From contig NZ_JAJSDQ010000001.1 of assembly GCF_021272345.1 (NCBI RefSeq), forward strand, positions 1 to 64,000: DNA of 64,000 nt. Direction: 5' to 3'. Both the position numbers and the translations under genes were made by a program. The notes under the pieces are model-generated. The model saw nothing but the letters and a program-made list of their open reading frames with translations. It did not search any database and was not told where the DNA came from. Shown here piece after piece: positions 1 through 64,000 of this stretch. Positions within the stretch are counted from its first letter, which is position 1. Every line of letters begins with the position of its first letter. The DNA comes from Ornithinimicrobium sediminis (GTDB lineage: Bacteria > Actinomycetota > Actinomycetes > Actinomycetales > Dermatophilaceae).

Positions 1-3000
1 GGTGCTCCACGATCTCGATGACGCGCGGCGTCGTCTGCTGGCGCACCCCGGCGAGCGCCCGGTCGAAGTCCTCCGGGGAGCGCACGGTGGCGCCCGGCAT
101 CTCGGCGACGACCGAGTCGACGGCGGCGGCCAGCGCGTCCTCGAGCAGGGCCGGCACCGACCCGTGCGGGTTGTGCCCCAGGGAGAGCTTCTGCTGGTTG
201 CTGAGCAGGGCGAGGATGCGCTTCCATGGTGGGGTCGTGCCGAGCAGCAGCAGACGGCGCACGCCGAGCAGGGTCGACCGGTCGGCCTCGGACCGGGTGC
301 CGAGCACCCGGATGTCGACGGCCGACCCGGTGTCGACCAGCGCCGGGTAGCCGTGCACGGTGCGACCCCCGACCTGCTGCTCGAAGGTTTCCGGCAGCCG
401 CCCGAAGTCCCACGTCGTGAGCCCCTGCCGCTCGACCGCCGAGGCCGCGCGGGCCATCGTCGTGCGCACCGCCGGCGCCAGCTCGGCCTGCAGCGCGGCC
501 AGGTCCTTGCCCTCCCCCAGGATCTCCACCCGTCCGCGTGCTCTGCCCTTCTTGCCGCCGGGGCGCACGAGCCGCTCCACCCGGAAGGTGACCCGCAGGT
601 GGTCGGGCACCCTCGCCCAGTCGACGTCGTCGGCGTGCACGCGCACCAGCCCCCGTGCGCTGAGCCGCTGGGCCAGCGCCTCGGCGACCGGGCCCTGCCC
701 GGGGTCCATCTCGCGCAGCGCCTGGCGGGCGTGGTCGGGGGCGGGCACGAAGTTGCGCCGCAGCTCCTTGGGCAGGGCCTTGACCAGCGCGGTCACCAGC
801 TCCTCGCGCAGCCCCGGCACCTGCCAGTCGAAACCGTCGGGGCGCAGCTGGTTGAGCACCTCGATGGGCACGTGGACGGTGACGCCGTCGGCGTCCGAGC
901 CGGGCTCGAACTGGTAGGTGACGCGCAGCTCCAGCTCGCCCTGGCGCCAGGTGCCGGGGTAGTCGGTCTGGCTCACCGCGTCGGCGTCGTCGCTGACCAG
1001 CAGCTCCTCGGTGAAGGTCAGCAGGTCGGCGTCGGTGCGGCGCTGCTGCTTCCACCAGGTGTCGAAGTGGGCGCCGGAGACCACCTCGGCCGGCAGCCGG
1101 GCGTCGTAGAAGCCCACCAGGGTCTCGTCGTCCACGAGGATGTCGCGGCGCCGGGCCCGGGCCTCCAGCTCGCCGAGCTCGCGGACCAGGCGCCGGTTGG
1201 CGTGGAAGAACTCGTGCCGGGTGTCCCAGTCGCCCTCGACGAGGGCGTGCCGGATGAAGAGGTCGCGCGCGGTCTCCGGGTCGACCCGGCCGAGCGGCAC
1301 CGGACGCCCGGCGGCCAGCGGCACGCCGTAGAGGGTGACCCGTTCGTCGGCGACCGCGCTCGCCCGGGAGCGCGACCAGCGCGGCTCGGCATAGGACCGC
1401 TTGACCAGGTGTGCCGCGGCACGCTCCACCCAGGCGGGGTCGGTGCGCGCGTTGACGCGCGCCCACAGCCGGGTGGTCTCCACGAGCTCGGCGGTCATGA
1501 CCCAGTCGGGGTTCTTGCGGAACAGCGTCGAGCCCGGCTGGATGTGGAACCTCGCACCCCGGGCACCGGCATACTCCCGCTTGTCGCGGTCGTAGAGCCC
1601 GACCAGCGAGAGCAGCCCCGGCAGCAGCGACTGGTGGATCTGGTCGGGTGAGGGCTCGCTGTCGTTGAGGGTCAGCCCCAGCGACCTCGTGGCCTGGCGC
1701 AGCTGGGTGTGCAGGTCCTGCCACTCGCGCACCCGCAGGTAGTGCAGGAACTCGCGCTGGCACATGCGGCGGAAGGCGCTGCCCGAGAGCTCCTTCTGCT
1801 GTCGCCGCAGGTAGTCCCACAGGTTGAGCATGACCAGGAAGTCGGAGTCCTCGGCCGTGCCCTCCCGGAACCGGGCGTGCGACTGGTCGGCCTGGGCCTG
1901 CTTGTCGGCCGGCCGCTCGCGCGGGTCCTGGATCGACAGGGCGGCGACGATGACGAGCACCTCGCGCAGCGCGCCGTTGCGCTCGGCCTCGATGAGCATG
2001 CGGGCGAGCCGCGGGTCGACCGGGAGGGTGACGATCGCCTTGCCGTATGCCGTGAGCCGCCTGCGCGGCAGGTGCGCCGGCGCGGTGGGGTCGATCGCCT
2101 GCAGCTCCTCGAGCAGCCGCACGCCGTCGGCGATCTGGCGCGAGTCCGGGGGCTCCAGGAAGGGGAAGCGGGCGACCTCCCCCAGGCCCAGGCTGGTCAT
2201 CTGCAGGATGACGCTGGCCAGGTTGGTGCGCAGGATCTCGGGGTCGGTGAACTCCGGTCGCGAGGCGAAGTCCTCCTCGGAGTACAGCCGGATGGCGATG
2301 CCGTCGGAGAGCCGGCCGCAGCGACCGGAGCGCTGCTGGGCGCTCGCCTGGCTGACCGGCTCGATGGGCAGCCGCTGCACCTTGAGGCGCTGGCTGTAGC
2401 GGGAGATGCGGGCCGTGCCGGTGTCGATGACATAGCGGATGCCGGGCACGGTGAGCGAGGTCTCGGCGACGTTGGTGGACACCACGATGCGGCGGCCGCT
2501 GTGCCGGGCGAACACCCGGTGCTGCTCGGCGGCGGAGAGCCGGCCGTAGAGCGGCAGCACCTCGGTGGCCGGCAGCTGCAGCGCGGCCAGCGCCTCGCTG
2601 GCGTCGCGGATCTCCCGCTCGCCGGAGCAGAACACGAGGATGTCGCTGCCGGCGCCGTCCGCGGGCGTCTCGGTCCACAGCTCCTCGACCGCCTCGCAGA
2701 TGCCGGTGACCTGGTCGATGTCGACGACCTGGTCGGCCTCGCCCTTCGTCCCGGGCGGGGCCGGGCGGACCAGCGGGCGGTAGCGCACCTCGACCGGGTA
2801 GGTGCGACCGGACACCTCGACCACGGGGGCCGGGGTGCCGTCGGGCTGGGCGAAGTGCTCGGCGAAGCGCTGCAGGTCGATGGTCGCCGAGGTGATGACG
2901 ACCTTGAGGTCGGGGCGCCGCGGGAGCAGCTGCTTGAGGTAGCCGAGGATGAAGTCGATGTTGAGGCTGCGCTCGTGCGCCTCGTCGATGATGAGCGTGT

Positions 3001-3457
3001 CGTAGCGGCGCAGGTCACGGTCGCGCTGCAGCTCGGCGAGCAGGATGCCGTCGGTCATCACCTTGACCAGCGTGTCGTGGCGCGAGCGGTCGGTGAACCG
3101 CACCTGGTAGCCGACGGTCGTGCCCAGCTCGACCCCCAGCTCCTCGCTGATCCGCTCGGCCACCGAGCGCGCGGCGATGCGCCGTGGCTGGGTGTGGCCG
3201 ATCGTGCCCTGGACGCCCCGGCCCAGCTCCAGACAGATCTTGGGCAGCTGGGTGGTCTTGCCCGAGCCGGTCTCCCCGGCCACGATGACGACCTGGTGGT
3301 CGCGGACCGCTGCCGCGATGTCGTCCCGGCGCTCGACGACGGGCAGCTCCGCCGGGTAGGTGATGCGGGCAGGCAGTGCTGCCCGGCGGGCCGCGAGCCG
3401 CTCCTGGTGGCGCTGCTCCCGCGCAGCACGATCTGGAGCGGTGCGACGGGGGGACAT
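1..3457 (-). CDS. hrpA: ATP-dependent RNA helicase HrpA (C-terminus off the window)
   Basis: DEAH-box RNA helicase of the HrpA family, which unwinds RNA and rescues stalled ribosomes. The frame is open from the ATG at 3455-3457 to the left window edge, about 1150 codons against roughly 1300 in the family, so the end of the C-terminal DUF3418-like part is missing. Visible motifs are Walker A GETGSGKTT near residue 60, DEAH in LIIDEAHER near 157, SAT near 188 and QRSGRCGR near 374. These fix the order of two RecA lobes followed by the HA2/OB and C-terminal extension. The long opposite-strand frames here are shadows. It reads away from the next gene and has no visible operon partner. Confidence 0.95.
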   Translation of the reverse strand, partial: MSPRRTAPDRAAREQRHQERLAARRAALPARITYPAELPVVERRDDIAAAVRDHQVVIVAGETGSGKTTQLPKICLELGRGVQGTIGHTQPRRIAARSVAERISEELGVELGTTVGYQVRFTDRSRHDTLVKVMTDGILLAELQRDRDLRRYDTLIIDEAHERSLNIDFILGYLKQLLPRRPDLKVVITSATIDLQRFAEHFAQPDGTPAPVVEVSGRTYPVEVRYRPLVRPAPPGTKGEADQVVDIDQVTGICEAVEELWTETPADGAGSDILVFCSGEREIRDASEALAALQLPATEVLPLYGRLSAAEQHRVFARHSGRRIVVSTNVAETSLTVPGIRYVIDTGTARISRYSQRLKVQRLPIEPVSQASAQQRSGRCGRLSDGIAIRLYSEEDFASRPEFTDPEILRTNLASVILQMTSLGLGEVARFPFLEPPDSRQIADGVRLLEELQAIDPTAPAHLPRRRLTAYGKAIVTLPVDPRLARMLIEAERNGALREVLVIVAALSIQDPRERPADKQAQADQSHARFREGTAEDSDFLVMLNLWDYLRRQQKELSGSAFRRMCQREFLHYLRVREWQDLHTQLRQATRSLGLTLNDSEPSPDQIHQSLLPGLLSLVGLYDRDKREYAGARGARFHIQPGSTLFRKNPDWVMTAELVETTRLWARVNARTDPAWVERAAAHLVKRSYAEPRWSRSRASAVADERVTLYGVPLAAGRPVPLGRVDPETARDLFIRHALVEGDWDTRHEFFHANRRLVRELGELEARARRRDILVDDETLVGFYDARLPAEVVSGAHFDTWWKQQRRTDADLLTFTEELLVSDDADAVSQTDYPGTWRQGELELRVTYQFEPGSDADGVTVHVPIEVLNQLRPDGFDWQVPGLREELVTALVKALPKELRRNFVPAPDHARQALREMDPGQGPVAEALAQRLSARGLVRVHADDVDWARVPDHLRVTFRVERLVRPGGKKGRARGRVEILGEGKDLAALQAELAPAVRTTMARAASAVERQGLTTWDFGRLPETFEQQVGGRTVHGYPALVDTGSAVDIRVLGTRSEADRSTLLGVRRLLLLGTTPPWKRILALLSNQQKLSLGHNPHGSVPALLEDALAAAVDSVVAEMPGATVRSPEDFDRALAGVRQQTTPRVIEIVEH

Positions 3458-3495
3458 GCCGTTCAGGATAGGTCGCTCGCAGCCGGCGCCAATCC

Positions 3496-3924
3496 CTACG
3501 CCGCCCGTCGCCGTCGCAGCGGCCCCGGGAGGGCGGTGACGCCGGACGCCGTGACCAGGTGCGTGCTCAGCACGTCGGCCCCCTGCTCGGCGCAGACCTC
3601 CAGGACCACCTGGTGCACCTCGCGGTCGGCATCGGTCAGGGCGCTGTGCCGGTGGGCGATGCCCACGACGAAGCGTGCGTCCGGCTCCGCATGGCTCAGG
3701 GCCTGCACCAGGTTGCGCACCAGGGTGTGGCGCTCCAGCCGCGGCAGCTCGCCGGCCACGAACGTCGGCTGGGCCAGGGTGAGGTCGGGGCGCAGCGCCA
3801 GGAACGCCAGGCCTCCCTCGCGGCGGTCGGCGTCGCTGACGCACAGGTCGAGCACGTCGTGCACGAAGTCGGGGTCGGTCAACGGTCGGTGCGGCCAGTC
3901 GGCCGGCAGGTCCTCGAAGCTCAT
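3496..3924 (-). CDS. conserved hypothetical protein, 142 aa
   Basis: Soluble protein with no signal peptide or membrane segment, and I do not recognise the family. The start is the ATG at 3924 (MSFEDLPADW); an upstream in-frame ATG at 3972 would add a low-complexity, unconserved-looking tail. The final residues are a basic RRRR cluster. The segment around EQGADVLSTHLVTASG faintly recalls the RadC/JAB fold, but no metal-binding motif is present, so no function is assigned. It ends 38 nt upstream of hrpA's start and may be co-transcribed with it. Confidence 0.7.
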   Translation of the reverse strand: MSFEDLPADWPHRPLTDPDFVHDVLDLCVSDADRREGGLAFLALRPDLTLAQPTFVAGELPRLERHTLVRNLVQALSHAEPDARFVVGIAHRHSALTDADREVHQVVLEVCAEQGADVLSTHLVTASGVTALPGPLRRRRAA

Positions 3925-3982
3925 GCCGCCGATGCTGCCCGCCGGCGCCGCAGGCCCGCAGAAGCTGTCCACAGGCCGGCGC

Positions 3983-5236
3983 TCAGCCGGTCACCAGCTG
4001 GGTGACCGTGTGCAGCACCAGGCCGACGAGGGCGCCGACCACCGTGCCGTTGATGCGGATGAACTGCAGGTCGCGCCCGACGTGCAGCTCGATGCGGTCG
4101 GAGGCCACCTTGCCGTCCCACTGCTGGATCGTCGAGGAGATGACACTGGTCACCTCCGTGCCGTAGCGCTCGACCAGGGCCACGACGGCGTCGGCGCTCC
4201 AGGCGTCGAGCCGGGCGCGCAGCGCCTGGTCGGTCGTGACCCGGTGGCCGAAGGCCGAGACCTCGGCGGCCAGCCGGGAGCGCAGCGGGCCGTGCGCGTC
4301 CTCCAGCGCCTCGACCACCGTCGCCTTCACCGTCTCCCAGACCGCCACCGCGGTCTCACCGACCTGCGGGTGCCGCAGCAGCCGCTCCTTGAGCGCCTCG
4401 GCGCGAGCCATCGTGGCCGGGTCGTGCTGGAGGTCGCGGGCGACGTCACGCAGGTAGGAGTCGAGGGCCTGCCGCACCCGGTGCCGCGGGTCGTCACGGA
4501 CCTCGCGCGACCAGGCGAGCAGCTCGGCGTAGACCCGGCCCACGACCTTGTCGTCCACCCACGACGGCGACCACCAGGGCGCCCGGGAGGACACGATGCG
4601 GCTGACGTCCTCCTCGTGCGTCGACAGCCACGCGTGGAGCTCCCGGGCCGCCAGGTCGACCAGCCCGTGGTGGGACCGGTCCTCCACGACCGCCTCGAGC
4701 AGGTGCCCGGCGACCGGGCTGACCGGCTCGGCCCGCAGCCGCGGCAGCAGCGTCTGGTCCACGAACTCCAGCGCGTCGTCGTGCCCGATCCGGTCCAGCG
4801 CCTGGCAGACCAGCGGCACCGCCTCGGCGACCACCCGCTCGGCGTGCACGGGGTCGGTGAGCCACTCGCCCGTGCGCAGCACCACCTCGGCGTCGAGGTA
4901 GCGCTCCCGCAGCGCCTGCGGCGTGAGGAAGTGCTCGGCGACGAACTGCTCCAGGCTGGTCGCCAGCGCGTCCTTGCGGCGGGGCACCAGCGCGGTGTGC
5001 GGGATCGGGATGCCCAGCGGGTGCCGGAAGAGGGCCGTCACCGCGAACCAGTCGGCGATCGCCCCCACCATGGCCGCCTCGGAGGCGGCATGCACGTAGC
5101 CCCACCCGCCGTCACGGCCGAGGGTGAGGAAGAAGACCACCGCGGCGAGCACGAAGAGACCGGTCGCGACTGCGCGCATCCGGCGTAGGTCGCGCAGCCG
5201 GGCCTGGTCACCGGCCGAGACCGCCGTCATCGCCAT
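3983..5236 (-). CDS. DUF445 family membrane protein
   Basis: Protein of 417 aa with an N-terminal membrane segment (ATGLFVLAAVVFFLTL, residues about 21-36) and a second hydrophobic helix at the extreme C-terminus (VVGALVGLVLHTVTQL). The segment GAIADWFAVTALFRHP is the signature of DUF445. The long helical middle contains no catalytic motif, and the role of the family is unknown. I chose the ATG at 5236 because a GGAGG lies 10 nt upstream. The ATG at 5230 would make a classic ATGA overlap with the upstream lipoprotein's stop. Either way the two genes overlap and are probably translationally coupled. Confidence 0.88.
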   Translation of the reverse strand: MAMTAVSAGDQARLRDLRRMRAVATGLFVLAAVVFFLTLGRDGGWGYVHAASEAAMVGAIADWFAVTALFRHPLGIPIPHTALVPRRKDALATSLEQFVAEHFLTPQALRERYLDAEVVLRTGEWLTDPVHAERVVAEAVPLVCQALDRIGHDDALEFVDQTLLPRLRAEPVSPVAGHLLEAVVEDRSHHGLVDLAARELHAWLSTHEEDVSRIVSSRAPWWSPSWVDDKVVGRVYAELLAWSREVRDDPRHRVRQALDSYLRDVARDLQHDPATMARAEALKERLLRHPQVGETAVAVWETVKATVVEALEDAHGPLRSRLAAEVSAFGHRVTTDQALRARLDAWSADAVVALVERYGTEVTSVISSTIQQWDGKVASDRIELHVGRDLQFIRINGTVVGALVGLVLHTVTQLVTG

Positions 5237-5853
5237 CGGAGCACCGCCTCCCTGGTTCGGGTGTCGAGGAGATAGAAGGTGTAGTCGTCGACGGAGCCGC
5301 CCGCCACCTCGAAGGTCAGGCGCACCCGTTGCCGTGCGGCCTCCCCGGGCGCGAGGCGGCCGGTCTCCGGCTCGGCGGCGTCCAGCCTGCACGAGCCGCC
5401 CTGCGCGTCGGTGAGCAGCAGGTCGAACAGGCTCACCCCGGGCGCACCGGAGATCTGCCGCGCCTCGACCTCCACCTGCCAGCCCGTGCGCTGGTCTGCC
5501 GTGGCACCGGGGAGCGCGGTCAGCACCGGGGCGCCCACGGTGAGCTCGATGATGTCGTCCTCCAGCACCTCGTTGTCGACCATGGTGAGGTCGTAGGCCT
5601 CTCCGAAGGCCACCTCCGTCGCCGCCACGGACTCCGACGGGGCGACGGGCCCGACGTCACTGCAGGGCTGCGTCGGCGCGGGGGCGGCCGTGCCCGTGGG
5701 TGCGGGCGAGGTGGGTGCGGTCGACGTGGTGACGGTGGACGTCGGGGACGTCGGGGACGGCGGCTCGAGGGTCAGGGTCGAGGGCGCCGTGCTGCTGCAC
5801 CCCGCCAGGGCGAGCCCGACCGCCAGCGCCAGCGCCCGTGGAGGACCGCTCAC
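5227..5853 (-). CDS. putative lipoprotein, DUF4352-like
   Basis: Protein of 208 aa with a lipoprotein signal: basic start, hydrophobic core and lipobox LALAGC, with Cys at about residue 19. A Thr/Ser/Pro-rich linker follows to about residue 60, as in surface-tethered actinobacterial lipoproteins. The remaining domain is beta-rich, with paired cysteines suggesting an Ig-like DUF4352-type fold. The start is GTG at 5853, preceded by AAGGAC in the last copy of a tandem leader repeat. The 3' end overlaps the DUF445 gene. Ligand and function are unknown. Confidence 0.8.
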   Translation of the reverse strand: MSGPPRALALAVGLALAGCSSTAPSTLTLEPPSPTSPTSTVTTSTAPTSPAPTGTAAPAPTQPCSDVGPVAPSESVAATEVAFGEAYDLTMVDNEVLEDDIIELTVGAPVLTALPGATADQRTGWQVEVEARQISGAPGVSLFDLLLTDAQGGSCRLDAAEPETGRLAPGEAARQRVRLTFEVAGGSVDDYTFYLLDTRTREAVLRWR

Positions 5854-5913
5854 GCTGTGTCCTTCACGCTGTGTCCCTCACACTCTGTGTCCTTCACCCT
5901 GCGCGTCCTTCAC
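5854..5913 (-). repeat. four tandem SD-plus-GTG leader repeats before the lipoprotein gene
   Basis: Read on the minus strand, a 14-16 nt unit with consensus GTGAAGGACACAGC occurs four times head to tail: 5898-5913 (diverged), 5884-5897, 5868-5881 (AGGGAC variant) and 5854-5867. The last copy runs directly into the true GTG start at 5853. Each unit carries a purine-rich Shine-Dalgarno-like AAGGAC and begins with GTGA, a start codon overlapping a TGA. The array therefore looks like a duplicated ribosome-loading module. Seen directly; the regulatory meaning is inferred. Confidence 0.75.
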
Positions 5914-5943
5914 ACGGACACGCCGGTGCCAGGGCGCACCGGC

Positions 5944-6630
5944 TCAGCCCCGCAGCGCCGGGTCGTGGGCGCCGCGCTCGTCACGGGCCTGCCAGGTGCA
6001 CAGGCACACCTCGTTGCCCTCGGGGTCGGCCAGGACCCACCAGGAGGGCGCGAAGGCGTCGGTGACGAGACGGCCGCCTGCCGCGAGGGCAGCGGAGATC
6101 CGCTTCTCCACCATCTCGGGCGGCACGGTCAGGTCGAGGTGGAAGCGGCCGCGCTCGGTGCGCGGCGGGTCCATCTGCTGGAACCACAGGGGCGACAGGC
6201 GACCGGCCGGGTCCACGAGGGCACCGTCCACGTCGTCGTAGCCGAGCACGGCCTGCCAGAACGCGCGGACGGCGGGAAGGTCGACGGCGTCGAGCCCGAT
6301 CTCCAGCACCGCCGGCTCGTGTGGGCACGCGGGGTGGCCGGCGTCGGCCGCCAGCGCGCTGACCCGCACGGCCAGGGCGACGTCGCGGCGGGTGAGAGCA
6401 CCGACGTCATGGCTCCTGGTCACCACCGTCACGTGGCTGTAGCGCAGGTCGACGTCCGGATGGTGGTCGAGCTCGTCGGCCACCTCGGCGACGGCGGCGA
6501 CCAGGGCCGCACCCCGCGCGAAGGACCCGGTCCGGAAGCGGGCCTGCAGGGTGCCCGCCAGGTGGCGCCAGTCGGACAACCCTGGGTCGTCGGCCAGCTG
6601 CTGGGGCGTGGTCACTGTCCGGTCGTCCAT
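5944..6630 (-). CDS. 4a-hydroxytetrahydrobiopterin dehydratase-VOC fusion protein
   Basis: Protein of 228 aa with two modules. Residues 1 to about 100 match pterin-4a-carbinolamine dehydratase: the DHHPD motif is followed by the Tyr-Ser-His-Val strand and the Thr-Arg-Arg-Asp helix, the histidine pattern that dehydrates 4a-hydroxytetrahydropterin. Residues from about 110 form a glyoxalase/VOC-like domain ending in DPEGNEVCLCTW. The start is ATG 6630; a weaker upstream extension lies in low-complexity sequence. No aromatic amino acid hydroxylase is nearby, so the pterin substrate is unclear. The fusion recurs in actinobacteria as far as I recall. Confidence 0.85.
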   Translation of the reverse strand: MDDRTVTTPQQLADDPGLSDWRHLAGTLQARFRTGSFARGAALVAAVAEVADELDHHPDVDLRYSHVTVVTRSHDVGALTRRDVALAVRVSALAADAGHPACPHEPAVLEIGLDAVDLPAVRAFWQAVLGYDDVDGALVDPAGRLSPLWFQQMDPPRTERGRFHLDLTVPPEMVEKRISAALAAGGRLVTDAFAPSWWVLADPEGNEVCLCTWQARDERGAHDPALRG

Positions 6631-6702
6631 AGGTGCCACTGTCGCACAGCACGCCGACAGCACCCCGACCTCCGGTCGCGGTGGACCCCTAGGCTGGGGA
6701 TC

Positions 6703-7167
6703 GTGAGCTCGACGCACACCGTGCCCCCCGCGGGGCGGGCCGGCACGGCATACCGGCAGGGACGCCGCGGCCCCGGCGTGCGTGCCGCCCTGCTCACCGG
6801 GGGTGCGGTCGCCGCGGCGACGCTCCTGGTGCACGTCTACGACCCCGCCCAGGAGGGCAGCTACGGGCTCTGTCCGCTGCGCCTGACGACCGGTCTGCTC
6901 TGTCCCTTCTGCGGCGGCACGCGCGCCGTCCATGCGCTCACCCACGGCCAGTGGGACGTCGCGATGGGCCTGAACCCGCTGGTGACGCTGGCCCTGCCCG
7001 TCGCCGTCGTGCTGTGGGTGCTCTGGCTGGTGCGCGCCTGGCGCGGGCGACACACCGACTTCCTCGACCGCATCGGCCTGGTGTGGACCCTCATCGTCGC
7101 TATCGTCGCCTTCGGGGTTCTCCGCAACGTCCCGGTGCTCGCACCGTTCCTGTCCCCTCTCACCTGA
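6703..7167 (+). CDS. DUF2752 small membrane protein
   Basis: Protein of 154 aa starting at GTG 6703, with a GGGGA SD just upstream. A polar N-terminus is followed by three hydrophobic segments (about 28-43, 92-113 and 130-150). The DUF2752 hallmark LCPFCGGTRA lies at about 66-75, with Cys67 and Cys70 able to form a redox or metal pair. Downstream, a DUF4190 membrane protein starts 24 nt later, which suggests a two-gene unit. The function of the family is unknown. Confidence 0.85.
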   Translation: MSSTHTVPPAGRAGTAYRQGRRGPGVRAALLTGGAVAAATLLVHVYDPAQEGSYGLCPLRLTTGLLCPFCGGTRAVHALTHGQWDVAMGLNPLVTLALPVAVVLWVLWLVRAWRGRHTDFLDRIGLVWTLIVAIVAFGVLRNVPVLAPFLSPLT

Positions 7168-7190
7168 CCACCGACCCTCAGGAGACACAC

Positions 7191-7664
7191 ATGTCCAGCA
7201 CCCCTCCCCCGCCCTACGGCGGTGACGACCAGTCCCAGGGGTCCAGCGACCCCTACGGCACTCCCTCGCAGGGCCAGGGCGACCACTCCCAGGGGTCCCC
7301 GCAGCAGGGCGGCTACAGCAGCACCCCCTCCTACGGCTACGGCTCCGACGCCGGCTACCAGGCCGCACCCGGCTACTACGGCGGAGGGGCGCCGAACGAC
7401 CGCGACAACAACTTCGGTGTCATCTCGCTGGTGACCGGCATCATCGGCCTGTTCGCCTGCCAGATCCTGGGCATCGTGGCCATCATCTACGGCCGCAAGG
7501 CGCAGGCGGCGCAGGCCGCCGGCACCGCCAACAACGGCACGCTGGGCACCGTGGGCTTCTGGCTCGGCGTGGTCTCGCTCGCCTTCCTCGTCATCGGCAT
7601 CATCATCTTCGTCGCCGTGCTGTCGCTGGGGATCATGGACGCCTCCAGCAGCAACAGCTTCTGA
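7191..7664 (+). CDS. DUF4190 domain membrane protein
   Basis: Protein of 157 aa with an AGGAGA SD before ATG 7191. The first roughly 70 residues are a disordered cytoplasmic tail rich in Gly, Ser, Gln, Pro and Tyr. A DUF4190 unit follows: two hydrophobic helices (VISLVTGIIGLFACQILGI and FWLGVVSLAFLVIGIIIF) flank a basic loop with YGRKAQ. Such proteins are common in Gram-positive envelopes, but no activity is established. The gene ends at a very strong bidirectional-type hairpin shared with the convergent SDR gene. Confidence 0.85.
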   Translation: MSSTPPPPYGGDDQSQGSSDPYGTPSQGQGDHSQGSPQQGGYSSTPSYGYGSDAGYQAAPGYYGGGAPNDRDNNFGVISLVTGIIGLFACQILGIVAIIYGRKAQAAQAAGTANNGTLGTVGFWLGVVSLAFLVIGIIIFVAVLSLGIMDASSSNSF

Positions 7665-7673
7665 GCCTCGCCC

Positions 7674-7718
7674 GCACGAGGACGGCCCGCAGCCGATGGC
7701 TGCGGGCCGTCCTCGTGC
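7674..7718. terminator. perfect 21-bp terminator hairpin between convergent genes
   Basis: A 21-nt arm at 7674-7694 pairs perfectly with 7698-7718 around a GAT loop. It sits 9 nt after the DUF4190 stop and 13 nt before the end of the convergent SDR gene, so it can end transcription from both sides. No long U tract is present, as is usual in high-GC actinobacteria. Confidence 0.9.
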
Positions 7719-7731
7719 CAGGTGAAGGTCG

Positions 7732-8628
7732 TCAGGGTGAGTCCTGGCCGCCGTTGACGTTCAGGGTCTCGCCGAGGACATAGCTGGACTCGGCCGAGGC
7801 CAGGAAGACGTAGGCCGGCGCCAGCTCGACCGGCATGCCGGCCCGACCCAGCGGGGTGCTGTGCCCGAACTCGGGCAGGGCCTCCTTGGGCTGGCCCTCC
7901 ACCACCTGCAGCGGCGTCCAGACCGGCCCGGGGGCCACCGCGTTGACGCGGATGCCGCGGGGGGCCAGCTGCTTGGCCAGACCCTTGGTGAAGGCGTTGA
8001 TGGCCGCCTTGGTCGAGGCGTAGTCGAGCAGGTGCTCGCTGGGGCTGTAGGCCTGCACCGAGGTCGAGGAGATGACCGCCGACCCGGGCGGCATGTGCGG
8101 CACCGCGGCCCGCGTGACCCAGAACATCGCGTAGACGTTGGTCTTCATGGTCTCGTCGAGCTGCTCGTCGGTGAGGTCCTCGAGCTGCTCGGTGGCCACC
8201 TGGCGCCCGGCGTTGTTGACCAGGATGTCCAGGCCGCCCAGCCCCTGCACCGCCTGCTCGACGAGGTCGCCGCACCACTGCCGGTCCATGACGTCGCCGG
8301 GCAGCTTCACCACCGTGCGGCCCTCCGCCTCGATCAGCGCCGCCACCTTCGTGGCGTCCTCCTCCTCGGCGGGCAGGTAGCTCAGCGCCACGTCGGCGCC
8401 CTCACGGGCGAACGCGATCGCGACCGCGGAGCCGATGCCGGAGTCGGCGCCGGTGACCAGGGCCCGGCGGCCCAGCAGCCGGCCGGTGCCGCGGTATGAC
8501 GTCTCGCCGCGGTCGGCCTTCGGCGTCAGCTCGGCGTCCAGGCCGGGCATCTCCTGGTCCTGTTTCGGCGGGTCCACCCGGGGGTGGCGGTCGACGGGGT
8601 TGTCGAAGGTCAGCTGGTCCTTGCTCAT
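7732..8628 (-). CDS. SDR family oxidoreductase (YghA/GSP39-like)
   Basis: NAD(P)-dependent short-chain dehydrogenase of 298 aa. The roughly 45-residue N-terminal extension before the Rossmann fold, with the Pro-rich DPPKQDQEMPG stretch, is typical of the YghA/general stress protein 39 branch. The cofactor motif is TGADSGIG, the structural motif NNAG, and the catalytic Tyr and Lys lie in YASTKAA. The start is ATG 8628 (MSKDQL); a longer in-frame version overlaps the divergent gene's leader. Family members reduce aldehydes or sugars under stress; the substrate cannot be read from the sequence. Confidence 0.88.
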   Translation of the reverse strand: MSKDQLTFDNPVDRHPRVDPPKQDQEMPGLDAELTPKADRGETSYRGTGRLLGRRALVTGADSGIGSAVAIAFAREGADVALSYLPAEEEDATKVAALIEAEGRTVVKLPGDVMDRQWCGDLVEQAVQGLGGLDILVNNAGRQVATEQLEDLTDEQLDETMKTNVYAMFWVTRAAVPHMPPGSAVISSTSVQAYSPSEHLLDYASTKAAINAFTKGLAKQLAPRGIRVNAVAPGPVWTPLQVVEGQPKEALPEFGHSTPLGRAGMPVELAPAYVFLASAESSYVLGETLNVNGGQDSP

Positions 8629-8725
8629 GGCGTCCAGGCAACCATCGGCGGGCGCGGCCCGCGAGCCGAGCGGATCTCTGGTGTCATGGCCGGGTACGTC
8701 CACCCCCCGATGAGAGGTGCCCCTC

Positions 8726-9241
8726 ATGTGGCTCGCCGACTGGTCGGTCGTCCTGCGCATCCTGCTCGTCGGCGTCGCCGCCTACGCCACCCTGGTGGTG
8801 CTGCTGCGGGTCAGCGGCAAGCGCACGCTCGGCAAGCTCAACGCCTTCGACTTCGTCACCACGGTGGCGATCGGCTCGGTGCTGGCGACCGCCGTGCTCG
8901 ACCCGCAGACGACCTGGCTCGCCGCCCTCACCGCGATGGCGGTGCTGGTGGGTGCCCAGTTCGTGGTCGCCAGGGTGACCACGTGGCTGCCCCGCGGGCG
9001 CTGGTTCGTCAACGCCTCCCCCACCCTGGTCGTGCGGGACGGCCAGGTGCTCGACGAGCAGCTGCGGCAGGTGCGCCTCACCCGCGGCGAGCTGGACCAG
9101 GCAGTGCGGGCAGCGGGACAGGGGTCGGTGGCGCTCGTGGCCGCTGTCGTGCTGGAGCCGGACGGCTCGCTGAGCGTGGTGCCGAGCAGTGCCCTCGGGG
9201 ACGGCTCGGGCCTGCGGGACGTCGCGGGCTGGCCGGGCTGA
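8726..9241 (+). CDS. DUF421 (YetF-type) membrane protein
   Basis: Protein of 171 aa from ATG 8726, with GAGAGG 8 nt upstream; a GTG at 8717 is a possible alternative. Three N-terminal transmembrane helices are followed by a soluble alpha/beta domain. Family signatures are LRVSGKRTLGKLNAFDFVTT and the later LVVRDGQVLDEQL. Relatives act in spore or envelope physiology in firmicutes, with no defined biochemical role. It diverges from the SDR gene over a 97-nt intergenic region. Confidence 0.85.
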   Translation: MWLADWSVVLRILLVGVAAYATLVVLLRVSGKRTLGKLNAFDFVTTVAIGSVLATAVLDPQTTWLAALTAMAVLVGAQFVVARVTTWLPRGRWFVNASPTLVVRDGQVLDEQLRQVRLTRGELDQAVRAAGQGSVALVAAVVLEPDGSLSVVPSSALGDGSGLRDVAGWPG

Positions 9242-9328
9242 CCGACCCCTCGACCTTGTAGCGATGCTACGCAGATCACATTAGGGCCGTGAACTTGTGC
9301 TTAAGGGTCCCGGCAGGAGACGATGACC

Positions 9329-9353
9329 GGGCGCACCCGCGAAGGGTGCGCCC
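9329..9353 (+). other. 10-bp GC hairpin in a leader
   Basis: GGGCGCACCC (9329-9338) pairs perfectly with 9344-9353 around a GCGAA loop, 43 nt before the start of a 64-aa gene. A smaller inverted repeat (GTAGC-GAT-GCTAC, 9258-9270) lies further upstream. It is either a terminator for the DUF421 gene or a 5' leader structure; the sequence does not decide. Confidence 0.5.
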
Positions 9354-9396
9354 GAACGGCAGCGGAACGCCTGCCGCCCAAGAGAGGTCGTAAGCC

Positions 9397-9591
9397 ATGT
9401 TCATCCCCGTCGTGCTCGTCGTCGCCACCACCGCCGCCCTGGCCGTCGTCGGCCAGAAGTCCACCCCCGCCGCCGAGCGCACCTCGCTGCGCAGCCCGCG
9501 CGGCATCGTCGCCAGCGTCCGTCGCGGCAACGCCGTCCTCGCCGCCGGCCCCCGCGCGCAGTACGACCGCATCGCCGAGCTCGCGCGCTGA
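9397..9591 (+). CDS. small hypothetical protein, 64 aa
   Basis: Starts at ATG 9397 after a plausible AGAGG SD. An N-terminal hydrophobic stretch (IPVVLVVATTAALAVVG) is followed by a basic, polar tail with SPRGIVASVRRGN. It could be a single-span membrane peptide. It is isolated between two hairpins (9329-9353 and 9628-9664), which supports a real monocistronic transcript. No family recognised. Confidence 0.5.
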   Translation: MFIPVVLVVATTAALAVVGQKSTPAAERTSLRSPRGIVASVRRGNAVLAAGPRAQYDRIAELAR

Positions 9592-9627
9592 CGATGCCCG
9601 GGCCAACGACGCCCCGAGCAGACGACC

Positions 9628-9664
9628 GGAGCCGCACGCAGTCCGCAGAGGAGCGTGCGGCTCC
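9628..9664 (+). terminator. 12-bp terminator hairpin after the 64-aa gene
   Basis: Arms 9628-9639 and 9653-9664 pair perfectly (GGAGCCGCACGC) around a 13-nt loop, 37 nt downstream of the small gene's stop. It also insulates the sulfur cassette that follows. Confidence 0.75.
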
Positions 9665-9732
9665 CGCATGTCCGGCGCGATACCACCCGTGACACCGCAG
9701 AACCTCTGTGACCTGCATCTTCACCGCCGCAA

Positions 9733-9745
9733 GGGACTTTGGTCC
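9733..9745 (+). promoter_or_regulatory. DosR/DevR-like box
   Basis: GGGACTTTGGTCC is a near-palindrome (GGAC-TTTG-GTCC) matching the GGGACTT..GGTCCC type bound by DosR/DevR response regulators of actinobacteria under hypoxia, NO or redox stress. Its centre lies about 58 nt upstream of the TATAGT -10, a position where DosR can activate. Seen in sequence; binding is inferred. Confidence 0.5.
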
Positions 9746-9781
9746 GTGATCGACATCATGGTCGCGCGGATGGTGGAACAC

Positions 9782-9800
9782 ATACCCCCTCCCGTATAGT
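9782..9800 (+). promoter_or_regulatory. CsoR/CstR-like operator overlapping a -10 box
   Basis: ATACCCCCTCCCGTAT (9782-9797) has ATAC/GTAT arms and a C tract, as in operators of the CsoR/CstR family of copper or persulfide repressors. The usual right-hand G tract is missing. A good -10 (TATAGT, 9795-9800) overlaps its right end, so binding would block the promoter of the sulfide oxidation genes. No convincing -35 is visible, which fits dependence on an activator such as the upstream DosR-like site. Confidence 0.5.
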
Positions 9801-9885
9801 CGAAGGCAGAGGTCCCCGGCGACGGGGACACGCCATGACCTTCTGACGTGCCCTCCCCGGAGACCCCCGAGAGAGAGGGCATGTC

Positions 9886-11124
9886 ATGAGGAACCTGGTC
9901 GTCCTGGGTGCCGGAACCGCCGGCACGATGATCGTCAACAAGCTGCGCAAGGCACTCCCCGAGAGCGAGTGGGGCATCACCGTCGTCGACCGTGACGACC
10001 GCCACCACTACCAGCCCGGCTACCTGTTCGTCCCGTTCGGTGAGCTGGAGCCCGAGGACGTCGTGCATCCGCGCCGCCGGCACCTGCACAAGGGCGTCTC
10101 CTTCGTGGAGGCCGAGATCGACCGCATCGACCCGGAGGCCGACGTGGTCCACCTGGCCGACGGACGCACCCTTCCCTACGACTACCTGGTCGTCGCCAGC
10201 GGCACGACGCCCCGGCCGGACCAGACCCCCGGGATGGCCGAGGATGAGTGGCACCGGAGCATCTTCGACTTCTACACCCTCGAGGGCGCCACGGCCCTGC
10301 GGGACGCGCTCGCCTCGTTCACCGGCGGCCGTCTGGTCATGCACATCACCGAGATGCCGATCAAGTGCCCCGTGGCCCCCCTGGAGTTCTCCTTCCTGGC
10401 CGACGCCTACTTCACCAAGAAGGGCCTGCGCGACAAGGTCGAGATCGTCTACGTGACACCGCTGGACGGCGCGTTCACCAAGCCCGTCGCCTCGGCCGAG
10501 ATCGGCCACCTGCTGGCCGACCGCAACATCGCGATCGAGCCGGAGTTCATGGTCGAGCGGATCGACACCGACACCAAGACCCTGGTCTCCTACGACGAGC
10601 GCGAGGTGCCCTTCGACCTGCTGGTCACCGTGCCGCTGAACATGGGCGCCGAGTTCGTGACCCGCTCGGGCCTGGGCGACGAGCTCGGCTTCGTGCCGGT
10701 CGACAAGGGCACGATGCAGTCGAGCGCCCACGCCAACATCTTCGCGCTGGGTGACGCCTCGGACATCCCGACCTCCAAGGCGGGCTCGGTCGCGCACTTC
10801 TCCGTCGAGATCTTCGTCGACAACTTCCTGCAGCTCGTCGAGGGCAGGCCGATGACGCACCGCTTCGACGGGCACGCCAACTGCTTCATCGAGTCCGGCT
10901 ACGGCAAGGGCATGCTCCTGGACTTCAACTACGACACCGAGCCGTTGACCGGCACCTTCCCGCTGGCGAAGGTCGGGCCGCTGCGGCTGCTGCAGGAGTC
11001 CCGCTTCAACCACCTCGGCAAGCTGAGCTTCCGCTGGGCCTACTGGAACGTGCTCCTGCCCGGCCACAAGCTGCCCGTCCCCACCCAGATGTCCATGGCC
11101 GGCAAGAACCGGCCCGCCGCCTGA
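9886..11124 (+). CDS. sulfide:quinone oxidoreductase-like FAD protein
   Basis: Protein of 412 aa. A dinucleotide fold opens it (VVLGAGTAG, residues 5-13), the FAD-binding NIFALGDASD motif lies at about 284-293, and a long C-terminal membrane-association region follows. Cys161 in IKCPVAP and Cys333 in ANCFIESG match the two redox cysteines of sulfide:quinone oxidoreductases, which pass sulfide electrons to quinone and build a polysulfide bridge. The third cysteine seen in some classes is absent. The start is ATG 9886, with GAGAGAG upstream. It is followed at 38 nt by DsrC/TusE and then DsrE2, consistent with handing persulfide sulfur to carrier proteins. Confidence 0.85.
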   Translation: MRNLVVLGAGTAGTMIVNKLRKALPESEWGITVVDRDDRHHYQPGYLFVPFGELEPEDVVHPRRRHLHKGVSFVEAEIDRIDPEADVVHLADGRTLPYDYLVVASGTTPRPDQTPGMAEDEWHRSIFDFYTLEGATALRDALASFTGGRLVMHITEMPIKCPVAPLEFSFLADAYFTKKGLRDKVEIVYVTPLDGAFTKPVASAEIGHLLADRNIAIEPEFMVERIDTDTKTLVSYDEREVPFDLLVTVPLNMGAEFVTRSGLGDELGFVPVDKGTMQSSAHANIFALGDASDIPTSKAGSVAHFSVEIFVDNFLQLVEGRPMTHRFDGHANCFIESGYGKGMLLDFNYDTEPLTGTFPLAKVGPLRLLQESRFNHLGKLSFRWAYWNVLLPGHKLPVPTQMSMAGKNRPAA

Positions 11125-11162
11125 CCCCCCACGCGCACACCACCAGGAGAAAGAGAACCATC

Positions 11163-11477
11163 ATGGCCACCACCACGCTCGCCGGACGCCAGCTCGACGT
11201 CAACGAGGAGGGCTTCCTGACCGACCCGTCCCAGTGGGACGAGGAGCTGGGGACCGCACTCGCCGCGCAGATCGGGATCACCCTGACCGACGCCCACTGG
11301 CGGGTCATCCGCTTCGTGCGCGAGGACCACGCCGTCAAGGGAGAGACCCCCACCCTGCGCCGGGTCTCCACCGTCGGCGGCATCCCGATCAAGGAGCTCT
11401 TCCAGCTCTTCCCGAAGAAGCCCGCCAAGAAGATGTCCTACATCGCCGGCGTGCCCAAGCCGGTCGGCTGCGTGTGA
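11163..11477 (+). CDS. TusE/DsrC/DsvC family sulfur carrier
   Basis: Protein of 104 aa, the usual family length. The conserved C-terminal arm ends KPVGCV with the penultimate Cys103, which carries persulfide or trisulfide sulfur. The second cysteine of dissimilatory DsrC, expected 11 residues earlier, is Ser92 here, so it is TusE-like and cannot make the intramolecular disulfide. Trp46 and the TVGGIPIKELF segment are also typical. An AGGAGAAAGAG SD precedes ATG 11163. It probably accepts sulfur from the neighbouring flavoprotein or DsrE2. Confidence 0.88.
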   Translation: MATTTLAGRQLDVNEEGFLTDPSQWDEELGTALAAQIGITLTDAHWRVIRFVREDHAVKGETPTLRRVSTVGGIPIKELFQLFPKKPAKKMSYIAGVPKPVGCV

Positions 11478-11532
11478 GCCCCCGCCCGGCCTCCCCTCCT
11501 TCCTCCCCGCAGTCCGTGAAAGGACGATCGAC

Positions 11533-12099
11533 ATGAGCACCACCACCCCCGACCTGGCCCCCACGCTGGTGCCGGACTTCGGCGACGACGAGGCCGCCGA
11601 CCGCAAGTTCGTCATCATCTGCTCCAAGGGCAACCTGGACATGGCCTACCCGGCCCTGGTCCTGGCCACCGCGGCCCTGGGTGAGGGCATCGAGACCCAC
11701 CTGTTCTTCACCTTCTGGGGCTTCGACATGATCAACAAGCACACGATGAACGACCTCAAGTTCACCCCCGTGGGCAACACGGCCATGCACGTCTCGCAGG
11801 CCGGGTCGGTGCGGCCGGGGTGGCGGTGGAAGTCGGTGCCCCAGGTCGTGACGGCGATGCCCGGCATGACCACGGTCGCCACGAAGATGATGAAGAAGCA
11901 GATCGACGACCTGGAGATCCCCCCGGTGCCCGAGATGCTCGAGCAGATCCAGGCCATGGGCGCCCACCTGTGGGCCTGCAAGATGTCCTACGACATGCAG
12001 GGAATGACCGAGGACGACCTCTACGAGGGCGTGGAGGCCGTCATCAGCGCCTCCGACTTCATGGACATCAGCGAGGGTGGGCAGCTGCTCTTCATCTGA
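11533..12099 (+). CDS. DsrE2-like sulfurtransferase
   Basis: Protein of 188 aa in the DsrE/DsrF/DsrH superfamily, closest to DsrE2. Motifs are FVIICSKGNLDMAYPAL, with Cys30 near the N-terminus, FFTFWGFDMI, the EIPPVPEM segment at about 128-135, and LWACKMS with the candidate persulfide-carrying Cys149. No transmembrane segment is present, unlike some DsrE2 forms. It is the last gene of the cassette, 55 nt after dsrC/tusE, with GAAAGGAC as SD and a strong terminator after it. The likely role is relaying sulfane sulfur between the flavoprotein and the carrier. Confidence 0.86.
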   Translation: MSTTTPDLAPTLVPDFGDDEAADRKFVIICSKGNLDMAYPALVLATAALGEGIETHLFFTFWGFDMINKHTMNDLKFTPVGNTAMHVSQAGSVRPGWRWKSVPQVVTAMPGMTTVATKMMKKQIDDLEIPPVPEMLEQIQAMGAHLWACKMSYDMQGMTEDDLYEGVEAVISASDFMDISEGGQLLFI

Positions 12100-12113
12100 G
12101 CGGCACACGGACC

Positions 12114-12162
12114 GAAGCCTGCCTGTTGACCTTCCCTCTCTCCGGGTCAGCAGGCAGGCTTC
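12114..12162. terminator. 17-bp terminator after the sulfur cassette
   Basis: Arms 12114-12130 and 12146-12162 pair over 17 positions with one mismatch around a pyrimidine-rich loop. It begins 15 nt after the dsrE2 stop and precedes the end of a convergent membrane-protein gene, so it can serve both. Confidence 0.85.
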
Positions 12163-12172
12163 GACGCGTGTC

Positions 12173-12613
12173 TCAGACGGTCGCTCTGGCGCGGTCCGCC
12201 GCGACCACCGGCCGGCCCGCGGCCATCAGCCCCACGCCGGTCAGGAGGAAGGCGAGGCCGACCCCCATCGCCATGGCGGCCACCCCGAAGGCGACCACCG
12301 AGGTGAACAGCGAGGCCCGCAGGAACGAGGCGTTCATCGCCACGTCGCGCAGCGGGTCCTCCCGGTCGAGCTCTGCGTAGGTGAGCCCTCCGGTCGACTC
12401 CTCGGCGTGCTTGCCGATGATCTGCGCCTCGGCATAGGCGGAGAACGGTCCGTCCACCGCGTCACCGGCCAGGAAGTCGGCATCCTCCGCCACGGTGATG
12501 TTCTCGCTGGCGAGCTCGTCGTGGACCAGGTAGTAGGTCACGGCCCCCGCCACGACCATGAGGACGCCGAGGACGGCGACAACCATGCCCATCGTTCTGG
12601 TGGTGCCCATCAT
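12173..12613 (-). CDS. two-span actinobacterial membrane protein
   Basis: About 146 aa with an N-terminal helix (MVVAVLGVLMVVAGAVTYYLV) and a C-terminal hydrophobic region (LFTSVVAFGVAAMAMGVGLAFLLTGVGLM). Between them lies a roughly 65-residue extracytoplasmic loop containing ENITVAEDADFLAG. Similar proteins are common in actinobacteria and are often mislabelled as LigA-like dioxygenase; no catalytic motif supports that. The start is the ATG pair at 12613/12610. GGAGG lies only 1 nt before the first, so the second is more likely used. Function unknown. Confidence 0.75.
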   Translation of the reverse strand: MMGTTRTMGMVVAVLGVLMVVAGAVTYYLVHDELASENITVAEDADFLAGDAVDGPFSAYAEAQIIGKHAEESTGGLTYAELDREDPLRDVAMNASFLRASLFTSVVAFGVAAMAMGVGLAFLLTGVGLMAAGRPVVAADRARATV

Positions 12614-12664
12614 GCCTCCAATGTGAGAGTGCGGACCCCGCCAGTATGGCGCGGGTCACACCCG

Positions 12665-13024
12665 TCACTCCAGCGTCGTCGCGAGGGTGCCGTGCACCGC
12701 CAGCAGGAACAGGCCCAGCAGCACCGGCACCGGGCCGTCCACCACCGCCCAGCCGGCCAGCAGCGCGACCGCGGCCAGCACGACATACACCGTCTCGATC
12801 CCGGCCAGGACGACCAGCGCCTGCCTCGGCCGGGCCTCCCGGTCCCGCTGCACGATCCGCTGGACGCGCTGGATCGTGATGACCGCCAGCACCGCCGCGA
12901 TCGCCAGCCGCCCGATGCCCAGCACGGACTCCTGGTCGGTGCGACCGTCGGCGATGGACAGTGCGGAGACGGCCACGAAGGTCACGAGCACAGCGGCCAG
13001 CTGGCCCCAGAACGGCTTGGTCAC
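12665..13024 (-). CDS. hypothetical four-helix membrane protein
   Basis: Protein of 119 aa with four predicted hydrophobic helices (about 7-22, 37-49, 68-89 and 96-115) and a basic cytoplasmic loop QRVQRIVQRDREARPRQ between helices 2 and 3. No family recognised. It lies 51 nt upstream of the previous membrane protein on the same strand, so the two may form a transcript. It diverges from the lactate dehydrogenase gene over 57 nt. Confidence 0.7.
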   Translation of the reverse strand: MTKPFWGQLAAVLVTFVAVSALSIADGRTDQESVLGIGRLAIAAVLAVITIQRVQRIVQRDREARPRQALVVLAGIETVYVVLAAVALLAGWAVVDGPVPVLLGLFLLAVHGTLATTLE

Positions 13025-13081
13025 AGGCCCACGCTAACAACGAGGGACCGGGCGCCCGCTCACTCGTCGTGGATCCGTGGG

Positions 13082-15913
13082 ATGGTGTGCGGTGTGAGGC
13101 CGACCACAGCAGGCGACTGGGCCCGACTCGGCGCGCAGCTGGAGCTCGACGTGGGCGAGGCCGCGGTGAGCCGGCGGGCGCTGGACCGCCACGCGATGGC
13201 GCACGACGCGTCGCACTACCTGCTCACCCCTGAGGTCGTCGTCCGGCCCGCGTCCACCGACCAGGTGGCGGCGGTCATGCGCGCCTGCGACGCGGCCGGG
13301 GCGCCTGTCACCTTCCGCGCCGGGGGCACCAGCCTGTCCGGCCAGTCGGTCAGCGACGCGGTGATGGTCGACACCCGCCGCCACTTCGAGGGGGTCGAGG
13401 TGCTCGACGGCGGCCACCGGGTGCGGGTGCTGCCCGGCACCACGGTGCGCCATGTCAACGCGGTGCTCAGCCCCTACCGCCGGGCCCTCGGGCCCGACCC
13501 GGCGAGCGAGGGTGCGTGCACGCTCGGCGGGGTCATCGCCAACAACTCCAGCGGGATGCAGTGCGGCACCGAGCTCAACACCTACGCCACGCTCGACTCG
13601 ATGGTGCTCGTGCTGCCGACCGGACACCGGGTGGACACCGCCGCGCCGGACGCGTCCGCGGCGCTGCGGGCCCAGCACCCCGCGCTGTGGGAGGGGCTGG
13701 CCCGGCTGCGCCGCCGCGTGCTCGACGACCCCGCCTCGGTGGCGACGGTGCGGCGGCTCTTCGCGATGAAGAACACCATGGGCTACGGCGTCAACGCCCT
13801 GCTCGACTTCGAGGACCCCCTGGAGATCCTGCGGCACCTGATGATCGGCAGCGAGGGCACCCTCGGCTTCGTCGCCGAGGCCGTCTTCCGCACCGTCCCG
13901 GTGCCCAGCCACCGGGCCACCGGGCTGCTCGTCTTCGACGACATCGGCACGGCGACGGCCGCGGTGCCCGGCATGGTCGCCACCGGCACCGCCACCGCCG
14001 AGCTGCTCGACGCCGCCTCGCTGACCGCCTCGCTCATCGACCCCACGTGCCCCGAGGTGATCCGGCAGCTCGAGATCCGCGACCACGCGGCGATCCTGCT
14101 CGAGTACCAGGCCACCTCCACCGAGGAGCTCACCGACCTGACCGCGAGCGCCGAGCGCGCGCTGCGCTCCCTGCCGGTGCAGCCGTTCGAGCTCACCACC
14201 GACGCGGCCGACCGCACCCGGCTGTGGCGCGTCCGCAAGGGTCTGTACACGGCGGTCGCCGGGCACCGCCCCGCCGGCACGAGCGCGCTGCTCGAGGACG
14301 TCTGCGTCGGGGTCGACGTGCTGGGCGACACGTGTGTGGCGCTCACCGAGCTCTTCGACCGGCACGCTTACCAGGGGTCGGTCATCTTCGGCCACGCCAA
14401 GGACGGCAACGTCCACTTCCTCGTCAACGAGGTCTTCGACGACCCCGCCTCGCTGGAGCGCTACGCCGCGTTCACCGAGGACATGGTCGACCTCGTGCTG
14501 GGCCAGGGTGGCACCCTGAAGGCCGAGCACGGCACCGGCCGCATCATGGCCCCGTTCGTCCGCCGGCAGTACGGCGACGAGCTGTATGCCGTGATGCGCG
14601 AGATCAAGGACCTCATCGACCCCCGTGGGCTGCTCAACCCCGGCAACGTGCTGTCCGAGGACCCCACGTCGTACCTCCAGGACCTCAAGCCCAGCCACCC
14701 GGTGGAGGAGGAGGTGGACCGGTGCGTCGAGTGCGGCTTCTGCGAGCCGGTCTGTCCCTCCCGTGACCTCACCCTGACCCCGCGCCAGCGCATCGTGCTG
14801 CGCCGCGAGATGGTCGGCGCGCGCAGCCGTGGCGACCTCGCACTGGCCGAGGAGCTTGAGCGCGACTACGTCTACGCCGGGGAGCAGACCTGCGCGGTGG
14901 ACGGGATGTGCGTGACCGCCTGCCCCGTGCTGATCAACACCGGCGACCTGGTGCGGCGGCTGCGCCGCGAGTCGGCTCCGGCGCCGGCCCGGGCGCTGTG
15001 GTCCGCGGCGGCCCGTGGCTGGGGTGGCGCGGCGCTGCTGGGCAGTGCCGGGCTCAGCATCGCCCGCATCCTGCCCAGCGCCGTGCCCACGGCGCTCACC
15101 GCGGCCGGCCGGCGTGTCGTGGGCGCCGACACCGTCCCCCTCTACGACGCGGGCCTGCCCGCGGGGGGCGGGCGCCGGATCGCCCGTCGGGCCGACGATG
15201 CCCAGGCCGTGGTCTTCGGGGCCTGCGTCGGGCAGATGTTCGGCCCCGAAGGCGGCGCCGGCAGCGGCGCCCAGGGGTCCGGGCCCGCCCTGCTCGAGCT
15301 CTGCGACCGGGCCGGGGTCGCGGTGCGCACCCCCGAGCACCTCGGAGGCCTGTGCTGCGGCACGCCCTGGAAGTCCAAGGGCTTCACCGCCGGCTACGAC
15401 GTGATGGCGGCCAGGGTGGTGCCCGCGCTGCGCGCGGCGACCGAGGGTGGCCGGCTGCCGGTGGTCGTCGACGCCTCCTCGTGCGCCGAGGGCCTGGTGG
15501 AGATGCTGGCCACCCGCGCTCCGGAGCTGCGGGTCGTCGACGCCGTGGAGTTCGTGGCCGACCACCTGCTCCCGGCCCTGACGGTGCGCCGACGGCTCCC
15601 CTCGGTGGTCGTGCACCCGACCTGCTCCTCGCACCGCGCCGGCACCACCGAGGCCCTCGTGCGGGTCGCCGCCGCGTTCGGCGAGGACGTCGTGGTGCCG
15701 GTGTCGTGGGGCTGCTGCGCCTTCGCCGGCGACCGCGGGCTGCTGCACCCCGAGCTGACCGCCTCAGCGAGCCGGCGCGAGGCCGAGGAGGTCGCCCAGA
15801 CGGGTGCCACGGCATACGTCTCCAGCAACCGCACCTGTGAGATCGGCATGACGCGGGCGACCGGCCGGCGCTACGTGCACGTCCTGCAGGCGCTGGCTGC
15901 CGCGACCCGCTGA
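13082..15913 (+). CDS. FAD-binding and Fe-S D-lactate/2-hydroxyacid dehydrogenase
   Basis: Protein of 943 aa in three modules. An N-terminal PCMH-type FAD domain contains PVTFRAGGTSLSGQS. A FAD-oxidase C lobe contains HAKDGNVHF and the flavin-region AEHGTGR. A C-terminal Fe-S part has two cysteine clusters, CVECGFCEPVCP near residue 547 and CAVDGMCVTACP near 603, then two CCG-type motifs, GLCCGTPW near 756 and WGCCAFAGDRG near 875. This is the fused Dld-II/GlcDF architecture that oxidises D-lactate or a related 2-hydroxyacid and feeds electrons to the respiratory chain. ATG 13082 and GTG 13085 or 13094 are all possible starts; none has a strong SD. Confidence 0.9.
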   Translation: MVCGVRPTTAGDWARLGAQLELDVGEAAVSRRALDRHAMAHDASHYLLTPEVVVRPASTDQVAAVMRACDAAGAPVTFRAGGTSLSGQSVSDAVMVDTRRHFEGVEVLDGGHRVRVLPGTTVRHVNAVLSPYRRALGPDPASEGACTLGGVIANNSSGMQCGTELNTYATLDSMVLVLPTGHRVDTAAPDASAALRAQHPALWEGLARLRRRVLDDPASVATVRRLFAMKNTMGYGVNALLDFEDPLEILRHLMIGSEGTLGFVAEAVFRTVPVPSHRATGLLVFDDIGTATAAVPGMVATGTATAELLDAASLTASLIDPTCPEVIRQLEIRDHAAILLEYQATSTEELTDLTASAERALRSLPVQPFELTTDAADRTRLWRVRKGLYTAVAGHRPAGTSALLEDVCVGVDVLGDTCVALTELFDRHAYQGSVIFGHAKDGNVHFLVNEVFDDPASLERYAAFTEDMVDLVLGQGGTLKAEHGTGRIMAPFVRRQYGDELYAVMREIKDLIDPRGLLNPGNVLSEDPTSYLQDLKPSHPVEEEVDRCVECGFCEPVCPSRDLTLTPRQRIVLRREMVGARSRGDLALAEELERDYVYAGEQTCAVDGMCVTACPVLINTGDLVRRLRRESAPAPARALWSAAARGWGGAALLGSAGLSIARILPSAVPTALTAAGRRVVGADTVPLYDAGLPAGGGRRIARRADDAQAVVFGACVGQMFGPEGGAGSGAQGSGPALLELCDRAGVAVRTPEHLGGLCCGTPWKSKGFTAGYDVMAARVVPALRAATEGGRLPVVVDASSCAEGLVEMLATRAPELRVVDAVEFVADHLLPALTVRRRLPSVVVHPTCSSHRAGTTEALVRVAAAFGEDVVVPVSWGCCAFAGDRGLLHPELTASASRREAEEVAQTGATAYVSSNRTCEIGMTRATGRRYVHVLQALAAATR

Positions 15914-15955
15914 GCGCATGCGGCATCCTTGACCCACCGGAGCAAGGAGGAAGCC

Positions 15956-16495
15956 ATGGTCACGGCACTGCAGCAGGTGCGCCGCCACCCCGCCGTCCCC
16001 GTGCTGCTGCGCACCACGACGACGCTGGCCCTGCTCACCGTGGGCTACTTCATGCTCCCTGTGACCCTGGACTGGGGCAGTCCCCGGCTCTACCTCCAGC
16101 TGCTCGTGTCGGTCCTTGCTCTGGTGGGCCTGTACGTCGTCCTCCGGCAGCGGGTCCGCGACAGCCTGCGCCGCAAGGAGCAGCCCTACGCCCGGGTCGA
16201 GTGGCTGCTGGCCGCGCTCTACCTCATCATCCTGTCGTTCGCCGTGGTGTATGCGGTGATCGGCGTCCACGCCCCGGACCAGTTCGTGGGCATCGCCGAC
16301 CGGATGGACGCGCTCTACTTCTCGGTCACCCTCATGTCGACGGTCGGCTTCGGCGACGTCAGCGCCCAGGGCACCCTGGGCCGCGCGGTCGTCACCGTGC
16401 ACATGCTGTTCAACCTCATCTACATCGGCACTGGCATCCGCCTGCTCACCGGTGACCGGTCCATCGGCGCCACCCCCGGACCGGACGGGCACTGA
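15956..16495 (+). CDS. potassium channel family protein
   Basis: Protein of 179 aa starting at ATG 15956 after AAGGAGG. Four membrane segments are visible. The last two frame a pore loop with the selectivity filter TVGFGD near residue 128, the ion_trans_2 pattern, so the subunit should tetramerise into a K+ channel. No RCK/TrkA-N or cyclic-nucleotide domain follows, so gating is not evident. It lies 42 nt after the lactate dehydrogenase and could be read from the same promoter. Confidence 0.88.
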   Translation: MVTALQQVRRHPAVPVLLRTTTTLALLTVGYFMLPVTLDWGSPRLYLQLLVSVLALVGLYVVLRQRVRDSLRRKEQPYARVEWLLAALYLIILSFAVVYAVIGVHAPDQFVGIADRMDALYFSVTLMSTVGFGDVSAQGTLGRAVVTVHMLFNLIYIGTGIRLLTGDRSIGATPGPDGH

Positions 16496-16505
16496 GGCGC
16501 CAGGG

Positions 16506-17981
16506 CTACCGACGCAGCCAGCGGCGCAGCTGCTTCGCCGACACCTCGGCCCACACCTGCGTCGCCTCCGCGAGGTCCGCATCGCCACGGGCCTGCTCCC
16601 GTGCGTGCAGCCGTCCGTACGTGAACGCCTCCCGGGGCGTGGCCCTCTCGGCGAGCTCGAGGAGGTGCTCGCGCATCACGACACTGTCCTGGTGGCGGCC
16701 GAGCACCTCCTGAAGCCGCTCCATCGCCTCGGCGAACGCGACCGCCTCCTCGCCGAAGGTGTCCGAGAGCGCCTCGGCGGCATACCGCGCACGCTTGGCC
16801 GCCTTACGGGCCTCGTGCCACCGCTCCTGCCGCATCCGCGTCCGCACCTCGGCGTAGGCACGGCGCACCCGCTGCGGCAGCACGTCGTGGGCCGGACGGT
16901 CCGCGGCCTCGGTCCACCGCGGCTGCTGCACCAGACTGCCCAGTGCCTCGAGCAGCCGGCGGTAGCGCTCGGAGTCGAGGTCCAGCAGCAGCTGGTCGTG
17001 CGCCCGGTGGTAGGCCTCGTCCAGGTGCGCCACACCCTCCGCGACCTCCTCCCCGGCGGCCGCGCCCTGCTCGCGCAGCCGGTCACGCAGCACCTCGGCA
17101 TCCCGTGCCTCACCCAGCCCCCCCGCCAGCCATCGCAGCTCGTCGGCCACAGGCCTCACCTGACCCCGCTGCAGCACCGGGGCGAAGGTCCGCAGCGCAC
17201 TGCGCAGCCGCCGGCTGGCCACCCGCATGCGGTGCACGCTGTCGGGTCGGTCCAGCCGCACCAGCGGGTCGGCCGCCACCAGCCGCTCGACCTGCTCGGC
17301 CAGGTGGTGCACCACCACCTCCCCGGCCGCCGAGCCGGGGGTGAACGACGGGTGCGGCGCGGGCTGCGGGTCGCCCAGGGTGCGCGCCAGCTTGGACCGG
17401 CTGCTCGCATGCTCCAGACCACCGGCGAGCAGCTGCTCGTCGACCGCGGCCAGCAGGGCTCGGTCGCCCTCGACCAGCTCGACCTCGAGCTCGCGCCACT
17501 GCAGGTCCTGGGCAGGTGGCACCAGGCGACGCGCCGCCACCCGGTCGTCGGCGACCTCCGCGAGCACGACGCCGGCGCCGTCGACGAGCCGGCTGACGGT
17601 GCGCTCGGTCACGATCCGCGCGACCGGGCCCAGCTCCTGACCGCGGACCCGGGCGGCGACCAGCGACCTCAGGGCCGGCGGCACCCCGTCGGCCTCGTCG
17701 CCCAGCGGCAGCTGCACCTCCACGCGCGCGTCGTCGGCGCCGGGCAGCTTCAGGTGCCAGCCGGCGTCGGGTCCACCGGTGCGTCGGCGCAGCGTGGTCC
17801 GGGCGCTCAGCAGACCCAGGTCAGCGGTGTCGACGTAGGTCGCCTCCAGGTGCCGGCGCTCCCCCTCGAGCTCGAGCTCCACCCCGTCGAGGTGCCCCAC
17901 GGCCCGTGCGAGCACCGGCGCCAGTGCGGCCTCCGGCGCGACGGCATACGTCGTCTCCACCTCGTCGCTGACAGAAGCCAT
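16506..17981 (-). CDS. CYTH and CHAD domain protein
   Basis: Protein of 491 aa. Residues 1 to about 200 form a CYTH (triphosphate tunnel) domain, with RRRTGG and WHLKLPG strands and the late WRELEVELVEG motif. Residues about 210-491 form a CHAD helical domain with repeated His/Arg helices (SVHRMRVASRRLRSALRTF, later RKAAKRARYAAEAL), which bind polyphosphate. The EXEXK signature at the N-terminus reads EVETT here, so the catalytic lysine is missing. It may therefore bind rather than hydrolyse polyphosphate. It is convergent with the K+ channel, with only 10 nt between them. Confidence 0.9.
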   Translation of the reverse strand: MASVSDEVETTYAVAPEAALAPVLARAVGHLDGVELELEGERRHLEATYVDTADLGLLSARTTLRRRTGGPDAGWHLKLPGADDARVEVQLPLGDEADGVPPALRSLVAARVRGQELGPVARIVTERTVSRLVDGAGVVLAEVADDRVAARRLVPPAQDLQWRELEVELVEGDRALLAAVDEQLLAGGLEHASSRSKLARTLGDPQPAPHPSFTPGSAAGEVVVHHLAEQVERLVAADPLVRLDRPDSVHRMRVASRRLRSALRTFAPVLQRGQVRPVADELRWLAGGLGEARDAEVLRDRLREQGAAAGEEVAEGVAHLDEAYHRAHDQLLLDLDSERYRRLLEALGSLVQQPRWTEAADRPAHDVLPQRVRRAYAEVRTRMRQERWHEARKAAKRARYAAEALSDTFGEEAVAFAEAMERLQEVLGRHQDSVVMREHLLELAERATPREAFTYGRLHAREQARGDADLAEATQVWAEVSAKQLRRWLRR

Positions 17982-18058
17982 GCCCGAGGCTATCCCGCCC
18001 GGTATGCCGAGCCTGCCCTTGCTGGCGGACCGGCCCGCAGCGGAGTAGGACTGGTGGT

Positions 18059-19951
18059 GTGGGGCAGCTCCTCCGGCTCGGTCGTGCCTACCCCCTCGTG
18101 CCGCTGACGCTGGCGGTCGGGGCGGCGGCCGGGCTGCTGGTCGCCCTGGGTCTCGGTGACGCGGCCCGCTGGGGTGTCTCGGCCTACGCCCTGGTGACTG
18201 CGGCGGTGAAGACCCGGGAGATTGTGCGCGACCTGCGCCGCGGCCGCTACGGCATCGACGTCCTGGCGGTCACCGCCCTCGCGGCCACCGTGGCGGTCGG
18301 GGAGCACTGGGCCGCGCTCGTCGTGTGTCTCATGCTCGCCACCGGCGAGGCTCTCGACGACTACGCCGTGGGCCGTGCCGAACGTGAGCTCGCCGCCCTG
18401 CTGGCCCGCTCTCCGCAGACCGCGCACCGCGTCGCTGCGGACGGGACGCTGCAGCAGGTGCCGGTGGAGGAGGTCGAGGTGGGCGACGAGCTCCTGGTCA
18501 GGCCCGGTGAGGTCGTGCCCACCGACGGCGACCTGGTCTCGGCCGAGGGGAGCTTCGACGAGTCCTCCCTCACCGGGGAGCCGCTGCCCGTGGAGCGCGT
18601 GCGCGGCCAGTCCGTGCTGTCCGGGTCGGTCGCCGGCCCGGAGGTCGTGCACCTGAGGGCCACCGCGACCGCGGCGGACTCGCAGTACCAGCGGATCGTG
18701 GACCTCGTGCGCTCGGCCGGGGAGTCGCGGGCGCCCTTCGTGCGGCTGGCCGACCGCGTCGCGCTGCCGTTCACCCTCCTCTCGCTGGCCGTCGCCGCCC
18801 TCGCCTGGGGGCTGAGCGGTGACCCGACCCGCTTCGCGGAGGTGCTGGTGGTCGCCACCCCCTGCCCGCTCATCATCGCCGCGCCGGTAGCCTTCATGGC
18901 CGGCATGTCCCGCGCGGCCAGGCACGGCGTCATCGTCAAGGACGGCGGCACGCTGGAGCAGCTCGCCCGCGCCCGGACCGCTGCCTTCGACAAGACCGGC
19001 ACGCTCACCCACGGCCGGCCCCAGGTGGCGGCGGTGCACGCCACCGGAGGGCTGACCGACGAGCAGCTGCTCACCTACGCCGCTGCCGTCGAGCAGAGCT
19101 CGGTGCACCCGCTCGCCGCGGCCGTCGTCGCCGCGGCCCGCGAGCGAGGGCTCCCCCTGCTCCCGGCGACCGACGCAAGGGAGTCGACGGCACACGGCGT
19201 CGTGGCGACGGTGCAGGGCCGCGGGGTCGCCGTGGGCAAGCACCGGTTCGTCGCCGGGCTGTGCTCCACGACGCCGGGGGTGACGCCGCCCCTGGAGCCC
19301 GGCCAGAGTGCCGTGCACGTCGCTGTGGACAGCGAGTATGCCGGGCTGGTGGCGCTCGCCGACCAGGTGCGCGAGGAGACCGCGGCCACGCTCACCGCGC
19401 TGCGCCGTGCCGGGGTGCGCACCACCATGATGCTGACGGGTGACGCGGAGCCGACCGCCTGGGCGATCGCCCGGCAGGTCGGCATCGACGACGTCCGGGC
19501 CGGCCTGCTGCCCGAGGACAAGGTCGCCGCCGTGGCCTCCGCGCCGGAGCGCCCGGTGCTCATGGTGGGTGACGGGGTCAACGACGCCCCGGTGCTCGCC
19601 GTGGCTGACGTGGGCGTCGCCATGGGCGCTCGTGGCTCGACCGCAGCCGGCGAGTCGGCCGACGTCGTCGTCATGCTCGACGACCTGCAGCGTGTCGCCC
19701 TGGCCGTGCAGATCGGCCGGCGCACGCTCACCGTGGCGTGGCAGGCGATCGGCCTGGGCGTCGGCCTCTCGCTGGCGCTGATGGTGGTCGCCGCCCTGGG
19801 ACACCTGCCCGCGGTCGCCGGGGCCTGGATGCAGGAGGTCGTCGACCTGGCCTGCATCGGCTGGGCGCTCCTGGCGACCCAGCCCGGCGCCATCGAGCGG
19901 CAGGAGCCCGCACCCACTCCCTCAGCGCGCACCCAGCGGCTTCCCGCATGA
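18059..19951 (+). CDS. heavy-metal P1B-type ATPase with TPC motif
   Basis: Protein of 630 aa. Actuator TGEPLPVE lies near 171, the metal-site helix motif TPCPLI near 266, the phosphorylation site DKTGTLTHG near 311 and the hinge MVGDGVNDAP near 502. There is no N-terminal HMA or His-rich domain and no C-terminal hemerythrin; the protein begins directly with membrane helices. CPC marks Cu, Zn and Cd pumps and SPC marks Co pumps. TPC occurs in a less studied Ni/Fe-type group, so the transported ion is uncertain. The start is GTG 18059. The stop is 1 nt before the next gene's GTG. Confidence 0.9.
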   Translation: MGQLLRLGRAYPLVPLTLAVGAAAGLLVALGLGDAARWGVSAYALVTAAVKTREIVRDLRRGRYGIDVLAVTALAATVAVGEHWAALVVCLMLATGEALDDYAVGRAERELAALLARSPQTAHRVAADGTLQQVPVEEVEVGDELLVRPGEVVPTDGDLVSAEGSFDESSLTGEPLPVERVRGQSVLSGSVAGPEVVHLRATATAADSQYQRIVDLVRSAGESRAPFVRLADRVALPFTLLSLAVAALAWGLSGDPTRFAEVLVVATPCPLIIAAPVAFMAGMSRAARHGVIVKDGGTLEQLARARTAAFDKTGTLTHGRPQVAAVHATGGLTDEQLLTYAAAVEQSSVHPLAAAVVAAARERGLPLLPATDARESTAHGVVATVQGRGVAVGKHRFVAGLCSTTPGVTPPLEPGQSAVHVAVDSEYAGLVALADQVREETAATLTALRRAGVRTTMMLTGDAEPTAWAIARQVGIDDVRAGLLPEDKVAAVASAPERPVLMVGDGVNDAPVLAVADVGVAMGARGSTAAGESADVVVMLDDLQRVALAVQIGRRTLTVAWQAIGLGVGLSLALMVVAALGHLPAVAGAWMQEVVDLACIGWALLATQPGAIERQEPAPTPSARTQRLPA

Positions 19952-19952
19952 T

Positions 19953-20744
19953 GTGAACGTGTACTACCCCGACCCGCCCCCGCGGCGCCGGTCCGGCTCG
20001 GCCGTGTCCGGTGTGCTCATGACGATGCTCGTCGTGGGCACGGTGCTGGGGCTCGTCGTGGCCACCCACCCGGGCTACGAGGCCGGGACCATCCGTGCCC
20101 TGGTGGCCGACGTCGTCTCCGGCGACGCGTGGCGCACCGAGGACCCGTGGAGCGAGCAGGTGCCGGTCTCCGGTGCACCGCTGGAGGCGAACGGCAGCGG
20201 GGACTACACCTTCGCCATGACCCAGCCCGGCAGTGACGAGCCGGTGGGCTACGACCCGTGCACCGTGGTGGAGGTCGTCGTCAACCCCGAGGGAGCCCCC
20301 GACGGCTACGCCGAGATGGTGGACGTCGCCGTGCAGCGCACCGCCGAGGCCACCGGGCTCGACCTGCGTCTGGTCGGTGAGACCGACGACCGCGACTTCC
20401 TCGAGCGGCAGGCCGGCGACCCGGTCCTCATCGGGTGGGCGGACGAGGAGGAGGTGCCTGCCCTGGCCGGCGAGACGGTCGGCATCGGTGGCAGCTCCGC
20501 GCTGGAGCGAGCCGGGGTGCGCCACTACGTCACGGGCACGGTCGTGCTCGACGTGGACGTGCCCCGGGCCGGCCGCAGCGGCGTGGTGGCCCAGACCGTC
20601 CTGGTGCACGAGTTCGCCCATCTGGTCGGCCTGGGACACGTGGACTCACCTACCGAGCTGATGCACCCCAGCCCGGTGACCACCGCATACGGTCCGGGCG
20701 ACCTGGCAGGCCTGGCAGCACTGGGCTCCGTGCCCTGCCGCTGA
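19953..20744 (+). CDS. membrane-anchored metzincin-like metalloprotease
   Basis: Protein of 263 aa. A short Pro/Arg-rich cytoplasmic tail is followed by one signal-anchor helix (VLMTMLVVGTVLGLVVAT, about 21-38) and an extracytoplasmic domain. HEFAHLVGLGH near residue 219 matches HExxHxxGxxH, giving three zinc ligands and the catalytic Glu, and ELMHPSP provides a Met-turn. The translation start is GTG 19953, so it is tightly coupled to the P-type ATPase gene. Related matrixin-like proteins are secreted peptidases; no substrate can be inferred. Confidence 0.82.
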   Translation: MNVYYPDPPPRRRSGSAVSGVLMTMLVVGTVLGLVVATHPGYEAGTIRALVADVVSGDAWRTEDPWSEQVPVSGAPLEANGSGDYTFAMTQPGSDEPVGYDPCTVVEVVVNPEGAPDGYAEMVDVAVQRTAEATGLDLRLVGETDDRDFLERQAGDPVLIGWADEEEVPALAGETVGIGGSSALERAGVRHYVTGTVVLDVDVPRAGRSGVVAQTVLVHEFAHLVGLGHVDSPTELMHPSPVTTAYGPGDLAGLAALGSVPCR

Positions 20745-20951
20745 GCGTGCGAGTCACGACTCGCTCCGGCGGACGGCTCGCTCAGGAGGGGAGCACACCA
20801 CCCCGGTGCACTACAGCGGGCTGCCTTCGTGCCCAGGTCCGGGTTGCTGGGGTGGGTGACCAGGACGATCGGCTCGCGACGCGCCTTCACCTCCTGCAGA
20901 CGTTCGACGCTGCCGAGGCGGCCGTCGACCACGGCGGGCCATGTGTAGCGC
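20745..20951. other. non-coding gap with short hairpin; possible coding remnant
   Basis: Contains a small GCGAGT-CACG-ACTCGC hairpin (20749-20764) that may end the metalloprotease transcript. The minus strand keeps an open stretch of about 60 codons (about 20775-20950) with coding-like composition but no start or recognisable domain. It may be the end of a deleted gene next to the frameshifted amidohydrolase. Confidence 0.4.
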
Positions 20952-22453
20952 TCAGCTGTCGAGCCATCCCTCGCGACGCAGCTGGTCCCAGATCTGCTGG
21001 GCTACACGACCGCCTTCACGGACGACCCGCCGTTCGTCGGCCACCTGCAGCGCGCCGTCGTAGAGCTGCCAGCTCCCGTCGGTCATGACAGCTCGAGCAT
21101 GCAGCCCGTTCGCGTAGAGGAGGTTGACCAGCGGGTCGGGCGGCATGGCTCCCGACCCCGCGAGGAAGCCACTGACATCGACGCTGACCAGGTCGGCCTT
21201 CGCGCCTACCTCGATCCGCCCCAGGTCCTTCCGGCCCAGACCGTCGGCCGCAACCTGGGTGGCGCCGAGGACGGCGTCATGGATGGTGGGACTCTGGCTC
21301 GGCACAGCCCCACGTGAGCTGATAGCGCCATGTCGAGCCTGACCCTTGATGACCGCGAGCTTGAGGCACTCCAGGTAGTCGTTGGTGTGCGTGTCGATGC
21401 CGATGTTGACGGCGACACCAGCCGCCAGCATCTCTGGGTAGGGCTGCAGGCCGCCGTTGGCTCCGCCGGCGAGGGGACAGGTGGCATAGGTGTAGGACCG
21501 CTGAGCCAGGAGTGGGGGGTCGAGTTCCAGATCCGCTCCCGACATGTGGGCTCCGAACACCGGCACGTCGAACATGCCGAGGGAGTCGACCCATGCCACC
21601 GGCCGCTGCCCCCAGCGTCGTTGCACGGTCGCAGCCTCTCCGGCGCCCTGTGCCAGGTGCAGGTGGATCCCGTTGCCGAGCTCCCGGGCCACGTCGATGA
21701 TCGCCGTCATGGTCTCGGGTGTGTGGGTGTCTGTCGCATGCGGCGCGATCATCGGACGCATCCGATCCTCGAAGCTCCCGTTCCATCTGAGACCGAACTG
21801 TCGTTCTGCCTCGATCTCTTCCAGCGTCTGCGGGATGGATGCCTCGAAGGCTGCCTCGTCGACCACCGGCCAGAAGCCGAAGAGCCGTGGCACGCCAGGG
21901 ATCATGCCGCCGGGTAACCACGAGAACCCCAGGGGCCGGCCACGCGCACGTAGGACTCGGCCTGGCGTCGGCTGAGGGCCATCTCCACCTGGGTCGTGCA
22001 TCCGGAGCGGATCAGCTCGGCGAGGTTGTAGGCCGTCAGCGCGTCCAGGTCGTCGTCGCTCAGCTCCTCGGCGATCTCGAGTGGGCGCACGTAGCTGCGT
22101 GAGCCCTCGAAGATGCCCCGCGTACTCGAGCCACCTGCCACGTGCGTGTGGCCGCTGATGAAACCGGGCATGAGCAACTGGTCACGCATCTGCAGGCGAG
22201 GCCCTCCACCGCGTAGCGCACCTTCGCTCACCTCGACGATACGGTCACCTGACACGCGGATCGAGGGGTTCCGCAGAAGTCGCTGGCGGCTTCCGTCGGG
22301 CACCAGCGCGGCTCCCGGCTCGAGGACGAGCTCCTTGGCTTTGGGCGGTCGCGCCGCGCGTGGAGCATCGGCGCGTGCTGAGGCCGCCGCGCTGGTGAGG
22401 CCTACGGCCCCCATGCCTGCGAGGACACTACGTCGGGACAGTGCTGGATCCAT
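20952..22453 (-). pseudogene. Tat-exported amidohydrolase, frameshifted
   Basis: From ATG 22453 (AGGAGG SD) the N-terminal frame gives a twin-arginine signal (SRRSVLAGMG) and an amidohydrolase start with the HxH metal motif GFISGHTH, but it stops at 21902. The rest continues in another frame from about 21914 to 20952, with FGAHMSG, IGIDTHTND and a typical C-terminal KADLVSVDV. Adding one base to the CCC run at 21912-21914 (GGG on the plus strand) joins the frames into 501 codons across YPGGMIPGVP. It therefore carries a 1-nt deletion or sequence error. The intact enzyme would be a TRZ/ATZ-like deaminase or hydrolase. It sits downstream of the hydantoinase genes. Confidence 0.82.
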
Positions 22454-22499
22454 GTCGGAACCTCCTGGTGAAGGGCGGTGGTGGCGCGCCCACTGAGCA

Positions 22500-22523
22500 C
22501 GCACGCGCCGGCTGGCGCGTGCG
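22500..22523 (-). terminator. 10-bp hairpin between hydrolase and amidohydrolase genes
   Basis: CGCACGCGCC (22500-22509) pairs with 22514-22523 around GGCT. It lies 30 nt past the stop of the cysteine hydrolase and before the amidohydrolase's SD. It could attenuate read-through into the broken gene. Confidence 0.55.
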
Positions 22524-22552
22524 CAGATCGTTCACGGGAGGTCACGGAGGGG

Positions 22553-23188
22553 TCATCGCTGTTCTGAGGACACGGAGGCGATGTAGTCGAGGGCGGTCGC
22601 GAGGTCGACCACCTCGGCGTACTTCGCCTGGAGGTCGTAGAGGGATGCGCTGCGCACGGCGGGGTCACGGTCCAACGACGCCTCGCGCACCACGACCGGG
22701 ACGAAGCCGTGCTGGAGCGCGTCGACGGCCGTCGCCCGCACACACCCGCTGGTGCTGGTGCCGACGATGACGACGGTGTCGACCCGCTGGGCCTGCAGCA
22801 TCGAGGCCAGGGAGGTGCCGAAGAAGCTGCTGGCGTACTGCTTCACGATCACCGCCTCGTGGGGCCTCGGCGCGACGGCCGGCATGAGCTCACCCAACGG
22901 GCTGTCCCCGACCAGGTGACGCAGGGCGGGCACCTTCTGCAGGAAGATGCCGCCGTCCAGCCCGTCCTCGCCGTAGCGCACCTTGGTGTGCACGACGGGG
23001 ATGCCGGCCCCCCGGGCCGCCGCGAGCACCTCGGCCGCCTCGGTCAGGCCCTGCTCCGACGGCAGGCACAGGGGACTTGCCTGGTCGAAGTAGGCCCGCA
23101 TGAGGTCGACCACGAGCAGCGCCGGACGCGGCCCCGGGGTCAGGGTCCCCGCGAAGCCGTCGTCGAAGGCGCGCTCGAGCCGGGTCAC
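22553..23188 (-). CDS. isochorismatase-family amidase, N-carbamoylsarcosine amidase-like
   Basis: Cysteine hydrolase of 211 aa. The catalytic triad is visible as Asp28 (LLVVDLMRAYF), Lys116 (VIVKQYASSFFGT) and nucleophile Cys149 (GTSTSGCVRATAVDAL). The last motif is characteristic of N-carbamoylsarcosine amidases and their relatives, which release CO2 and NH3 from N-carbamoyl compounds. Its ATG overlaps the hyuB stop (ATGA, 23185-23188), so it is translated with HyuA/HyuB. Together they could open a hydantoin-type ring and then cleave the carbamoyl product. Other isochorismatase-like substrates cannot be excluded. Confidence 0.85.
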   Translation of the reverse strand: MTRLERAFDDGFAGTLTPGPRPALLVVDLMRAYFDQASPLCLPSEQGLTEAAEVLAAARGAGIPVVHTKVRYGEDGLDGGIFLQKVPALRHLVGDSPLGELMPAVAPRPHEAVIVKQYASSFFGTSLASMLQAQRVDTVVIVGTSTSGCVRATAVDALQHGFVPVVVREASLDRDPAVRSASLYDLQAKYAEVVDLATALDYIASVSSEQR

Positions 23189-25059
23189 AGTGCTCGCGGC
23201 GGGGTCGGGGGCTTCAGGCCGGTCTCCTCCTCGGCCCGGTCCAGGATGGTCTGCAGGTCGGGGCCCTTGTCGAACAGCGGCAGCTCGTCGCCTCCGCGGG
23301 CCGTGCGCAGCTCGGAGCGGAGCTGGTCGGTGGCCTCCCTGTCGAGCGCACCCGCCTCGCTGCAGACCACGCCGTAGCGCCGGGCGCCGGTGTAGCTGAC
23401 GAGCCCTCTGCGGACCTCGAGGGCAACGGTCTCGGGGTCCCGCTCGAGAGGGTCACCCCACCCGCCACCACCCCAGGTGACGAAGTGGAGCACGTCGTCC
23501 TTGCCTACCTCGACGTCGTGGACCTTGCTCGGCAGCACCTCGGTCGTGCCGTCGGCCCGGTCGATCCACTTGCGGCCGCGAGCCCCCGGCTCCCCGCCGC
23601 GCACACCCCAGGGGTAGGTGAGCCAGCGGTCGTCGTGGATCGCGATCGTGCCCGGCTCCAGGAAGCGGTAGGACACGTCGACGCCGTTGCCGCCGCGGTG
23701 CAGCCCCGCGCCACCGGTGTCGGTGACGGTCTCCCAGCGGTCGACCCGCAGGGGGTAGTAGGACTCGAGGTACTCACAGGGGATGTTGACGAACGAAGGC
23801 CACAGCGAGTGCCCGTCGGGGCCGTCCCCCACGGGGCGGCCGGGGATGCCACCGAAGCCGATCGAGTAGAGCTGGAACCACTCCCCCTTGCGGTCGCCCT
23901 CGCCGTAGTTGCCGGAGTACATGAAGTGCGGCGACGAGGAGAAGCCGGCGCCGTTGAGCAGGTCGGGGTTGGACTGGCCCAGCAGGCCGCCGAAGAGGTC
24001 GAAGAGCCGGCCGATCCCGTGGTTGCGGCCGTTGAGCGCGGCCGGGTAGCGGGGCTTCCAGAACGAGTCCTCGGGGATCTCGACGTCGACCAGGGGGTAG
24101 TAGCCGTCGTTCCAGAGGATCTGCGGGTCGGCCACCGTGATCATGTAGATGCCGAAGAACATCCGGATGAGGTTCTCGTTGATGTAGTAGTTGACCGGGC
24201 CCTCGGCCTGCGGGCTCGACCCGGTGAGGTCGATGAGCACCTTGTCGCCCGTGCGGGTGATCGTCATCTTCAGCTCGAACGGACCGTGCCCGCGCCCGTC
24301 GTCGTCGATGTAGTCGGTGAACGACAGCGGCTTGCCCTCCTCGAACACCAGGGCCAGCAGGGTCTTCATCGCGCGGTAGTTGCGGTCGAGCAGCGCGTCC
24401 AGGGCGGAGGTGTAGGTGTCGACGCCGAACCGGGCGCACATCTCCTGCACCCGGCGGGACGCGGTGCGGCACGCGGCGACGATGCCGTTGAGGTCGGCGC
24501 GGTTCCAGTCGGGCTTGCGGACCTGGTTGAGGATGATGCGCAGGGCGTCGTCGTCGAGCACGCCCTTCTTGTAGAGCTTGAAGGGCGGGATGACCACGCC
24601 CTCCTCGAAGATCGTGCGCGCGTCGGTGGGCATCGAGGCCGGGGTCTTGCCGCCGACGTCGGACATGTGCCCGAACTGGGAGGCCCAGCCCACGATCCGG
24701 CCCTCGAAGTAGATCGGCATCACGACCAGCCAGTCGTTGGCGTGGCTGATGGCGGCGCCGCACGAGTAGGGGTCTGACGTCATCAGGACGTCGCCCTCCT
24801 CGATCGTGCCGTCGAAGTTGTCCAGGAAGTCGGGGATCGACAGGCCGAACTGCCCGACGACCATCTTGCCCTCGGGGTCACCGATGAGAGGGAACTCGTC
24901 GTGCTGCTCCCGGATGCCCGGCGACAGCGCCGTGCGGAACAGCACCTCGTCCATCTCGTAGCGGGCGCTGCGCAGGCCGTTCTCGATCAGGTCGAGGGTG
25001 ACGACGTCCACGTCCACCGGCTGCAGCGGCTCCGTGGTGGTCTGGATCAGCTGTGCCAT
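23185..25059 (-). CDS. hyuB: hydantoinase B/oxoprolinase family protein
   Basis: Protein of 624 aa matching the HyuB half of ATP-dependent N-methylhydantoinase, 5-oxoprolinase or acetone-carboxylase-like enzymes. Diagnostic stretches are the opening DVVTLDLIENGLRSARYEM, the VLMTSDPYSCGAAISHAND metal region and the Gly-rich GGAGLHRGGNG segment. The length is usual for the family. It starts 3 nt after hyuA and overlaps the downstream amidase gene, forming one operon. It should form the heteromer that opens a cyclic amide at the cost of ATP; the natural substrate is not fixed by sequence. Confidence 0.92.
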   Translation of the reverse strand: MAQLIQTTTEPLQPVDVDVVTLDLIENGLRSARYEMDEVLFRTALSPGIREQHDEFPLIGDPEGKMVVGQFGLSIPDFLDNFDGTIEEGDVLMTSDPYSCGAAISHANDWLVVMPIYFEGRIVGWASQFGHMSDVGGKTPASMPTDARTIFEEGVVIPPFKLYKKGVLDDDALRIILNQVRKPDWNRADLNGIVAACRTASRRVQEMCARFGVDTYTSALDALLDRNYRAMKTLLALVFEEGKPLSFTDYIDDDGRGHGPFELKMTITRTGDKVLIDLTGSSPQAEGPVNYYINENLIRMFFGIYMITVADPQILWNDGYYPLVDVEIPEDSFWKPRYPAALNGRNHGIGRLFDLFGGLLGQSNPDLLNGAGFSSSPHFMYSGNYGEGDRKGEWFQLYSIGFGGIPGRPVGDGPDGHSLWPSFVNIPCEYLESYYPLRVDRWETVTDTGGAGLHRGGNGVDVSYRFLEPGTIAIHDDRWLTYPWGVRGGEPGARGRKWIDRADGTTEVLPSKVHDVEVGKDDVLHFVTWGGGGWGDPLERDPETVALEVRRGLVSYTGARRYGVVCSEAGALDREATDQLRSELRTARGGDELPLFDKGPDLQTILDRAEEETGLKPPTPPRAL

Positions 25060-25062
25060 GTC

Positions 25063-27141
<2,079 letters not shown>

Positions 27142-27194
27142 GGGGTCCTCCTCAGGGGGCAGTGCGGTCGTCCTCGACCCGTTCACTGCCGATC

Positions 27195-27224
27195 ACGCTA
27201 GGGACGCGCCGTCGAGCGCGTCAA
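27195..27224 (-). promoter_or_regulatory. predicted hyuA promoter
   Basis: On the minus strand, TTGACG (27224-27219) and TAGCGT (27200-27195) are spaced by 18 nt, a sigma-70-like pair ending 53 nt before the hyuA ATG. A TTGCATGCAA operator lies 4 nt upstream of the -35. Confidence 0.55.
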
Positions 27225-27228
27225 GGGT

Positions 27229-27238
27229 TTGCATGCAA
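27229..27238. promoter_or_regulatory. GntR-type operator O1 (TTGCATGCAA)
   Basis: Perfect 10-bp palindrome immediately upstream of the hyuA -35. It is identical to a second copy 62 bp away. FadR-subfamily GntR regulators commonly bind such short palindromes, and one is encoded at the end of the divergent transcript. Confidence 0.7.
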
Positions 27239-27290
27239 TTGGTCCAGAAATCTTTGTCAGGGCTTGTCCCAGCGGCCTCGATCTGCCAGA

Positions 27291-27300
27291 TTGCATGCAA
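27291..27300. promoter_or_regulatory. GntR-type operator O2 (TTGCATGCAA)
   Basis: Second identical palindrome, centre to centre 62 bp (about six helical turns) from O1. It lies 55 nt before the CoA-transferase start, where it would overlap the -10 of a weak right-facing promoter (TTGTCC at 27264-27269). The spacing suits looping or joint control of both divergent operons. Confidence 0.7.
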
Positions 27301-27355
27301 CAACGCCCGAGCGCTGCTGCCTGGGCGCCGTCCGCAACCACCCAGGAGGCCGACC

Positions 27356-28576
27356 GTGAGCACCTCGCCCGACGAGCCCGCCGCCAGTCCCGGCCCGCTG
27401 CACGGCATACGGGTCGTGGAGGTGGGCCAGCTCCTGGCCGGTCCCTTCTGCGGCCAGCTGCTCGGCGACATGGGCGCCGACGTGGTCAAGCTGGAGGACC
27501 CCGGTCGCGGTGACCCGTTGCGGCAGTGGGGTCGCGAACGCCCTCAGGGCCAGTCGCTGTGGTGGTCCATCGTGGGGCGCAACAAGCAGTCCGTCACGGT
27601 CAACCTGCGCGAGCCCGAGGGCCAGGACATCGCCCGCCGGCTCATCGCGCAGGCCGATGTCGTGGTCGAGAACTTCCGCCCCGGCACGATGGAGCGGTGG
27701 GGCCTGGGCTACGAGGCGCTGCGCGAGCTCAACCCGGGGCTGGTGATGGTGCGGGTCTCCGGCTTCGGACAGGACGGGCCCTACTCCCAGCGCCCGGGCT
27801 ACGGTGCCATCGGGGAGGCGATGGGCGGGCTGCGCTACGTCGTCGGTGACCCCTCCACTCCCCCTTCACGGGTGGGCATCTCCATCGGCGACACCCTCGC
27901 AGCGATGTTCGCGACGATCGGTGCGCTGGCGGCACTGCGCGAGCGCGACTCCAGCGGCCGCGGGCAGGTCGTCGACTCGGCGATCTACGAGGCGGTGCTG
28001 GGCGTCATGGAGTCCCTCGTCCCGGAGTGGCAGCTGACCGGCTACCAGCGCGAGCGCACGGGGGCCGTGCTGCCCAGGATCGCCCCGAGCAACGTCTACC
28101 CCACTCGCGACGGCATCTGGATGCTCATCGCCGCCAACCAGGACACGGTCTTCGCCCGCCTGGCGGCCGCGATGGGTCGACCGGAGCTCGCTGCCGACGA
28201 GCGCTACGCCACCCACGGCGCACGCGGGGAGCACCAGGAGGATCTCGACGCGCTCATCGGGGAGTGGAGCGCCACGCTCGACGCAGACGCCCTCGAGGAG
28301 CTGCTCGTGGAGCACGCCGTGCCGGTGGGCAAGATCTTCCGCCCGGTGGAGATGCTCGCCGACCCGCACTTCCGGGCTCGCGAGACCATCACCGAGGTGG
28401 ACCACCCGGTGCTCGGCGGCGTGCAGATGCAGAACGTCTTCCCCCGGCTCTCCCGCACCGGCGGCACGATCCGCTGGCCGGGGCCGCCGCTGGGTGAGCA
28501 CACCGACGCGGTGCTCGCCGGGATCGGGCTCGACGCCGCCGAGGTGGACTCCCTGCGCGAGCGAGGTCTGGTATGA
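27356..28576 (+). CDS. CaiB/BaiF class III CoA-transferase
   Basis: Protein of 406 aa from GTG 27356, with AGGAGG 6 nt upstream. Family landmarks are RVVEVGQLLAGPFCGQLLGD, ADVVKLEDP, VENFRPGTM, and Asp179 in SISIGDTLAAMFA-like context (GISIGDT), the position of the aspartate that forms the enzyme-CoA anhydride. It transfers CoA between carboxylic acids, here probably to a hydroxyacid cleaved by the next gene's lyase. Its stop overlaps the next start (ATGA), so the pair is coupled. The acyl donor and acceptor are not identifiable. Confidence 0.92.
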   Translation: MSTSPDEPAASPGPLHGIRVVEVGQLLAGPFCGQLLGDMGADVVKLEDPGRGDPLRQWGRERPQGQSLWWSIVGRNKQSVTVNLREPEGQDIARRLIAQADVVVENFRPGTMERWGLGYEALRELNPGLVMVRVSGFGQDGPYSQRPGYGAIGEAMGGLRYVVGDPSTPPSRVGISIGDTLAAMFATIGALAALRERDSSGRGQVVDSAIYEAVLGVMESLVPEWQLTGYQRERTGAVLPRIAPSNVYPTRDGIWMLIAANQDTVFARLAAAMGRPELAADERYATHGARGEHQEDLDALIGEWSATLDADALEELLVEHAVPVGKIFRPVEMLADPHFRARETITEVDHPVLGGVQMQNVFPRLSRTGGTIRWPGPPLGEHTDAVLAGIGLDAAEVDSLRERGLV

Positions 28577-29544
28577 CGCACGCCGCGCCGGACGGGGCCG
28601 TGCTCAGCCTGCCGCCGTCCATCCGTCTTGTCGAGGTCGGGCTGCGCGACGGGCTCCAGGCCGTCAGCGCACCCCTGAGCACCGAGCACAAGGTGGAGCT
28701 GGTGCATCTGCTGGTCGACGCCGGCGTGCGTGAGATCGAGGCGGTCTCCTTCGCGCACCCCAGGGTGCTGCCGCAGCTGGCGGACGCAGCCGAGGTCATG
28801 GCAGCGGTCCCCCGGCGCGACGACGTCACCTACCGGGGGCTGGTGCCCAACCTCCGGGGCGCCAGACGGGCGGCGGACTGCGGGCTGGACGAGATGGTCG
28901 TCGTCGTCTCCGCCGACGACACAGTGAGCGTGAAGAACCAACGTCGCACCACCGCGGAGGTGCTGGCCGAGCTGCCGGACATCGCACGGGTGGCCGAGCA
29001 GGCCGGGTGCCGCTTGCTCGTGGCCGTAGCCTGTGCGTTCTTCGCGCCCGCCCGCGGGCCGGTGCCTGCGGTGGAGCGCGACCTCGTCGTCGACACCGCC
29101 GTGGACGTCGGTGCGTCGGCGGTGTACCTCGCCGCGACCTCCGGACAGGAGACGCCGCGCGAGATGGCCGACGGCATCGTCGGGACCCGCCGCCGCCACC
29201 CTGACCTGCCCGTCGGGGTCCACCTGCACAACCGCAACGGCTTCGCCCCCGCCAACGCCCTCGCCGCGATGCAGGCCGGCGCCTCCTGGCTCGAGGGGTC
29301 GTTCGCCGGGCTCGGCGGCGACATGTGGTTCCCCGGCGACCCGACGGTGCTGGGCAACGCACCGATGGAGGACCTCATCCACCTGTGCGACGGTCTAGGT
29401 GTGCGGACGGGGATCGACCTCACGGCATACCTGCAGGTGGTGCGTCGCAGCGAGGCGCTCACCGGCATCCCGTCCACCTCGTTCGTCACCCGCGGAGGGA
29501 CGCGCGATGATCTGGCACGGGCCACCTGGCCCGACACGACATGA
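28573..29544 (+). CDS. HMG-CoA lyase-like (DRE-TIM) enzyme
   Basis: Protein of 323 aa with an HMGL-type TIM barrel. VEVGLRDGLQ at residues 20-29 (metal and substrate Asp) and HLHN at 217-220 (metal ligands) are present. The usual GGCP-type loop with the catalytic cysteine reads GLGGDMWFPGD at about 247-257, so the signature Cys is missing. It could still cleave a 3-hydroxyacyl-CoA such as citramalyl-CoA by a variant mechanism, or be a specialised aldolase. It is coupled by ATGA overlap to the CoA-transferase, the pairing seen in C5 or branched dicarboxylate catabolism. Confidence 0.87.
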   Translation: MTHAAPDGAVLSLPPSIRLVEVGLRDGLQAVSAPLSTEHKVELVHLLVDAGVREIEAVSFAHPRVLPQLADAAEVMAAVPRRDDVTYRGLVPNLRGARRAADCGLDEMVVVVSADDTVSVKNQRRTTAEVLAELPDIARVAEQAGCRLLVAVACAFFAPARGPVPAVERDLVVDTAVDVGASAVYLAATSGQETPREMADGIVGTRRRHPDLPVGVHLHNRNGFAPANALAAMQAGASWLEGSFAGLGGDMWFPGDPTVLGNAPMEDLIHLCDGLGVRTGIDLTAYLQVVRRSEALTGIPSTSFVTRGGTRDDLARATWPDTT

Positions 29545-29569
29545 CGCACCTACCCCGGGGAGCCCACGG

Positions 29570-30268
29570 ATGACGAGCCCGACCGGTCCTGCGGACACGA
29601 CGCCGGCGGATGCGTCCGAGCGCGCCTACACCGCCCTGCTCTCGAGGATCTCCGCCGGTGAGATCTCCGCCGGTGAGCGGCTCTTCGAGCAGTCCCTGGC
29701 CGAGGCGATCGGCGTCAGTCGCACCCCGGTGCGGGACGCCCTCAAGCGGCTGGCTGCCGAAGGCCTGGTCGACATCCACCCGCACCGTGGCGCCCAGGTC
29801 GTGTCCTTCACCCCCGAGGACGTGACTGCGCTGTACGCGATGCGCGCGGAGTTCGAGCCGGTCGCTGCCCGCCTCGCCGTGCCGGAGATGACCGACACCG
29901 ACGTGGCACGGCTGGCCGAGCTCTCGGCCCGGATGGAGCGGATCGTCGAGGAGGGCGCCGACCCCGGTGGGTTGACCACGCTCAACAACGAGTTCCACGC
30001 GGTGTTCGTCGAAGGATCCGGCAACCGGCACCTCGCGATCGCCCTGCAGGCGCTCTTCCGGCCCGCTGTGGTGACCAGGACCTTCCGTCAGTACGACCCT
30101 CGTGCACTGCAGCGCAGCATGCAGCACCATGCCGAGCTCGTCGAGGCCGCGGCGGCCCGCGACGGGGAGTGGGCCGAGGCCGTGATGCGCGCGCACATCC
30201 TGTCCGCGCGGCACGCGACCAGCCCTCACCGCGACCCGACGGAGGACGCCACCGTCCGCCACGCGTGA
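29570..30268 (+). CDS. GntR family transcriptional regulator (FadR/FCD subfamily)
   Basis: Protein of 232 aa. The N-terminal winged helix includes LAEAIGVSRTPVRDALKRL, and the C-terminal all-helical FCD ligand domain carries the His residues (EFHAVF, MQHHAELV) that bind metal and carboxylate effectors. It starts at ATG 29570, 25 nt after the lyase gene, and ends the right-facing operon, so it probably regulates itself and the divergent hyu operon through the two TTGCATGCAA sites. The likely inducer is an organic acid from the pathway. Confidence 0.9.
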   Translation: MTSPTGPADTTPADASERAYTALLSRISAGEISAGERLFEQSLAEAIGVSRTPVRDALKRLAAEGLVDIHPHRGAQVVSFTPEDVTALYAMRAEFEPVAARLAVPEMTDTDVARLAELSARMERIVEEGADPGGLTTLNNEFHAVFVEGSGNRHLAIALQALFRPAVVTRTFRQYDPRALQRSMQHHAELVEAAAARDGEWAEAVMRAHILSARHATSPHRDPTEDATVRHA

Positions 30269-30274
30269 GGTCCT

Positions 30275-30299
30275 CGGGGCAGCGGCAGACGCCGCCCCG
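30275..30299. terminator. bulged hairpin after the GntR gene
   Basis: CGGGG and CGGC on the left pair with GCCG and CCCCG on the right around AGAC, with a CAG bulge. It begins 6 nt after the stop and faces the end of a convergent small gene. Confidence 0.45.
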
Positions 30300-30311
30300 G
30301 GGCTCGTCACG

Positions 30312-30641
30312 TCAGCGCTCGTGCTGCACCTGGTCGTGGAGGGCCTTCAGCGTCGCCCCTTGGTCGTCGAGGTGTGCCACCACCGCCCGGACGGTCTCCG
30401 GACCGAGACCATCTGCCGGGAGGCCGGGGTCGTCTGCGGTGGCCTCGCCCGCGACGGCGAGGTGGAGGTTGCCGGTGCCTGTCTCCTCCGCGCCGGAACG
30501 CTCGAAGAGCACCTTGAGCACGTCGCCGGTGCGCAGGGGTGGCGACTCCGTGCAGGGAGACACGTCGACGACACTGCCGACCGTGAGCCGGGCCGGCCGC
30601 TCGTGCACCACTCCGGTCGTGACCCGGGGCAGCTCGTCCAT
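30312..30641 (-). CDS. hypothetical protein, 109 aa
   Basis: Read from ATG 30641 (MDELPRVTTGVV); an ATG at 30671 would add 10 residues, and neither has a clear SD. The first half is beta-rich with RTGDVLKVLFERSG. The second half is acidic and helical and ends in LKALHDQVQHER. There is no signal peptide, membrane segment or recognised domain. It lies downstream of the DUF222/HNH gene on the same strand, beyond a gap of about 140 nt that contains a duplicated GGCTCAGAACG. Confidence 0.55.
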   Translation of the reverse strand: MDELPRVTTGVVHERPARLTVGSVVDVSPCTESPPLRTGDVLKVLFERSGAEETGTGNLHLAVAGEATADDPGLPADGLGPETVRAVVAHLDDQGATLKALHDQVQHER

Positions 30642-30783
30642 CGCGATCCCATCTGTCGAAGTCGACTCCATCGTGGCCGGTGTCGGGCCGAGGCGCCAGC
30701 GTTGCTCTGTCGGCGACGGTCGGGAGTGCGGGGCTCGGGCTCGGGACGGCAGGCGCTCCGGCTCAGAACGCCAGGAGCTCGGC

Positions 30784-33186
30784 TCAGAACGGCGGGGGCT
30801 CGTCGCCTCGGGGAGCCCAGCGCCCCCGGTCAGCGACGCCTGACGACGCCCCCTCCGAGGCGCCGGCACCCTCGCAGCCCGGCGTCTCACCAGGTCCGCT
30901 CGACGGCGCCTTCTTGTGGGGCCTGGTGTACCCGAGCGAGGCCAGCATCTCCTCGGGCGTGACCTGCGCCGGCGGCGGACCGTGCCGTCGCATCGCCCCA
31001 TGCCGGTGGAAGAGACCGAGCGGGCTGTCCACCCCCATCGTCCAGGCGCCGGTGTCGTAGTCGTCGAGGGCCTCCAGCCACCGGTCATGCCCCTCCCGGG
31101 AGCACAGCGCCGCGAAGACCAGCCTGCCCCTCAGGTCGTCGTCCTCCACGGCCGCCACCTCGGCATCCGTCAGGTGCCGCGACGCCCCGGCCCCGGACGC
31201 GAGAGTGCGGTCGGACTGCACCTGGTCGGACTGGCCGTGGTCGGACTGCGGGTGGCCGGACTCCCCCTGGCGGGACTGCTCGTGGTCGTACTGCCGGTGG
31301 TCGTGGGACCGTGTGCGGTACACCCGGCCGAAGAGCGTCGTCCAGGTGACCGTCCGCGTGGAGTCCATCTCCGATGTCCACCACCCTGCTGTCTTCACCT
31401 GGTGGTGCGCCCCGTGCTTGGCGTTCAGGTTGGTCTCCGACGTCACCCCGCCCGCGCCAAAGGGCTCCTCGTGGTCCAGCTCGCAACGGGACGCCGGCAC
31501 CAGGCACCCCGGAGCCCGACAGAACCGGTCCACGGCGCGCACCTGCCGCACCATGTCCACGTCCGGCCGGTACGACGCGATCGAGCGCTCGACCACCCGG
31601 CCGTCGACCGGATCCGTCAACAGCCGATGGAGCACCGTCCCGGGTCTGGCCAGGATCTCGCGGAGGCACTCCGGTGTGAGGAACCCGTGGCCAGGAAGCT
31701 CGCCGACCGGTTGACCTCGTCTCTCAGGTCCCGTAGAGGTCTTGGGGCCGCCTGGCGGCACCACCACGCTCAGCGGCATGACCACATCGACAGTGGTCGT
31801 CGGCAAACCGGTGATGATCCGTGAGACAGCCTCCGGGAAGGGCACCAGCCACTCGTCCTCGCCGTCCTGAGCAGCTCCGTCCGAGTCAAGAGCAGTCCCG
31901 TCCGACGTGCGAGCAGTCCCGTCCGACGTGCGAGCAGTCCCGTCTGCCGTGAGAGCAGTCCCGTCGAAGGCAGCCTCTCCTGCATGAGCAGCAGCGTCGG
32001 GGCGGGGAGCGGCGCGCGACCCCCTCCCGACTCCTGGCAGTGGCAGGACGCCGTGGACCAGCAGGGCCAGCGCCGTATCGGCCTGGATCTGCTTGACCGA
32101 CCTCTCGTCCCCGGCTTTGCGTGCACGGCGGGCGATCGTCTGCAGGCGGTCGAGGGCGCCGACGACCGAGGTGGTGGGACCGGTCAGCACGATGCGACCC
32201 ACGCCGTCGTCGCACACCTCTCCCGACATGGCCCGGGCCTCGACCGCGGCCCGTCGTCGAGCCCGTGCCGCTGCCGCATCGGCTCCCTCGACCCGGCACA
32301 CCTCGCGGTCCAGCCGGCGTCGGAACTCACCCCACGACTCCCAGCGTCTCGACTCCGAAGGACCCGACTCCGAGGGACCGGGATCCGAGGGACTCGAGCT
32401 CGCGGAAGCGGCTTCGGGCTCCGACAGCAGGGGCCCGAACACCTCCTGCGCCACCTGCGCGGCGGCGTCCGGCTCGAGACGGCGGCACCGTGACCAGAAG
32501 TCGCTCACCGCACGCCAGTCCGTCGCCCCGTGCCGGAGCGCGGTGTCGACGGTCCCGACAGCGAGCGGCGGCGCCACGGCAAAACCCACCCGGTCATGGC
32601 ATGCCTGCACCGAGTAGCCCGTCAGCACCGCGAGCTCCTGGGCGACCGCCGACTTCGCGCGGGCCCGCCACCTCTGCCTCGCCGTCCTGGAGAGCTCGTC
32701 GGGGTCGACGGTCCCTGCCTCACCCAGGAGCTCCTCGGCCGCCTGCTGGACCAGGACCCGTGCAGCTCCGACGACGACCGCGTCGGCGAAGCCCTGCACC
32801 ACCCGAGCCGCGAGCGCTCCGTCGGTCAGCAGTGCACGGTCCACGTCGTCGCCATCGGACGACGAGCCGTGCACGGTCACCGCCGCTGCCGCACATCGCA
32901 GCATCGTGTCGAAGGCGTCGGCGACCCCCGGCGGAAGCCCCAGTCCGTCGAGACCAGCACGTAGCTTCGCGGCGGCGTGCCCCGACCGGGACTGCGCGGA
33001 CAGCCACTCGAGGTCGGCGTCCGTCAACCGGTAGATGTCGTCGTCGTGGCTCATCTCCTCGACAGCCAGCTCGGGAAGGTCGTGCTCGTCATAACCGTCG
33101 TGCTCGTCGCGCTGGTCCAGCGAACCGGGCGGGGGATGCCCGGCACCGCGTCCCCCGCCCTGTCGACTGCTGTCTGTCCCCCGCAC
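30784..33186 (-). CDS. DUF222/HNH endonuclease (13E12-type), with expanded repeats
   Basis: Protein of 800 aa, far longer than the usual 400-500. The N-terminal DUF222 region spans about 50-480. The HNH nuclease is near residue 560-600: CRAPGCLVPASRCELDHEEP, then GGVTSETNLNAKHGAHHQ, with Cys pair, central His and Asn/His ligands intact. Three low-complexity inserts come from DNA minisatellites. The GTG 33186 start has a GAGGGGG SD; ATG 33053 (MSHDDD) is an alternative. Such genes are multicopy in actinobacteria, and some in mycobacteria are LexA-controlled. A LexA-like site lies 44 nt upstream here. Confidence 0.87.
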   Translation of the reverse strand: MRGTDSSRQGGGRGAGHPPPGSLDQRDEHDGYDEHDLPELAVEEMSHDDDIYRLTDADLEWLSAQSRSGHAAAKLRAGLDGLGLPPGVADAFDTMLRCAAAAVTVHGSSSDGDDVDRALLTDGALAARVVQGFADAVVVGAARVLVQQAAEELLGEAGTVDPDELSRTARQRWRARAKSAVAQELAVLTGYSVQACHDRVGFAVAPPLAVGTVDTALRHGATDWRAVSDFWSRCRRLEPDAAAQVAQEVFGPLLSEPEAASASSSPSDPGPSESGPSESRRWESWGEFRRRLDREVCRVEGADAAAARARRRAAVEARAMSGEVCDDGVGRIVLTGPTTSVVGALDRLQTIARRARKAGDERSVKQIQADTALALLVHGVLPLPGVGRGSRAAPRPDAAAHAGEAAFDGTALTADGTARTSDGTARTSDGTALDSDGAAQDGEDEWLVPFPEAVSRIITGLPTTTVDVVMPLSVVVPPGGPKTSTGPERRGQPVGELPGHGFLTPECLREILARPGTVLHRLLTDPVDGRVVERSIASYRPDVDMVRQVRAVDRFCRAPGCLVPASRCELDHEEPFGAGGVTSETNLNAKHGAHHQVKTAGWWTSEMDSTRTVTWTTLFGRVYRTRSHDHRQYDHEQSRQGESGHPQSDHGQSDQVQSDRTLASGAGASRHLTDAEVAAVEDDDLRGRLVFAALCSREGHDRWLEALDDYDTGAWTMGVDSPLGLFHRHGAMRRHGPPPAQVTPEEMLASLGYTRPHKKAPSSGPGETPGCEGAGASEGASSGVADRGRWAPRGDEPPPF
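31196..31315 (-). repeat. 15-bp minisatellite coding DHxQS repeats
   Basis: About seven imperfect 15-bp units (core TGGTCGGACTG on the plus strand) encode pentapeptides of the DHEQS/DHGQS type, between the HNH domain and the C-terminus. Confidence 0.8.
31865..31969 (-). repeat. 21-bp minisatellite coding DGTARTS repeats
   Basis: About five 21-bp units; two consecutive copies (CGAGCAGTCCCGTCCGACGT core) are nearly identical, implying recent duplication. They insert about 35 residues of Asp/Gly/Thr/Ser sequence before the HNH half. Confidence 0.85.
32351..32397 (-). repeat. 15-bp minisatellite coding SESGP repeats
   Basis: Three units with core GACTCCGAGGGACC encode SDPGP/SESGP pentapeptides within the DUF222 region. 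Confidence 0.75.
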
Positions 33187-33229
33187 CGTCGACCCCCTCG
33201 TCGTCTCGGCCTCCTCGATGACCCAAGAC

Positions 33230-33245
33230 TAGTACATATGTTCGA
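33230..33245. promoter_or_regulatory. LexA (SOS) box-like site
   Basis: TAGTACATATGTTCGA: the right half GTTCGA is perfect and the left half matches 4 of 6 positions of the actinobacterial consensus TCGAAC-N4-GTTCGA. It overlaps a 12-bp perfect palindrome ATGTTCGAACAT (33238-33249). It sits 44 nt upstream of the DUF222/HNH start and 14 nt before the end of the DnaJ-domain gene. Confidence 0.55.
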
Positions 33246-33258
33246 ACATCGACAAGCC

Positions 33259-34179
33259 TCAGCTCGGCGGGTCGTCCATCGACGGCCCGACACCACCACG
33301 ACGCCGCACCCCGGACCTCCACACCCGCCAGGACCGCCACTCCTCCGCGGTCAACGGTCCAGGCAGCCGCTGCTGCCGGACCGCCCACGCCACCCACAGC
33401 ACCCCCACGCCGCCACAGACGGCGAGCGCCGTCACCGGGTCCGGCCAGCGGCCGGCGGTGGCCATCAGGCCGAACACGGCGGCCCACCCCAGCAGCCACT
33501 CCACCAGCGGCACGGGGTTGCCGAGCTTGCGCACCCAGGCCACCGCGGTCAGCAGCGCCGTCAGCAGGAGAAGGGCCACGGCGACCGGAGCCCAGTCCCG
33601 GGGCACGGCCTCGGCCAGGAGCGCCGTCAGCAGCTCCATGGCCTGTGTGTCACGCACCTGGGCGACGACGTCGGACGGCATGGCTGCATACCCGGCGGTC
33701 AGCACCCCCAGGGTCAGCGGGGCGGCACGCCACGGGAAGCGCTGTGCCCTGTCCCGCGCCCGCACCCAGGCGTCGAGCGCCGCCTCCCGGTCCCGCCGGC
33801 GCAGCTCGGCCTGCCAGCGTCGCTCTGCCTCCGCCCGCGCCTCGGCCTCCTGGCGAGCCGTCTCCTCGGCCTCTCGCCGGGCACGTTCGGCGGCGCGTGC
33901 CGCCGCCGCCCTCCGCCGCTCGGCGTTGGTCTCCCCCGGCCGCGCCGGCCTGCTCGGTGGCGTGCGACCCGAGCGCTCGGCGTCACGCAGCACGGCGTCG
34001 TGCCGCGCGCGCCGGCCACGGTCCATCAGCGTCTCGTAGGCCGCGGTGATCTCACCGAACCGGGCGGCGCTGCCGCCCATGTCGGGGTGCGCGGTCCGCG
34101 AGAGCCGCCGGTAGGCGGCCTTGATGTCGGCGTCCGAGGCATCCCTCGCGACACCGAGCACCGCGTAGTGGTCGTCCAC
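33259..34179 (-). CDS. DnaJ-domain membrane protein
   Basis: Protein of 306 aa. The N-terminal J domain (residues about 3-62) has the HPD motif in RTAHPDMGG. An Ala/Arg/Glu-rich helix (about 70-130), likely coiled coil, follows. Then come several membrane segments (LTLGVLTAGYAA, VAVALLLLTALLTAVAW, WLLGWAAVFGLMAT, AVCGGVGVLWVAWAV). A J domain with a membrane tail suggests recruitment of DnaK to the membrane. The start is taken as GTG 34179; a TTG at 34188 is possible, and neither SD is well spaced. Confidence 0.82.
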   Translation of the reverse strand: MDDHYAVLGVARDASDADIKAAYRRLSRTAHPDMGGSAARFGEITAAYETLMDRGRRARHDAVLRDAERSGRTPPSRPARPGETNAERRRAAAARAAERARREAEETARQEAEARAEAERRWQAELRRRDREAALDAWVRARDRAQRFPWRAAPLTLGVLTAGYAAMPSDVVAQVRDTQAMELLTALLAEAVPRDWAPVAVALLLLTALLTAVAWVRKLGNPVPLVEWLLGWAAVFGLMATAGRWPDPVTALAVCGGVGVLWVAWAVRQQRLPGPLTAEEWRSWRVWRSGVRRRGGVGPSMDDPPS

Positions 34180-34225
34180 CCTCAGCAACCCCTCTGCCCG
34201 GGCCGGAGGTCGCGACGTGGCGCGC

Positions 34226-36220
34226 TCAGGCCTCCCAGCCCCATACGTCCTGCGCCCACCCCGGGCGTCGCGAGCCAAGATAGCTGCCGACGACCGCGGC
34301 GCCGAGGTCGTCCAGCTCGGGTGCCACCACGCGCCCGTCGACCCGCCGTGCCATCGCGTCGACGAGGCGTGCCAGGCCCGGGTCCGCACCCAGCCGGAAG
34401 AACGTGGTCTGCGCGCCGAGGCGCCCCGCGGTCTCCAGCTCCCGCACGCTCAGCGCCAGGGTCAGCGGGTGGGGCGGGTAGTCGAAGAAGGGCTCACCGC
34501 CGGGATCCAGGTGCGCGGTCGGCTCGCCGTCGGTCACCACCAGCAGCACGGGCTGTGCGCTCGGATGTCTGCGGAAGTGGCGGTTGGCCAGCAACAGGCC
34601 GTGGTGCAGGTTGGTGCCCTTGTCCCACTGGGCGTCCAGCCCGGTGAGCGTCTCGATCTGCATCACCTCGGCATACCTGCCGAAGCCGATGAGCTGCAGC
34701 GCGTCGCCGCGGAAGCGGGTCGAGACGAGCTGGTGCAGCGCCAGGGCCGTCCTCTTCATCGGCACCCAGCGGCCCTCCATCGCCATCGAGAAGGAGGTGT
34801 CCACGAGCAGCGCGACCACCGCCTGGGTGCGGGCCTCGGTCTCGTGCACCTCGACGTCGCCGACGCTCAGCCGCCCAGGGCCGCCCCCCTCGGCGGCCGT
34901 GCGCGTGTGCGCGTTGAGCAGGGTGCGGGTCACGTCCCACGGCTCGGTGTCGCCGAACTGCCACTCACGGGTCGCGCCGCTGCGCTCACCCGCCGCACCC
35001 GCACGCCGGAGGTCGCGCGCCCCGGGCCGGCCCGACATCCGCTCGGCCACGTCCTTGAGCAGCGACCTGCCGAGCTGGCGCATCGCCTTGGGCGAGAGCC
35101 GCAGCTGCCCGTCGGCACCACGCTGCAGCAGGCCGGTGTCCCGCAGCGCCCGCTCGAGCTCGCTGAGCGTGCGGGCGTCGACGGCGGCGTCCTGCCCCAG
35201 CTGTCGCGAGAGCAGGTCGAGGTCGACGTCCCCCATCTGCGCCCCGGCATACTCCTGCGACAGCTGCTCCCCCAGCGCGTCCAGGTCGGCGAGGTCCTGC
35301 AGCACCCCGGTGCCGTCGCCGAGCCCGAGCCCCTGCTCGCCCTCGAAGCGCTCCGACCCACCCCAGTCCTCACCGGGGCGCAGGGCACGCAGGTTGTCGT
35401 CCAGCTGGGACAGCGAGCGCATGAGGTCGGGCGACCCGAAGGCCTGCGTGGCCAGGGCGTCGAGCTCGTCGCGCTGCTCCTGCGTCATCGAGCTGCGCAT
35501 CCGCTGGGCGGCGGCGGCCCGGGCGGCGAGCGCGTCGAGCAGCTCCTCGACCGTCTCGGGCCTCTCAGGGAAGAAGTCGCCGTGGCGGTCCATGAAGTCA
35601 CGGAACTGCTGGTCGGTGTCCTCCTCGAGCCGGTGCGCCTCGAGCAGCCGGTTGAGGTCCTGCAGCATCTCGGCGACCGCCGCACGGTCCTCGTCGGTGG
35701 CTCCCTCCAGGGCCTGCTTCATCCCCGCGAAGCGCTGGTCGAGCATCTCCCGGCCGAGCAGGTCCTTGATCTGCTCGTAGTCCTCACGGGCGTCGCTGCT
35801 GTGCCAGCGGTAGTCGCCCAGCTCGGACACGGCGGCAGCCGTGGACGGCGGCAGGCTCCCGATGCGCATCTCGTCGAAGCGCGCGTCGTCCCCCATCTCC
35901 CGGGCCAGCTGCTTGCGCTCGGCGAGCACCGCCCGGTCGAGCAGCTCGCGGACCTCTCGCATGGTGCCGTCCAGGCCGTGCCTGGTCAGCAGCTCGCGTC
36001 GCTTCTCGGCGACGCGACGGGCGAGGTCGTCGAGCCCCTGCTGGTCGCGGGTCCCCCGCCGCAGGAGCTCACGCATCGCCCGTTCGGGCGAGTACCCCGC
36101 CATGACGTCCTCGCCGATGACCTCCAGCGCCTCGGCCAGGTCGACCGGGGGCGCGAGCGGGTCCGGCCCGCCGGCGAACCTGCCGTAGCGGGCCCGGTGC
36201 CGATCCGGCCGGGCGCTCAC
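34226..36220 (-). CDS. VWA domain protein (ChlD/CoxE-like)
   Basis: Protein of 664 aa. A long helical N-terminal region (1 to about 450) is rich in Glu, Arg and Leu. A von Willebrand A domain follows, with the MIDAS motif DTSFSM near residue 473 and a downstream DGEP. This matches the VWA partner of MoxR-type AAA+ ATPases. Such pairs act as metal-dependent chaperones or maturation factors. The matching ATPase lies upstream, separated only by a dodecin gene. The start is GTG 36220. Confidence 0.86.
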   Translation of the reverse strand: MSARPDRHRARYGRFAGGPDPLAPPVDLAEALEVIGEDVMAGYSPERAMRELLRRGTRDQQGLDDLARRVAEKRRELLTRHGLDGTMREVRELLDRAVLAERKQLAREMGDDARFDEMRIGSLPPSTAAAVSELGDYRWHSSDAREDYEQIKDLLGREMLDQRFAGMKQALEGATDEDRAAVAEMLQDLNRLLEAHRLEEDTDQQFRDFMDRHGDFFPERPETVEELLDALAARAAAAQRMRSSMTQEQRDELDALATQAFGSPDLMRSLSQLDDNLRALRPGEDWGGSERFEGEQGLGLGDGTGVLQDLADLDALGEQLSQEYAGAQMGDVDLDLLSRQLGQDAAVDARTLSELERALRDTGLLQRGADGQLRLSPKAMRQLGRSLLKDVAERMSGRPGARDLRRAGAAGERSGATREWQFGDTEPWDVTRTLLNAHTRTAAEGGGPGRLSVGDVEVHETEARTQAVVALLVDTSFSMAMEGRWVPMKRTALALHQLVSTRFRGDALQLIGFGRYAEVMQIETLTGLDAQWDKGTNLHHGLLLANRHFRRHPSAQPVLLVVTDGEPTAHLDPGGEPFFDYPPHPLTLALSVRELETAGRLGAQTTFFRLGADPGLARLVDAMARRVDGRVVAPELDDLGAAVVGSYLGSRRPGWAQDVWGWEA

Positions 36221-36273
36221 CCGCTCACGGTAACCCCGGAGGCTGAGCGCCCGGCGGCCGGACCGGCGAATGG

Positions 36274-36480
36274 TCAGTCGTCGAGCACGAAGGTGACCTC
36301 GAGGATCACGCTGTAGGCGGTGATCCTGCCGTCGGCGGCCTCGATCTTCTGCTCCTTGACCCAGGCACCGGACACACCTCGCAGGGTGGCGTGGGCACGC
36401 TCGACACCGTTGCGCACGGCGTCCTCGAAGCTGGTCTCGGAACGTGCGCTGATCGTCGTGATTCTGGCGATGCTGCTCAT
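36274..36480 (-). CDS. dodecin
   Basis: Protein of 68 aa, the full dodecin length. The sequence shows the beta-alpha-beta-beta pattern with SFEDAVRNGVERA in the helix and the flavin-stacking Trp in VSGAWVKEQ. Dodecins assemble into dodecamers that store flavins or buffer CoA. It starts at ATG 36480 after an AGAGAGG SD, between the MoxR ATPase and VWA genes on the same strand. Confidence 0.93.
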   Translation of the reverse strand: MSSIARITTISARSETSFEDAVRNGVERAHATLRGVSGAWVKEQKIEAADGRITAYSVILEVTFVLDD

Positions 36481-36541
36481 GCTGACCTCTCTTCCGTCTC
36501 GGGTCCCTCCACCATCGACCCCTGCCGCGGAGGTCGCAACC

Positions 36542-37951
36542 TCAGCCGTAGGTCGTCTCGCCGGCTCCGGTCGACTCCTTGCCGACCTTCCGGGCGAGGT
36601 AGAGACCCTCCAACGCGAGCTCGACGGCGCTGGCCCGCTCGCCGTCGTTGGTCGCGCCGAGGCGGTCCATCACCTGGTCGTAGATGTCAGACTCCCCGAG
36701 CACGGGCAGCCCCGCGAGCACGTCGTATGCCGTGACCTGCTCCCCGGTGGTCACGCTCGCCCCGGCCTCGAGCGCCTCGACCAGCAGGCCCAGGTCGATG
36801 CCCCGCAGACGGTGCCGCACGGTGTCGGCGGTCGCCCGGCGCAGGAGGTGGTCCAGGATCTCCCGCTCGCGGCCCTCCTCACCCGACTCGAACTCGACCT
36901 TGCCGCCGAGCACGTCGACGGCGGCCTCCAGGTCGACCACCCGCGCCACCGCGTCGGGCTCGCCCTGCGCCGTGGCGCGGTGCAGGGCCGAGGCGGCCAC
37001 GGTCTCGGCGCCGGCGATGGAGAAGCGCGCCGACACCCCGGAGCGCTGGTCGACGGCCCCGGACTCGCGCAGCGACCGGGTGAAGCGCGCGAGGATCTCG
37101 ATGAGGTGGTCCGGCACGGTCGCGACCAGGTGCGCCTCCTGCCGGATGACCGCGACCTCGGCGTCGAGCTCCACCGGGTAGTGGGTGCGGATCTCGGCTC
37201 CGAAGCGGTCCTTGAGCGGGGTGATGATGCGCCCCCGGTTGGTGTAGTCCTCCGGGTTGGCGCTGGCGACGACGAGCACGTCGAGATCCAGCCGCAGCAC
37301 GTAGCCGCGGATCTGGATGTCGCGCTCCTCCATCACGTTGAGCATCGCCACCTGGATGCGCTCGGCCAGGTCGGGCAGCTCGTTGATCGCGACGATGCCG
37401 CGGTGCGAGCGCGGGATGAGCCCGAAGTGGATCGTCTCGGGGTCGCCCAGCGAACGCCCCTCGGCGACCTTCATCGGGTCGACGTCACCGATCAGGTCGG
37501 CCACCGACGTGTCGGGGGTGGCGAGCTTCTCCGCATACCGCTCCGAGCGGTGCCGCCATGCCACCGGCAGGTGCTCACCCAGCTCCGCCGCGCGGCGCAC
37601 GGACACCGGCGTGACCGGCGCGTAGGGGTGCTCCCCCAGCTCCGAGCCCTCGATGACCGGTGTCCACTCGTCGAGCAGGCCGACCAGGGTGCGCAGCAGA
37701 CGGGTCTTGCCCTGGCCCCGCTCACCCAGGAGCACCACGTCGTGCCCCGCCAGCAGCGCCCGCTCGAGCTGCGGCACCACGGTGCCCTCGAAGCCGTGCA
37801 GGCCCGGCCACGGGTCCTGTCCCGCCGCGAGCATCGCCAGCAGGTTGCTCCTGACCTCCTGCTTCAGGCCGGTGAGCTGGTAGCCCGACGCCCGCAGCTC
37901 ACCGAGCGTGCTGATCGTGGGCGGGGCGGTGGACGACGTGGGCTGGGTCAC
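36542..37951 (-). CDS. MoxR/ChlI-like AAA+ ATPase
   Basis: Protein of 469 aa. Walker A is LLGERGQGKT near residue 75. The Walker B region is GIVAINELPDL, with Asn-Glu in place of the usual Asp-Glu. Sensor-type VVASANPEDYTNRGR and the arginine-finger segment LKDRFGAEIRTHYP follow. This is the ATPase subunit expected to work with the VWA protein encoded about 320 nt downstream, as in the BchI/BchD and MoxR/VWA pairs. The client is unknown. Confidence 0.87.
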   Translation of the reverse strand: MTQPTSSTAPPTISTLGELRASGYQLTGLKQEVRSNLLAMLAAGQDPWPGLHGFEGTVVPQLERALLAGHDVVLLGERGQGKTRLLRTLVGLLDEWTPVIEGSELGEHPYAPVTPVSVRRAAELGEHLPVAWRHRSERYAEKLATPDTSVADLIGDVDPMKVAEGRSLGDPETIHFGLIPRSHRGIVAINELPDLAERIQVAMLNVMEERDIQIRGYVLRLDLDVLVVASANPEDYTNRGRIITPLKDRFGAEIRTHYPVELDAEVAVIRQEAHLVATVPDHLIEILARFTRSLRESGAVDQRSGVSARFSIAGAETVAASALHRATAQGEPDAVARVVDLEAAVDVLGGKVEFESGEEGREREILDHLLRRATADTVRHRLRGIDLGLLVEALEAGASVTTGEQVTAYDVLAGLPVLGESDIYDQVMDRLGATNDGERASAVELALEGLYLARKVGKESTGAGETTYG

Positions 37952-38029
37952 ACTTCAACGGTAACCCTGGCACCTGCGCCGGGGCTGAGTAGGGTCCGAG
38001 GTAGAGCCGCGCGAGAGGAGACCCGGGTC

Positions 38030-38395
38030 ATGGATGCCATCGGAGCACTGAGCTGGACGTTCGTGTCGGAGAGCCCGGTCCCCGACGACGCCGCGGAGCT
38101 GCTCGTGCCGGGCGAGCAGGCGGTCGCGGCCTACCGCACGGTGCGCGACGCGGCGATCTTCACCGACCGCCGGCTCATCGTGCGGGACGCCCAGGGCATG
38201 ACCGGGCGCAAGGTGGAGATCTACTCGCTGCCCTACTCCTCGATCCACATGTGGTCCTCGGAGAACGCCCGCACCCTCGACTTCAGCGCGGAGATCGAGC
38301 TGTGGACGCGTGCCGGCACCATCAAGATCAGCGTGCGCAAGGGCATCGACGTGCGACGCCTGGACCACCTCATCGCCCGGTCCGTGCTCTCCTGA
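38030..38395 (+). CDS. PH-domain (bPH) protein
   Basis: Protein of 121 aa from ATG 38030, with GAGAGGAG upstream. A single bacterial pleckstrin-homology fold is visible: LVPGEQAVAAYRTVRDAAIFTDRRLIVRD, YSLPYSSIHMWSSE and a C-terminal helix RRLDHLIARSVL. It is cytosolic. Relatives bind no defined lipid and often act in envelope stress. It diverges from the MoxR gene over 78 nt. Confidence 0.86.
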   Translation: MDAIGALSWTFVSESPVPDDAAELLVPGEQAVAAYRTVRDAAIFTDRRLIVRDAQGMTGRKVEIYSLPYSSIHMWSSENARTLDFSAEIELWTRAGTIKISVRKGIDVRRLDHLIARSVLS

Positions 38396-38501
38396 GCCGC
38401 GTCGGTCAGGACGCGGCCGCTCAGAACGCCGCGACGACCGCGCCCTCGTAGGTCTCGTCGACGACCGCGGCCACCTACCAGGAGACAGGCATCATCCTCG
38501 G

Positions 38502-38720
38502 TCAGGACCGGACACGGCCCCGGGTGAAGTAGAGGATCGGCCCGACGTAGTTGATCGCGATGATAGCCGCCCACTTGGCCTTGCTCCCCCTGACCTCCTC
38601 GGCGGGACGCACGGCGAGGTCCGTCCACGCCGAGACCGCGAGCGCCACCTGGGTCGACGTGGCCACGATCAGGCCGGCCTTCTGCCCCTCGTCGAAGTCG
38701 TCCCACTGCATCCTGGCCAT
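38502..38720 (-). CDS. PLDc_N-like two-helix membrane protein
   Basis: Protein of 72 aa with a GGGGACGAG leader before ATG 38720. One amphipathic/hydrophobic segment (IVATSTQVALAVSAW) is followed by SKAKWAAIIAINYVGPILYF, which resembles the phospholipase D nuclease N-terminal (PLDc_N) module found as a stand-alone membrane protein. No catalytic part. It is isolated and ends about 105 nt from the PH-domain gene. Confidence 0.72.
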   Translation of the reverse strand: MARMQWDDFDEGQKAGLIVATSTQVALAVSAWTDLAVRPAEEVRGSKAKWAAIIAINYVGPILYFTRGRVRS

Positions 38721-38794
38721 CTCGTCCCCTCTCGGTGTCTCCTCCCCGCATCCTCGCGCCCGGCTCCGCCGCCGTCAACGGTGCGGACCTGGAT

Positions 38795-38828
38795 GCGGGC
38801 CTGCCCCCCGGGCGGGGGGCAGGCCCGC
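38795..38828. terminator. strong GC-rich terminator
   Basis: GCGGGCCTGCCCCC pairs with GGGGGCAGGCCCGC across a short CGGG-containing loop (14-15 bp stem), just past the stop of the secreted protease gene at 38841. Confidence 0.85.
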
Positions 38829-38840
38829 GTCGTCACAGGG

Positions 38841-39767
38841 TCAGGAGGTGGAGGCCGCCTGGTAGACCGCCTGCTCGGTGTTGCCGAAGTAGGGGCCGTA
38901 CATGACGTCCTTCTCGCCGCGGTAGCCGAAGGAGTTGACCGAGTTGAGCTGACCGCCCGTGATCCAGCCGCCGCCCGAGGAGCCGCCGGTCATGCTGCAG
39001 GGCAGGCGATGGTCGTCGGTGCCGCGGGTGTCGCGGCCGGCCGTGCCGGAGCAGCGCCACAGGCTCTGTCCGTCGTACGGGGTGGCGGCCGGGTAGCCGT
39101 AGGCGTCGAAGGCGAGGCCGTAGCCGAGGTTGAAGGCGATCGGGAAGCTGCCGACGACCTGGGTCAGGCTGGACCCACCCTGCTCGGCCATCACGGCGAA
39201 GCCCACGTCGTGGTTGATGTCGCCCTGGTCGGCCCACGGGGAGGTGGTGAGCAGCTCCTCGGCCACCCAGGTGCCGTAGGGGTCCTGCCCGTTGTCGTAG
39301 GCAGGCACGAAGGCGAAGTTGGTGGCGTAGTCGCCCGGCCCCTCGTTGAGGCAGTGTCCGGCCGTCGTGACGACGTCGCCGTTCGTGCTGCCCGTCGCCG
39401 TGCCGGAGCAGACGTAGTTGGTGCCGCCCAGGGTGAAGAACACCTTGCCGTGGCGCGGCTCGGCCGGCAGCTGCACCGCCTTGCCCGCGTTGCCGCCACC
39501 ACCGCCGCCACCCCCGCCACCGGGGCCCTTGCCGGCCGGCGGCGCCATCGGGTCGATCCTGCCGCCACGGGGGACCGCGGACTTCATCCGGGCCGGCGTC
39601 CAGTAGGCGGCCACGGCCGTCTGCTCGGCCTTGCTGGTCGCGGCGGCATGACGCTCGACGGCGTGGTCGGGCACGGCACCCCCGGCGCCGGTGGCGGGGG
39701 CCATACCGGCGGCGAGCATGAGCGCTCCCACGGCGGCGGCGACGGAGACGGGACGGGAATGACGCAT
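38841..39767 (-). CDS. secreted trypsin-like serine protease
   Basis: Protein of 308 aa. Sec signal (RHSRPVSVAAAVGALMLAAG) followed by a propeptide-like region. A run of ten glycines (about 83-92) precedes the protease domain. The catalytic residues are His138 in TTAGHC, Asp187 in INHDVGF and Ser264 in GGSSGGGW. The last is a variant of GDSGGP lacking the specificity Asp. Paired cysteines fit extracellular disulfides. The start is ATG 39767 with a GGAGG SD. The poly-Gly linker is coded by a G-rich repeat that could slip. Confidence 0.88.
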   Translation of the reverse strand: MRHSRPVSVAAAVGALMLAAGMAPATGAGGAVPDHAVERHAAATSKAEQTAVAAYWTPARMKSAVPRGGRIDPMAPPAGKGPGGGGGGGGGGNAGKAVQLPAEPRHGKVFFTLGGTNYVCSGTATGSTNGDVVTTAGHCLNEGPGDYATNFAFVPAYDNGQDPYGTWVAEELLTTSPWADQGDINHDVGFAVMAEQGGSSLTQVVGSFPIAFNLGYGLAFDAYGYPAATPYDGQSLWRCSGTAGRDTRGTDDHRLPCSMTGGSSGGGWITGGQLNSVNSFGYRGEKDVMYGPYFGNTEQAVYQAASTS

Positions 39768-39909
39768 CGGTCCTCCAGGTGACGGCACCGGCGCGGACGT
39801 GCGCCGGATCGAGTCACCTCACCGTAGGCAGCACCTCGGACGCCTGTCTCCGCGAGAATGGTCAAATCTTGGCAAGGGTTCGGTCAGCGACACCCCAAGG
39901 AGGAGCCCG

Positions 39910-40767
39910 ATGACCATCGCGGTGACCGGGGCGACGGGCCATGTCGGCGGCCGCACGGCCCGGCTGCTCAGCGCGGCGGGAGTGCCCCAGGTGCTCCTGG
40001 TCCGTGACCCCTCGCGTGCACCGGCGCTCGCCGGGGCGGAGGTGAGACGCGCGGCCTACGGCGACAGCGTGGCCTGCCGCCGTGCGCTCGAGGGGGTCGA
40101 CGTGCTCCTCATGGTCTCCGCGTCGGAGTCGGCGACCCGGCGGGAGCAGCACCTCGCGATGGTCCGTGACGCCGCTTCGTCCGGCGTGCGCCACCTCGTC
40201 TACCTGTCGTTCCTCAACGCCGCCCCGGAGGCGACCTTCACGCTGGCGCGCGACCACTGGGCGACCGAGCAGGCCGTCCGCGACAGCGGCCTGAGCGCCA
40301 CCTTCCTGCGGGACAGCTTCTACGCCGACGTCCTGCCCCTCTTCGTCGGTGACGACGGGGCCCTGCGCGGCCCGGCGGGCGACGGCCGGGTCTCGGCGGT
40401 GGCCCGGCGCGACGTCGCCGAGGTGGCGACGGCCGTGCTCCAGGACCCGCAGGCGTATGCCGGCCGCACCCTGGACCTGACCGGCCCGGAGGCGCTGAGC
40501 CTGCAGGAGGTCGCGGCGGTCCTGTCGCAGACCGCCGGACGAGAGATCCGCTACGTCGAGGAGTCCCTCGAGCAGGCGCGTGCCTCGAGGGCCCGGTGGC
40601 ATCCCGAGCCGTGGCAGCTCGACGCCTGGGTCTCGACCTACCTGGCCATCGCGGCCGGGGAGGTCGCCACCGTGAGCGACGACGTCGAGCGGGTGCTGGG
40701 GAGGGCCGCCACCCCCTTCCGCGAGGTCGTCGCCGGATGGGCGGGGCCGACGACTGCGGCCCGCTGA
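39910..40767 (+). CDS. NmrA-like NAD(P)-binding oxidoreductase
   Basis: Protein of 285 aa from ATG 39910 after AAGGAG. The Rossmann motif TGATGHVG is at residues 6-13, and VSASESATRREQH and FLRDSFYADVLPLF are typical of the NmrA/quinone oxidoreductase QOR2 branch of atypical SDRs. It lacks the YxxxK pair of classical SDRs, so it may be a redox sensor or a quinone reductase. It is monocistronic and convergent with the giant gene that follows; a duplicated GACCGAGGTGTC lies between them. Confidence 0.87.
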   Translation: MTIAVTGATGHVGGRTARLLSAAGVPQVLLVRDPSRAPALAGAEVRRAAYGDSVACRRALEGVDVLLMVSASESATRREQHLAMVRDAASSGVRHLVYLSFLNAAPEATFTLARDHWATEQAVRDSGLSATFLRDSFYADVLPLFVGDDGALRGPAGDGRVSAVARRDVAEVATAVLQDPQAYAGRTLDLTGPEALSLQEVAAVLSQTAGREIRYVEESLEQARASRARWHPEPWQLDAWVSTYLAIAAGEVATVSDDVERVLGRAATPFREVVAGWAGPTTAAR

Positions 40768-40791
40768 CCGAGGTGTCGGCCGACCGAGGTG

Positions 40792-43700
40792 TCAGAGCGG
40801 GACGTGGTCGGCGTAGACCAGCCGGTGCGCCTGCCCCTTGCCCGGCCGGTTGGGCCCCTCGTCGGGGTCGGCGTCGAAGTGCTCGTGCTCCTCCAGGAGG
40901 ACCCGCAGACGGGTGGAGGAGCCGGGGGTGGCCACCGCGACCGGTTCCGGGAGGGTCAGCTCGGCCGACCAGGTCACCCGCAGGCCCGCGAACCCCACGA
41001 GCGGGAGCCGGACGCGCTCGTGGTCGACCCACTCCAGGTCGCTGCCGCCCGCGGCCGGAGCCTCCTGCACCGTGGCGAACACCTCGCGGGAGGCCCGCAG
41101 CAGCGCGTCCGCACCGTCCAGTGCCGCCTCCGACGTCACGGACGTCATCCCCCACCTGGGGTCCGGCAGCCGGCTGAGGCCGACCGGCCCGGTCACCGTC
41201 AGCCGCACCGTCTCGTCCGTGCGCCGGCTGGCCGTCGCAGTCCGCTCCGGCAACGGCTGCACCCAGTCGGCCATCACGACCGGCGACAGGTCGTGACCCG
41301 GCAGGGAGTGCGGCTGGTAGCGCGCGAGCGCGAGCCGCACGAAGGGCCACACCGAGTCGCCGGGGTCCATCGCCACGTCGACGAACCACTGCCGCCGGCC
41401 GGGGTGGAACTCGGGCCGGTAGCCCAGCACGCTCACCGTCGGCGTGTCCTTGGCGTCGACCAGCGCGCTGCTGACGAACGGTGTCACCGGCCGCCCGGGA
41501 CGCGGGTCGACCACCTCCCCCGCGACCATGGTGAGCACGAGGTCGCCCAGGCCCACCAGCGGGGGCATCGTCGTGGTGGGAGGTATGCCGGTGAGCTGGG
41601 TCGGGTCCTTGCCCCACCGCGAGGACAGGCTGGGCGGGACGGCGTCCGAGGCGGCGAGCACCACGCCCAGCAGCTCGCCGTCACCGGAGGAGAACCACGG
41701 CCGGTCCAGCCAGACGCGAGCGCCCGAGCGGCGGGTGCGTCGCAGAGCGAACGGCTGGTCCGCCTCGGTCTGCTCCTCCCACAGCAGGAGAGGCCCCACG
41801 TCCGTGACCACCGGGGCCGCCGGGCGCGCAGAGCTGACCACCGTCAGCTCCCGCGGCGCCCCGCGCAGCGACGGGTCGTCCGGGGCGGGCAGCTCGGACG
41901 GGTCGAAGAACTCGGCGTAGCGCGTCACCCCACGTGGCGTGTACGTCACCCGCCGGTGGTGGGTGTCGGTGAAGGTCTGGAGAGCACGGTGGGACACGAC
42001 CGGCACGGTGCCGCCGTCGCCCCCGACCACGGCGTCCACGAGGTGCAGCAGGCCGTAGTGGTCGTCCGGGTGCACCGGTGAGGACAGCACCACGTCCTGG
42101 CGCTCGACGCGCTGCGGTCCCTCGGCGGCGAGGTCGTCGACCCACTCGCTCCAGCTCGCCTCCAGCACCAGCCGCTCGGTGCTCGGCCCGTGCACGTCCA
42201 CCACCCCGGCCAGGGCCGCGACCGTGAGCCCCGGTGGGCGCAGCAGCACCCTCAGGGCCGCCAGCTCCGGTGGGCGCACCGGCTGCCGCACGGCATGCAC
42301 CAGCCGGAGGTCGTGCGAGGGGGTGAGCCACCAGAACCACCCGTTGGCGGCGGCCCGCGCCAGCAGCGCCCGGGCCAGTCCGTCCGCCTCGTCGCCGCCG
42401 GGCGCCGAGGCCACGTGCGAGCGCCACAGCCCCAGCACCTGCAGCCGCTCCTCGTCGAGGGCCGACGACATCGCGACCCGCACCTCCTCCCCCGCCGGCA
42501 GCGACACCCGCACGAGGTTGCCCTCACGTCGCGCGCCGAGCTGCTCCCCCGGCTCCAGCACCAGCCGCAGCGGCTCCCGGCCGGGCCAGCCTCCGGCATA
42601 CGGCAGCACCACCGTCTGGAGCACCCGGGGCTCGGGCAGAGTGTGCCCGGCACCGGCGTCGTAGAACACCAGCGACGCCCCGTGCGCCAGCGGGTCCGGC
42701 AGGTAGGGAAGCACGAGCCGGTCGGTGTCGTGGACGACGTACTGTCCCTCGCCCAGAGGCGTGTCCCGCCGGGTGGTGACCTGCTCGAGCGTCACCTGAG
42801 CGTCCGGGTCGGCGCCGGGGCGGGTGTGCAGCGCGATCCCGTCCTGGTGCACGGTGGCGGTGGGGTCGGCCAGGTCCTGGACCCACTCGTCGAGCAGGGT
42901 GCCGCGCTCCTTGAGTGCGGTGGCCAGCAGCTGGTCGTGCACCGCCGGGTCGCTCGAGCCGATGGCGGCGTCGAACTCACCGTGCTGCTCGGCCTCCAGC
43001 TGGGTGCCCTTGGGCGGGGCCACGTGCCGCTGGGTGCTCTGGTCGTCACGCACGACGAGCCGCTGCAGGCTCTCGCCAGGGCCCAGCGGGTGCCGTGCCA
43101 CGAGGGTCGGCGGCGGCACCGGGTGCCACCGCAGGAACGGGCGGGGGGTCGTGACGACCGGGACGGCCAGGGGCCGGGGAGCCACGGGCGGCACCCCCAC
43201 GCCGGGGACCCGGGGCGAGCCGGGCCGCCGCACGATCGGGTCCCGCGTGTCGTCCAGCCCCGCGAAGACCGAGGGGTCGACCTCGAGATGGGCCCGCACC
43301 CGCCAGGTGTCATGGGTGCGGGCCAGCCGTCCCAGCGCGACGGTGACCCCGCGCCGCAGCGCGGCATCCTCGCCGGACAGCTCGGTGCTGACCCGCTCGG
43401 TGGCGCGGCGCAGCAGGACGGAGTCCACCTCCTCAACCCCCGTGACCGCCTCCTGCGGCAGCCGGACCTCCTGGGGCGGCCGGGCCTCGCGGGCCATCCG
43501 CCCCTGCGCCCCGGACAGGTCCTCGGCGGTGCGGGCCAGCAGGTCGAGAAGCCCGGTGTCCTCCGGGCCGGGCCCACCGGGAAGCCTCTCCAGCACGTCC
43601 TCACGCACGACGCCGAGCAGCCCGGACCGGTCCCGCTCGGCGAACGTGCGGCGCAGCAGCTCCAGCTGGTCCTCGGCGGCGGCGAGCGCCTGGCCCCCGG

Positions 43701-45510
43701 CCCCTCCCGCGGCCGGGCGGGGCACCGAGTTGCCGGCCAGGTCGACGCCACGCACACGGAAGGAGTAGCGACGTCCGTAGCGCAGCCACGGCAGGGTGCC
43801 CGGCTCCACCCGGGTCGTGGTGTGGACGTGGCCGGCCGGTGGGTCCGGCGGCTCGTCGAGCACCAGCTCCTCACCGGCAGGACCGTTGACGCCGTCACCG
43901 TGCACGACGACCTTGCCCGGCCGGGGGGCGGACAGGCTCCACCCGTCCCACCCGACGAAGACCTCGTGCAGGTAGTAGGGGTTGCCCTCCCCCGGGACCT
44001 TCGTCAGGCCGGTAAGCTGCAGGAAGCCGGTGTCCGGGGTGTCCTCGAGCACCGGCCTGCCGCCGGCGGTGACGTCGACCCGGCGTGCGTGCACGGAGTG
44101 CCATGTCGTGCTCTCGTCGTCCCAGACCTCCAGCCGTATGCCGCGCACCAGGTCGTCGTAGGACAGGTCCGGTCCGGCAGCGGTGCCGTCGTCGTCGGCC
44201 GCGGTGAGCGTCTCGGCGCGCTGCACCTGCGCCAGCAGCGCGGCGTCGCGACCGGTCCGCGCGATGGAGAAGCCGGTCGCGCGCAGCGACGCCGGCGCGG
44301 CCGTGACCGGGTCACCGTTGAGCTCGGTGGCCAGCGCCCTGGGCAGGTCGCGCACATGCTGCTCCAGCTTGAGCGCGGACGCGTCGGGGTCCAGGTCCAG
44401 CACCGTGTAGGTGTCGGGGTCCCCCAGCGGCATCGCTCCCCCGGCCCAGGCGTCGGAGGACACGGCACGGAAGTGCCCGCGGGACGACTCGCACCACGTG
44501 CGCGGTGGAGCCAGCCGCACGACGTCCGCGCCCTCGGCGGGGCTGAAGCGGGCCGAGACCCAGGAGGCACCCGCCAGCAGCTGCCGGTCGTCGGGGTCGT
44601 CGACCGCCACGTCGACGACGAGCCCCAGGGCGCGCAGCAGGACGGGGGTGCTGCCCAGGGACCCGGCACGCTCGTGGAAGTCCTGCTCGGGGACCTCGGG
44701 GCGGGGGTGCACCGCCTCGGGGTCGGGCCGGTCGAGGTAGGCCGGCTCCTCACGCTGGTAGAACCGGCGTGCCGCGTGGACGTCCCGCAGCGCCACGAGC
44801 ACCGGGTCGTCGAGCGAGGTCTCCTCGAGCAGGGAGTCCAGGTAGTCCGTGAACCTCCGGTCGCCGTCGGTGTCCCGCAGCAGCACCTCCACGGCCGAGG
44901 TCCACGCCGTCGGCTCGGACGGGTAGCCCCCGTCGCGCAGCCCCCGCTGGCCGAGCGTGGCGGCCACCTCCGCCAGCCTGCGCCGGTAGACCTCGGCGTC
45001 ACGCTCGGCCCGCGCGCCTGCCTGGCCCAGGAGCTCGCGCACCGCCGTCTGCAGCTCGCCGAAGGGCTGCAGCACCGCCTCGACGAGCGGGTTGCCCAGC
45101 ACGGGCGGCGGGGCCAGGGGTGAGACCAGGGTGGAGCCCAGGTGCAGGTCGAGCGCGTGCCCGTCCATCGCATGGGCGGGGAAGGTCCGCCACGGCTCGT
45201 CGGTCACGTGCGGTGTCGGGAAGCCGACCACCGGGGTGTCCTCGGGGAAGACGGCGGACCAGTCGTCCTGGTCGGGAGCGGGCTCGGACACGACGCGCAC
45301 CGGGATGCCGCCCGGCGCAGTGTCGGTGACCAGGTCCAGCGTGCCCGCGAGCAGCGTCGTGACCCAGGACGCGGTGTCCGGGAAGTCGCCCAGCACGGAC
45401 GGCGCCGCGTCCGGGGTGAGCCGGTGGGTGAAGAACACCGAGAGGTGGAACGGCGCGTCCGGTGCCAGGGAGTGCGGCAGCGCGGTGGCGAGGAGGCGGG
45501 TCGTGGTCAT
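40792..45510 (-). CDS. giant protein of unknown family, 1572 aa
   Basis: I do not recognise this protein. It has no signal peptide, lipobox or transmembrane helix. Composition is acidic and beta-rich with many Trp/Tyr. Near residue 588 a short fibronectin-like strand, RYSFRVRGVDLAGNS, is visible. Around 1080-1110 the stretch GWFWWLTPSHDLRLVHAVRQ stands out, and Glu/Arg helices lie at about 600-720. No nucleotide-binding, protease or nuclease motif was found. It starts at ATG 45510, 1 nt after the stop of the 1205-aa gene, so the two are surely co-translated. Codon use is like the neighbours. It may be a structural or surface-assembly component. Confidence 0.85.
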   Translation of the reverse strand: MTTTRLLATALPHSLAPDAPFHLSVFFTHRLTPDAAPSVLGDFPDTASWVTTLLAGTLDLVTDTAPGGIPVRVVSEPAPDQDDWSAVFPEDTPVVGFPTPHVTDEPWRTFPAHAMDGHALDLHLGSTLVSPLAPPPVLGNPLVEAVLQPFGELQTAVRELLGQAGARAERDAEVYRRRLAEVAATLGQRGLRDGGYPSEPTAWTSAVEVLLRDTDGDRRFTDYLDSLLEETSLDDPVLVALRDVHAARRFYQREEPAYLDRPDPEAVHPRPEVPEQDFHERAGSLGSTPVLLRALGLVVDVAVDDPDDRQLLAGASWVSARFSPAEGADVVRLAPPRTWCESSRGHFRAVSSDAWAGGAMPLGDPDTYTVLDLDPDASALKLEQHVRDLPRALATELNGDPVTAAPASLRATGFSIARTGRDAALLAQVQRAETLTAADDDGTAAGPDLSYDDLVRGIRLEVWDDESTTWHSVHARRVDVTAGGRPVLEDTPDTGFLQLTGLTKVPGEGNPYYLHEVFVGWDGWSLSAPRPGKVVVHGDGVNGPAGEELVLDEPPDPPAGHVHTTTRVEPGTLPWLRYGRRYSFRVRGVDLAGNSVPRPAAGGAGGQALAAAEDQLELLRRTFAERDRSGLLGVVREDVLERLPGGPGPEDTGLLDLLARTAEDLSGAQGRMAREARPPQEVRLPQEAVTGVEEVDSVLLRRATERVSTELSGEDAALRRGVTVALGRLARTHDTWRVRAHLEVDPSVFAGLDDTRDPIVRRPGSPRVPGVGVPPVAPRPLAVPVVTTPRPFLRWHPVPPPTLVARHPLGPGESLQRLVVRDDQSTQRHVAPPKGTQLEAEQHGEFDAAIGSSDPAVHDQLLATALKERGTLLDEWVQDLADPTATVHQDGIALHTRPGADPDAQVTLEQVTTRRDTPLGEGQYVVHDTDRLVLPYLPDPLAHGASLVFYDAGAGHTLPEPRVLQTVVLPYAGGWPGREPLRLVLEPGEQLGARREGNLVRVSLPAGEEVRVAMSSALDEERLQVLGLWRSHVASAPGGDEADGLARALLARAAANGWFWWLTPSHDLRLVHAVRQPVRPPELAALRVLLRPPGLTVAALAGVVDVHGPSTERLVLEASWSEWVDDLAAEGPQRVERQDVVLSSPVHPDDHYGLLHLVDAVVGGDGGTVPVVSHRALQTFTDTHHRRVTYTPRGVTRYAEFFDPSELPAPDDPSLRGAPRELTVVSSARPAAPVVTDVGPLLLWEEQTEADQPFALRRTRRSGARVWLDRPWFSSGDGELLGVVLAASDAVPPSLSSRWGKDPTQLTGIPPTTTMPPLVGLGDLVLTMVAGEVVDPRPGRPVTPFVSSALVDAKDTPTVSVLGYRPEFHPGRRQWFVDVAMDPGDSVWPFVRLALARYQPHSLPGHDLSPVVMADWVQPLPERTATASRRTDETVRLTVTGPVGLSRLPDPRWGMTSVTSEAALDGADALLRASREVFATVQEAPAAGGSDLEWVDHERVRLPLVGFAGLRVTWSAELTLPEPVAVATPGSSTRLRVLLEEHEHFDADPDEGPNRPGKGQAHRLVYADHVPL

Positions 45511-45511
45511 C

Positions 45512-48500
45512 TCAGGCTCCCGGGGCGAAGGCCGCGCAGTAGGCGGACCAGGCGTCGCTGTGGCCGTCGGCGTCCGGCGGCATGATGTCCTTCAGGACGG
45601 GGTCGCCCTTGGACCCGGCGAGGCGGCGCTCGCAGGTGACGGTGACCGAGGCGGAGAAGAAGAGCACCTCGACCTCGACCACCAGGGATGCTTTGCCGAC
45701 CATCTTGCCGGTCGGGAAGTCGTAGGTGAGGGACAGCTCCAGGGTGATGGAGGCGGAGATGAGGCCCAGCACGTCGACCTCGCCGCGGATGCGGAAGTAG
45801 CCGGTCAGCGACCCGGCCTCGCCCTCGAGCCTGAGGTAGACCCCGACCGAGACCGAGACCGAGCCGGAGGCGACCCCGAGGTCGACCGACAGGGAGGCCG
45901 CGGCCTCCAGGCCCATCTCGAGCGCGACCATGCCCATCGGTGAGAGCCGCAGGGCGACCCACCCGCCCCCACCGATGCACATCACGGTGAGGCGGAACGG
46001 CGAGTCCTTGGAGCAGAAGGAGAACCCCACCGTGACGGCGTCACCCAGGAAGGGCACCCGGGCGTCGGCGCCCAGTGCGATGTTCTCCAGGCTGAACACC
46101 CCGACCGAGACGTTGGGCAGCTCGAGGTCGAAGCCCGCGGTGACCCCGTCGGGGGCCACGTCGACGTAGGGCGGGTCGGCGAACCCGTCGAAGGGGATCA
46201 TCCGGCGCAGCGTCTCGACGAAGCCGAGCGCTCCGAGGAACTCCATGCCGTCGAAGACGACGTCGACCTCGGGCGCGCTGCCGGAGCTGACGCGGAAGCC
46301 GATGCGCGAGAAGTTCATCGCCATCAGCGGCTCACCCGGCAGCAGCTGCAGGGCGAAGGTGCGCAGCTCGGCGCTGACGTCGACACTCGGAGCGCCCTGC
46401 GCACCGGCTCGCACCTCCACGGCCAGACCGAAGCCGAGCCGGTCCTTGGCGTGGAAGACCGGGGCGGCCTCGGACGGCCAGCTGCCGATCTCGGGCCGCC
46501 ACTCGAAGCGGGCCGTCACGCCGTCGGCCGGGGTGAGCAGGTCGTCGGCGAAGTCAACGACGGCCTGGAGGAGCTCGGCTGCCGAGAGGATCGCGTCGAG
46601 CGCCTCCAGCGGCTTGGCGAGGGAGGAGCGGACCGCCACGGGCAGCCGTGGGTGCACCAGAGCGGTGCGCAGCGCCTGCAGGGCGCTGAGCACCTCGGCT
46701 GCTGCGTCCTCGACGGCCGTGACGCCGGCCGGGTTCCCGGCGAGGCCCGCGAGGGCGGTGGCCAGGGTCTGGAGGCGGCCGCGCAACGGTGCGGCAGCCG
46801 TGTCCAGCGCGTCCTGTGCGTCCTGGATGGCCTGGGTGGCCCCGGTGTGGGCACCGTTGAGGCCCGCCTGGGCCAGGTCCTCGGCGAGCCGGGCCTGGGC
46901 CGCGGTGACCGCCGCCTGCAGCCGCTCCACCTCGGCGCCGACCGCGGTGACGGTGTCGAGGGCCTCGGTGACGAAGCTCGGTGCCGCCGAGAGGTCCAAG
47001 GGCTGACCGGTGACGGCCTCGATGAGCTCGACGAGGTCGAACAGGCCGAACAGCTTCGGCAGCGCTCCCTGCAGGAAGGCCGCGGCGTCGAACCGGCCGT
47101 CGGCCAGCCCTCCGGCGGTGGACCCGTCGTCGCCCACGGCTCCGAGGGAGCGGGACAGGGCGCGGACCATGAGGTTCGGCGAGACGAAGCCGCCGGCCTG
47201 GTCGGTGCCGGTGGAGAAGTCCAGCCCCACCGGGGGGCCGGCCAGGGTCAGGAACAGGCCGGAGGGGTTCAGCGTCCCGAAGCCCAGGGCGGTGTCACCA
47301 CCGGGCTCCGTGGCCAGGTAGGCGTCGGCGAAGGTGAGGTCGACCCCCGGCGCCTGGCCCGCCAGGTGCCGCAGTGCCGGGACCACGGCGTTGCTGCTGG
47401 TCAGGAAGGGGCGGGAGGTGTACTCGTCGACGTCGGTGTGCCCGTCCCAGGACAGCGTGTTGACCTCCAGCCGGGTGTCGCCGTGCGCGGCCGGGGCCGC
47501 GAAGGAGACGAGCTGTCCGCGAGCGTCGACGACCCGGTGGGTGGCGTAGGCGTCGGACACCGCCTGCCCGGTCTGGGCGGGGGTGTTGTCGGAGCGCAGG
47601 TCGTCGATCGCCGCCTCCGGCACGAAGAGGAGCGGGGCCGAGAGCGAGACCGTCTCCCCCGCCCGGTCCACCCCGGTGAGGTCCCACCGGAACGGCACGC
47701 CGCCCCGGTGCGGGAAGAACATGGTGGTCGGCTCCTCAGGGACCGGGTCCAGGTCCGGGGTGACCAGGGGCTCCAGGGTCACCTGGTGCAGCGGGGTGTC
47801 CCGCTGCGACCAGGAGCGCACGGTCTCGCGGAGCACGATGAAGAACCGCTGGCGCAGGTATGCCGTGCGGCTGGGCTCGTGGACCTTGCGCTCGGTGAGC
47901 TTGACCAGCTCGCAACGGTGACCGAACGGGAAGAGGAAGCCCGGGTAGGTGAGCCGGACATAGGAGTCGCGCCCCATGTCGGCGACATGGCGGTAGGAGG
48001 AGATCTTGGTGATCGTGCCGCCCCAGCCCTCCAGCGAGCTCCACTGCGTGGTGTCCCAGGCGCCACGCCAGTCGACCCAGGCCCCGAGCGCGGACAGGTG
48101 CAGCCTGCGCACCCGGAAGGGCACCGGGGTCACCCCCTCGTGCGTCGCCGCGCTCTGCCGCACCAGCGTGCGGCGGTCGACCGGGGTCGTGGACATCAGG
48201 ACGACGTCCTGGTCCTCGGCGAGGTCGGGTGCCTCCAGGTCGCGCGCCCAGACGGCACGCACCACCCGCTGGAGGTGGTCGTCGGTGTGGCCCTGGAACT
48301 GCTGCTCCTCGTCCTCGACGCGGGTGGTCAGCCGGGTGTGCCACAGCTGGGCCCTGCTCGCGTCGTCGCCGGCGGTCACCGGCTCGACGTCGTGCACGAA
48401 GGCGCCGTGTGCAGCGCTCGGCGAGACCACGAGCCGGTAGGGCACCTCGAGGGCAGTCTCGTCGGCAGCCGGCGGCCGGGGTCGCACCGGCCGGACCGGC

Positions 48501-49129
48501 CGCAGCGGGCGGGTCGGGCGCACCGGCCTGCCCGGGGCCGCCACCACCCCCGGCAGCCCCTCGACCGCCCTCCCCAGCACGCCGTGGCTGATGCCACGCA
48601 CCATACGGACGGTGCGGGCCGCCACGGCAGCGCGGGTCAGGGTGCGCGGTCCCGCCAGGGTCACGTCGTCCAGGCGGACCTCCTCGAAGACCCACGGCGG
48701 CAGCACGAAGCCGCCCGGTCCGGCGGCCGGGGAGAGGTCCTCGGGGTAGCTGTCCGGGCCGGGCGTGGCCAGCGGCGCGACCCGCAGCCGCAGCCGCGGC
48801 AGGGCCGCGAGGACCCCGGCCAGGGACCAGGGCACCTCGGTCCCCGGTGGCAGGTCGTAGACCAGGCGGGACGGGCGGGCCGCCCGGTGCCCGGCGACGA
48901 GGTCGACCTCGGGGGGCTCCGGGCTGCCGAGGTACTCCGGGTAGGCCTGCTCCCCCAGGTGCTGGAAGGCGAGGTCGACGACGAGGTGGCCGCTCTCCCG
49001 CCCTGTGCGCAGGACGGGTCCGTGCCCGTCACGACGGAGCGTGGCGCCGACGGCGGTCACCCGCAGGTCGAGCAGGTCCTTCGGCCGGAGCAGCCGGGCG
49101 GTGGTGGCTCTGCGACGGATCGGAGGCAT
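45512..49129 (-). CDS. giant protein of unknown family, 1205 aa
   Basis: Not recognised. ATG 49129 has a GGGGAG SD 7 nt upstream. The N-terminal half is mixed beta, with an Arg-Pro linker at about residue 200-220. An Ala/Leu-rich helical block at about 700-870 looks like coiled coil. The last roughly 300 residues are repeated amphipathic beta strands (VSVGVFSLENIALGADARVP, then SLSVDLGVASGSVSVSVGVY), suggesting a long beta-groove or barrel-like sheet. There is no signal peptide, and it ends in a Cys-containing tail. It is first in a two-gene operon with the 1572-aa gene, behind a 126-nt promoter region. Confidence 0.85.
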   Translation of the reverse strand: MPPIRRRATTARLLRPKDLLDLRVTAVGATLRRDGHGPVLRTGRESGHLVVDLAFQHLGEQAYPEYLGSPEPPEVDLVAGHRAARPSRLVYDLPPGTEVPWSLAGVLAALPRLRLRVAPLATPGPDSYPEDLSPAAGPGGFVLPPWVFEEVRLDDVTLAGPRTLTRAAVAARTVRMVRGISHGVLGRAVEGLPGVVAAPGRPVRPTRPLRPVRPVRPRPPAADETALEVPYRLVVSPSAAHGAFVHDVEPVTAGDDASRAQLWHTRLTTRVEDEEQQFQGHTDDHLQRVVRAVWARDLEAPDLAEDQDVVLMSTTPVDRRTLVRQSAATHEGVTPVPFRVRRLHLSALGAWVDWRGAWDTTQWSSLEGWGGTITKISSYRHVADMGRDSYVRLTYPGFLFPFGHRCELVKLTERKVHEPSRTAYLRQRFFIVLRETVRSWSQRDTPLHQVTLEPLVTPDLDPVPEEPTTMFFPHRGGVPFRWDLTGVDRAGETVSLSAPLLFVPEAAIDDLRSDNTPAQTGQAVSDAYATHRVVDARGQLVSFAAPAAHGDTRLEVNTLSWDGHTDVDEYTSRPFLTSSNAVVPALRHLAGQAPGVDLTFADAYLATEPGGDTALGFGTLNPSGLFLTLAGPPVGLDFSTGTDQAGGFVSPNLMVRALSRSLGAVGDDGSTAGGLADGRFDAAAFLQGALPKLFGLFDLVELIEAVTGQPLDLSAAPSFVTEALDTVTAVGAEVERLQAAVTAAQARLAEDLAQAGLNGAHTGATQAIQDAQDALDTAAAPLRGRLQTLATALAGLAGNPAGVTAVEDAAAEVLSALQALRTALVHPRLPVAVRSSLAKPLEALDAILSAAELLQAVVDFADDLLTPADGVTARFEWRPEIGSWPSEAAPVFHAKDRLGFGLAVEVRAGAQGAPSVDVSAELRTFALQLLPGEPLMAMNFSRIGFRVSSGSAPEVDVVFDGMEFLGALGFVETLRRMIPFDGFADPPYVDVAPDGVTAGFDLELPNVSVGVFSLENIALGADARVPFLGDAVTVGFSFCSKDSPFRLTVMCIGGGGWVALRLSPMGMVALEMGLEAAASLSVDLGVASGSVSVSVGVYLRLEGEAGSLTGYFRIRGEVDVLGLISASITLELSLTYDFPTGKMVGKASLVVEVEVLFFSASVTVTCERRLAGSKGDPVLKDIMPPDADGHSDAWSAYCAAFAPGA

Positions 49130-49255
49130 AGGACCGCTCCCCAGCGTCGGGGGATGTCCCGGGTTAGGGCACCGGCCCCGTGGGTCCGAGGCTAGTGGTC
49201 ACGGCGACGCTTGGGAACACCTTCGGCCCAGGGGCGAGGCGTCAGCGCTCAAGGC

Positions 49256-50917
49256 TCACAACCCCAGTGCCCGGGCCACCTGGGCACCGCCCATCTCGGC
49301 GATGACGCCCGGGTCACCGACGACGACGAGCCGGTCGGTGGCGCGGGACATCCCGACGTACAGCCGCTCCCGCGAGCGCTGGCGCGACTCCGCCTCGTTG
49401 ACGCACAGCACCACGGCCTGACGCTCCAGCCCCTTGCAGCCGAGCACGTGACCGTAGAAGACCTCCTCGGCGTCCCAGAAGCTCTGCCAGTAGCCGTCCT
49501 GGCCGCGGCTGTCCTGCAGCTCGACCTGCTGGGGGTGACGATGGCCGGTGGTGAGCAGCGCGACGTGCAGGGGCTCCCAGCCCTCGTCGAGCAGCGCCTC
49601 GACCTGGTCGTCGGCGACGTCGAGGGCGTCGTCGGCGGGTGCCGCGACGAAGGAGACCTCCGCACCGGAGCCGCCCATGAGCCGCATCCTCATCGGGGCC
49701 AGCGGAGCGAAGACCTCCGCGATCTGCCGGGTGTTGCGCAGGTTGTGGTCGAGCACGAGCGGCACGAGCTCCACGGGAGGGCGCCCGAAGCGCGGGAAGA
49801 TGCGCTGGTTCTCGTCGGAGTAGACGAACAGGCCGCCGGCCTCCTCGTCGCGCAGTGCCCGGATGAGGGGTGACCACCACGACTCGGCGAAGTCCTGTGC
49901 CTCGTCGACGACGATCGCGTCGAAGCGCTCCTTGTCCTGCAGCTGCTGGGCCAGGTCACCCATGAGGCCCGGCAGCGAGACCTCCCAGAAGTCGCTGTCC
50001 TCCCGCGACCCCTCCGGCGCGCCCCACTGCATACCGAGCTCGTGGAAGGTCCCGACGAAGGCCGGACGGTGCCGGCGGGGCAGCGCGGCCACCTGTCGTT
50101 TCAGGTAGCCGGCCAGGCCGATGGAGTAGCACAGCAGCGCCACCCGCTGCGCAGGACGGCCGTTGCCACCCCGGGTGAGGTCCTTGGCCTGGGTCAGCGC
50201 CAGGATCGTCTTGCCGCTGCCGGCACCCCCGCGCACCTCCACGCGGTGCAGCAGCCGGGTCACCTTGAGCAGCAGTGCCTGCTCCTGGGTGAGCCGGTCG
50301 GCGACGGCCTCGCGCTCGTCCGCCTCCGCCACGACGTCGGGACGGGGCCGGTGACGGCCGCGGACGATCTCACAGACCAGCTCGACGTCGTCATGGCTCG
50401 GCACGCGGTGGCCGGACTCCTGACGGGTCGCGACCTCGCGGAGCCGCTCGGCGAGGGAGCCCATGTCCTCCCTGCCGTGCACGGCCCAGCGGGGGCAGTC
50501 AGGCGTCGCGAAGTCGTCGTCGAGGTGCGTGAACGGTGTGACGACCGCATGCCCCCAGCGCACCCGGGTGCGGGAGGAGTGGGCCCAGCCCGGGTCGCTC
50601 TCGACGTAGTGCCGCAGCGCGTACTTGCCGTCCCGGGCCTGGTCGACAGGGTGGATCCGACGGGTCTGCCCACCGCTGTGCTGCCACCACCGGCCCTCGT
50701 CGTCGACCGAGACGGACCCGCCCTTGACCTCGACCACGACGATGCCGACCTCGGGCATGAGGACGACGAGGTCGAGCTCGTGGTCCTTGCCCTCGGTGAG
50801 CCTCAGGTTGGCGAGCACCACGTCGTCGGACGTCAGCGCGCCGACGACGTGGCGCCACACCAGCGCCTCGGACTCGGTCGTGAAGACGGGCTCCGGTGGG
50901 ACGGCACGGGCTGGCAC
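49256..50917 (-). CDS. NERD-domain UvrD-like helicase
   Basis: Protein of 553 aa. An N-terminal NERD nuclease-related domain has HELDLVVL (Asp49) and VVEVKGG (Glu63, Lys65), the PD-(D/E)XK pattern. A superfamily 1 helicase core follows, with Walker A GGAGSGKT at 230-237, DEAQDF at 338-343, and late motifs VLGCKGLE and ERLYVGMSRATDRLVV. It is compact compared with UvrD and is often annotated as a DNA/RNA helicase. The start is GTG 50917 with an AGGAGG SD. Likely roles are DNA processing or anti-mobile-element defence; it stands beside the giant gene pair on the same strand. Confidence 0.87.
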   Translation of the reverse strand: MPARAVPPEPVFTTESEALVWRHVVGALTSDDVVLANLRLTEGKDHELDLVVLMPEVGIVVVEVKGGSVSVDDEGRWWQHSGGQTRRIHPVDQARDGKYALRHYVESDPGWAHSSRTRVRWGHAVVTPFTHLDDDFATPDCPRWAVHGREDMGSLAERLREVATRQESGHRVPSHDDVELVCEIVRGRHRPRPDVVAEADEREAVADRLTQEQALLLKVTRLLHRVEVRGGAGSGKTILALTQAKDLTRGGNGRPAQRVALLCYSIGLAGYLKRQVAALPRRHRPAFVGTFHELGMQWGAPEGSREDSDFWEVSLPGLMGDLAQQLQDKERFDAIVVDEAQDFAESWWSPLIRALRDEEAGGLFVYSDENQRIFPRFGRPPVELVPLVLDHNLRNTRQIAEVFAPLAPMRMRLMGGSGAEVSFVAAPADDALDVADDQVEALLDEGWEPLHVALLTTGHRHPQQVELQDSRGQDGYWQSFWDAEEVFYGHVLGCKGLERQAVVLCVNEAESRQRSRERLYVGMSRATDRLVVVGDPGVIAEMGGAQVARALGL

Positions 50918-50984
50918 GAGGACGGACCTCCTGGTCTCGCGGACACCCGCAGTCTAGGCGCGCACGACGACCACCTCAGCGGAG

Positions 50985-51332
50985 CTACGCCGTCTCGGTG
51001 AGCACCGTGCGCAGACCGGCAAGGGCCTGCTCACCACCACGACGGTAGGCGTCCCAGTCGCGTCCCTGACCGGGCACGGGCAGGGCAGCCCAGGCTTCGG
51101 CCGCGCCGTCCAGCACAGCCTCAGCGGTCGCCGACGGCTCCCGGCGGGCCCGGCGTGCCACCAGGCCGAGCGCCACGCTCTCGCCCTCACGCAGCTTCGC
51201 TGCCTCATGCGCCGGCAGCGACCCGTCGAGCCGACAGGAGGCCCCACCGGCGAGCAGCGCCGACCAGGCCTCGTTCGCCAGTCGGCGTCGCTCGGCCGCC
51301 AGCTCGGCCAGTGCGCCACTCGACAGGCTCAT
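50985..51332 (-). CDS. hypothetical helical protein, 115 aa
   Basis: Starts at ATG 51332 (MSLSSGALAELA). Almost entirely Ala/Leu/Arg/Glu helices, with no membrane segment or known motif. It lies 67 nt upstream of the NERD-helicase gene on the same strand and could be a small partner of it. The opposite strand is also open here, but its composition is poorer. Confidence 0.6.
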   Translation of the reverse strand: MSLSSGALAELAAERRRLANEAWSALLAGGASCRLDGSLPAHEAAKLREGESVALGLVARRARREPSATAEAVLDGAAEAWAALPVPGQGRDWDAYRRGGEQALAGLRTVLTETA

Positions 51333-51399
51333 GGCTGGAGAACGGGTTCGTCGCGGTCGGCCATTCCCCGACGCCTCGTGCCTACCGCCGGAGGCTCAG

Positions 51400-51434
51400 C
51401 ACCGGGCCCGGCGCGGTGAGCGCCGGACCCGGTG
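51400..51434 (-). terminator. 15-bp terminator after nrdJ
   Basis: Arms 51400-51414 and 51420-51434 pair with one mismatch (CACCGGG.CCGGCGC) around GGTGA, 19 nt beyond the nrdJ stop. Confidence 0.8.
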
Positions 51435-51453
51435 GTGGCGGACTCTCGACCGG

Positions 51454-54291
51454 TCAGCTGCAGCCGCTGGTGCTGCCGCAGCCCTCACAGACGTAGCAGG
51501 ACCCTGCGGGTCGCATCTTGGTGCCGCAGGTCATGCAGATCGGCGCGTCGGCCGACTTGCCCTGGAGCTGCTCGAACAGCTCGGTGCTCGAGTGGATCGC
51601 GGGCTCCTCCGTGCGCTCCTGGCGCCTGGACGCCGGGGCGGGCGACTGGCTGTAGGACTCCAGCTCGTCCTCGTAGTCCTCCTCGTCCGAGGCGGACTCC
51701 CCCGGGGCGTAGGAACCGGTCTCGAGCTGACGGGAACGCTCCTCGGCGGTGTGGATCCCCATGAACGAACGGGTCTCGAAGTCCATGTAGTCCAGGGCGA
51801 GCCGACGGAACACGTAGTCCATCAGGGACTGGGACATGCGCACGTCGGGGTCGTCGGTCAGACCGGCGGGCTCGAAGCGCAGGTTGGTGAACTTCTCGAC
51901 GTAGGTCTCCAGCGGCACGCCGTACTGCAGGCCGACCGAGACAGCAATCGAGAAGGCGTCCATGACTCCGGCCAGGGTCGACCCCTGCTTGCCGAACTTG
52001 AGGAAGATCTCACCGAGCTGGCCGTCGTCGTAGGTGCCTGCGGTCAGGTAGCCCTCGGCCCCACCGACGGCGAACGACGTCGTCTGGCTGGTGCGACGCT
52101 TGGGGAGGCGCTTGCGGACGGGACGGTACTCGACGACCTTCTCGACCTTGGCCTCGACGGACTCGTCCTGCTTCTTCTCCTCCTTCTTGCCGTCCGACAG
52201 CGGCTGACCGACCTTGCAGTTGTCGCGGTAGACGGCGAGCGCCTTGAGGCCCAGCGTCCAGCCCTGCAGGTAGACCTCGGCAATCTCCTCGACGGTCGCG
52301 GACTCGGGCAGGTTCACCGTCTTGGAGATCGCACCGGACAGGAAGGGCTGGGTCGCCGCCATCATGCGCACGTGGCCCATGGGCTTGATCGCCCGTGCAC
52401 CCATGGCGCAGTCGAAGACCTCGTAGTGCTCCGGCTTCAGGCCCGGGGCGTCGATGACGTGGCCCTTCTCGGCGATGTGCTCGACGACGGCCTCGATCGT
52501 CTCCTCGGTGTAGCCGAGCATGTCCAGAGCCCGCGGGATCGTCTGGTTGACGATCTGCATCGAGCCGCCGCCGACGAGCTTCTTGAACTTGACCAGCGAG
52601 AAGTCCGGCTCGATGCCGGTGGTGTCGCAGTCCATCATGAAGCCGATGGTGCCGGTGGGGGCCAGCACCGACGCCTGGGCGTTGCGGTAGCCGTTCTTCT
52701 CGCCCACCTTCACCACGGAGTCCCACGCCTTCGTGGCGGCCTTGTGGATCTCGGAGTCCATGGCGTGCAGCGGACGCAGCGCGTCGTTGGCGGCCTGGTG
52801 CTTGCGCATGACCCGCTTGTGCGGGTCCGCGTTGCGGGCGTAGCCGGCATACGGACCGACGATCCCCGCCAGCTCGGCCGACCGCTTGTAGGCAGCCCCG
52901 GTGAGCAGGGAGGTCAGGCTCGCGGCCAGCGCGCGCCCGCCTTCGGAGTCGTAGCCACGGCCGGTCGCCATTAGCAGGGCACCGAGGTTGGCGTAGCCGA
53001 TGCCCAGCTGCCGGAAGTCACGCGTGGTCTCGCCGATGGACTCGGTCGGGAAGTCGGCGAAGCAGATCGAGATGTCCATCGCGGTGATGACCATCTCGAC
53101 GACCTTCTGGTAGGTCTCCACGTCGAAGGTGTTGTCGTCGCGCAGGAACTTGAGCAGGTTGAGGCTGGCCAGGTTGCAGCTGGAGTTGTCGAGCGACATG
53201 TACTCCGAGCACGGGTTGGACGCCGTGATGCGGCCGGTCTCGGGGTTCGTGTGCCAGTCGTTGATGGTGTCGTCGTACTGCAGGCCAGGGTCTGCGCACT
53301 CCCACGCGGCCTGGGCGATCTTGTCGAACAGCTCGCGGGCGTCGACCGTCTCGATGACCTCACCGGTCATCCGGGAGGTCAGGCCGAACTCGGTGCCGTC
53401 CTCGACAGCACGCATGAACGCGTCGCTCACACGCACGGAGTTGTTCGCGTTCTGGTACTGCACCGAGACGATGTCGGACCCACCGAGGTCCATGTCGAAG
53501 CCGGCGTCCCGCAGCGCGCGGATCTTGTCCTCCTCGCGTGCCTTGGTCATCACGAACTCCTCGATGTCCGGGTGGTCGACGTCCAGCACGACCATCTTGG
53601 CCGCGCGACGGGTCGCGCCACCGGACTTGATCGTGCCGGCCGAGGCGTCGGCGCCACGCATGAAGGAGACCGGACCTGATGCGGTGCCGCCGGAGGAGAG
53701 CAGCTCCTTGGAGGAACGGATGCGGGACAGGTTCAGCCCGGCCCCGGAACCGCCCTTGAAGATGAACCCCTCCTCCTTGTACCAGTTGAGGATCGAGTCC
53801 ATCGAGTCGTCCACCGAGAGGATGAAGCAGGCGCTGACCTGCTGCGGGCTCTGGGTGCCCACGTTGAACCACACCGGGGAGTTGAAGCTGAAGACCTGGT
53901 GCACCAGCGCGTAGGTCAGCTCGTGCTCGAAGACCTCAGCGTCCTCGTCCGTGGCGAAGTAGCCGTGCTCCTTGCCCGCGCGGGTGTAGGTCAGCACGAC
54001 ACGGTCGATGAGCTGCTTGAGGCCCTTCTCGCGCTCGGGGGTGCCCACAGCACCGCGGAAGTACTTGGTCGTGACGATCGTCGAGGCGTTGACCGACCAG
54101 AAGTCCGGGAACTCCACGCCGCGCTGCTCGAAGATGACGTCCCCCGTCTTCCAGTTCTGCTGGACGACGTCGCGCTGCTCCCAGGTGACCTGGTCGTAGG
54201 GGTGCACCCCGGGCGTGGTGAAGATGCGCTCGATGGTCAGGCCCTTGTCGGCCCGACGCGAACGGGACTTGGCCCCGGTCGTCTCCGTCAT
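51454..54291 (-). CDS. nrdJ: vitamin B12-dependent ribonucleotide reductase
   Basis: Class II (adenosylcobalamin) ribonucleotide reductase of 945 aa, reducing ribonucleotides to deoxyribonucleotides with or without oxygen. Visible hallmarks are FNSPVWFNVG, KGGSGAGLNLSRIR, NPCSEYMSLD with the catalytic-site Cys, and APTGTIGFMMDCDTTGIEPD. A C-terminal zinc-ribbon-like tail, CMTCGTKM...CEGCG, ends in a redox-active cysteine region. It lies 51 nt downstream of nrdR with the same orientation, so it is probably one transcript under NrdR control. An exact repressor box is not certain. Confidence 0.97.
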   Translation of the reverse strand: MTETTGAKSRSRRADKGLTIERIFTTPGVHPYDQVTWEQRDVVQQNWKTGDVIFEQRGVEFPDFWSVNASTIVTTKYFRGAVGTPEREKGLKQLIDRVVLTYTRAGKEHGYFATDEDAEVFEHELTYALVHQVFSFNSPVWFNVGTQSPQQVSACFILSVDDSMDSILNWYKEEGFIFKGGSGAGLNLSRIRSSKELLSSGGTASGPVSFMRGADASAGTIKSGGATRRAAKMVVLDVDHPDIEEFVMTKAREEDKIRALRDAGFDMDLGGSDIVSVQYQNANNSVRVSDAFMRAVEDGTEFGLTSRMTGEVIETVDARELFDKIAQAAWECADPGLQYDDTINDWHTNPETGRITASNPCSEYMSLDNSSCNLASLNLLKFLRDDNTFDVETYQKVVEMVITAMDISICFADFPTESIGETTRDFRQLGIGYANLGALLMATGRGYDSEGGRALAASLTSLLTGAAYKRSAELAGIVGPYAGYARNADPHKRVMRKHQAANDALRPLHAMDSEIHKAATKAWDSVVKVGEKNGYRNAQASVLAPTGTIGFMMDCDTTGIEPDFSLVKFKKLVGGGSMQIVNQTIPRALDMLGYTEETIEAVVEHIAEKGHVIDAPGLKPEHYEVFDCAMGARAIKPMGHVRMMAATQPFLSGAISKTVNLPESATVEEIAEVYLQGWTLGLKALAVYRDNCKVGQPLSDGKKEEKKQDESVEAKVEKVVEYRPVRKRLPKRRTSQTTSFAVGGAEGYLTAGTYDDGQLGEIFLKFGKQGSTLAGVMDAFSIAVSVGLQYGVPLETYVEKFTNLRFEPAGLTDDPDVRMSQSLMDYVFRRLALDYMDFETRSFMGIHTAEERSRQLETGSYAPGESASDEEDYEDELESYSQSPAPASRRQERTEEPAIHSSTELFEQLQGKSADAPICMTCGTKMRPAGSCYVCEGCGSTSGCS

Positions 54292-54342
54292 GTCCCTTGC
54301 TCCTTGTGCCTCGGTGTTGGGTGGATCTCGTGCTCGTGGTCT

Positions 54343-54831
54343 CTAGTGGTCAACGCTTGCAGGGCCCACCGACATACCCGCTGCGTCACGCTCGGAGCGC
54401 AGCAGGGTGATGGCGGCCTGGAAGTCGTCGAGGGAGTCGAAGGCCTGGTAGACCGACGCGAAACGCAGGTAGGCGACCTCGTCCAGCTGCCTGAGCGGGG
54501 CGAGGATTGCCATGCCGACCTCGTGCGCGTCGAGCTCTGCCTGACCCGACGCCCGGATGGTCTCCTCGACGGTCTGGCCGAGCCGCTGCAGGTCGTCCTC
54601 GGTGACGGGCCGTCCCTGGCACGCCTTGCGCACACCGGCCAGCACCTTGTCGCGGCTGAACGGCTCGGTCGCCCCGGAACGCTTGATGACCGACAGCGTC
54701 GCCGTCTCGACCGTGCCGAAGCGACGGCCGCACTCGGGGCACTGGCGGCGCCGCCGGATGACGGTGCCCTCCTCCTGCACCCTGCTGTCCACGACGCGGG
54801 AGTCGGTGTGCCGGCAGAACGGGCAGTGCAT
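54343..54831 (-). CDS. nrdR: transcriptional repressor NrdR
   Basis: Protein of 162 aa. The N-terminal zinc ribbon has [17 protein letters not shown] and QCPECGRRF (four Cys). The ATP-cone that senses dATP/ATP follows ([16 protein letters not shown], later [11 protein letters not shown]). It represses ribonucleotide reductase genes, and here it precedes nrdJ. The start is ATG 54831 after AAGGAGGAGGAG; an upstream extension has no SD and unlikely sequence. Confidence 0.97.
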
Positions 54832-55242
54832 GGCTCCTCCTCCTTGGCAGTGTGGGGTCGACGACGACACCCTGTGGTGGGATGTGCCTGGGTATGACGT
54901 TGGGGACGACCTGTGGACGACGTGTGGCTCACGGCCCCCAGATGTGCACAACATGTGGACGAATCACAGGTGTGTAACTACTAGATATGGGGATAGTAGG
55001 CACGTTGTGACCCAGGACGCAAGAGCAACGCCCGCCGTGTCGGCATGTCGCCTCCTCACGCGCCCGGACGACGGCCGAGCCCCCGGCTCTGGGTGCGCAG
55101 CGGCACGCTGATGGCAGCCCGGAGGCGCCAAGCCTTACCAAGTCTTTACCTGTGGATGACGGCACAGGGGCCCTGGATCGGTGACACTGGTGGCCGCTGC
55201 GGCGGTCCGCAGCAGTCCAGAGTCCAGATGGAGGGGGATCCC
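54832..55242. other. 410-bp regulatory region between nrdR and the DUF6318 lipoprotein gene
   Basis: No gene is supported here. Its centre (about 54900-55010) is less GC-rich than the flanks. It holds two TGTGGACGA nonamers (54912-54920 and 54954-54962), each one mismatch from the actinobacterial DnaA box on the opposite strand (TCGTCCACA against TTGTCCACA). It also holds a TGTGCACA palindrome and the 22-bp inverted repeat listed next. It drives nrdR-nrdJ to the left and the lipoprotein pair to the right. Confidence 0.55.
54978..54999. promoter_or_regulatory. 22-bp inverted repeat upstream of nrdR
   Basis: CTACTA-GATATGGGGA-TAGTAG: perfect 6-bp arms separated by 10 bp, about 150 nt before the nrdR start. 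The size and AT-rich arms recall NrdR boxes (ACACTATATATAGTGT type), but the match is loose. On the minus strand TACTAT could be a -10. Confidence 0.45.
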
Positions 55243-55842
55243 GTGCGTCTCATCACCGCCACAGCCGTGGGCCTTGCCCTGTTGACCACCACTGCCTGCA
55301 GCAGTGCCCCGCAGCCTGCTGCTCCGCCGACGCCCACCGACTCGGTGAGCGCGACGAGCGCGGCGCCGCCCGAGGACACCGCGCCGGAGACGGCGACCGA
55401 GACCGCGTCCCCGCCCACCGACGCGCTCCCCGAGCTTCCCGATGAGGCGAAGGAGCAGACCGAGGCCGGTGCAGAGGCCTTCGTGCTCCACTACGTTGAG
55501 ATCATCAACTTCACTGGCATGAGTCCCCAAGAGGGGCTGCTGGAGGAGTTGGCGACCGACACCTGCTCGTCGTGCGGCAACTACGAAGACACAGTCGTCT
55601 ACAGCGCCCAGGATGGTCAGGCTTTGAGGGCAAGGATGTGGCGCGTCAGTGACTCCAACGCCCTCTTGCTAGAGGCCGGCGCTAGTGCCATCGTGAGAGC
55701 GTCAATCGACCAAGCCGCACAACCCGTCTACGACGGTTCAGGGGACGTAGTCTCGGAGCTAAACGCAGAGTCAGCCAGCCTGGCCTTCTCACTGGTATGG
55801 GACCAAGGTTGGCTGATCGACGAAATCCAGGTCGAAGCCTGA
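55243..55842 (+). CDS. DUF6318 family lipoprotein
   Basis: Protein of 199 aa starting at GTG 55243, with GGAGG 8 nt upstream. A lipoprotein signal ends in the lipobox LTTTAC-S, followed by a Pro/Thr/Ala-rich linker. The DUF6318 domain is seen as PDEAKEQTEAGAEAFVLHYVE and FTGMSPQEGL, with the paired cysteines TDTCSSCGNYE. The role is unknown; it is anchored outside the membrane. It precedes a PKD-type gene by 7 nt, a recurrent actinobacterial pair. GC content falls noticeably in the second half of the gene. Confidence 0.86.
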   Translation: MRLITATAVGLALLTTTACSSAPQPAAPPTPTDSVSATSAAPPEDTAPETATETASPPTDALPELPDEAKEQTEAGAEAFVLHYVEIINFTGMSPQEGLLEELATDTCSSCGNYEDTVVYSAQDGQALRARMWRVSDSNALLLEAGASAIVRASIDQAAQPVYDGSGDVVSELNAESASLAFSLVWDQGWLIDEIQVEA

Positions 55843-55849
55843 ACAGGCG

Positions 55850-56749
55850 ATGCGTGCACTTCAAGGCTTCCTGGTTTCGCTACTCCTAGAGGGCTCGGCA
55901 TCGTGGGTGATGCAAACTGACGACCTTCCCTGCCGCGGGCTGGAATGCACCGTCGAGGGAGGGGGCATCTACGTGGGACTGTCGCTAGAGGACACTGCAA
56001 GCCTGCGAGACGTGTACCCAGATGGCGTGAGTCCTCGGAGTCCATCGAGTTGGTACGAATTCGTCGCAGTGATCGACTGTCCCAGCAACACGATCGAGGA
56101 TCCACGAAACGCCCTCTGCGCACGCGCAGTCTCGTTTTGTGACACCTATGCACCTGGCAGTCCGGGGCCCTACTCACTGATCTATCGACGAGAGGTCGAC
56201 GACACGGGGCCGTTAGGTCCATGAACCCCTGTTGGACCCACGTGCTACACCCCGTCAGTGCCAGCTCGCTCAGGCGACGACAGTCCGGGGCTGACCGAGG
56301 CGATGATCGTGGAGCAGTTCCACCGCACGGACTTCGCCCTTCCACAGGTCGTCCTGCAGCCCTCCGACAACAGGGCCCTGGTCAACCTGCCGGTGTTCTT
56401 CGAGCTCGCCTGGCCCGAGGCAGGGTTCGAGCCACAGGAGGTCGACACGACGGTGCTCGTGGGCCGCGAGGTCCGCATCCGCCCCACCCTGCAGGACGCG
56501 ACCTACATCTTCGGGGACGGCAGCTCGCACGGCCCGACGTCGTCCCTGGGTGGCCCGTACCCGGACGGCGACGTCACGCACACCTACACAGCCGCGAGCA
56601 CGGTCAACCCCTCGATCGAGGTCACCTACGGTGGGGAGGTCAGTGTCGACGGTGCGGACTGGACGGTCATCCCTGCCCGCGTGACCATCGCCGGACCCGC
56701 GGTCCCACTCGAGGTCCTGACCTCCCGCAACCGCTTGTACGACAGCTGA
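55850..56749 (+). pseudogene. PKD-domain-like secreted protein gene interrupted by one TGA
   Basis: A single frame of 300 codons from ATG 55850 to 56749 is intact except for TGA at 56222-56224 (codon 125). The sequence on both sides reads as one protein: GPLGP, stop, TPVGPTCYTP, where a Trp would fit (TGG to TGA). The C-terminal part carries a PKD-like fold (IFGDGSSHGPTSSLGGPYPD, then VTHTYTAAS). The N-terminal hydrophobic stretch is weak. Ribosomes could only remake the C-terminal part from internal starts such as 56258, which lacks an SD. It is probably a recent nonsense mutation or a sequencing error. Confidence 0.8.
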
Positions 56750-56759
56750 CCCGGCGGTC

Positions 56760-58391
56760 TTACGCCTGACCGGTGCGGTGGTGGTATGCCGCAGCCTCAG
56801 CCCTGTTGCGCAGGCCCAGCTTGGCCAGCACGTGGCTGACGTGGTGAGCGACGGTCCTGCGGCTGATGTAGAGGCGCTCGGCGATCTCCGGGTTGGACAG
56901 TGCCTCCCCGAGCAGCTGCAGCACCTCCTCCTCACGCTCCGTCAACACCTGCGGACTCGTCCTGGGTCCGGTGCGACCAGGCCCCCCCAACGAGCGCACG
57001 AGCGCCGCCGCCTGGTCCACCAGCCGAGCCGCACCCAGACCGTCCAACGTGGCATAGGCGCGCTGCGCCTCCCGGACCGCGACCGGCTCCTCCGTCACGG
57101 ACAGGGCCTCGGCCAGGACGAGGCGGGACACGCCGGTCCAGTAGGGAAGCCCCGCCTCGGCGAAGTGGTCGACTGCGCGTTCCAGGTGACTGACCGCAGA
57201 CTCCGGCCGGTGCTCTGCCATGGCCGTCCGTCCAGCAGCGAGCGCACGGTGCCCGGCAGCCGAAGCAGTGCCGTGCGCGGCCTCCTCGTCACGCAGCTCG
57301 TCGAGGACCCGTCGAGCCGCCACCGTGTCCTTCGTCGCCAGCAACGACTCCACAAGCAGTGCGAGTGTCTCGGAGAGATCCTCGGCGACATCGCGGAGGG
57401 CCATGTGCCGGCGCAGCAGCGCAGCCGCTAGATCGTGCTCGCCCCGCACCAGGGCGGCATGCGCGAGGACCGGCCTGGCCAGCCTCTCGGGCGCCTCTGT
57501 CAGCAACACCTCGGCCTCCTCCGGCCGGCCCTGCCGCACCCGCAGGTCGGCCAGCGAGACGAGGCCTCGATCGTGGTAGTCCGTGCCCGGGGGAGCACTC
57601 CGCAGGGTGTTCTGCAGCTCCTCCTCGGCCTCCACCCAGTGCCCTGTCGACACCAGGACGCTGCCATATCGGCGGCGACAGTCGGCATACAGGAAGGGGC
57701 AGCCGTAGGTGCGCATGAAGCGGTCCGCGACCCGGCACCACTGCATGACACGGCCGAGGTCCGCCGCCCGGTCGCAGGCGGTCAGCATCGAGCAGGTCGC
57801 CGCACAGACCGTGCTGGGAGAGTCGTACTCGCCCGCGAAGACGCGTGCCATCGCCTCGTCGACCAGGTCCAACCCTCGGGCGACCTCACCACCAGCCACC
57901 AGGGCACTGCCCAGCTCACTCATGGCGGACAGCTCCAGGTCCACGTCGGCTCCCCGCCGGCCCCGCTCCAGAGCGTCCCGCGCCGCCGCGACCGCCCGGT
58001 CCATGTCACTCTCCGCATACGCCCTGGCCAGTGCCACCCACCCGGGCAGGACCTCGTCATCGACCTCGCCGAGGAGGCTGTCGGCCCGGGAGACCCACCC
58101 TCGGGCGGCTGCCTCGTTGCCCAGGCTCTTCTTGTAGATCGTGGCCAGCCACACCGCCGACTGCACGGCCGACGCCACCTCGCCCTTCTGGCTGAGCACA
58201 ACATGGGCGCGCTCCATGGTCTCCACCGCAACCGTGGCCTCGGCCAGCCACCACAGCGCCTCGGCCAGCCCCCGCAACGCCTCGGGGTGCTTCTCGGTCT
58301 CCAGCACAGCACGGAACGCGGTGCGCGCCTCCCCCCAGTCACCCGCACCGAGCGCCTGACCTCCACGGGCCAGCAGGACGTCGGCGTCCAT
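56760..58391 (-). CDS. LuxR family regulator with TPR-like region
   Basis: Protein of 543 aa. Residues 1 to about 470 are tandem helical pairs of TPR type. The C-terminal LuxR/NarL helix-turn-helix (about 475-540) shows TEREEEVLQLLGEALSNPEIAERLYISRRTVAHHVSHVLAKLGL-type signatures (TEREEEVLQLL, SRRTVAHHVSHVL). There is no N-terminal AAA or receiver domain, so it is a truncated LAL-like design. The start is ATG 58391. It is divergent from a methyltransferase gene, which it likely controls. Confidence 0.88.
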   Translation of the reverse strand: MDADVLLARGGQALGAGDWGEARTAFRAVLETEKHPEALRGLAEALWWLAEATVAVETMERAHVVLSQKGEVASAVQSAVWLATIYKKSLGNEAAARGWVSRADSLLGEVDDEVLPGWVALARAYAESDMDRAVAAARDALERGRRGADVDLELSAMSELGSALVAGGEVARGLDLVDEAMARVFAGEYDSPSTVCAATCSMLTACDRAADLGRVMQWCRVADRFMRTYGCPFLYADCRRRYGSVLVSTGHWVEAEEELQNTLRSAPPGTDYHDRGLVSLADLRVRQGRPEEAEVLLTEAPERLARPVLAHAALVRGEHDLAAALLRRHMALRDVAEDLSETLALLVESLLATKDTVAARRVLDELRDEEAAHGTASAAGHRALAAGRTAMAEHRPESAVSHLERAVDHFAEAGLPYWTGVSRLVLAEALSVTEEPVAVREAQRAYATLDGLGAARLVDQAAALVRSLGGPGRTGPRTSPQVLTEREEEVLQLLGEALSNPEIAERLYISRRTVAHHVSHVLAKLGLRNRAEAAAYHHRTGQA

Positions 58392-58423
58392 GGGCCTATC
58401 CTCCCAGATCGTCATCCCGGATA

Positions 58424-58435
58424 GGTCAGGTGACC
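58424..58435. promoter_or_regulatory. GGTCA-GG-TGACC inverted repeat in divergent promoter
   Basis: Perfect 5-bp arms with a 2-bp spacer midway between the LuxR regulator and the methyltransferase gene. A candidate operator for the regulator; no footprint evidence. Confidence 0.45.
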
Positions 58436-58497
58436 GATGCTTGACCGGTCGAGCTGAGGCACGGTGGACAGCAACACCGCCATCCCTGGAGGACGTC

Positions 58498-59316
58498 ATG
58501 AGCACCACACCCGCGACTCGCACCTTCGCCCCCTCCGCCGAGGTGTACGAGCAACACCTGGTCAGACTGCTCTTCCAGCCCTGGGCGGAGGAGCTGCTCA
58601 AGGTGGCCACCCCTCGCCCCGGCGACAGGGTCCTCGACGTAGCGTGCGGAACCGGGGCCGTGGCCCGAACAGCCGCCACGCGGGTCGGACCGGCCGGCGC
58701 CGTCAGTGGACTGGACGTCAACCCGCAGATGCTCGACGTCGCCGCGCGTGCCTGCGCGGGCACGCACCCACCGATCACCTGGGTCTGCGGCGGGGCCGAC
58801 ACGATGCCGCTGCCCGACGACGCCTTCGACGTCACGTACTGCCAGCAGGGCGTGCAGTTCTTCCCCGACCGTCTCGCCGGGCTGTCGGAGATGCGTCGCG
58901 TGACCACACCGGACGGGCAGGTGGCCCTGAGCATCTGGCGCGGCTTCGACCATCATCCGGTGATGCCTGCCTTCGACGACGCCCTCGCGGCGTACGTCGA
59001 CCAGGACGAGGTCGGGGACTCCTCGGCGCCGTTCTCCCTCGGTGACCTCGACGAGGTCCGGTCACTGCTGGACGCGGCCGCGTTCCATGAGGTCGAGATC
59101 CGTCAGATGTCGCAACCCGTCCGGTACGACTCCGCTGCACAGATGCTGGCAGCGGTGGGTGGTGCCTTCGCGCCGTTGGCCGAGGCCGTCGCCGACCTCG
59201 ACGCCGACAGCAAGGAGTCACTGCTCGCCGATCTCGCCACCGCCCTGACCCCGTGGACCGTGGACGGTGCGGTGACCTTCGACATGCAGACCTCCGTGGT
59301 GCTCGCCCGTCCCTGA
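58498..59316 (+). CDS. class I SAM-dependent methyltransferase
   Basis: Protein of 272 aa from ATG 58498 after GGAGG. SAM motif I is VLDVACGTGAVA (about 43-54), the acidic ribose-binding residue lies in GLDVNPQML, and the post-I/IV motif is FDVTYCQQGVQFFPD. This is a Methyltransf_11/UbiE-like fold. The substrate is unknown. It is divergent from the LuxR-type regulator. Confidence 0.88.
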   Translation: MSTTPATRTFAPSAEVYEQHLVRLLFQPWAEELLKVATPRPGDRVLDVACGTGAVARTAATRVGPAGAVSGLDVNPQMLDVAARACAGTHPPITWVCGGADTMPLPDDAFDVTYCQQGVQFFPDRLAGLSEMRRVTTPDGQVALSIWRGFDHHPVMPAFDDALAAYVDQDEVGDSSAPFSLGDLDEVRSLLDAAAFHEVEIRQMSQPVRYDSAAQMLAAVGGAFAPLAEAVADLDADSKESLLADLATALTPWTVDGAVTFDMQTSVVLARP

Positions 59317-59370
59317 CCGGGCCGAGCCTCGTGCGGGAAGGACTCACCCGGCAGCGGAGTTGGAACCGGT

Positions 59371-60393
59371 ATGCCGTCCGCTCACCACCGCATACCGCTG
59401 TCCGTCCTCGACCTCGCGCCACGCTCTCAGGGCATGTCACCGCAGGAGGCGCTGCGGGCCTCCCGGCAGCTGGCGCAGGACGCCGACCGCTGGGGCTACC
59501 ACCGCTACTGGATGGCGGAGCACCACGGCACCCCGACCTTCCTGTCGTCGGCCACCTCGCTGCTGCTGGGCCACCTGGCCGAGCACACGGACCGGATCCG
59601 CCTCGGCTCCGGTGGGGTCATGCTGCCGAACCACTCCCCCCTCATGGTGGCGGAGTACTACGGCACGCTGGCCACCCTCTACGGCGACCGCTTCGACCTC
59701 GGCCTGGGACGGGCGCCCGGCACCGACCCGGTGACCGCGGCAGCGCTGTCGCGGGGCAGCGGCTCCCTGGACACCTTCGCCCAGGACGTGGCCGACCTGG
59801 CTGCCTACCTCGGCGACCCACGGCCGGGCACACGGGTCCGCGCCCTGCCGGGTGAGGGCACCCACGTGCCGCTGTGGATGCTCGGCTCGTCCACCGGTGG
59901 CGCTCAGGTCGCCGGTGCGCTCGGACTCCCCTTCGCCTTCGCCTCGCACTTCGCGCCGCAGCAGATCAGGGAGGCCATCGCGACCTACCGCGACCGATTC
60001 CGTGCCGACGCCCCGACCGCGCAGGTCGAGCGCCCCACGCTGATGGCCGGCATCAACGTGCTGGCTGCCCCCTCCACCCTCGAGGCGCGCCACCTCTTCA
60101 CCACGCAGCAGCTCATGGGCGTCCGCATCCGCACCGGGCAGCCGGCGCTGCTGGACCCACCGGTCGACGACCTCGCCGCCGTGCTGCCCGAGCAGCTGCT
60201 CGCGCTCACCCGTGGCCACGAGGCCGTGCAGGCCGTCGGGACGCCGGAGGAGGTGGTCGCGCACCTCGAGCGGTTCGTCGCGAGCTACGAGGTCGACGAG
60301 CTGATCGTCACCACCTACACGCACGACCCCGCCATGCGCCGACGCTCCTACGAGATGCTCGCCGAGGCCTGGACGCTGCCGCAGGCGGTCTGA
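59371..60393 (+). CDS. LLM class flavin-dependent oxidoreductase
   Basis: Protein of 340 aa with a luciferase-like TIM barrel. [35 protein letters not shown] and [10 protein letters not shown] are the conserved FMN and substrate segments of the single-component MsnO8-like branch. It needs reduced flavin, and the substrate cannot be read. The ATG 59371 start lacks a strong SD. It is preceded by 54 nt after the methyltransferase and may share its transcript. Confidence 0.9.
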
Positions 60394-60405
60394 CCGCCCG
60401 GCCGT

Positions 60406-60876
60406 TCAGTCGGCGAGGCGCCAGTTGAGCTCCGTCTGCATGGCGGTGGGGTCCGCGTCCGGGGTGGGCTCGGTCAGGTAGACCTCCCACATGGGTCCCC
60501 CGGGCGAGGCCCCCTGATGCAGGATCCAGGAGGCCAGACGCCCCCAGGACTCCCCCAGCGTCTCGTAGGAGCCGGTGTGCACGACCCGCGCGACCCGTCC
60601 TTCCGGCAGCATGCTCGCGTGTGCCTCACCGTCGGTCTCGATGAGCCGGTCGGTGCGGAAGCCGACCTCCAGCTCGACCGTGTCGGTCGGTTCGGCGAGG
60701 TAGAGGCCGAACGGTGGCCCGACCATCGTCACGCCCTGCTCCCCGAGGACCCGCCCCAGGGTGTGGAAGGAGCTGTCGTAGAAGTCGGTCAGCTCGGTCA
60801 TGGGCACGGTGCCGTGCACCACCGCGGTGGTCACCGACTCCACGGTCACGATCTCCGGTTCGTCCTGCTGGGTCAT
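60406..60876 (-). CDS. GyrI-like small-molecule-binding protein
   Basis: Protein of 156 aa forming a stand-alone GyrI/AraC effector-binding (SHS2-type) domain. TTAVVHGTVPMTEL opens it, PPFGLYLAEP and VARVVHTGSYETLGESW are signature strands, and the C-terminus has MWEVYLTEP with the usual acidic ligand-pocket residue. Such proteins bind hydrophobic drugs or, when free-standing, may hydrolyse or sequester them. It follows a 99-aa gene by 9 nt on the same strand, with which it should be co-translated. Confidence 0.87.
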   Translation of the reverse strand: MTQQDEPEIVTVESVTTAVVHGTVPMTELTDFYDSSFHTLGRVLGEQGVTMVGPPFGLYLAEPTDTVELEVGFRTDRLIETDGEAHASMLPEGRVARVVHTGSYETLGESWGRLASWILHQGASPGGPMWEVYLTEPTPDADPTAMQTELNWRLAD

Positions 60877-60885
60877 GTCGCCTTC

Positions 60886-61185
60886 TCACGGTCGAGGCGC
60901 GGGCTGCGACGCCCCCGCCTGCTGGAGCCCGGTGAGCCGCGCCACCGAGCAGATGCGGCAGGTCATCAGACAGCTGTCCTTCTGGCCGGCGGAGCGGTCG
61001 TGCCCGTGACTCACCCTCGTCCGTCTGCCGAACAGGGCGTCGGCCTCGTCGAAGAGCAGCGCGCTCCCGCGGCGTCCGGCCCCGACGGACGTGGCGGCGA
61101 GGTTCTTCTCCGTCTCGCCGATGGAGGTGGAGGCGACCGGACCCAGCCCCCGCCCCGTGCAGGCACACCCCGGGAGCTCGGTCAT
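60886..61185 (-). CDS. 99-aa protein with an isolated AAA+ Walker B segment
   Basis: ATG 61185 has a very strong SD (GAGGAGG, 4 nt upstream), so expression is likely. Residues 21-53 read like the middle of an AAA+ ATPase: SIGETEKNL, then SALLFDEADALFG (Walker B) and a HDR-like turn. The Walker A, sensors and lid are all absent. The C-terminal third instead carries a Cys cluster, SCLMTCRICSV. It is either a decayed fragment of an AAA+ gene or a small adaptor. It is located just before the GyrI-like gene. Confidence 0.6.
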   Translation of the reverse strand: MTELPGCACTGRGLGPVASTSIGETEKNLAATSVGAGRRGSALLFDEADALFGRRTRVSHGHDRSAGQKDSCLMTCRICSVARLTGLQQAGASQPAPRP

Positions 61186-61249
61186 CGCGCCTCCTCCTCA
61201 GTGGCCCGTCCCCTCGACCGTAGACCTGCCACGACACCGCGGACAAGGG

Positions 61250-62041
61250 TCAGTCGACCGGTGCCTGGACCCGCTTCATGATCCGCGGCACGAGCGAGCG
61301 CGGCACGAGGCGCGGGAGCACCGTCGTCACCTTGTTGACCGCACCGGGCACGATCCGCACGGTGCCGCGCTCGACTCCCCGCACCGCGGCGGTCGCCACG
61401 GTCGCCGCGTCCATGACTTGCGTGCCGCCCTCGAGCAGCTGGGAGCGGTGCAGCGCAGCAGCGTCCTGGAACCCGGTCGCCACCGGCCCCGGGCACAGCA
61501 CCGAGACCCGCACCCCGCTGCCCCGCACCTCCTCGGCCAGCGCCTCGGACAGGGACAGCACGTAGGCCTTGGATGCGTAGTAGACCGCCATGAGCGGTCC
61601 CGGCAGGAACGCCGCCGTCGAGGCGACGTTGAGCACGGTGCCGTGCCCACGGGCCAGCATGCCCGGCAGCAGGGCCCGCGTCAGGGCCGTGAGTGCCCCG
61701 ACGTTGAGCTGCACCATCGTCTCCAGCTTGGCCGGGTCGGCGTCGGCGAACGCCGAGAAGTCTCCCAGGCCGGCGTTGTTGACGAGCACGTCCACCACCA
61801 GCCCGCGACCGGCCACCTCGACGGCCAGCGCGTCGGCGGCCCCGGGCACCGCCAGGTCGGCGACGACGACCTCGGTCCGTATGCCGTGCCGCTCCCGGAG
61901 TCCGGTCGCGAGCGCCTGCAGCGCCTCCTCACGGCGCGCGACGAGCACCAGCGTGCACCCGCGAGCGGCCAGCTCCTCGGCGATGGCCTCACCGATGCCG
62001 CTGGACGCGCCGGTGATCAGGGCCGTGGCTCGTAAGTCCAT
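61250..62041 (-). CDS. SDR family NAD(P)-dependent oxidoreductase
   Basis: Protein of 263 aa in the classical SDR family. Cofactor motif TGASSGIG is at residues 10-17, then VLVNNAG, catalytic Ser in LNVASTAAF, and Tyr-Lys in YYASKAYVL. The C-terminal basic segment RLVPRSLVPRIMKRV resembles the DltE/short-chain acyl reductase branch. The start is ATG 62041; a GTG at 62089 would add 16 residues without a better SD. Substrate unknown. Confidence 0.88.
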   Translation of the reverse strand: MDLRATALITGASSGIGEAIAEELAARGCTLVLVARREEALQALATGLRERHGIRTEVVVADLAVPGAADALAVEVAGRGLVVDVLVNNAGLGDFSAFADADPAKLETMVQLNVGALTALTRALLPGMLARGHGTVLNVASTAAFLPGPLMAVYYASKAYVLSLSEALAEEVRGSGVRVSVLCPGPVATGFQDAAALHRSQLLEGGTQVMDAATVATAAVRGVERGTVRIVPGAVNKVTTVLPRLVPRSLVPRIMKRVQAPVD

Positions 62042-62098
62042 GCCGCCAGTGTCGGCGACGCACCCTGCGGGCGAAGCACCGGGTGTCACCCCGGCCGC

Positions 62099-62497
62099 TC
62101 ACCAGGTCAGCCCGTGCCTGGCCAGCTCGCACTCCGCCTGGATCCGGTCCACCCCGCTCAGCGGGCGCTGGGGTGGCGGCGGCAGCCCCAGGGCCAGGCA
62201 GCACTCGCACAGCACGTCGTCGTAGGCCAGGCTGATTGCCCGCAGCCGCTGGGCCTTGGCAGGCGGCTCGGAGCACTCGACGCGGCGGTACTCCCGCTCC
62301 AGACGGTGCAGGTCTGCGACCAGCCGCTCGAGGCTCGGCCGCTCGCGTGGCAGCCCGGGCACCCGCTGGGCGCTGTCACCGGGGCGGGCGGCGCGGGTGG
62401 GCCGTCGCGACCTCCGTGCCTGCATCACCTTGTCGCCGCCCCACATGATCACGGGGGACAGCAGGCACAGCCCCCAGATCGTCAACAGTGGGTCCAT
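62099..62497 (-). CDS. hypothetical membrane-anchored protein, 132 aa
   Basis: ATG 62497 with AGGGAG 7 nt upstream. One N-terminal helix (DPLLTIWGLCLLSPVIMW) and a basic stretch (KVMQARRSRRPTRAARP), then a helical cytoplasmic domain with a CECC motif near the C-terminus (LCECCLALGLPPPP). No family recognised. It sits 57 nt upstream of the SDR and may share its transcript. Confidence 0.72.
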   Translation of the reverse strand: MDPLLTIWGLCLLSPVIMWGGDKVMQARRSRRPTRAARPGDSAQRVPGLPRERPSLERLVADLHRLEREYRRVECSEPPAKAQRLRAISLAYDDVLCECCLALGLPPPPQRPLSGVDRIQAECELARHGLTW

Positions 62498-62614
62498 CAC
62501 GGTGCTCCCTGGCCGACCCCGCACGACGGGGACTCCTCTGTCCCACGCGGGTCATCTCCATGATCCCCCGATGCAGGTGAGCCTGTCGAGACCGCCCGCG
62601 AGTAGCCTCGGCGT

Positions 62615-63109
62615 ATGGGTGCGGACGACCCGACGCAGCGCGACGCGCACTTCCTCGACCAGGCCATCTCGCTGGCGCGTGCCAACGTGCCCGACGGAGG
62701 CGGCCCGTTCGGCGCCGTCGTGGTGGACCCTGCCCGCGGGATGCTGGCCTGGGGCGTCAACCGCGTCACGGCCACCTGTGACCCCACGGCACATGCTGAG
62801 GTCGAGGCGCTCAGGGCTGCTGCTCACGAGGTCGGCGACTTCTCGCTGGCGGGGTGCACGCTCTACGCGTCGTGCGAGCCGTGCCCGATGTGCCTCGCCG
62901 CGTCGCTGTGGGCCAGGGTCGACAGGGTCGTGTATGCCGCGGGGCGGCTCGACGCCGCGCGTGCGGGCTTCGACGACTCCAGCTTCCACCGTCTCCTGGT
63001 CACCGACGACTCCGCCGTCTGGCCGCTGGCGCGCCGACAGCTCACCCGCCCGCAGGCCGGCGCCCCTTTCGAGGACTGGACGCGCTTCGCCGGTGCAGTT
63101 CCGTACTGA
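62615..63109 (+). CDS. nucleoside/guanine deaminase
   Basis: Protein of 164 aa in the cytidine/dCMP deaminase fold. Zinc ligand His60 and catalytic Glu62 lie in TAHAEVEAL, and Cys90/Cys93 lie in SCEPCPMC. The start MGADDPTQRDAHFLDQAISLA, the GGGPFGAVVV segment and the C-terminal FEDWTRF match guanine deaminases (GuaD type) better than tRNA adenosine deaminases. It probably works in purine salvage or catabolism. ATG 62615 is used; no other plausible start. Confidence 0.85.
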   Translation: MGADDPTQRDAHFLDQAISLARANVPDGGGPFGAVVVDPARGMLAWGVNRVTATCDPTAHAEVEALRAAAHEVGDFSLAGCTLYASCEPCPMCLAASLWARVDRVVYAAGRLDAARAGFDDSSFHRLLVTDDSAVWPLARRQLTRPQAGAPFEDWTRFAGAVPY

Positions 63110-63138
63110 CGTGCGCGGCCGCTCGCCGTCCCACCTGC

Positions 63139-64000
63139 TCAGCCCTGCGTCGCGAGAGCCATCGGCAGCACCGCGGGAGCCCCGGCGCGGCGCAGCGCCC
63201 GGGCGGCCACCGTCATGGTCCACCGTGAGTCGACGAGGTCGTCGACCAGGAGCACCGGCCCGCGCACCGCGTCCATCTGTGCGGCCAGGTCGGGACCGAC
63301 GACCAGCCGGTCCCACACACCCGCCAGCCGGAAGGCGCTGTTGCCCCCCGACTCCCCCACCGGTCCGCCGTCGACCGGGTCGAGCGCACCCAGCAGCGGC
63401 AGCCGGCCGATCCGGCTGATCTGCTCGGCGAGCGAGCCGATCAGGACGGGTCGGGCGCGTGAGGGGACCGAGACGATGCCGACCGGTCGCTGCGCCCAGT
63501 CCCACTGGGCGAGCACCTGCACACAGGCACGCACCACGTCGTCGGGCACCGGGGCGTCCTCGCGCAGCAGGCCGCGCAGCCGTTGACCCCAGCCCAGGTC
63601 GCTCAGGCGTGCCAGCACCCTCCCGGGCTCGGCGACCTCCTCCGCCGGGATCCTGCCCTTGACGTCCACCCCCAGCCGCGGCATGCCAGTTGGCCAGGCG
63701 GCACGCGGGTCCAGTCGCACACCTACCCCGCCGAGGCGCTGCCGGGCGGTCTCCTGCGCCTGCTCCGGGATGTCGGTCGGGTAGAACGGACCGACGCAGA
63801 CGTCGCAGCGCCCGCACGGCTGCGCGCTCGGGTCGTCGAGGCACTCCTGCAGGAAGGCCATGCGACAGGTCGTGGCCGTCTCGTAGTCGAGCATGAGCTG
63901 CGCCTCCCGCTGCCGTGCCTCGGCCACCCGGGTGTAGCGCTCCCGGTCGTAGGTCCACGGCTGCCCGGTGGAGATCCAGCCCCCGGACACCTTGTCGACC
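63139..64000 (-). CDS. recQ: RecQ-type helicase with phosphoribosyltransferase-like tail (3' part)
   Basis: The frame is open to the right window edge, so the N-terminal helicase core is off the window. Visible parts begin with the RecQ zinc-binding region (TTCRMAFLQECLDDP, then CGRCDVC). A winged-helix-like segment follows. The C-terminal PRTase-like domain shows VLLVDDLVDSRWTMTVAARAL, where Asp-Asp is the PRPP-loop signature. This helicase-PRTase fusion is found in actinobacteria and may couple DNA repair to nucleotide salvage. It ends at 63139, convergent with the deaminase gene after a 29-nt gap. Confidence 0.85.
   Translation of the reverse strand, partial: VDKVSGGWISTGQPWTYDRERYTRVAEARQREAQLMLDYETATTCRMAFLQECLDDPSAQPCGRCDVCVGPFYPTDIPEQAQETARQRLGGVGVRLDPRAAWPTGMPRLGVDVKGRIPAEEVAEPGRVLARLSDLGWGQRLRGLLREDAPVPDDVVRACVQVLAQWDWAQRPVGIVSVPSRARPVLIGSLAEQISRIGRLPLLGALDPVDGGPVGESGGNSAFRLAGVWDRLVVGPDLAAQMDAVRGPVLLVDDLVDSRWTMTVAARALRRAGAPAVLPMALATQG

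What the first reader, a model, noticed from the sequence alone, without database searches (positions are those of the whole stretch)
40792..49129. Two adjacent giant genes of unrecognised family
8.3 kb of one strand is filled by two open frames of 1205 and 1572 codons separated by 1 nt, with good SDs and host-like codon use. I can name no domain in either. The first ends in about 300 residues of alternating beta strands after an Ala-rich coiled-coil block. The second is beta-rich and Trp/Tyr-rich with a fibronectin-like strand. Neither has a signal peptide or membrane helix. This looks like a two-component structural or assembly system, possibly a cytoplasmic or injected particle, a surface structure or a lipid-transfer groove.
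Basis: partly seen in the sequence, partly recalled or inferred. Interest (0 to 1): 0.7.

Follow-up and report, generated by a model that had tools for sequence, protein, structure and literature searches.

The report
Two giant partner proteins, function unknown
Two very large neighbouring genes form a tightly linked, widely scattered bacterial pair that the protein libraries searched do not recognise; in several relatives the first protein carries a signal for export in folded form and the second carries none, which suggests that they may assemble inside the cell and leave together.

Summary
In detail: A (window 45512-49129, 1205 aa) and B (40792-45510, 1572 aa) lie on the minus strand, 1 nt apart, and match no known family convincingly. 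They form an accessory two-gene module: A is in 6 of 31 genomes of the genus, in 13 of 396 sampled from the phylum, and on plasmids of Rhizobium, Cupriavidus, Streptomyces and others. B follows A on the same strand in 55 of 58 counted loci (median gap 4 nt in 47). A and B distances correlate at r = 0.95 (45 loci). No third gene is constant.

New: A carries a twin-arginine (Tat) signal in 12 of 48 loci, and by the same rule in 7 of 8 further testable loci; B has none that convinces. One B, beside a Tat-bearing A, ends in three cell-wall-binding repeats. Best reading: an obligate A:B complex, exported through Tat in several lineages with B as hitchhiker. Such complexes (about 250-570 kDa) would exceed the 150 kDa stated for Tat. 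The window's copy and its supported clade lack the signal, so its location is open. Biochemical function is unknown; structure prediction failed (pLDDT 33 and 37).

The parts
45512..49129 (-). gene A, 1205 aa (128 kDa): N-terminal and middle beta-type regions, Ala-rich helical block, C-terminal amphipathic beta domain; no signal peptide in this copy
40792..45510 (-). gene B, 1572 aa (170 kDa), Trp/Tyr/Arg-rich; starts 1 nt after the stop of A; no convincing signal peptide in the 47 + 8 B proteins tested (the window included)
46550..46993 (-). A residues 713-860, Ala-rich amphipathic helical block; much longer amphipathic stretches in the roughly 2500-3300-aa A proteins of five alphaproteobacterial plasmids (moments computed for three of the five)
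   Evidence: composition and moment; helices, low confidence
45515..46522 (-). A residues 870-1205, C-terminal domain of long alternating strands; the part used as search profile A3
   Evidence: (model pLDDT 37 only)
45524..45556 (-). A residues 1192-1202, conserved C-terminal tail (W..Y..AFA)
   Evidence: W1194 93%, F1201 93% of 41 sequences
43732..43794 (-). B residues 573-593, conserved fibronectin-like strand (LPWLRYGRRYSFRVRGVDLAG)
   Evidence: L576, Y582, G593 100% of 40 sequences; no Fn3 model hit
43141..43707 (-). B residues 602-790: insertion present in the window and its four close congeners; two blocks of about 60-95 residues each are missing from the ten distant B proteins compared, the divergent congener L030 included

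Best explanation
A and B are the two subunits of one obligate complex, made from a two-gene operon with coupled or nearly coupled translation. Shown: adjacency, order and co-divergence. Inferred: physical binding. In several lineages the complex works outside the cytoplasm: A carries a Tat signal and B none, so the likeliest route is assembly and folding in the cytoplasm, recognition of A's twin arginines, and export of B as a hitchhiker, followed by retention at the envelope (cell-wall-binding repeats on one B; a lectin-like stretch on one A, which itself has no Tat signal). The C-terminal sheet of A, the part shared by all members found with it, would be the working or assembly surface, and the Ala-rich helices a spacer or membrane-facing segment (inference only). 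The window's clade lacks the signal, so there the same complex either stays inside the cell or leaves by another route.
For: B directly follows A on the same strand in 47 of 49 loci and in 8 of 9 further loci; exceptions L043, L068, L143. Gap A to B: median 4 nt, 44 of 47 within 60 nt. Distances of A and B correlate at r 0.954 over 45 loci, 0 of 2000 permutations as high. Tat signal on A in 12 of 48 loci (11 by the first version of the rule), against 3 of 868 internal windows of A and B and 1 of 47 B, in a conserved strand. In a further set A has it in 7 of 8 with complete N-terminus by the rule, the eighth by eye; B 0 of 8. The label is clustered on the A tree: 5 changes, shuffled mean 10.8, 0 of 500 as low. 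B of L066 ends in three CW_binding_2 repeats, E 1.8e-46, beside a Tat-bearing A. A of L106 begins like lectin PLL3, E 2.4e-5. An annotated tatA gene follows B in Sinorhizobium meliloti pC, and a similar small gene follows B in Ensifer adhaerens.
Against: 36 of 48 A proteins of the first set, the window's included, show no Tat signal by the rule, and the window sits inside a well-supported signal-less clade. Physical binding is untested. With B the cargo would be about 250-570 kDa, above the 150 kDa stated for Tat in PMC6708511; the short Tat-bearing A proteins alone (111-120 kDa) fit that limit, so export of A without B, or a tethered A, is possible. The further set came from two families already known to hold Tat members, so it is not an independent draw. 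In Ensifer adhaerens A is not found and B is shortened, so only one tatA neighbour belongs to a complete pair. L106, with the lectin-like stretch, has no Tat signal, and only one B was found with CWB2.
Confidence: 0.5

Rival explanations
1. Intracellular scaffold or storage/stress structure: the pair works in the cytoplasm in most lineages, and Tat signals were gained several times as side branches.
For: 36 of 48 A proteins lack a signal by the rule, including the window and its supported clade; no convincing B signal in 47 + 8 tested.
Against: Tat signals sit on several separate branches in Actinomycetota and Alphaproteobacteria (several of them long and poorly placed); cell-wall-binding and lectin-like attachments exist.
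Confidence: 0.25
2. Lipid-handling machine: the amphipathic C-terminal sheet of A forms a hydrophobic groove, the Ala-rich helices bind lipid, and B completes the carrier.
For: Highest beta moment of A in its C-terminal domain and amphipathic helices before it; Pfam Apolipoprotein match in one of 22 A proteins, E 4.1e-8, presumably L043, which its record annotates so; lipid-hydrolase genes beside some copies: patatin-like in L034, zinc phospholipase C family in L038, and, read by motif, an SGNH/GDSL-type gene within 2 nt after B in L141 and L142.
Against: No confident fold: pLDDT 33 and 37, no Foldseek match at E <= 0.001. The hydrolases are not one family, none is constant, and no background rate was measured. 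The GDSL hit in L142 (E 0.0049) and a ceramidase-type hit on the gene before A in L067 (E 0.0061) are both below their cut-offs.
Confidence: 0.15
3. Secreted or injected toxin complex or particle of the contractile-injection or two-component kind.
For: Two giant proteins, patchy distribution, plasmid carriage.
Against: No Rhs, tail, sheath or baseplate family hit in the A and B proteins scanned and no constant third gene; no phage record and no viral contig in six scans. Weak Foldseek rows naming binary toxins come from a pLDDT 37 model at TM 0.15 or less and carry no weight.
Confidence: 0.06
4. Anti-phage defence module.
For: Some copies lie near defence-type genes: dpd genes (L037), SIR2 (L043), HsdR domain (L041), NERD helicase (window).
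Against: No PADLOC match beyond chance for A or B; such neighbours are not constant; Tat export would not fit defence.
Confidence: 0.04

Closest known systems
Tat hitchhiker co-export (E. coli HybO/HybC, PaoABC; PMC4273604, abstract and start of introduction seen)
   Same: one subunit with a Tat signal, partner(s) without; assembly before export (inferred here)
   Different: no cofactor-enzyme family seen; A plus B larger than the 150 kDa stated as upper cargo size (PMC6708511, passage seen); the window's copy has no signal
CWB2-bearing surface proteins of monoderm bacteria (role of the domain recalled)
   Same: B of L066 carries three CW_binding_2 repeats
   Different: B has no signal of its own; only one B was found with CWB2
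PLL-type lectins (PDB 6t96, Photorhabdus lectin PLL3)
   Same: N-terminal stretch of A in L106 (residues 15-106) matches at E 2.4e-5
   Different: only that member; the shared A/B core has no such match
Amphipathic-sheet lipid proteins (TULIP, bridge-like lipid transfer; recalled)
   Same: long alternating strands and, in some members, amphipathic or apolipoprotein-like helices
   Different: no sequence or confident structural match

Membership tests
Tat hitchhiker pair (some lineages of the family) | Tat signal on exactly one partner | tested here: met
   A 12 of 48 and then 7 of 8 by rule; B 1 of 47 (judged false) and 0 of 8; met in those lineages only
Tat hitchhiker pair (the window's copy) | Tat signal on one partner | tested here: not met
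   no RR plus hydrophobic stretch on A or B; only 23 further codons of open frame upstream of A
Tat hitchhiker pair | physical complex formed before export | not testable with these tools
   only indirect: adjacency and r 0.954
Tat hitchhiker pair | cargo within the known size range | tested here: not met
   A plus B about 250-570 kDa against 150 kDa stated; A alone fits in the short forms (111-120 kDa)
Contractile injection / Tc-type systems | tail, sheath, baseplate or Rhs/TcA-type domains | tested here: not met
   no such hit in the A or B scanned; no constant third gene
Phage or prophage protein | relatives in phage records or viral contigs | tested here: not met
Lipid-transfer groove proteins | groove fold | tested here: inconclusive
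   models too poor
Known anti-phage systems | match to a PADLOC model | tested here: not met
   A 8.4 bits at E 0.18, B none

The most novel reading that the evidence does not exclude
A widespread, unrecognised envelope machine whose two giant subunits fold and join in the cytoplasm and cross the membrane as one preassembled 250-570 kDa complex through Tat, far above the cargo size stated in the literature, in some plasmid copies with a TatA gene of their own; signal-less lineages such as the window's would be an intracellular or otherwise released form of the same machine.
Probability: 0.25. Interest if true: 0.8.

Novelty: categorically new. Interest (0 to 1): 0.55.

Why it matters
The pair takes up about 8 kb of the window's genome, spans Actinomycetota, Alpha- and Betaproteobacteria, and has no model in the protein libraries searched. 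It offers a two-protein complex ready for experiment and a direct test of the size limit of Tat, with natural candidate cargos about 1.7 to 3.8 times the figure in the review read here if A and B cross together. It also supplies a family in which some members have the signal and others do not, useful for asking how export is gained or lost.

Tried and rejected
Structure prediction: A (1200 aa) and its C-terminal domain (338 aa), each with three rows, gave pLDDT 33 and 37. The Foldseek search with the second model gave no match at E <= 0.001 and its rows are not used. PDB sequence searches with A and B profiles gave E 0.23 at best, and 1200 residues of the long A of L036 gave nothing. A constant third gene was looked for in 29 and then 49 loci and not found; L063, L065 and L106 share a third gene after B, and the three copies scanned had no Pfam match. 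An empty insertion site at the window's locus could not be shown: the NERD helicase next door is common in the genus, but its surroundings differ in the six genomes compared. A viral origin was rejected after phage searches with A and B and six viral-contig scans. The Tat-like hit on one B (L065) was rejected because it lies in the strand conserved near the B start (my reading). tatA-like genes in L121 and L122 have no A or B match there and were not counted. Weak Pfam hits not used: HHH_3 in B of L105 and PG_binding_1 in B of L039, both just below their cut-offs, and DUF7217 in one A at 5.4e-4. Paper searches (listings only) returned nothing recognisable as this pair; the family has no name to search by, so this is weak evidence of absence from print. 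PMC13323110 was opened for passages and gave nothing used.
Full report
What is there. The two frames are real and exactly placed: A, 1205 aa, window 45512-49129, and B, 1572 aa, 40792-45510, both minus strand, with TGA-G-ATG at the junction and GGGGAG/GGGAG 6-7 nt before the starts. Third-position GC is 0.95 and 0.94. dN/dS among five congeners (window, L002, L003, L023, L025) is 0.13-0.45 for A and 0.18-0.43 for B. Neither protein has a hit at E <= 0.001 in Pfam, NCBIfam, PHROGs or PADLOC; all but one of the weaker hits fall on the Ala-rich block of A.

Where it occurs. A named relative suggests that the genus is Ornithinimicrobium (L002 is Ornithinimicrobium sp. F0845; its contig length equals that of a contig of G018, a genome of the window's genus; L003, a MAG, matches G023 in the same way). 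A is found in 6 of 58 genomes, all 6 among the 31 of the same genus; B in 7 of 58, the extra one on a short contig. With a profile of A's C-terminal domain the count is 13 of 396 genomes drawn from the phylum, 14 of 394 from the class and 13 of 396 from the order; these samples overlap and include the window's genome. On plasmids tblastn finds A in 18 records and B in 16: Rhizobium, Sinorhizobium, Ensifer, Agrobacterium, Ruegeria, Cupriavidus, Diaphorobacter, Paraburkholderia and Streptomyces. I fetched 12 of the 18 A records. No phage record matches, and six viral-contig scans returned no relative.

The unit is A plus B. I counted 58 loci: 49 in the first set (the window, 5 congeners, 11 plasmid loci, 32 loci from 30 other genomes) and 9 in a second set. 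Left out: L018 (short contig), L042 (remnant of A), L120 (shortened B without a recognisable A), L124 and L125 (B fragments), and the weak class-level hit in G548 (E 4.9e-5), whose neighbourhood was not fetched. B lies next to A, downstream and on the same strand, in 47 of 49 and 8 of 9; several of these B genes are cut by contig ends. The exceptions: L043, where a 2569-aa frame follows A but does not match the B profile; L068, where neighbouring frames match A and B only in part, E 2e-15 and 4.5e-11; L143, which ends inside A. The gap is 4 nt at the median and within 60 nt in 44 of 47. Of the three outliers, L037 (386) is an artefact of my automatic start choice, since the annotated B starts 41 nt after A; L061 (-451) is probably one too, unchecked; L111 is 64. 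Pairwise distances of A and B correlate at r = 0.954 over 45 loci, no permutation of 2000 reaching it (of the 55 loci with both, 10 with split, cut or doubtful frames were left out). The nearest neighbour is the same for A and B in 32 of 45. In three genomes with two copies (G595, G1161, G1159) the copies are only 30-36% identical, equally so in A and B. No third family is constant.

Architecture. In A the N-terminal and middle parts are beta-type by hydrophobic moment; then comes an Ala-rich amphipathic helical block of about 150 residues in the window; the last 340 residues are alternating strands with the highest beta moment of the protein. In five alphaproteobacterial plasmid copies A is 2493-3311 aa; in the three of them profiled the amphipathic helical part runs over several hundred residues. 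One of 22 A proteins matches Pfam Apolipoprotein at 4.1e-8. The conserved residues of A and B are mostly Gly, Pro, Trp, Leu, Phe, Arg, Asp and Glu and do not suggest to me a catalytic set. Structure models are not usable.

Export. The N-termini of A relatives led to a test: an RR motif followed by a hydrophobic, acid-poor stretch. By that rule 11 of 48 A proteins have a Tat-type signal, and 12 of 48 when the search follows the start of the conserved part (L064 counted through its separate N-terminal piece). The test as used hits 3 of 868 internal windows of A and B, and 1 of 47 B proteins, there within the strand conserved near the start. Pfam's TAT_signal model hits 1 of 22 A proteins at 0.0036. 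Several signals end in an A-x-A-type site (read by eye). To test the idea I searched the two families that hold L066/L067 and L108/L109 for more members: of 8 A proteins with a complete N-terminus, 7 pass the rule (in L139 and L140 inside an over-long frame) and the eighth (L135) has TRR plus a hydrophobic run by eye; 0 of 8 B proteins do. This is a within-clade test, since those families were chosen because members already had the signal. On a tree of A's C-terminal domain (48 rows) the Tat label needs 5 changes against a shuffled mean of 10.8 (0 of 500 as low); the window lies inside starred sets of 5, 12 and 13 rows without the signal. The bootstrap had not settled and several Tat rows sit on very long branches, so ancestral export with loss and repeated gain cannot be told apart.

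Envelope attachments. B of L066, beside a Tat-bearing A, ends in three CW_binding_2 repeats (E 1.8e-46). B of L039 has a weak peptidoglycan-binding hit just under its cut-off (22.1 against 23 bits). A of L106 begins with a stretch like lectin PLL3 (E 2.4e-5), though that A has no Tat signal. In Sinorhizobium meliloti LMB1 an annotated TatA/E gene begins 49 nt after B ends; in Ensifer adhaerens a similar small frame begins about 20 nt after a shortened B, and A was not found in the stretch fetched. In the loci held no such gene was found beside any other copy with that query. In L141 and L142 a frame with an fn3 domain begins within 2 nt after B; the L141 protein reads as a Sec-signal SGNH-type hydrolase (that assignment rests on motifs I recognise and on a sub-threshold GDSL hit in L142).

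Size. Tat-bearing A proteins are 111-120 kDa in the actinobacterial loci computed and 326-358 kDa in four alphaproteobacterial ones; A plus B comes to about 250-570 kDa where both frames are complete (B taken as the open frame, so some values are upper figures). A review states that Tat handles cargo up to 150 kDa (PMC6708511, passage seen); another paper gives 20-70 A in diameter and describes hitchhiker export (PMC4273604, abstract and start of introduction). If these pairs cross as complexes they are outside that range, and the four long A proteins are so even alone; if not, A may be tethered by an uncleaved signal, or exported apart from B.

Verdict. The pair is a conserved two-protein family without a model in the libraries searched and without an assigned function. 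That A and B form one functional unit is close to shown by genome evidence; that they bind is inferred; export through Tat is well supported by the signal on A in some lineages, inferred for B, and not met for the window's copy. What the complex does is not known: the envelope role is the best reading, a lipid-handling role the most interesting addition, and neither a toxin/injection device nor a defence system is supported.

Noticed in passing
window 49256-50917 (-): NERD + UvrD-type helicase just upstream of A; 25 of 38 relatives searched had a match, but in different surroundings in the six genomes compared; resembles PADLOC RTasNERD-Hel (E 4.1e-33).
   Followed up: partly
window 34226-37951 (-): AAA ATPase gene (AAA_5, Mg_chelatase and MCM hits) beside a gene with a VWA domain.
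   Followed up: no
window 39799-40767 (+): NmrA-like NAD(P)-binding protein convergent with B; its best matches among the relatives lie in other families of the order (53-59% identity) rather than in the genus (best-scoring ones 33-38%), suggesting transfer.
   Followed up: partly
L063:14245-15198, L065:13782-15497, L106:6480-7517: A third gene family directly after B in three actinobacterial loci; two copies end in Cys/His-rich, zinc-ribbon-like tails; the three copies scanned had no Pfam match.
   Followed up: partly
L036:28655-28822 (+), L120:6718-6855 (-): Small TatA/E-type genes immediately after B on a Sinorhizobium and an Ensifer plasmid.
   Followed up: yes
L034:15128-19451: A is split into two frames in Rhizobium ruizarguesonis TP23, followed by a full-length B and, about 0.8 kb on, a patatin-like phospholipase gene.
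   Followed up: no
L043:18652-26361 (+): In R. ruizarguesonis TP33 the gene after A encodes 2569 aa and does not match the B profile; possibly a replaced or far-diverged partner.
   Followed up: partly
L037:29669-36774: dpdE-dpdH genes (by annotation; 7-deazaguanine DNA modification type, recalled) follow the pair on an Agrobacterium vitis plasmid.
   Followed up: no
L067:4875-6974 (+): Gene about 85 nt before A with a sub-threshold ceramidase-type Pfam hit (E 0.0061).
   Followed up: no
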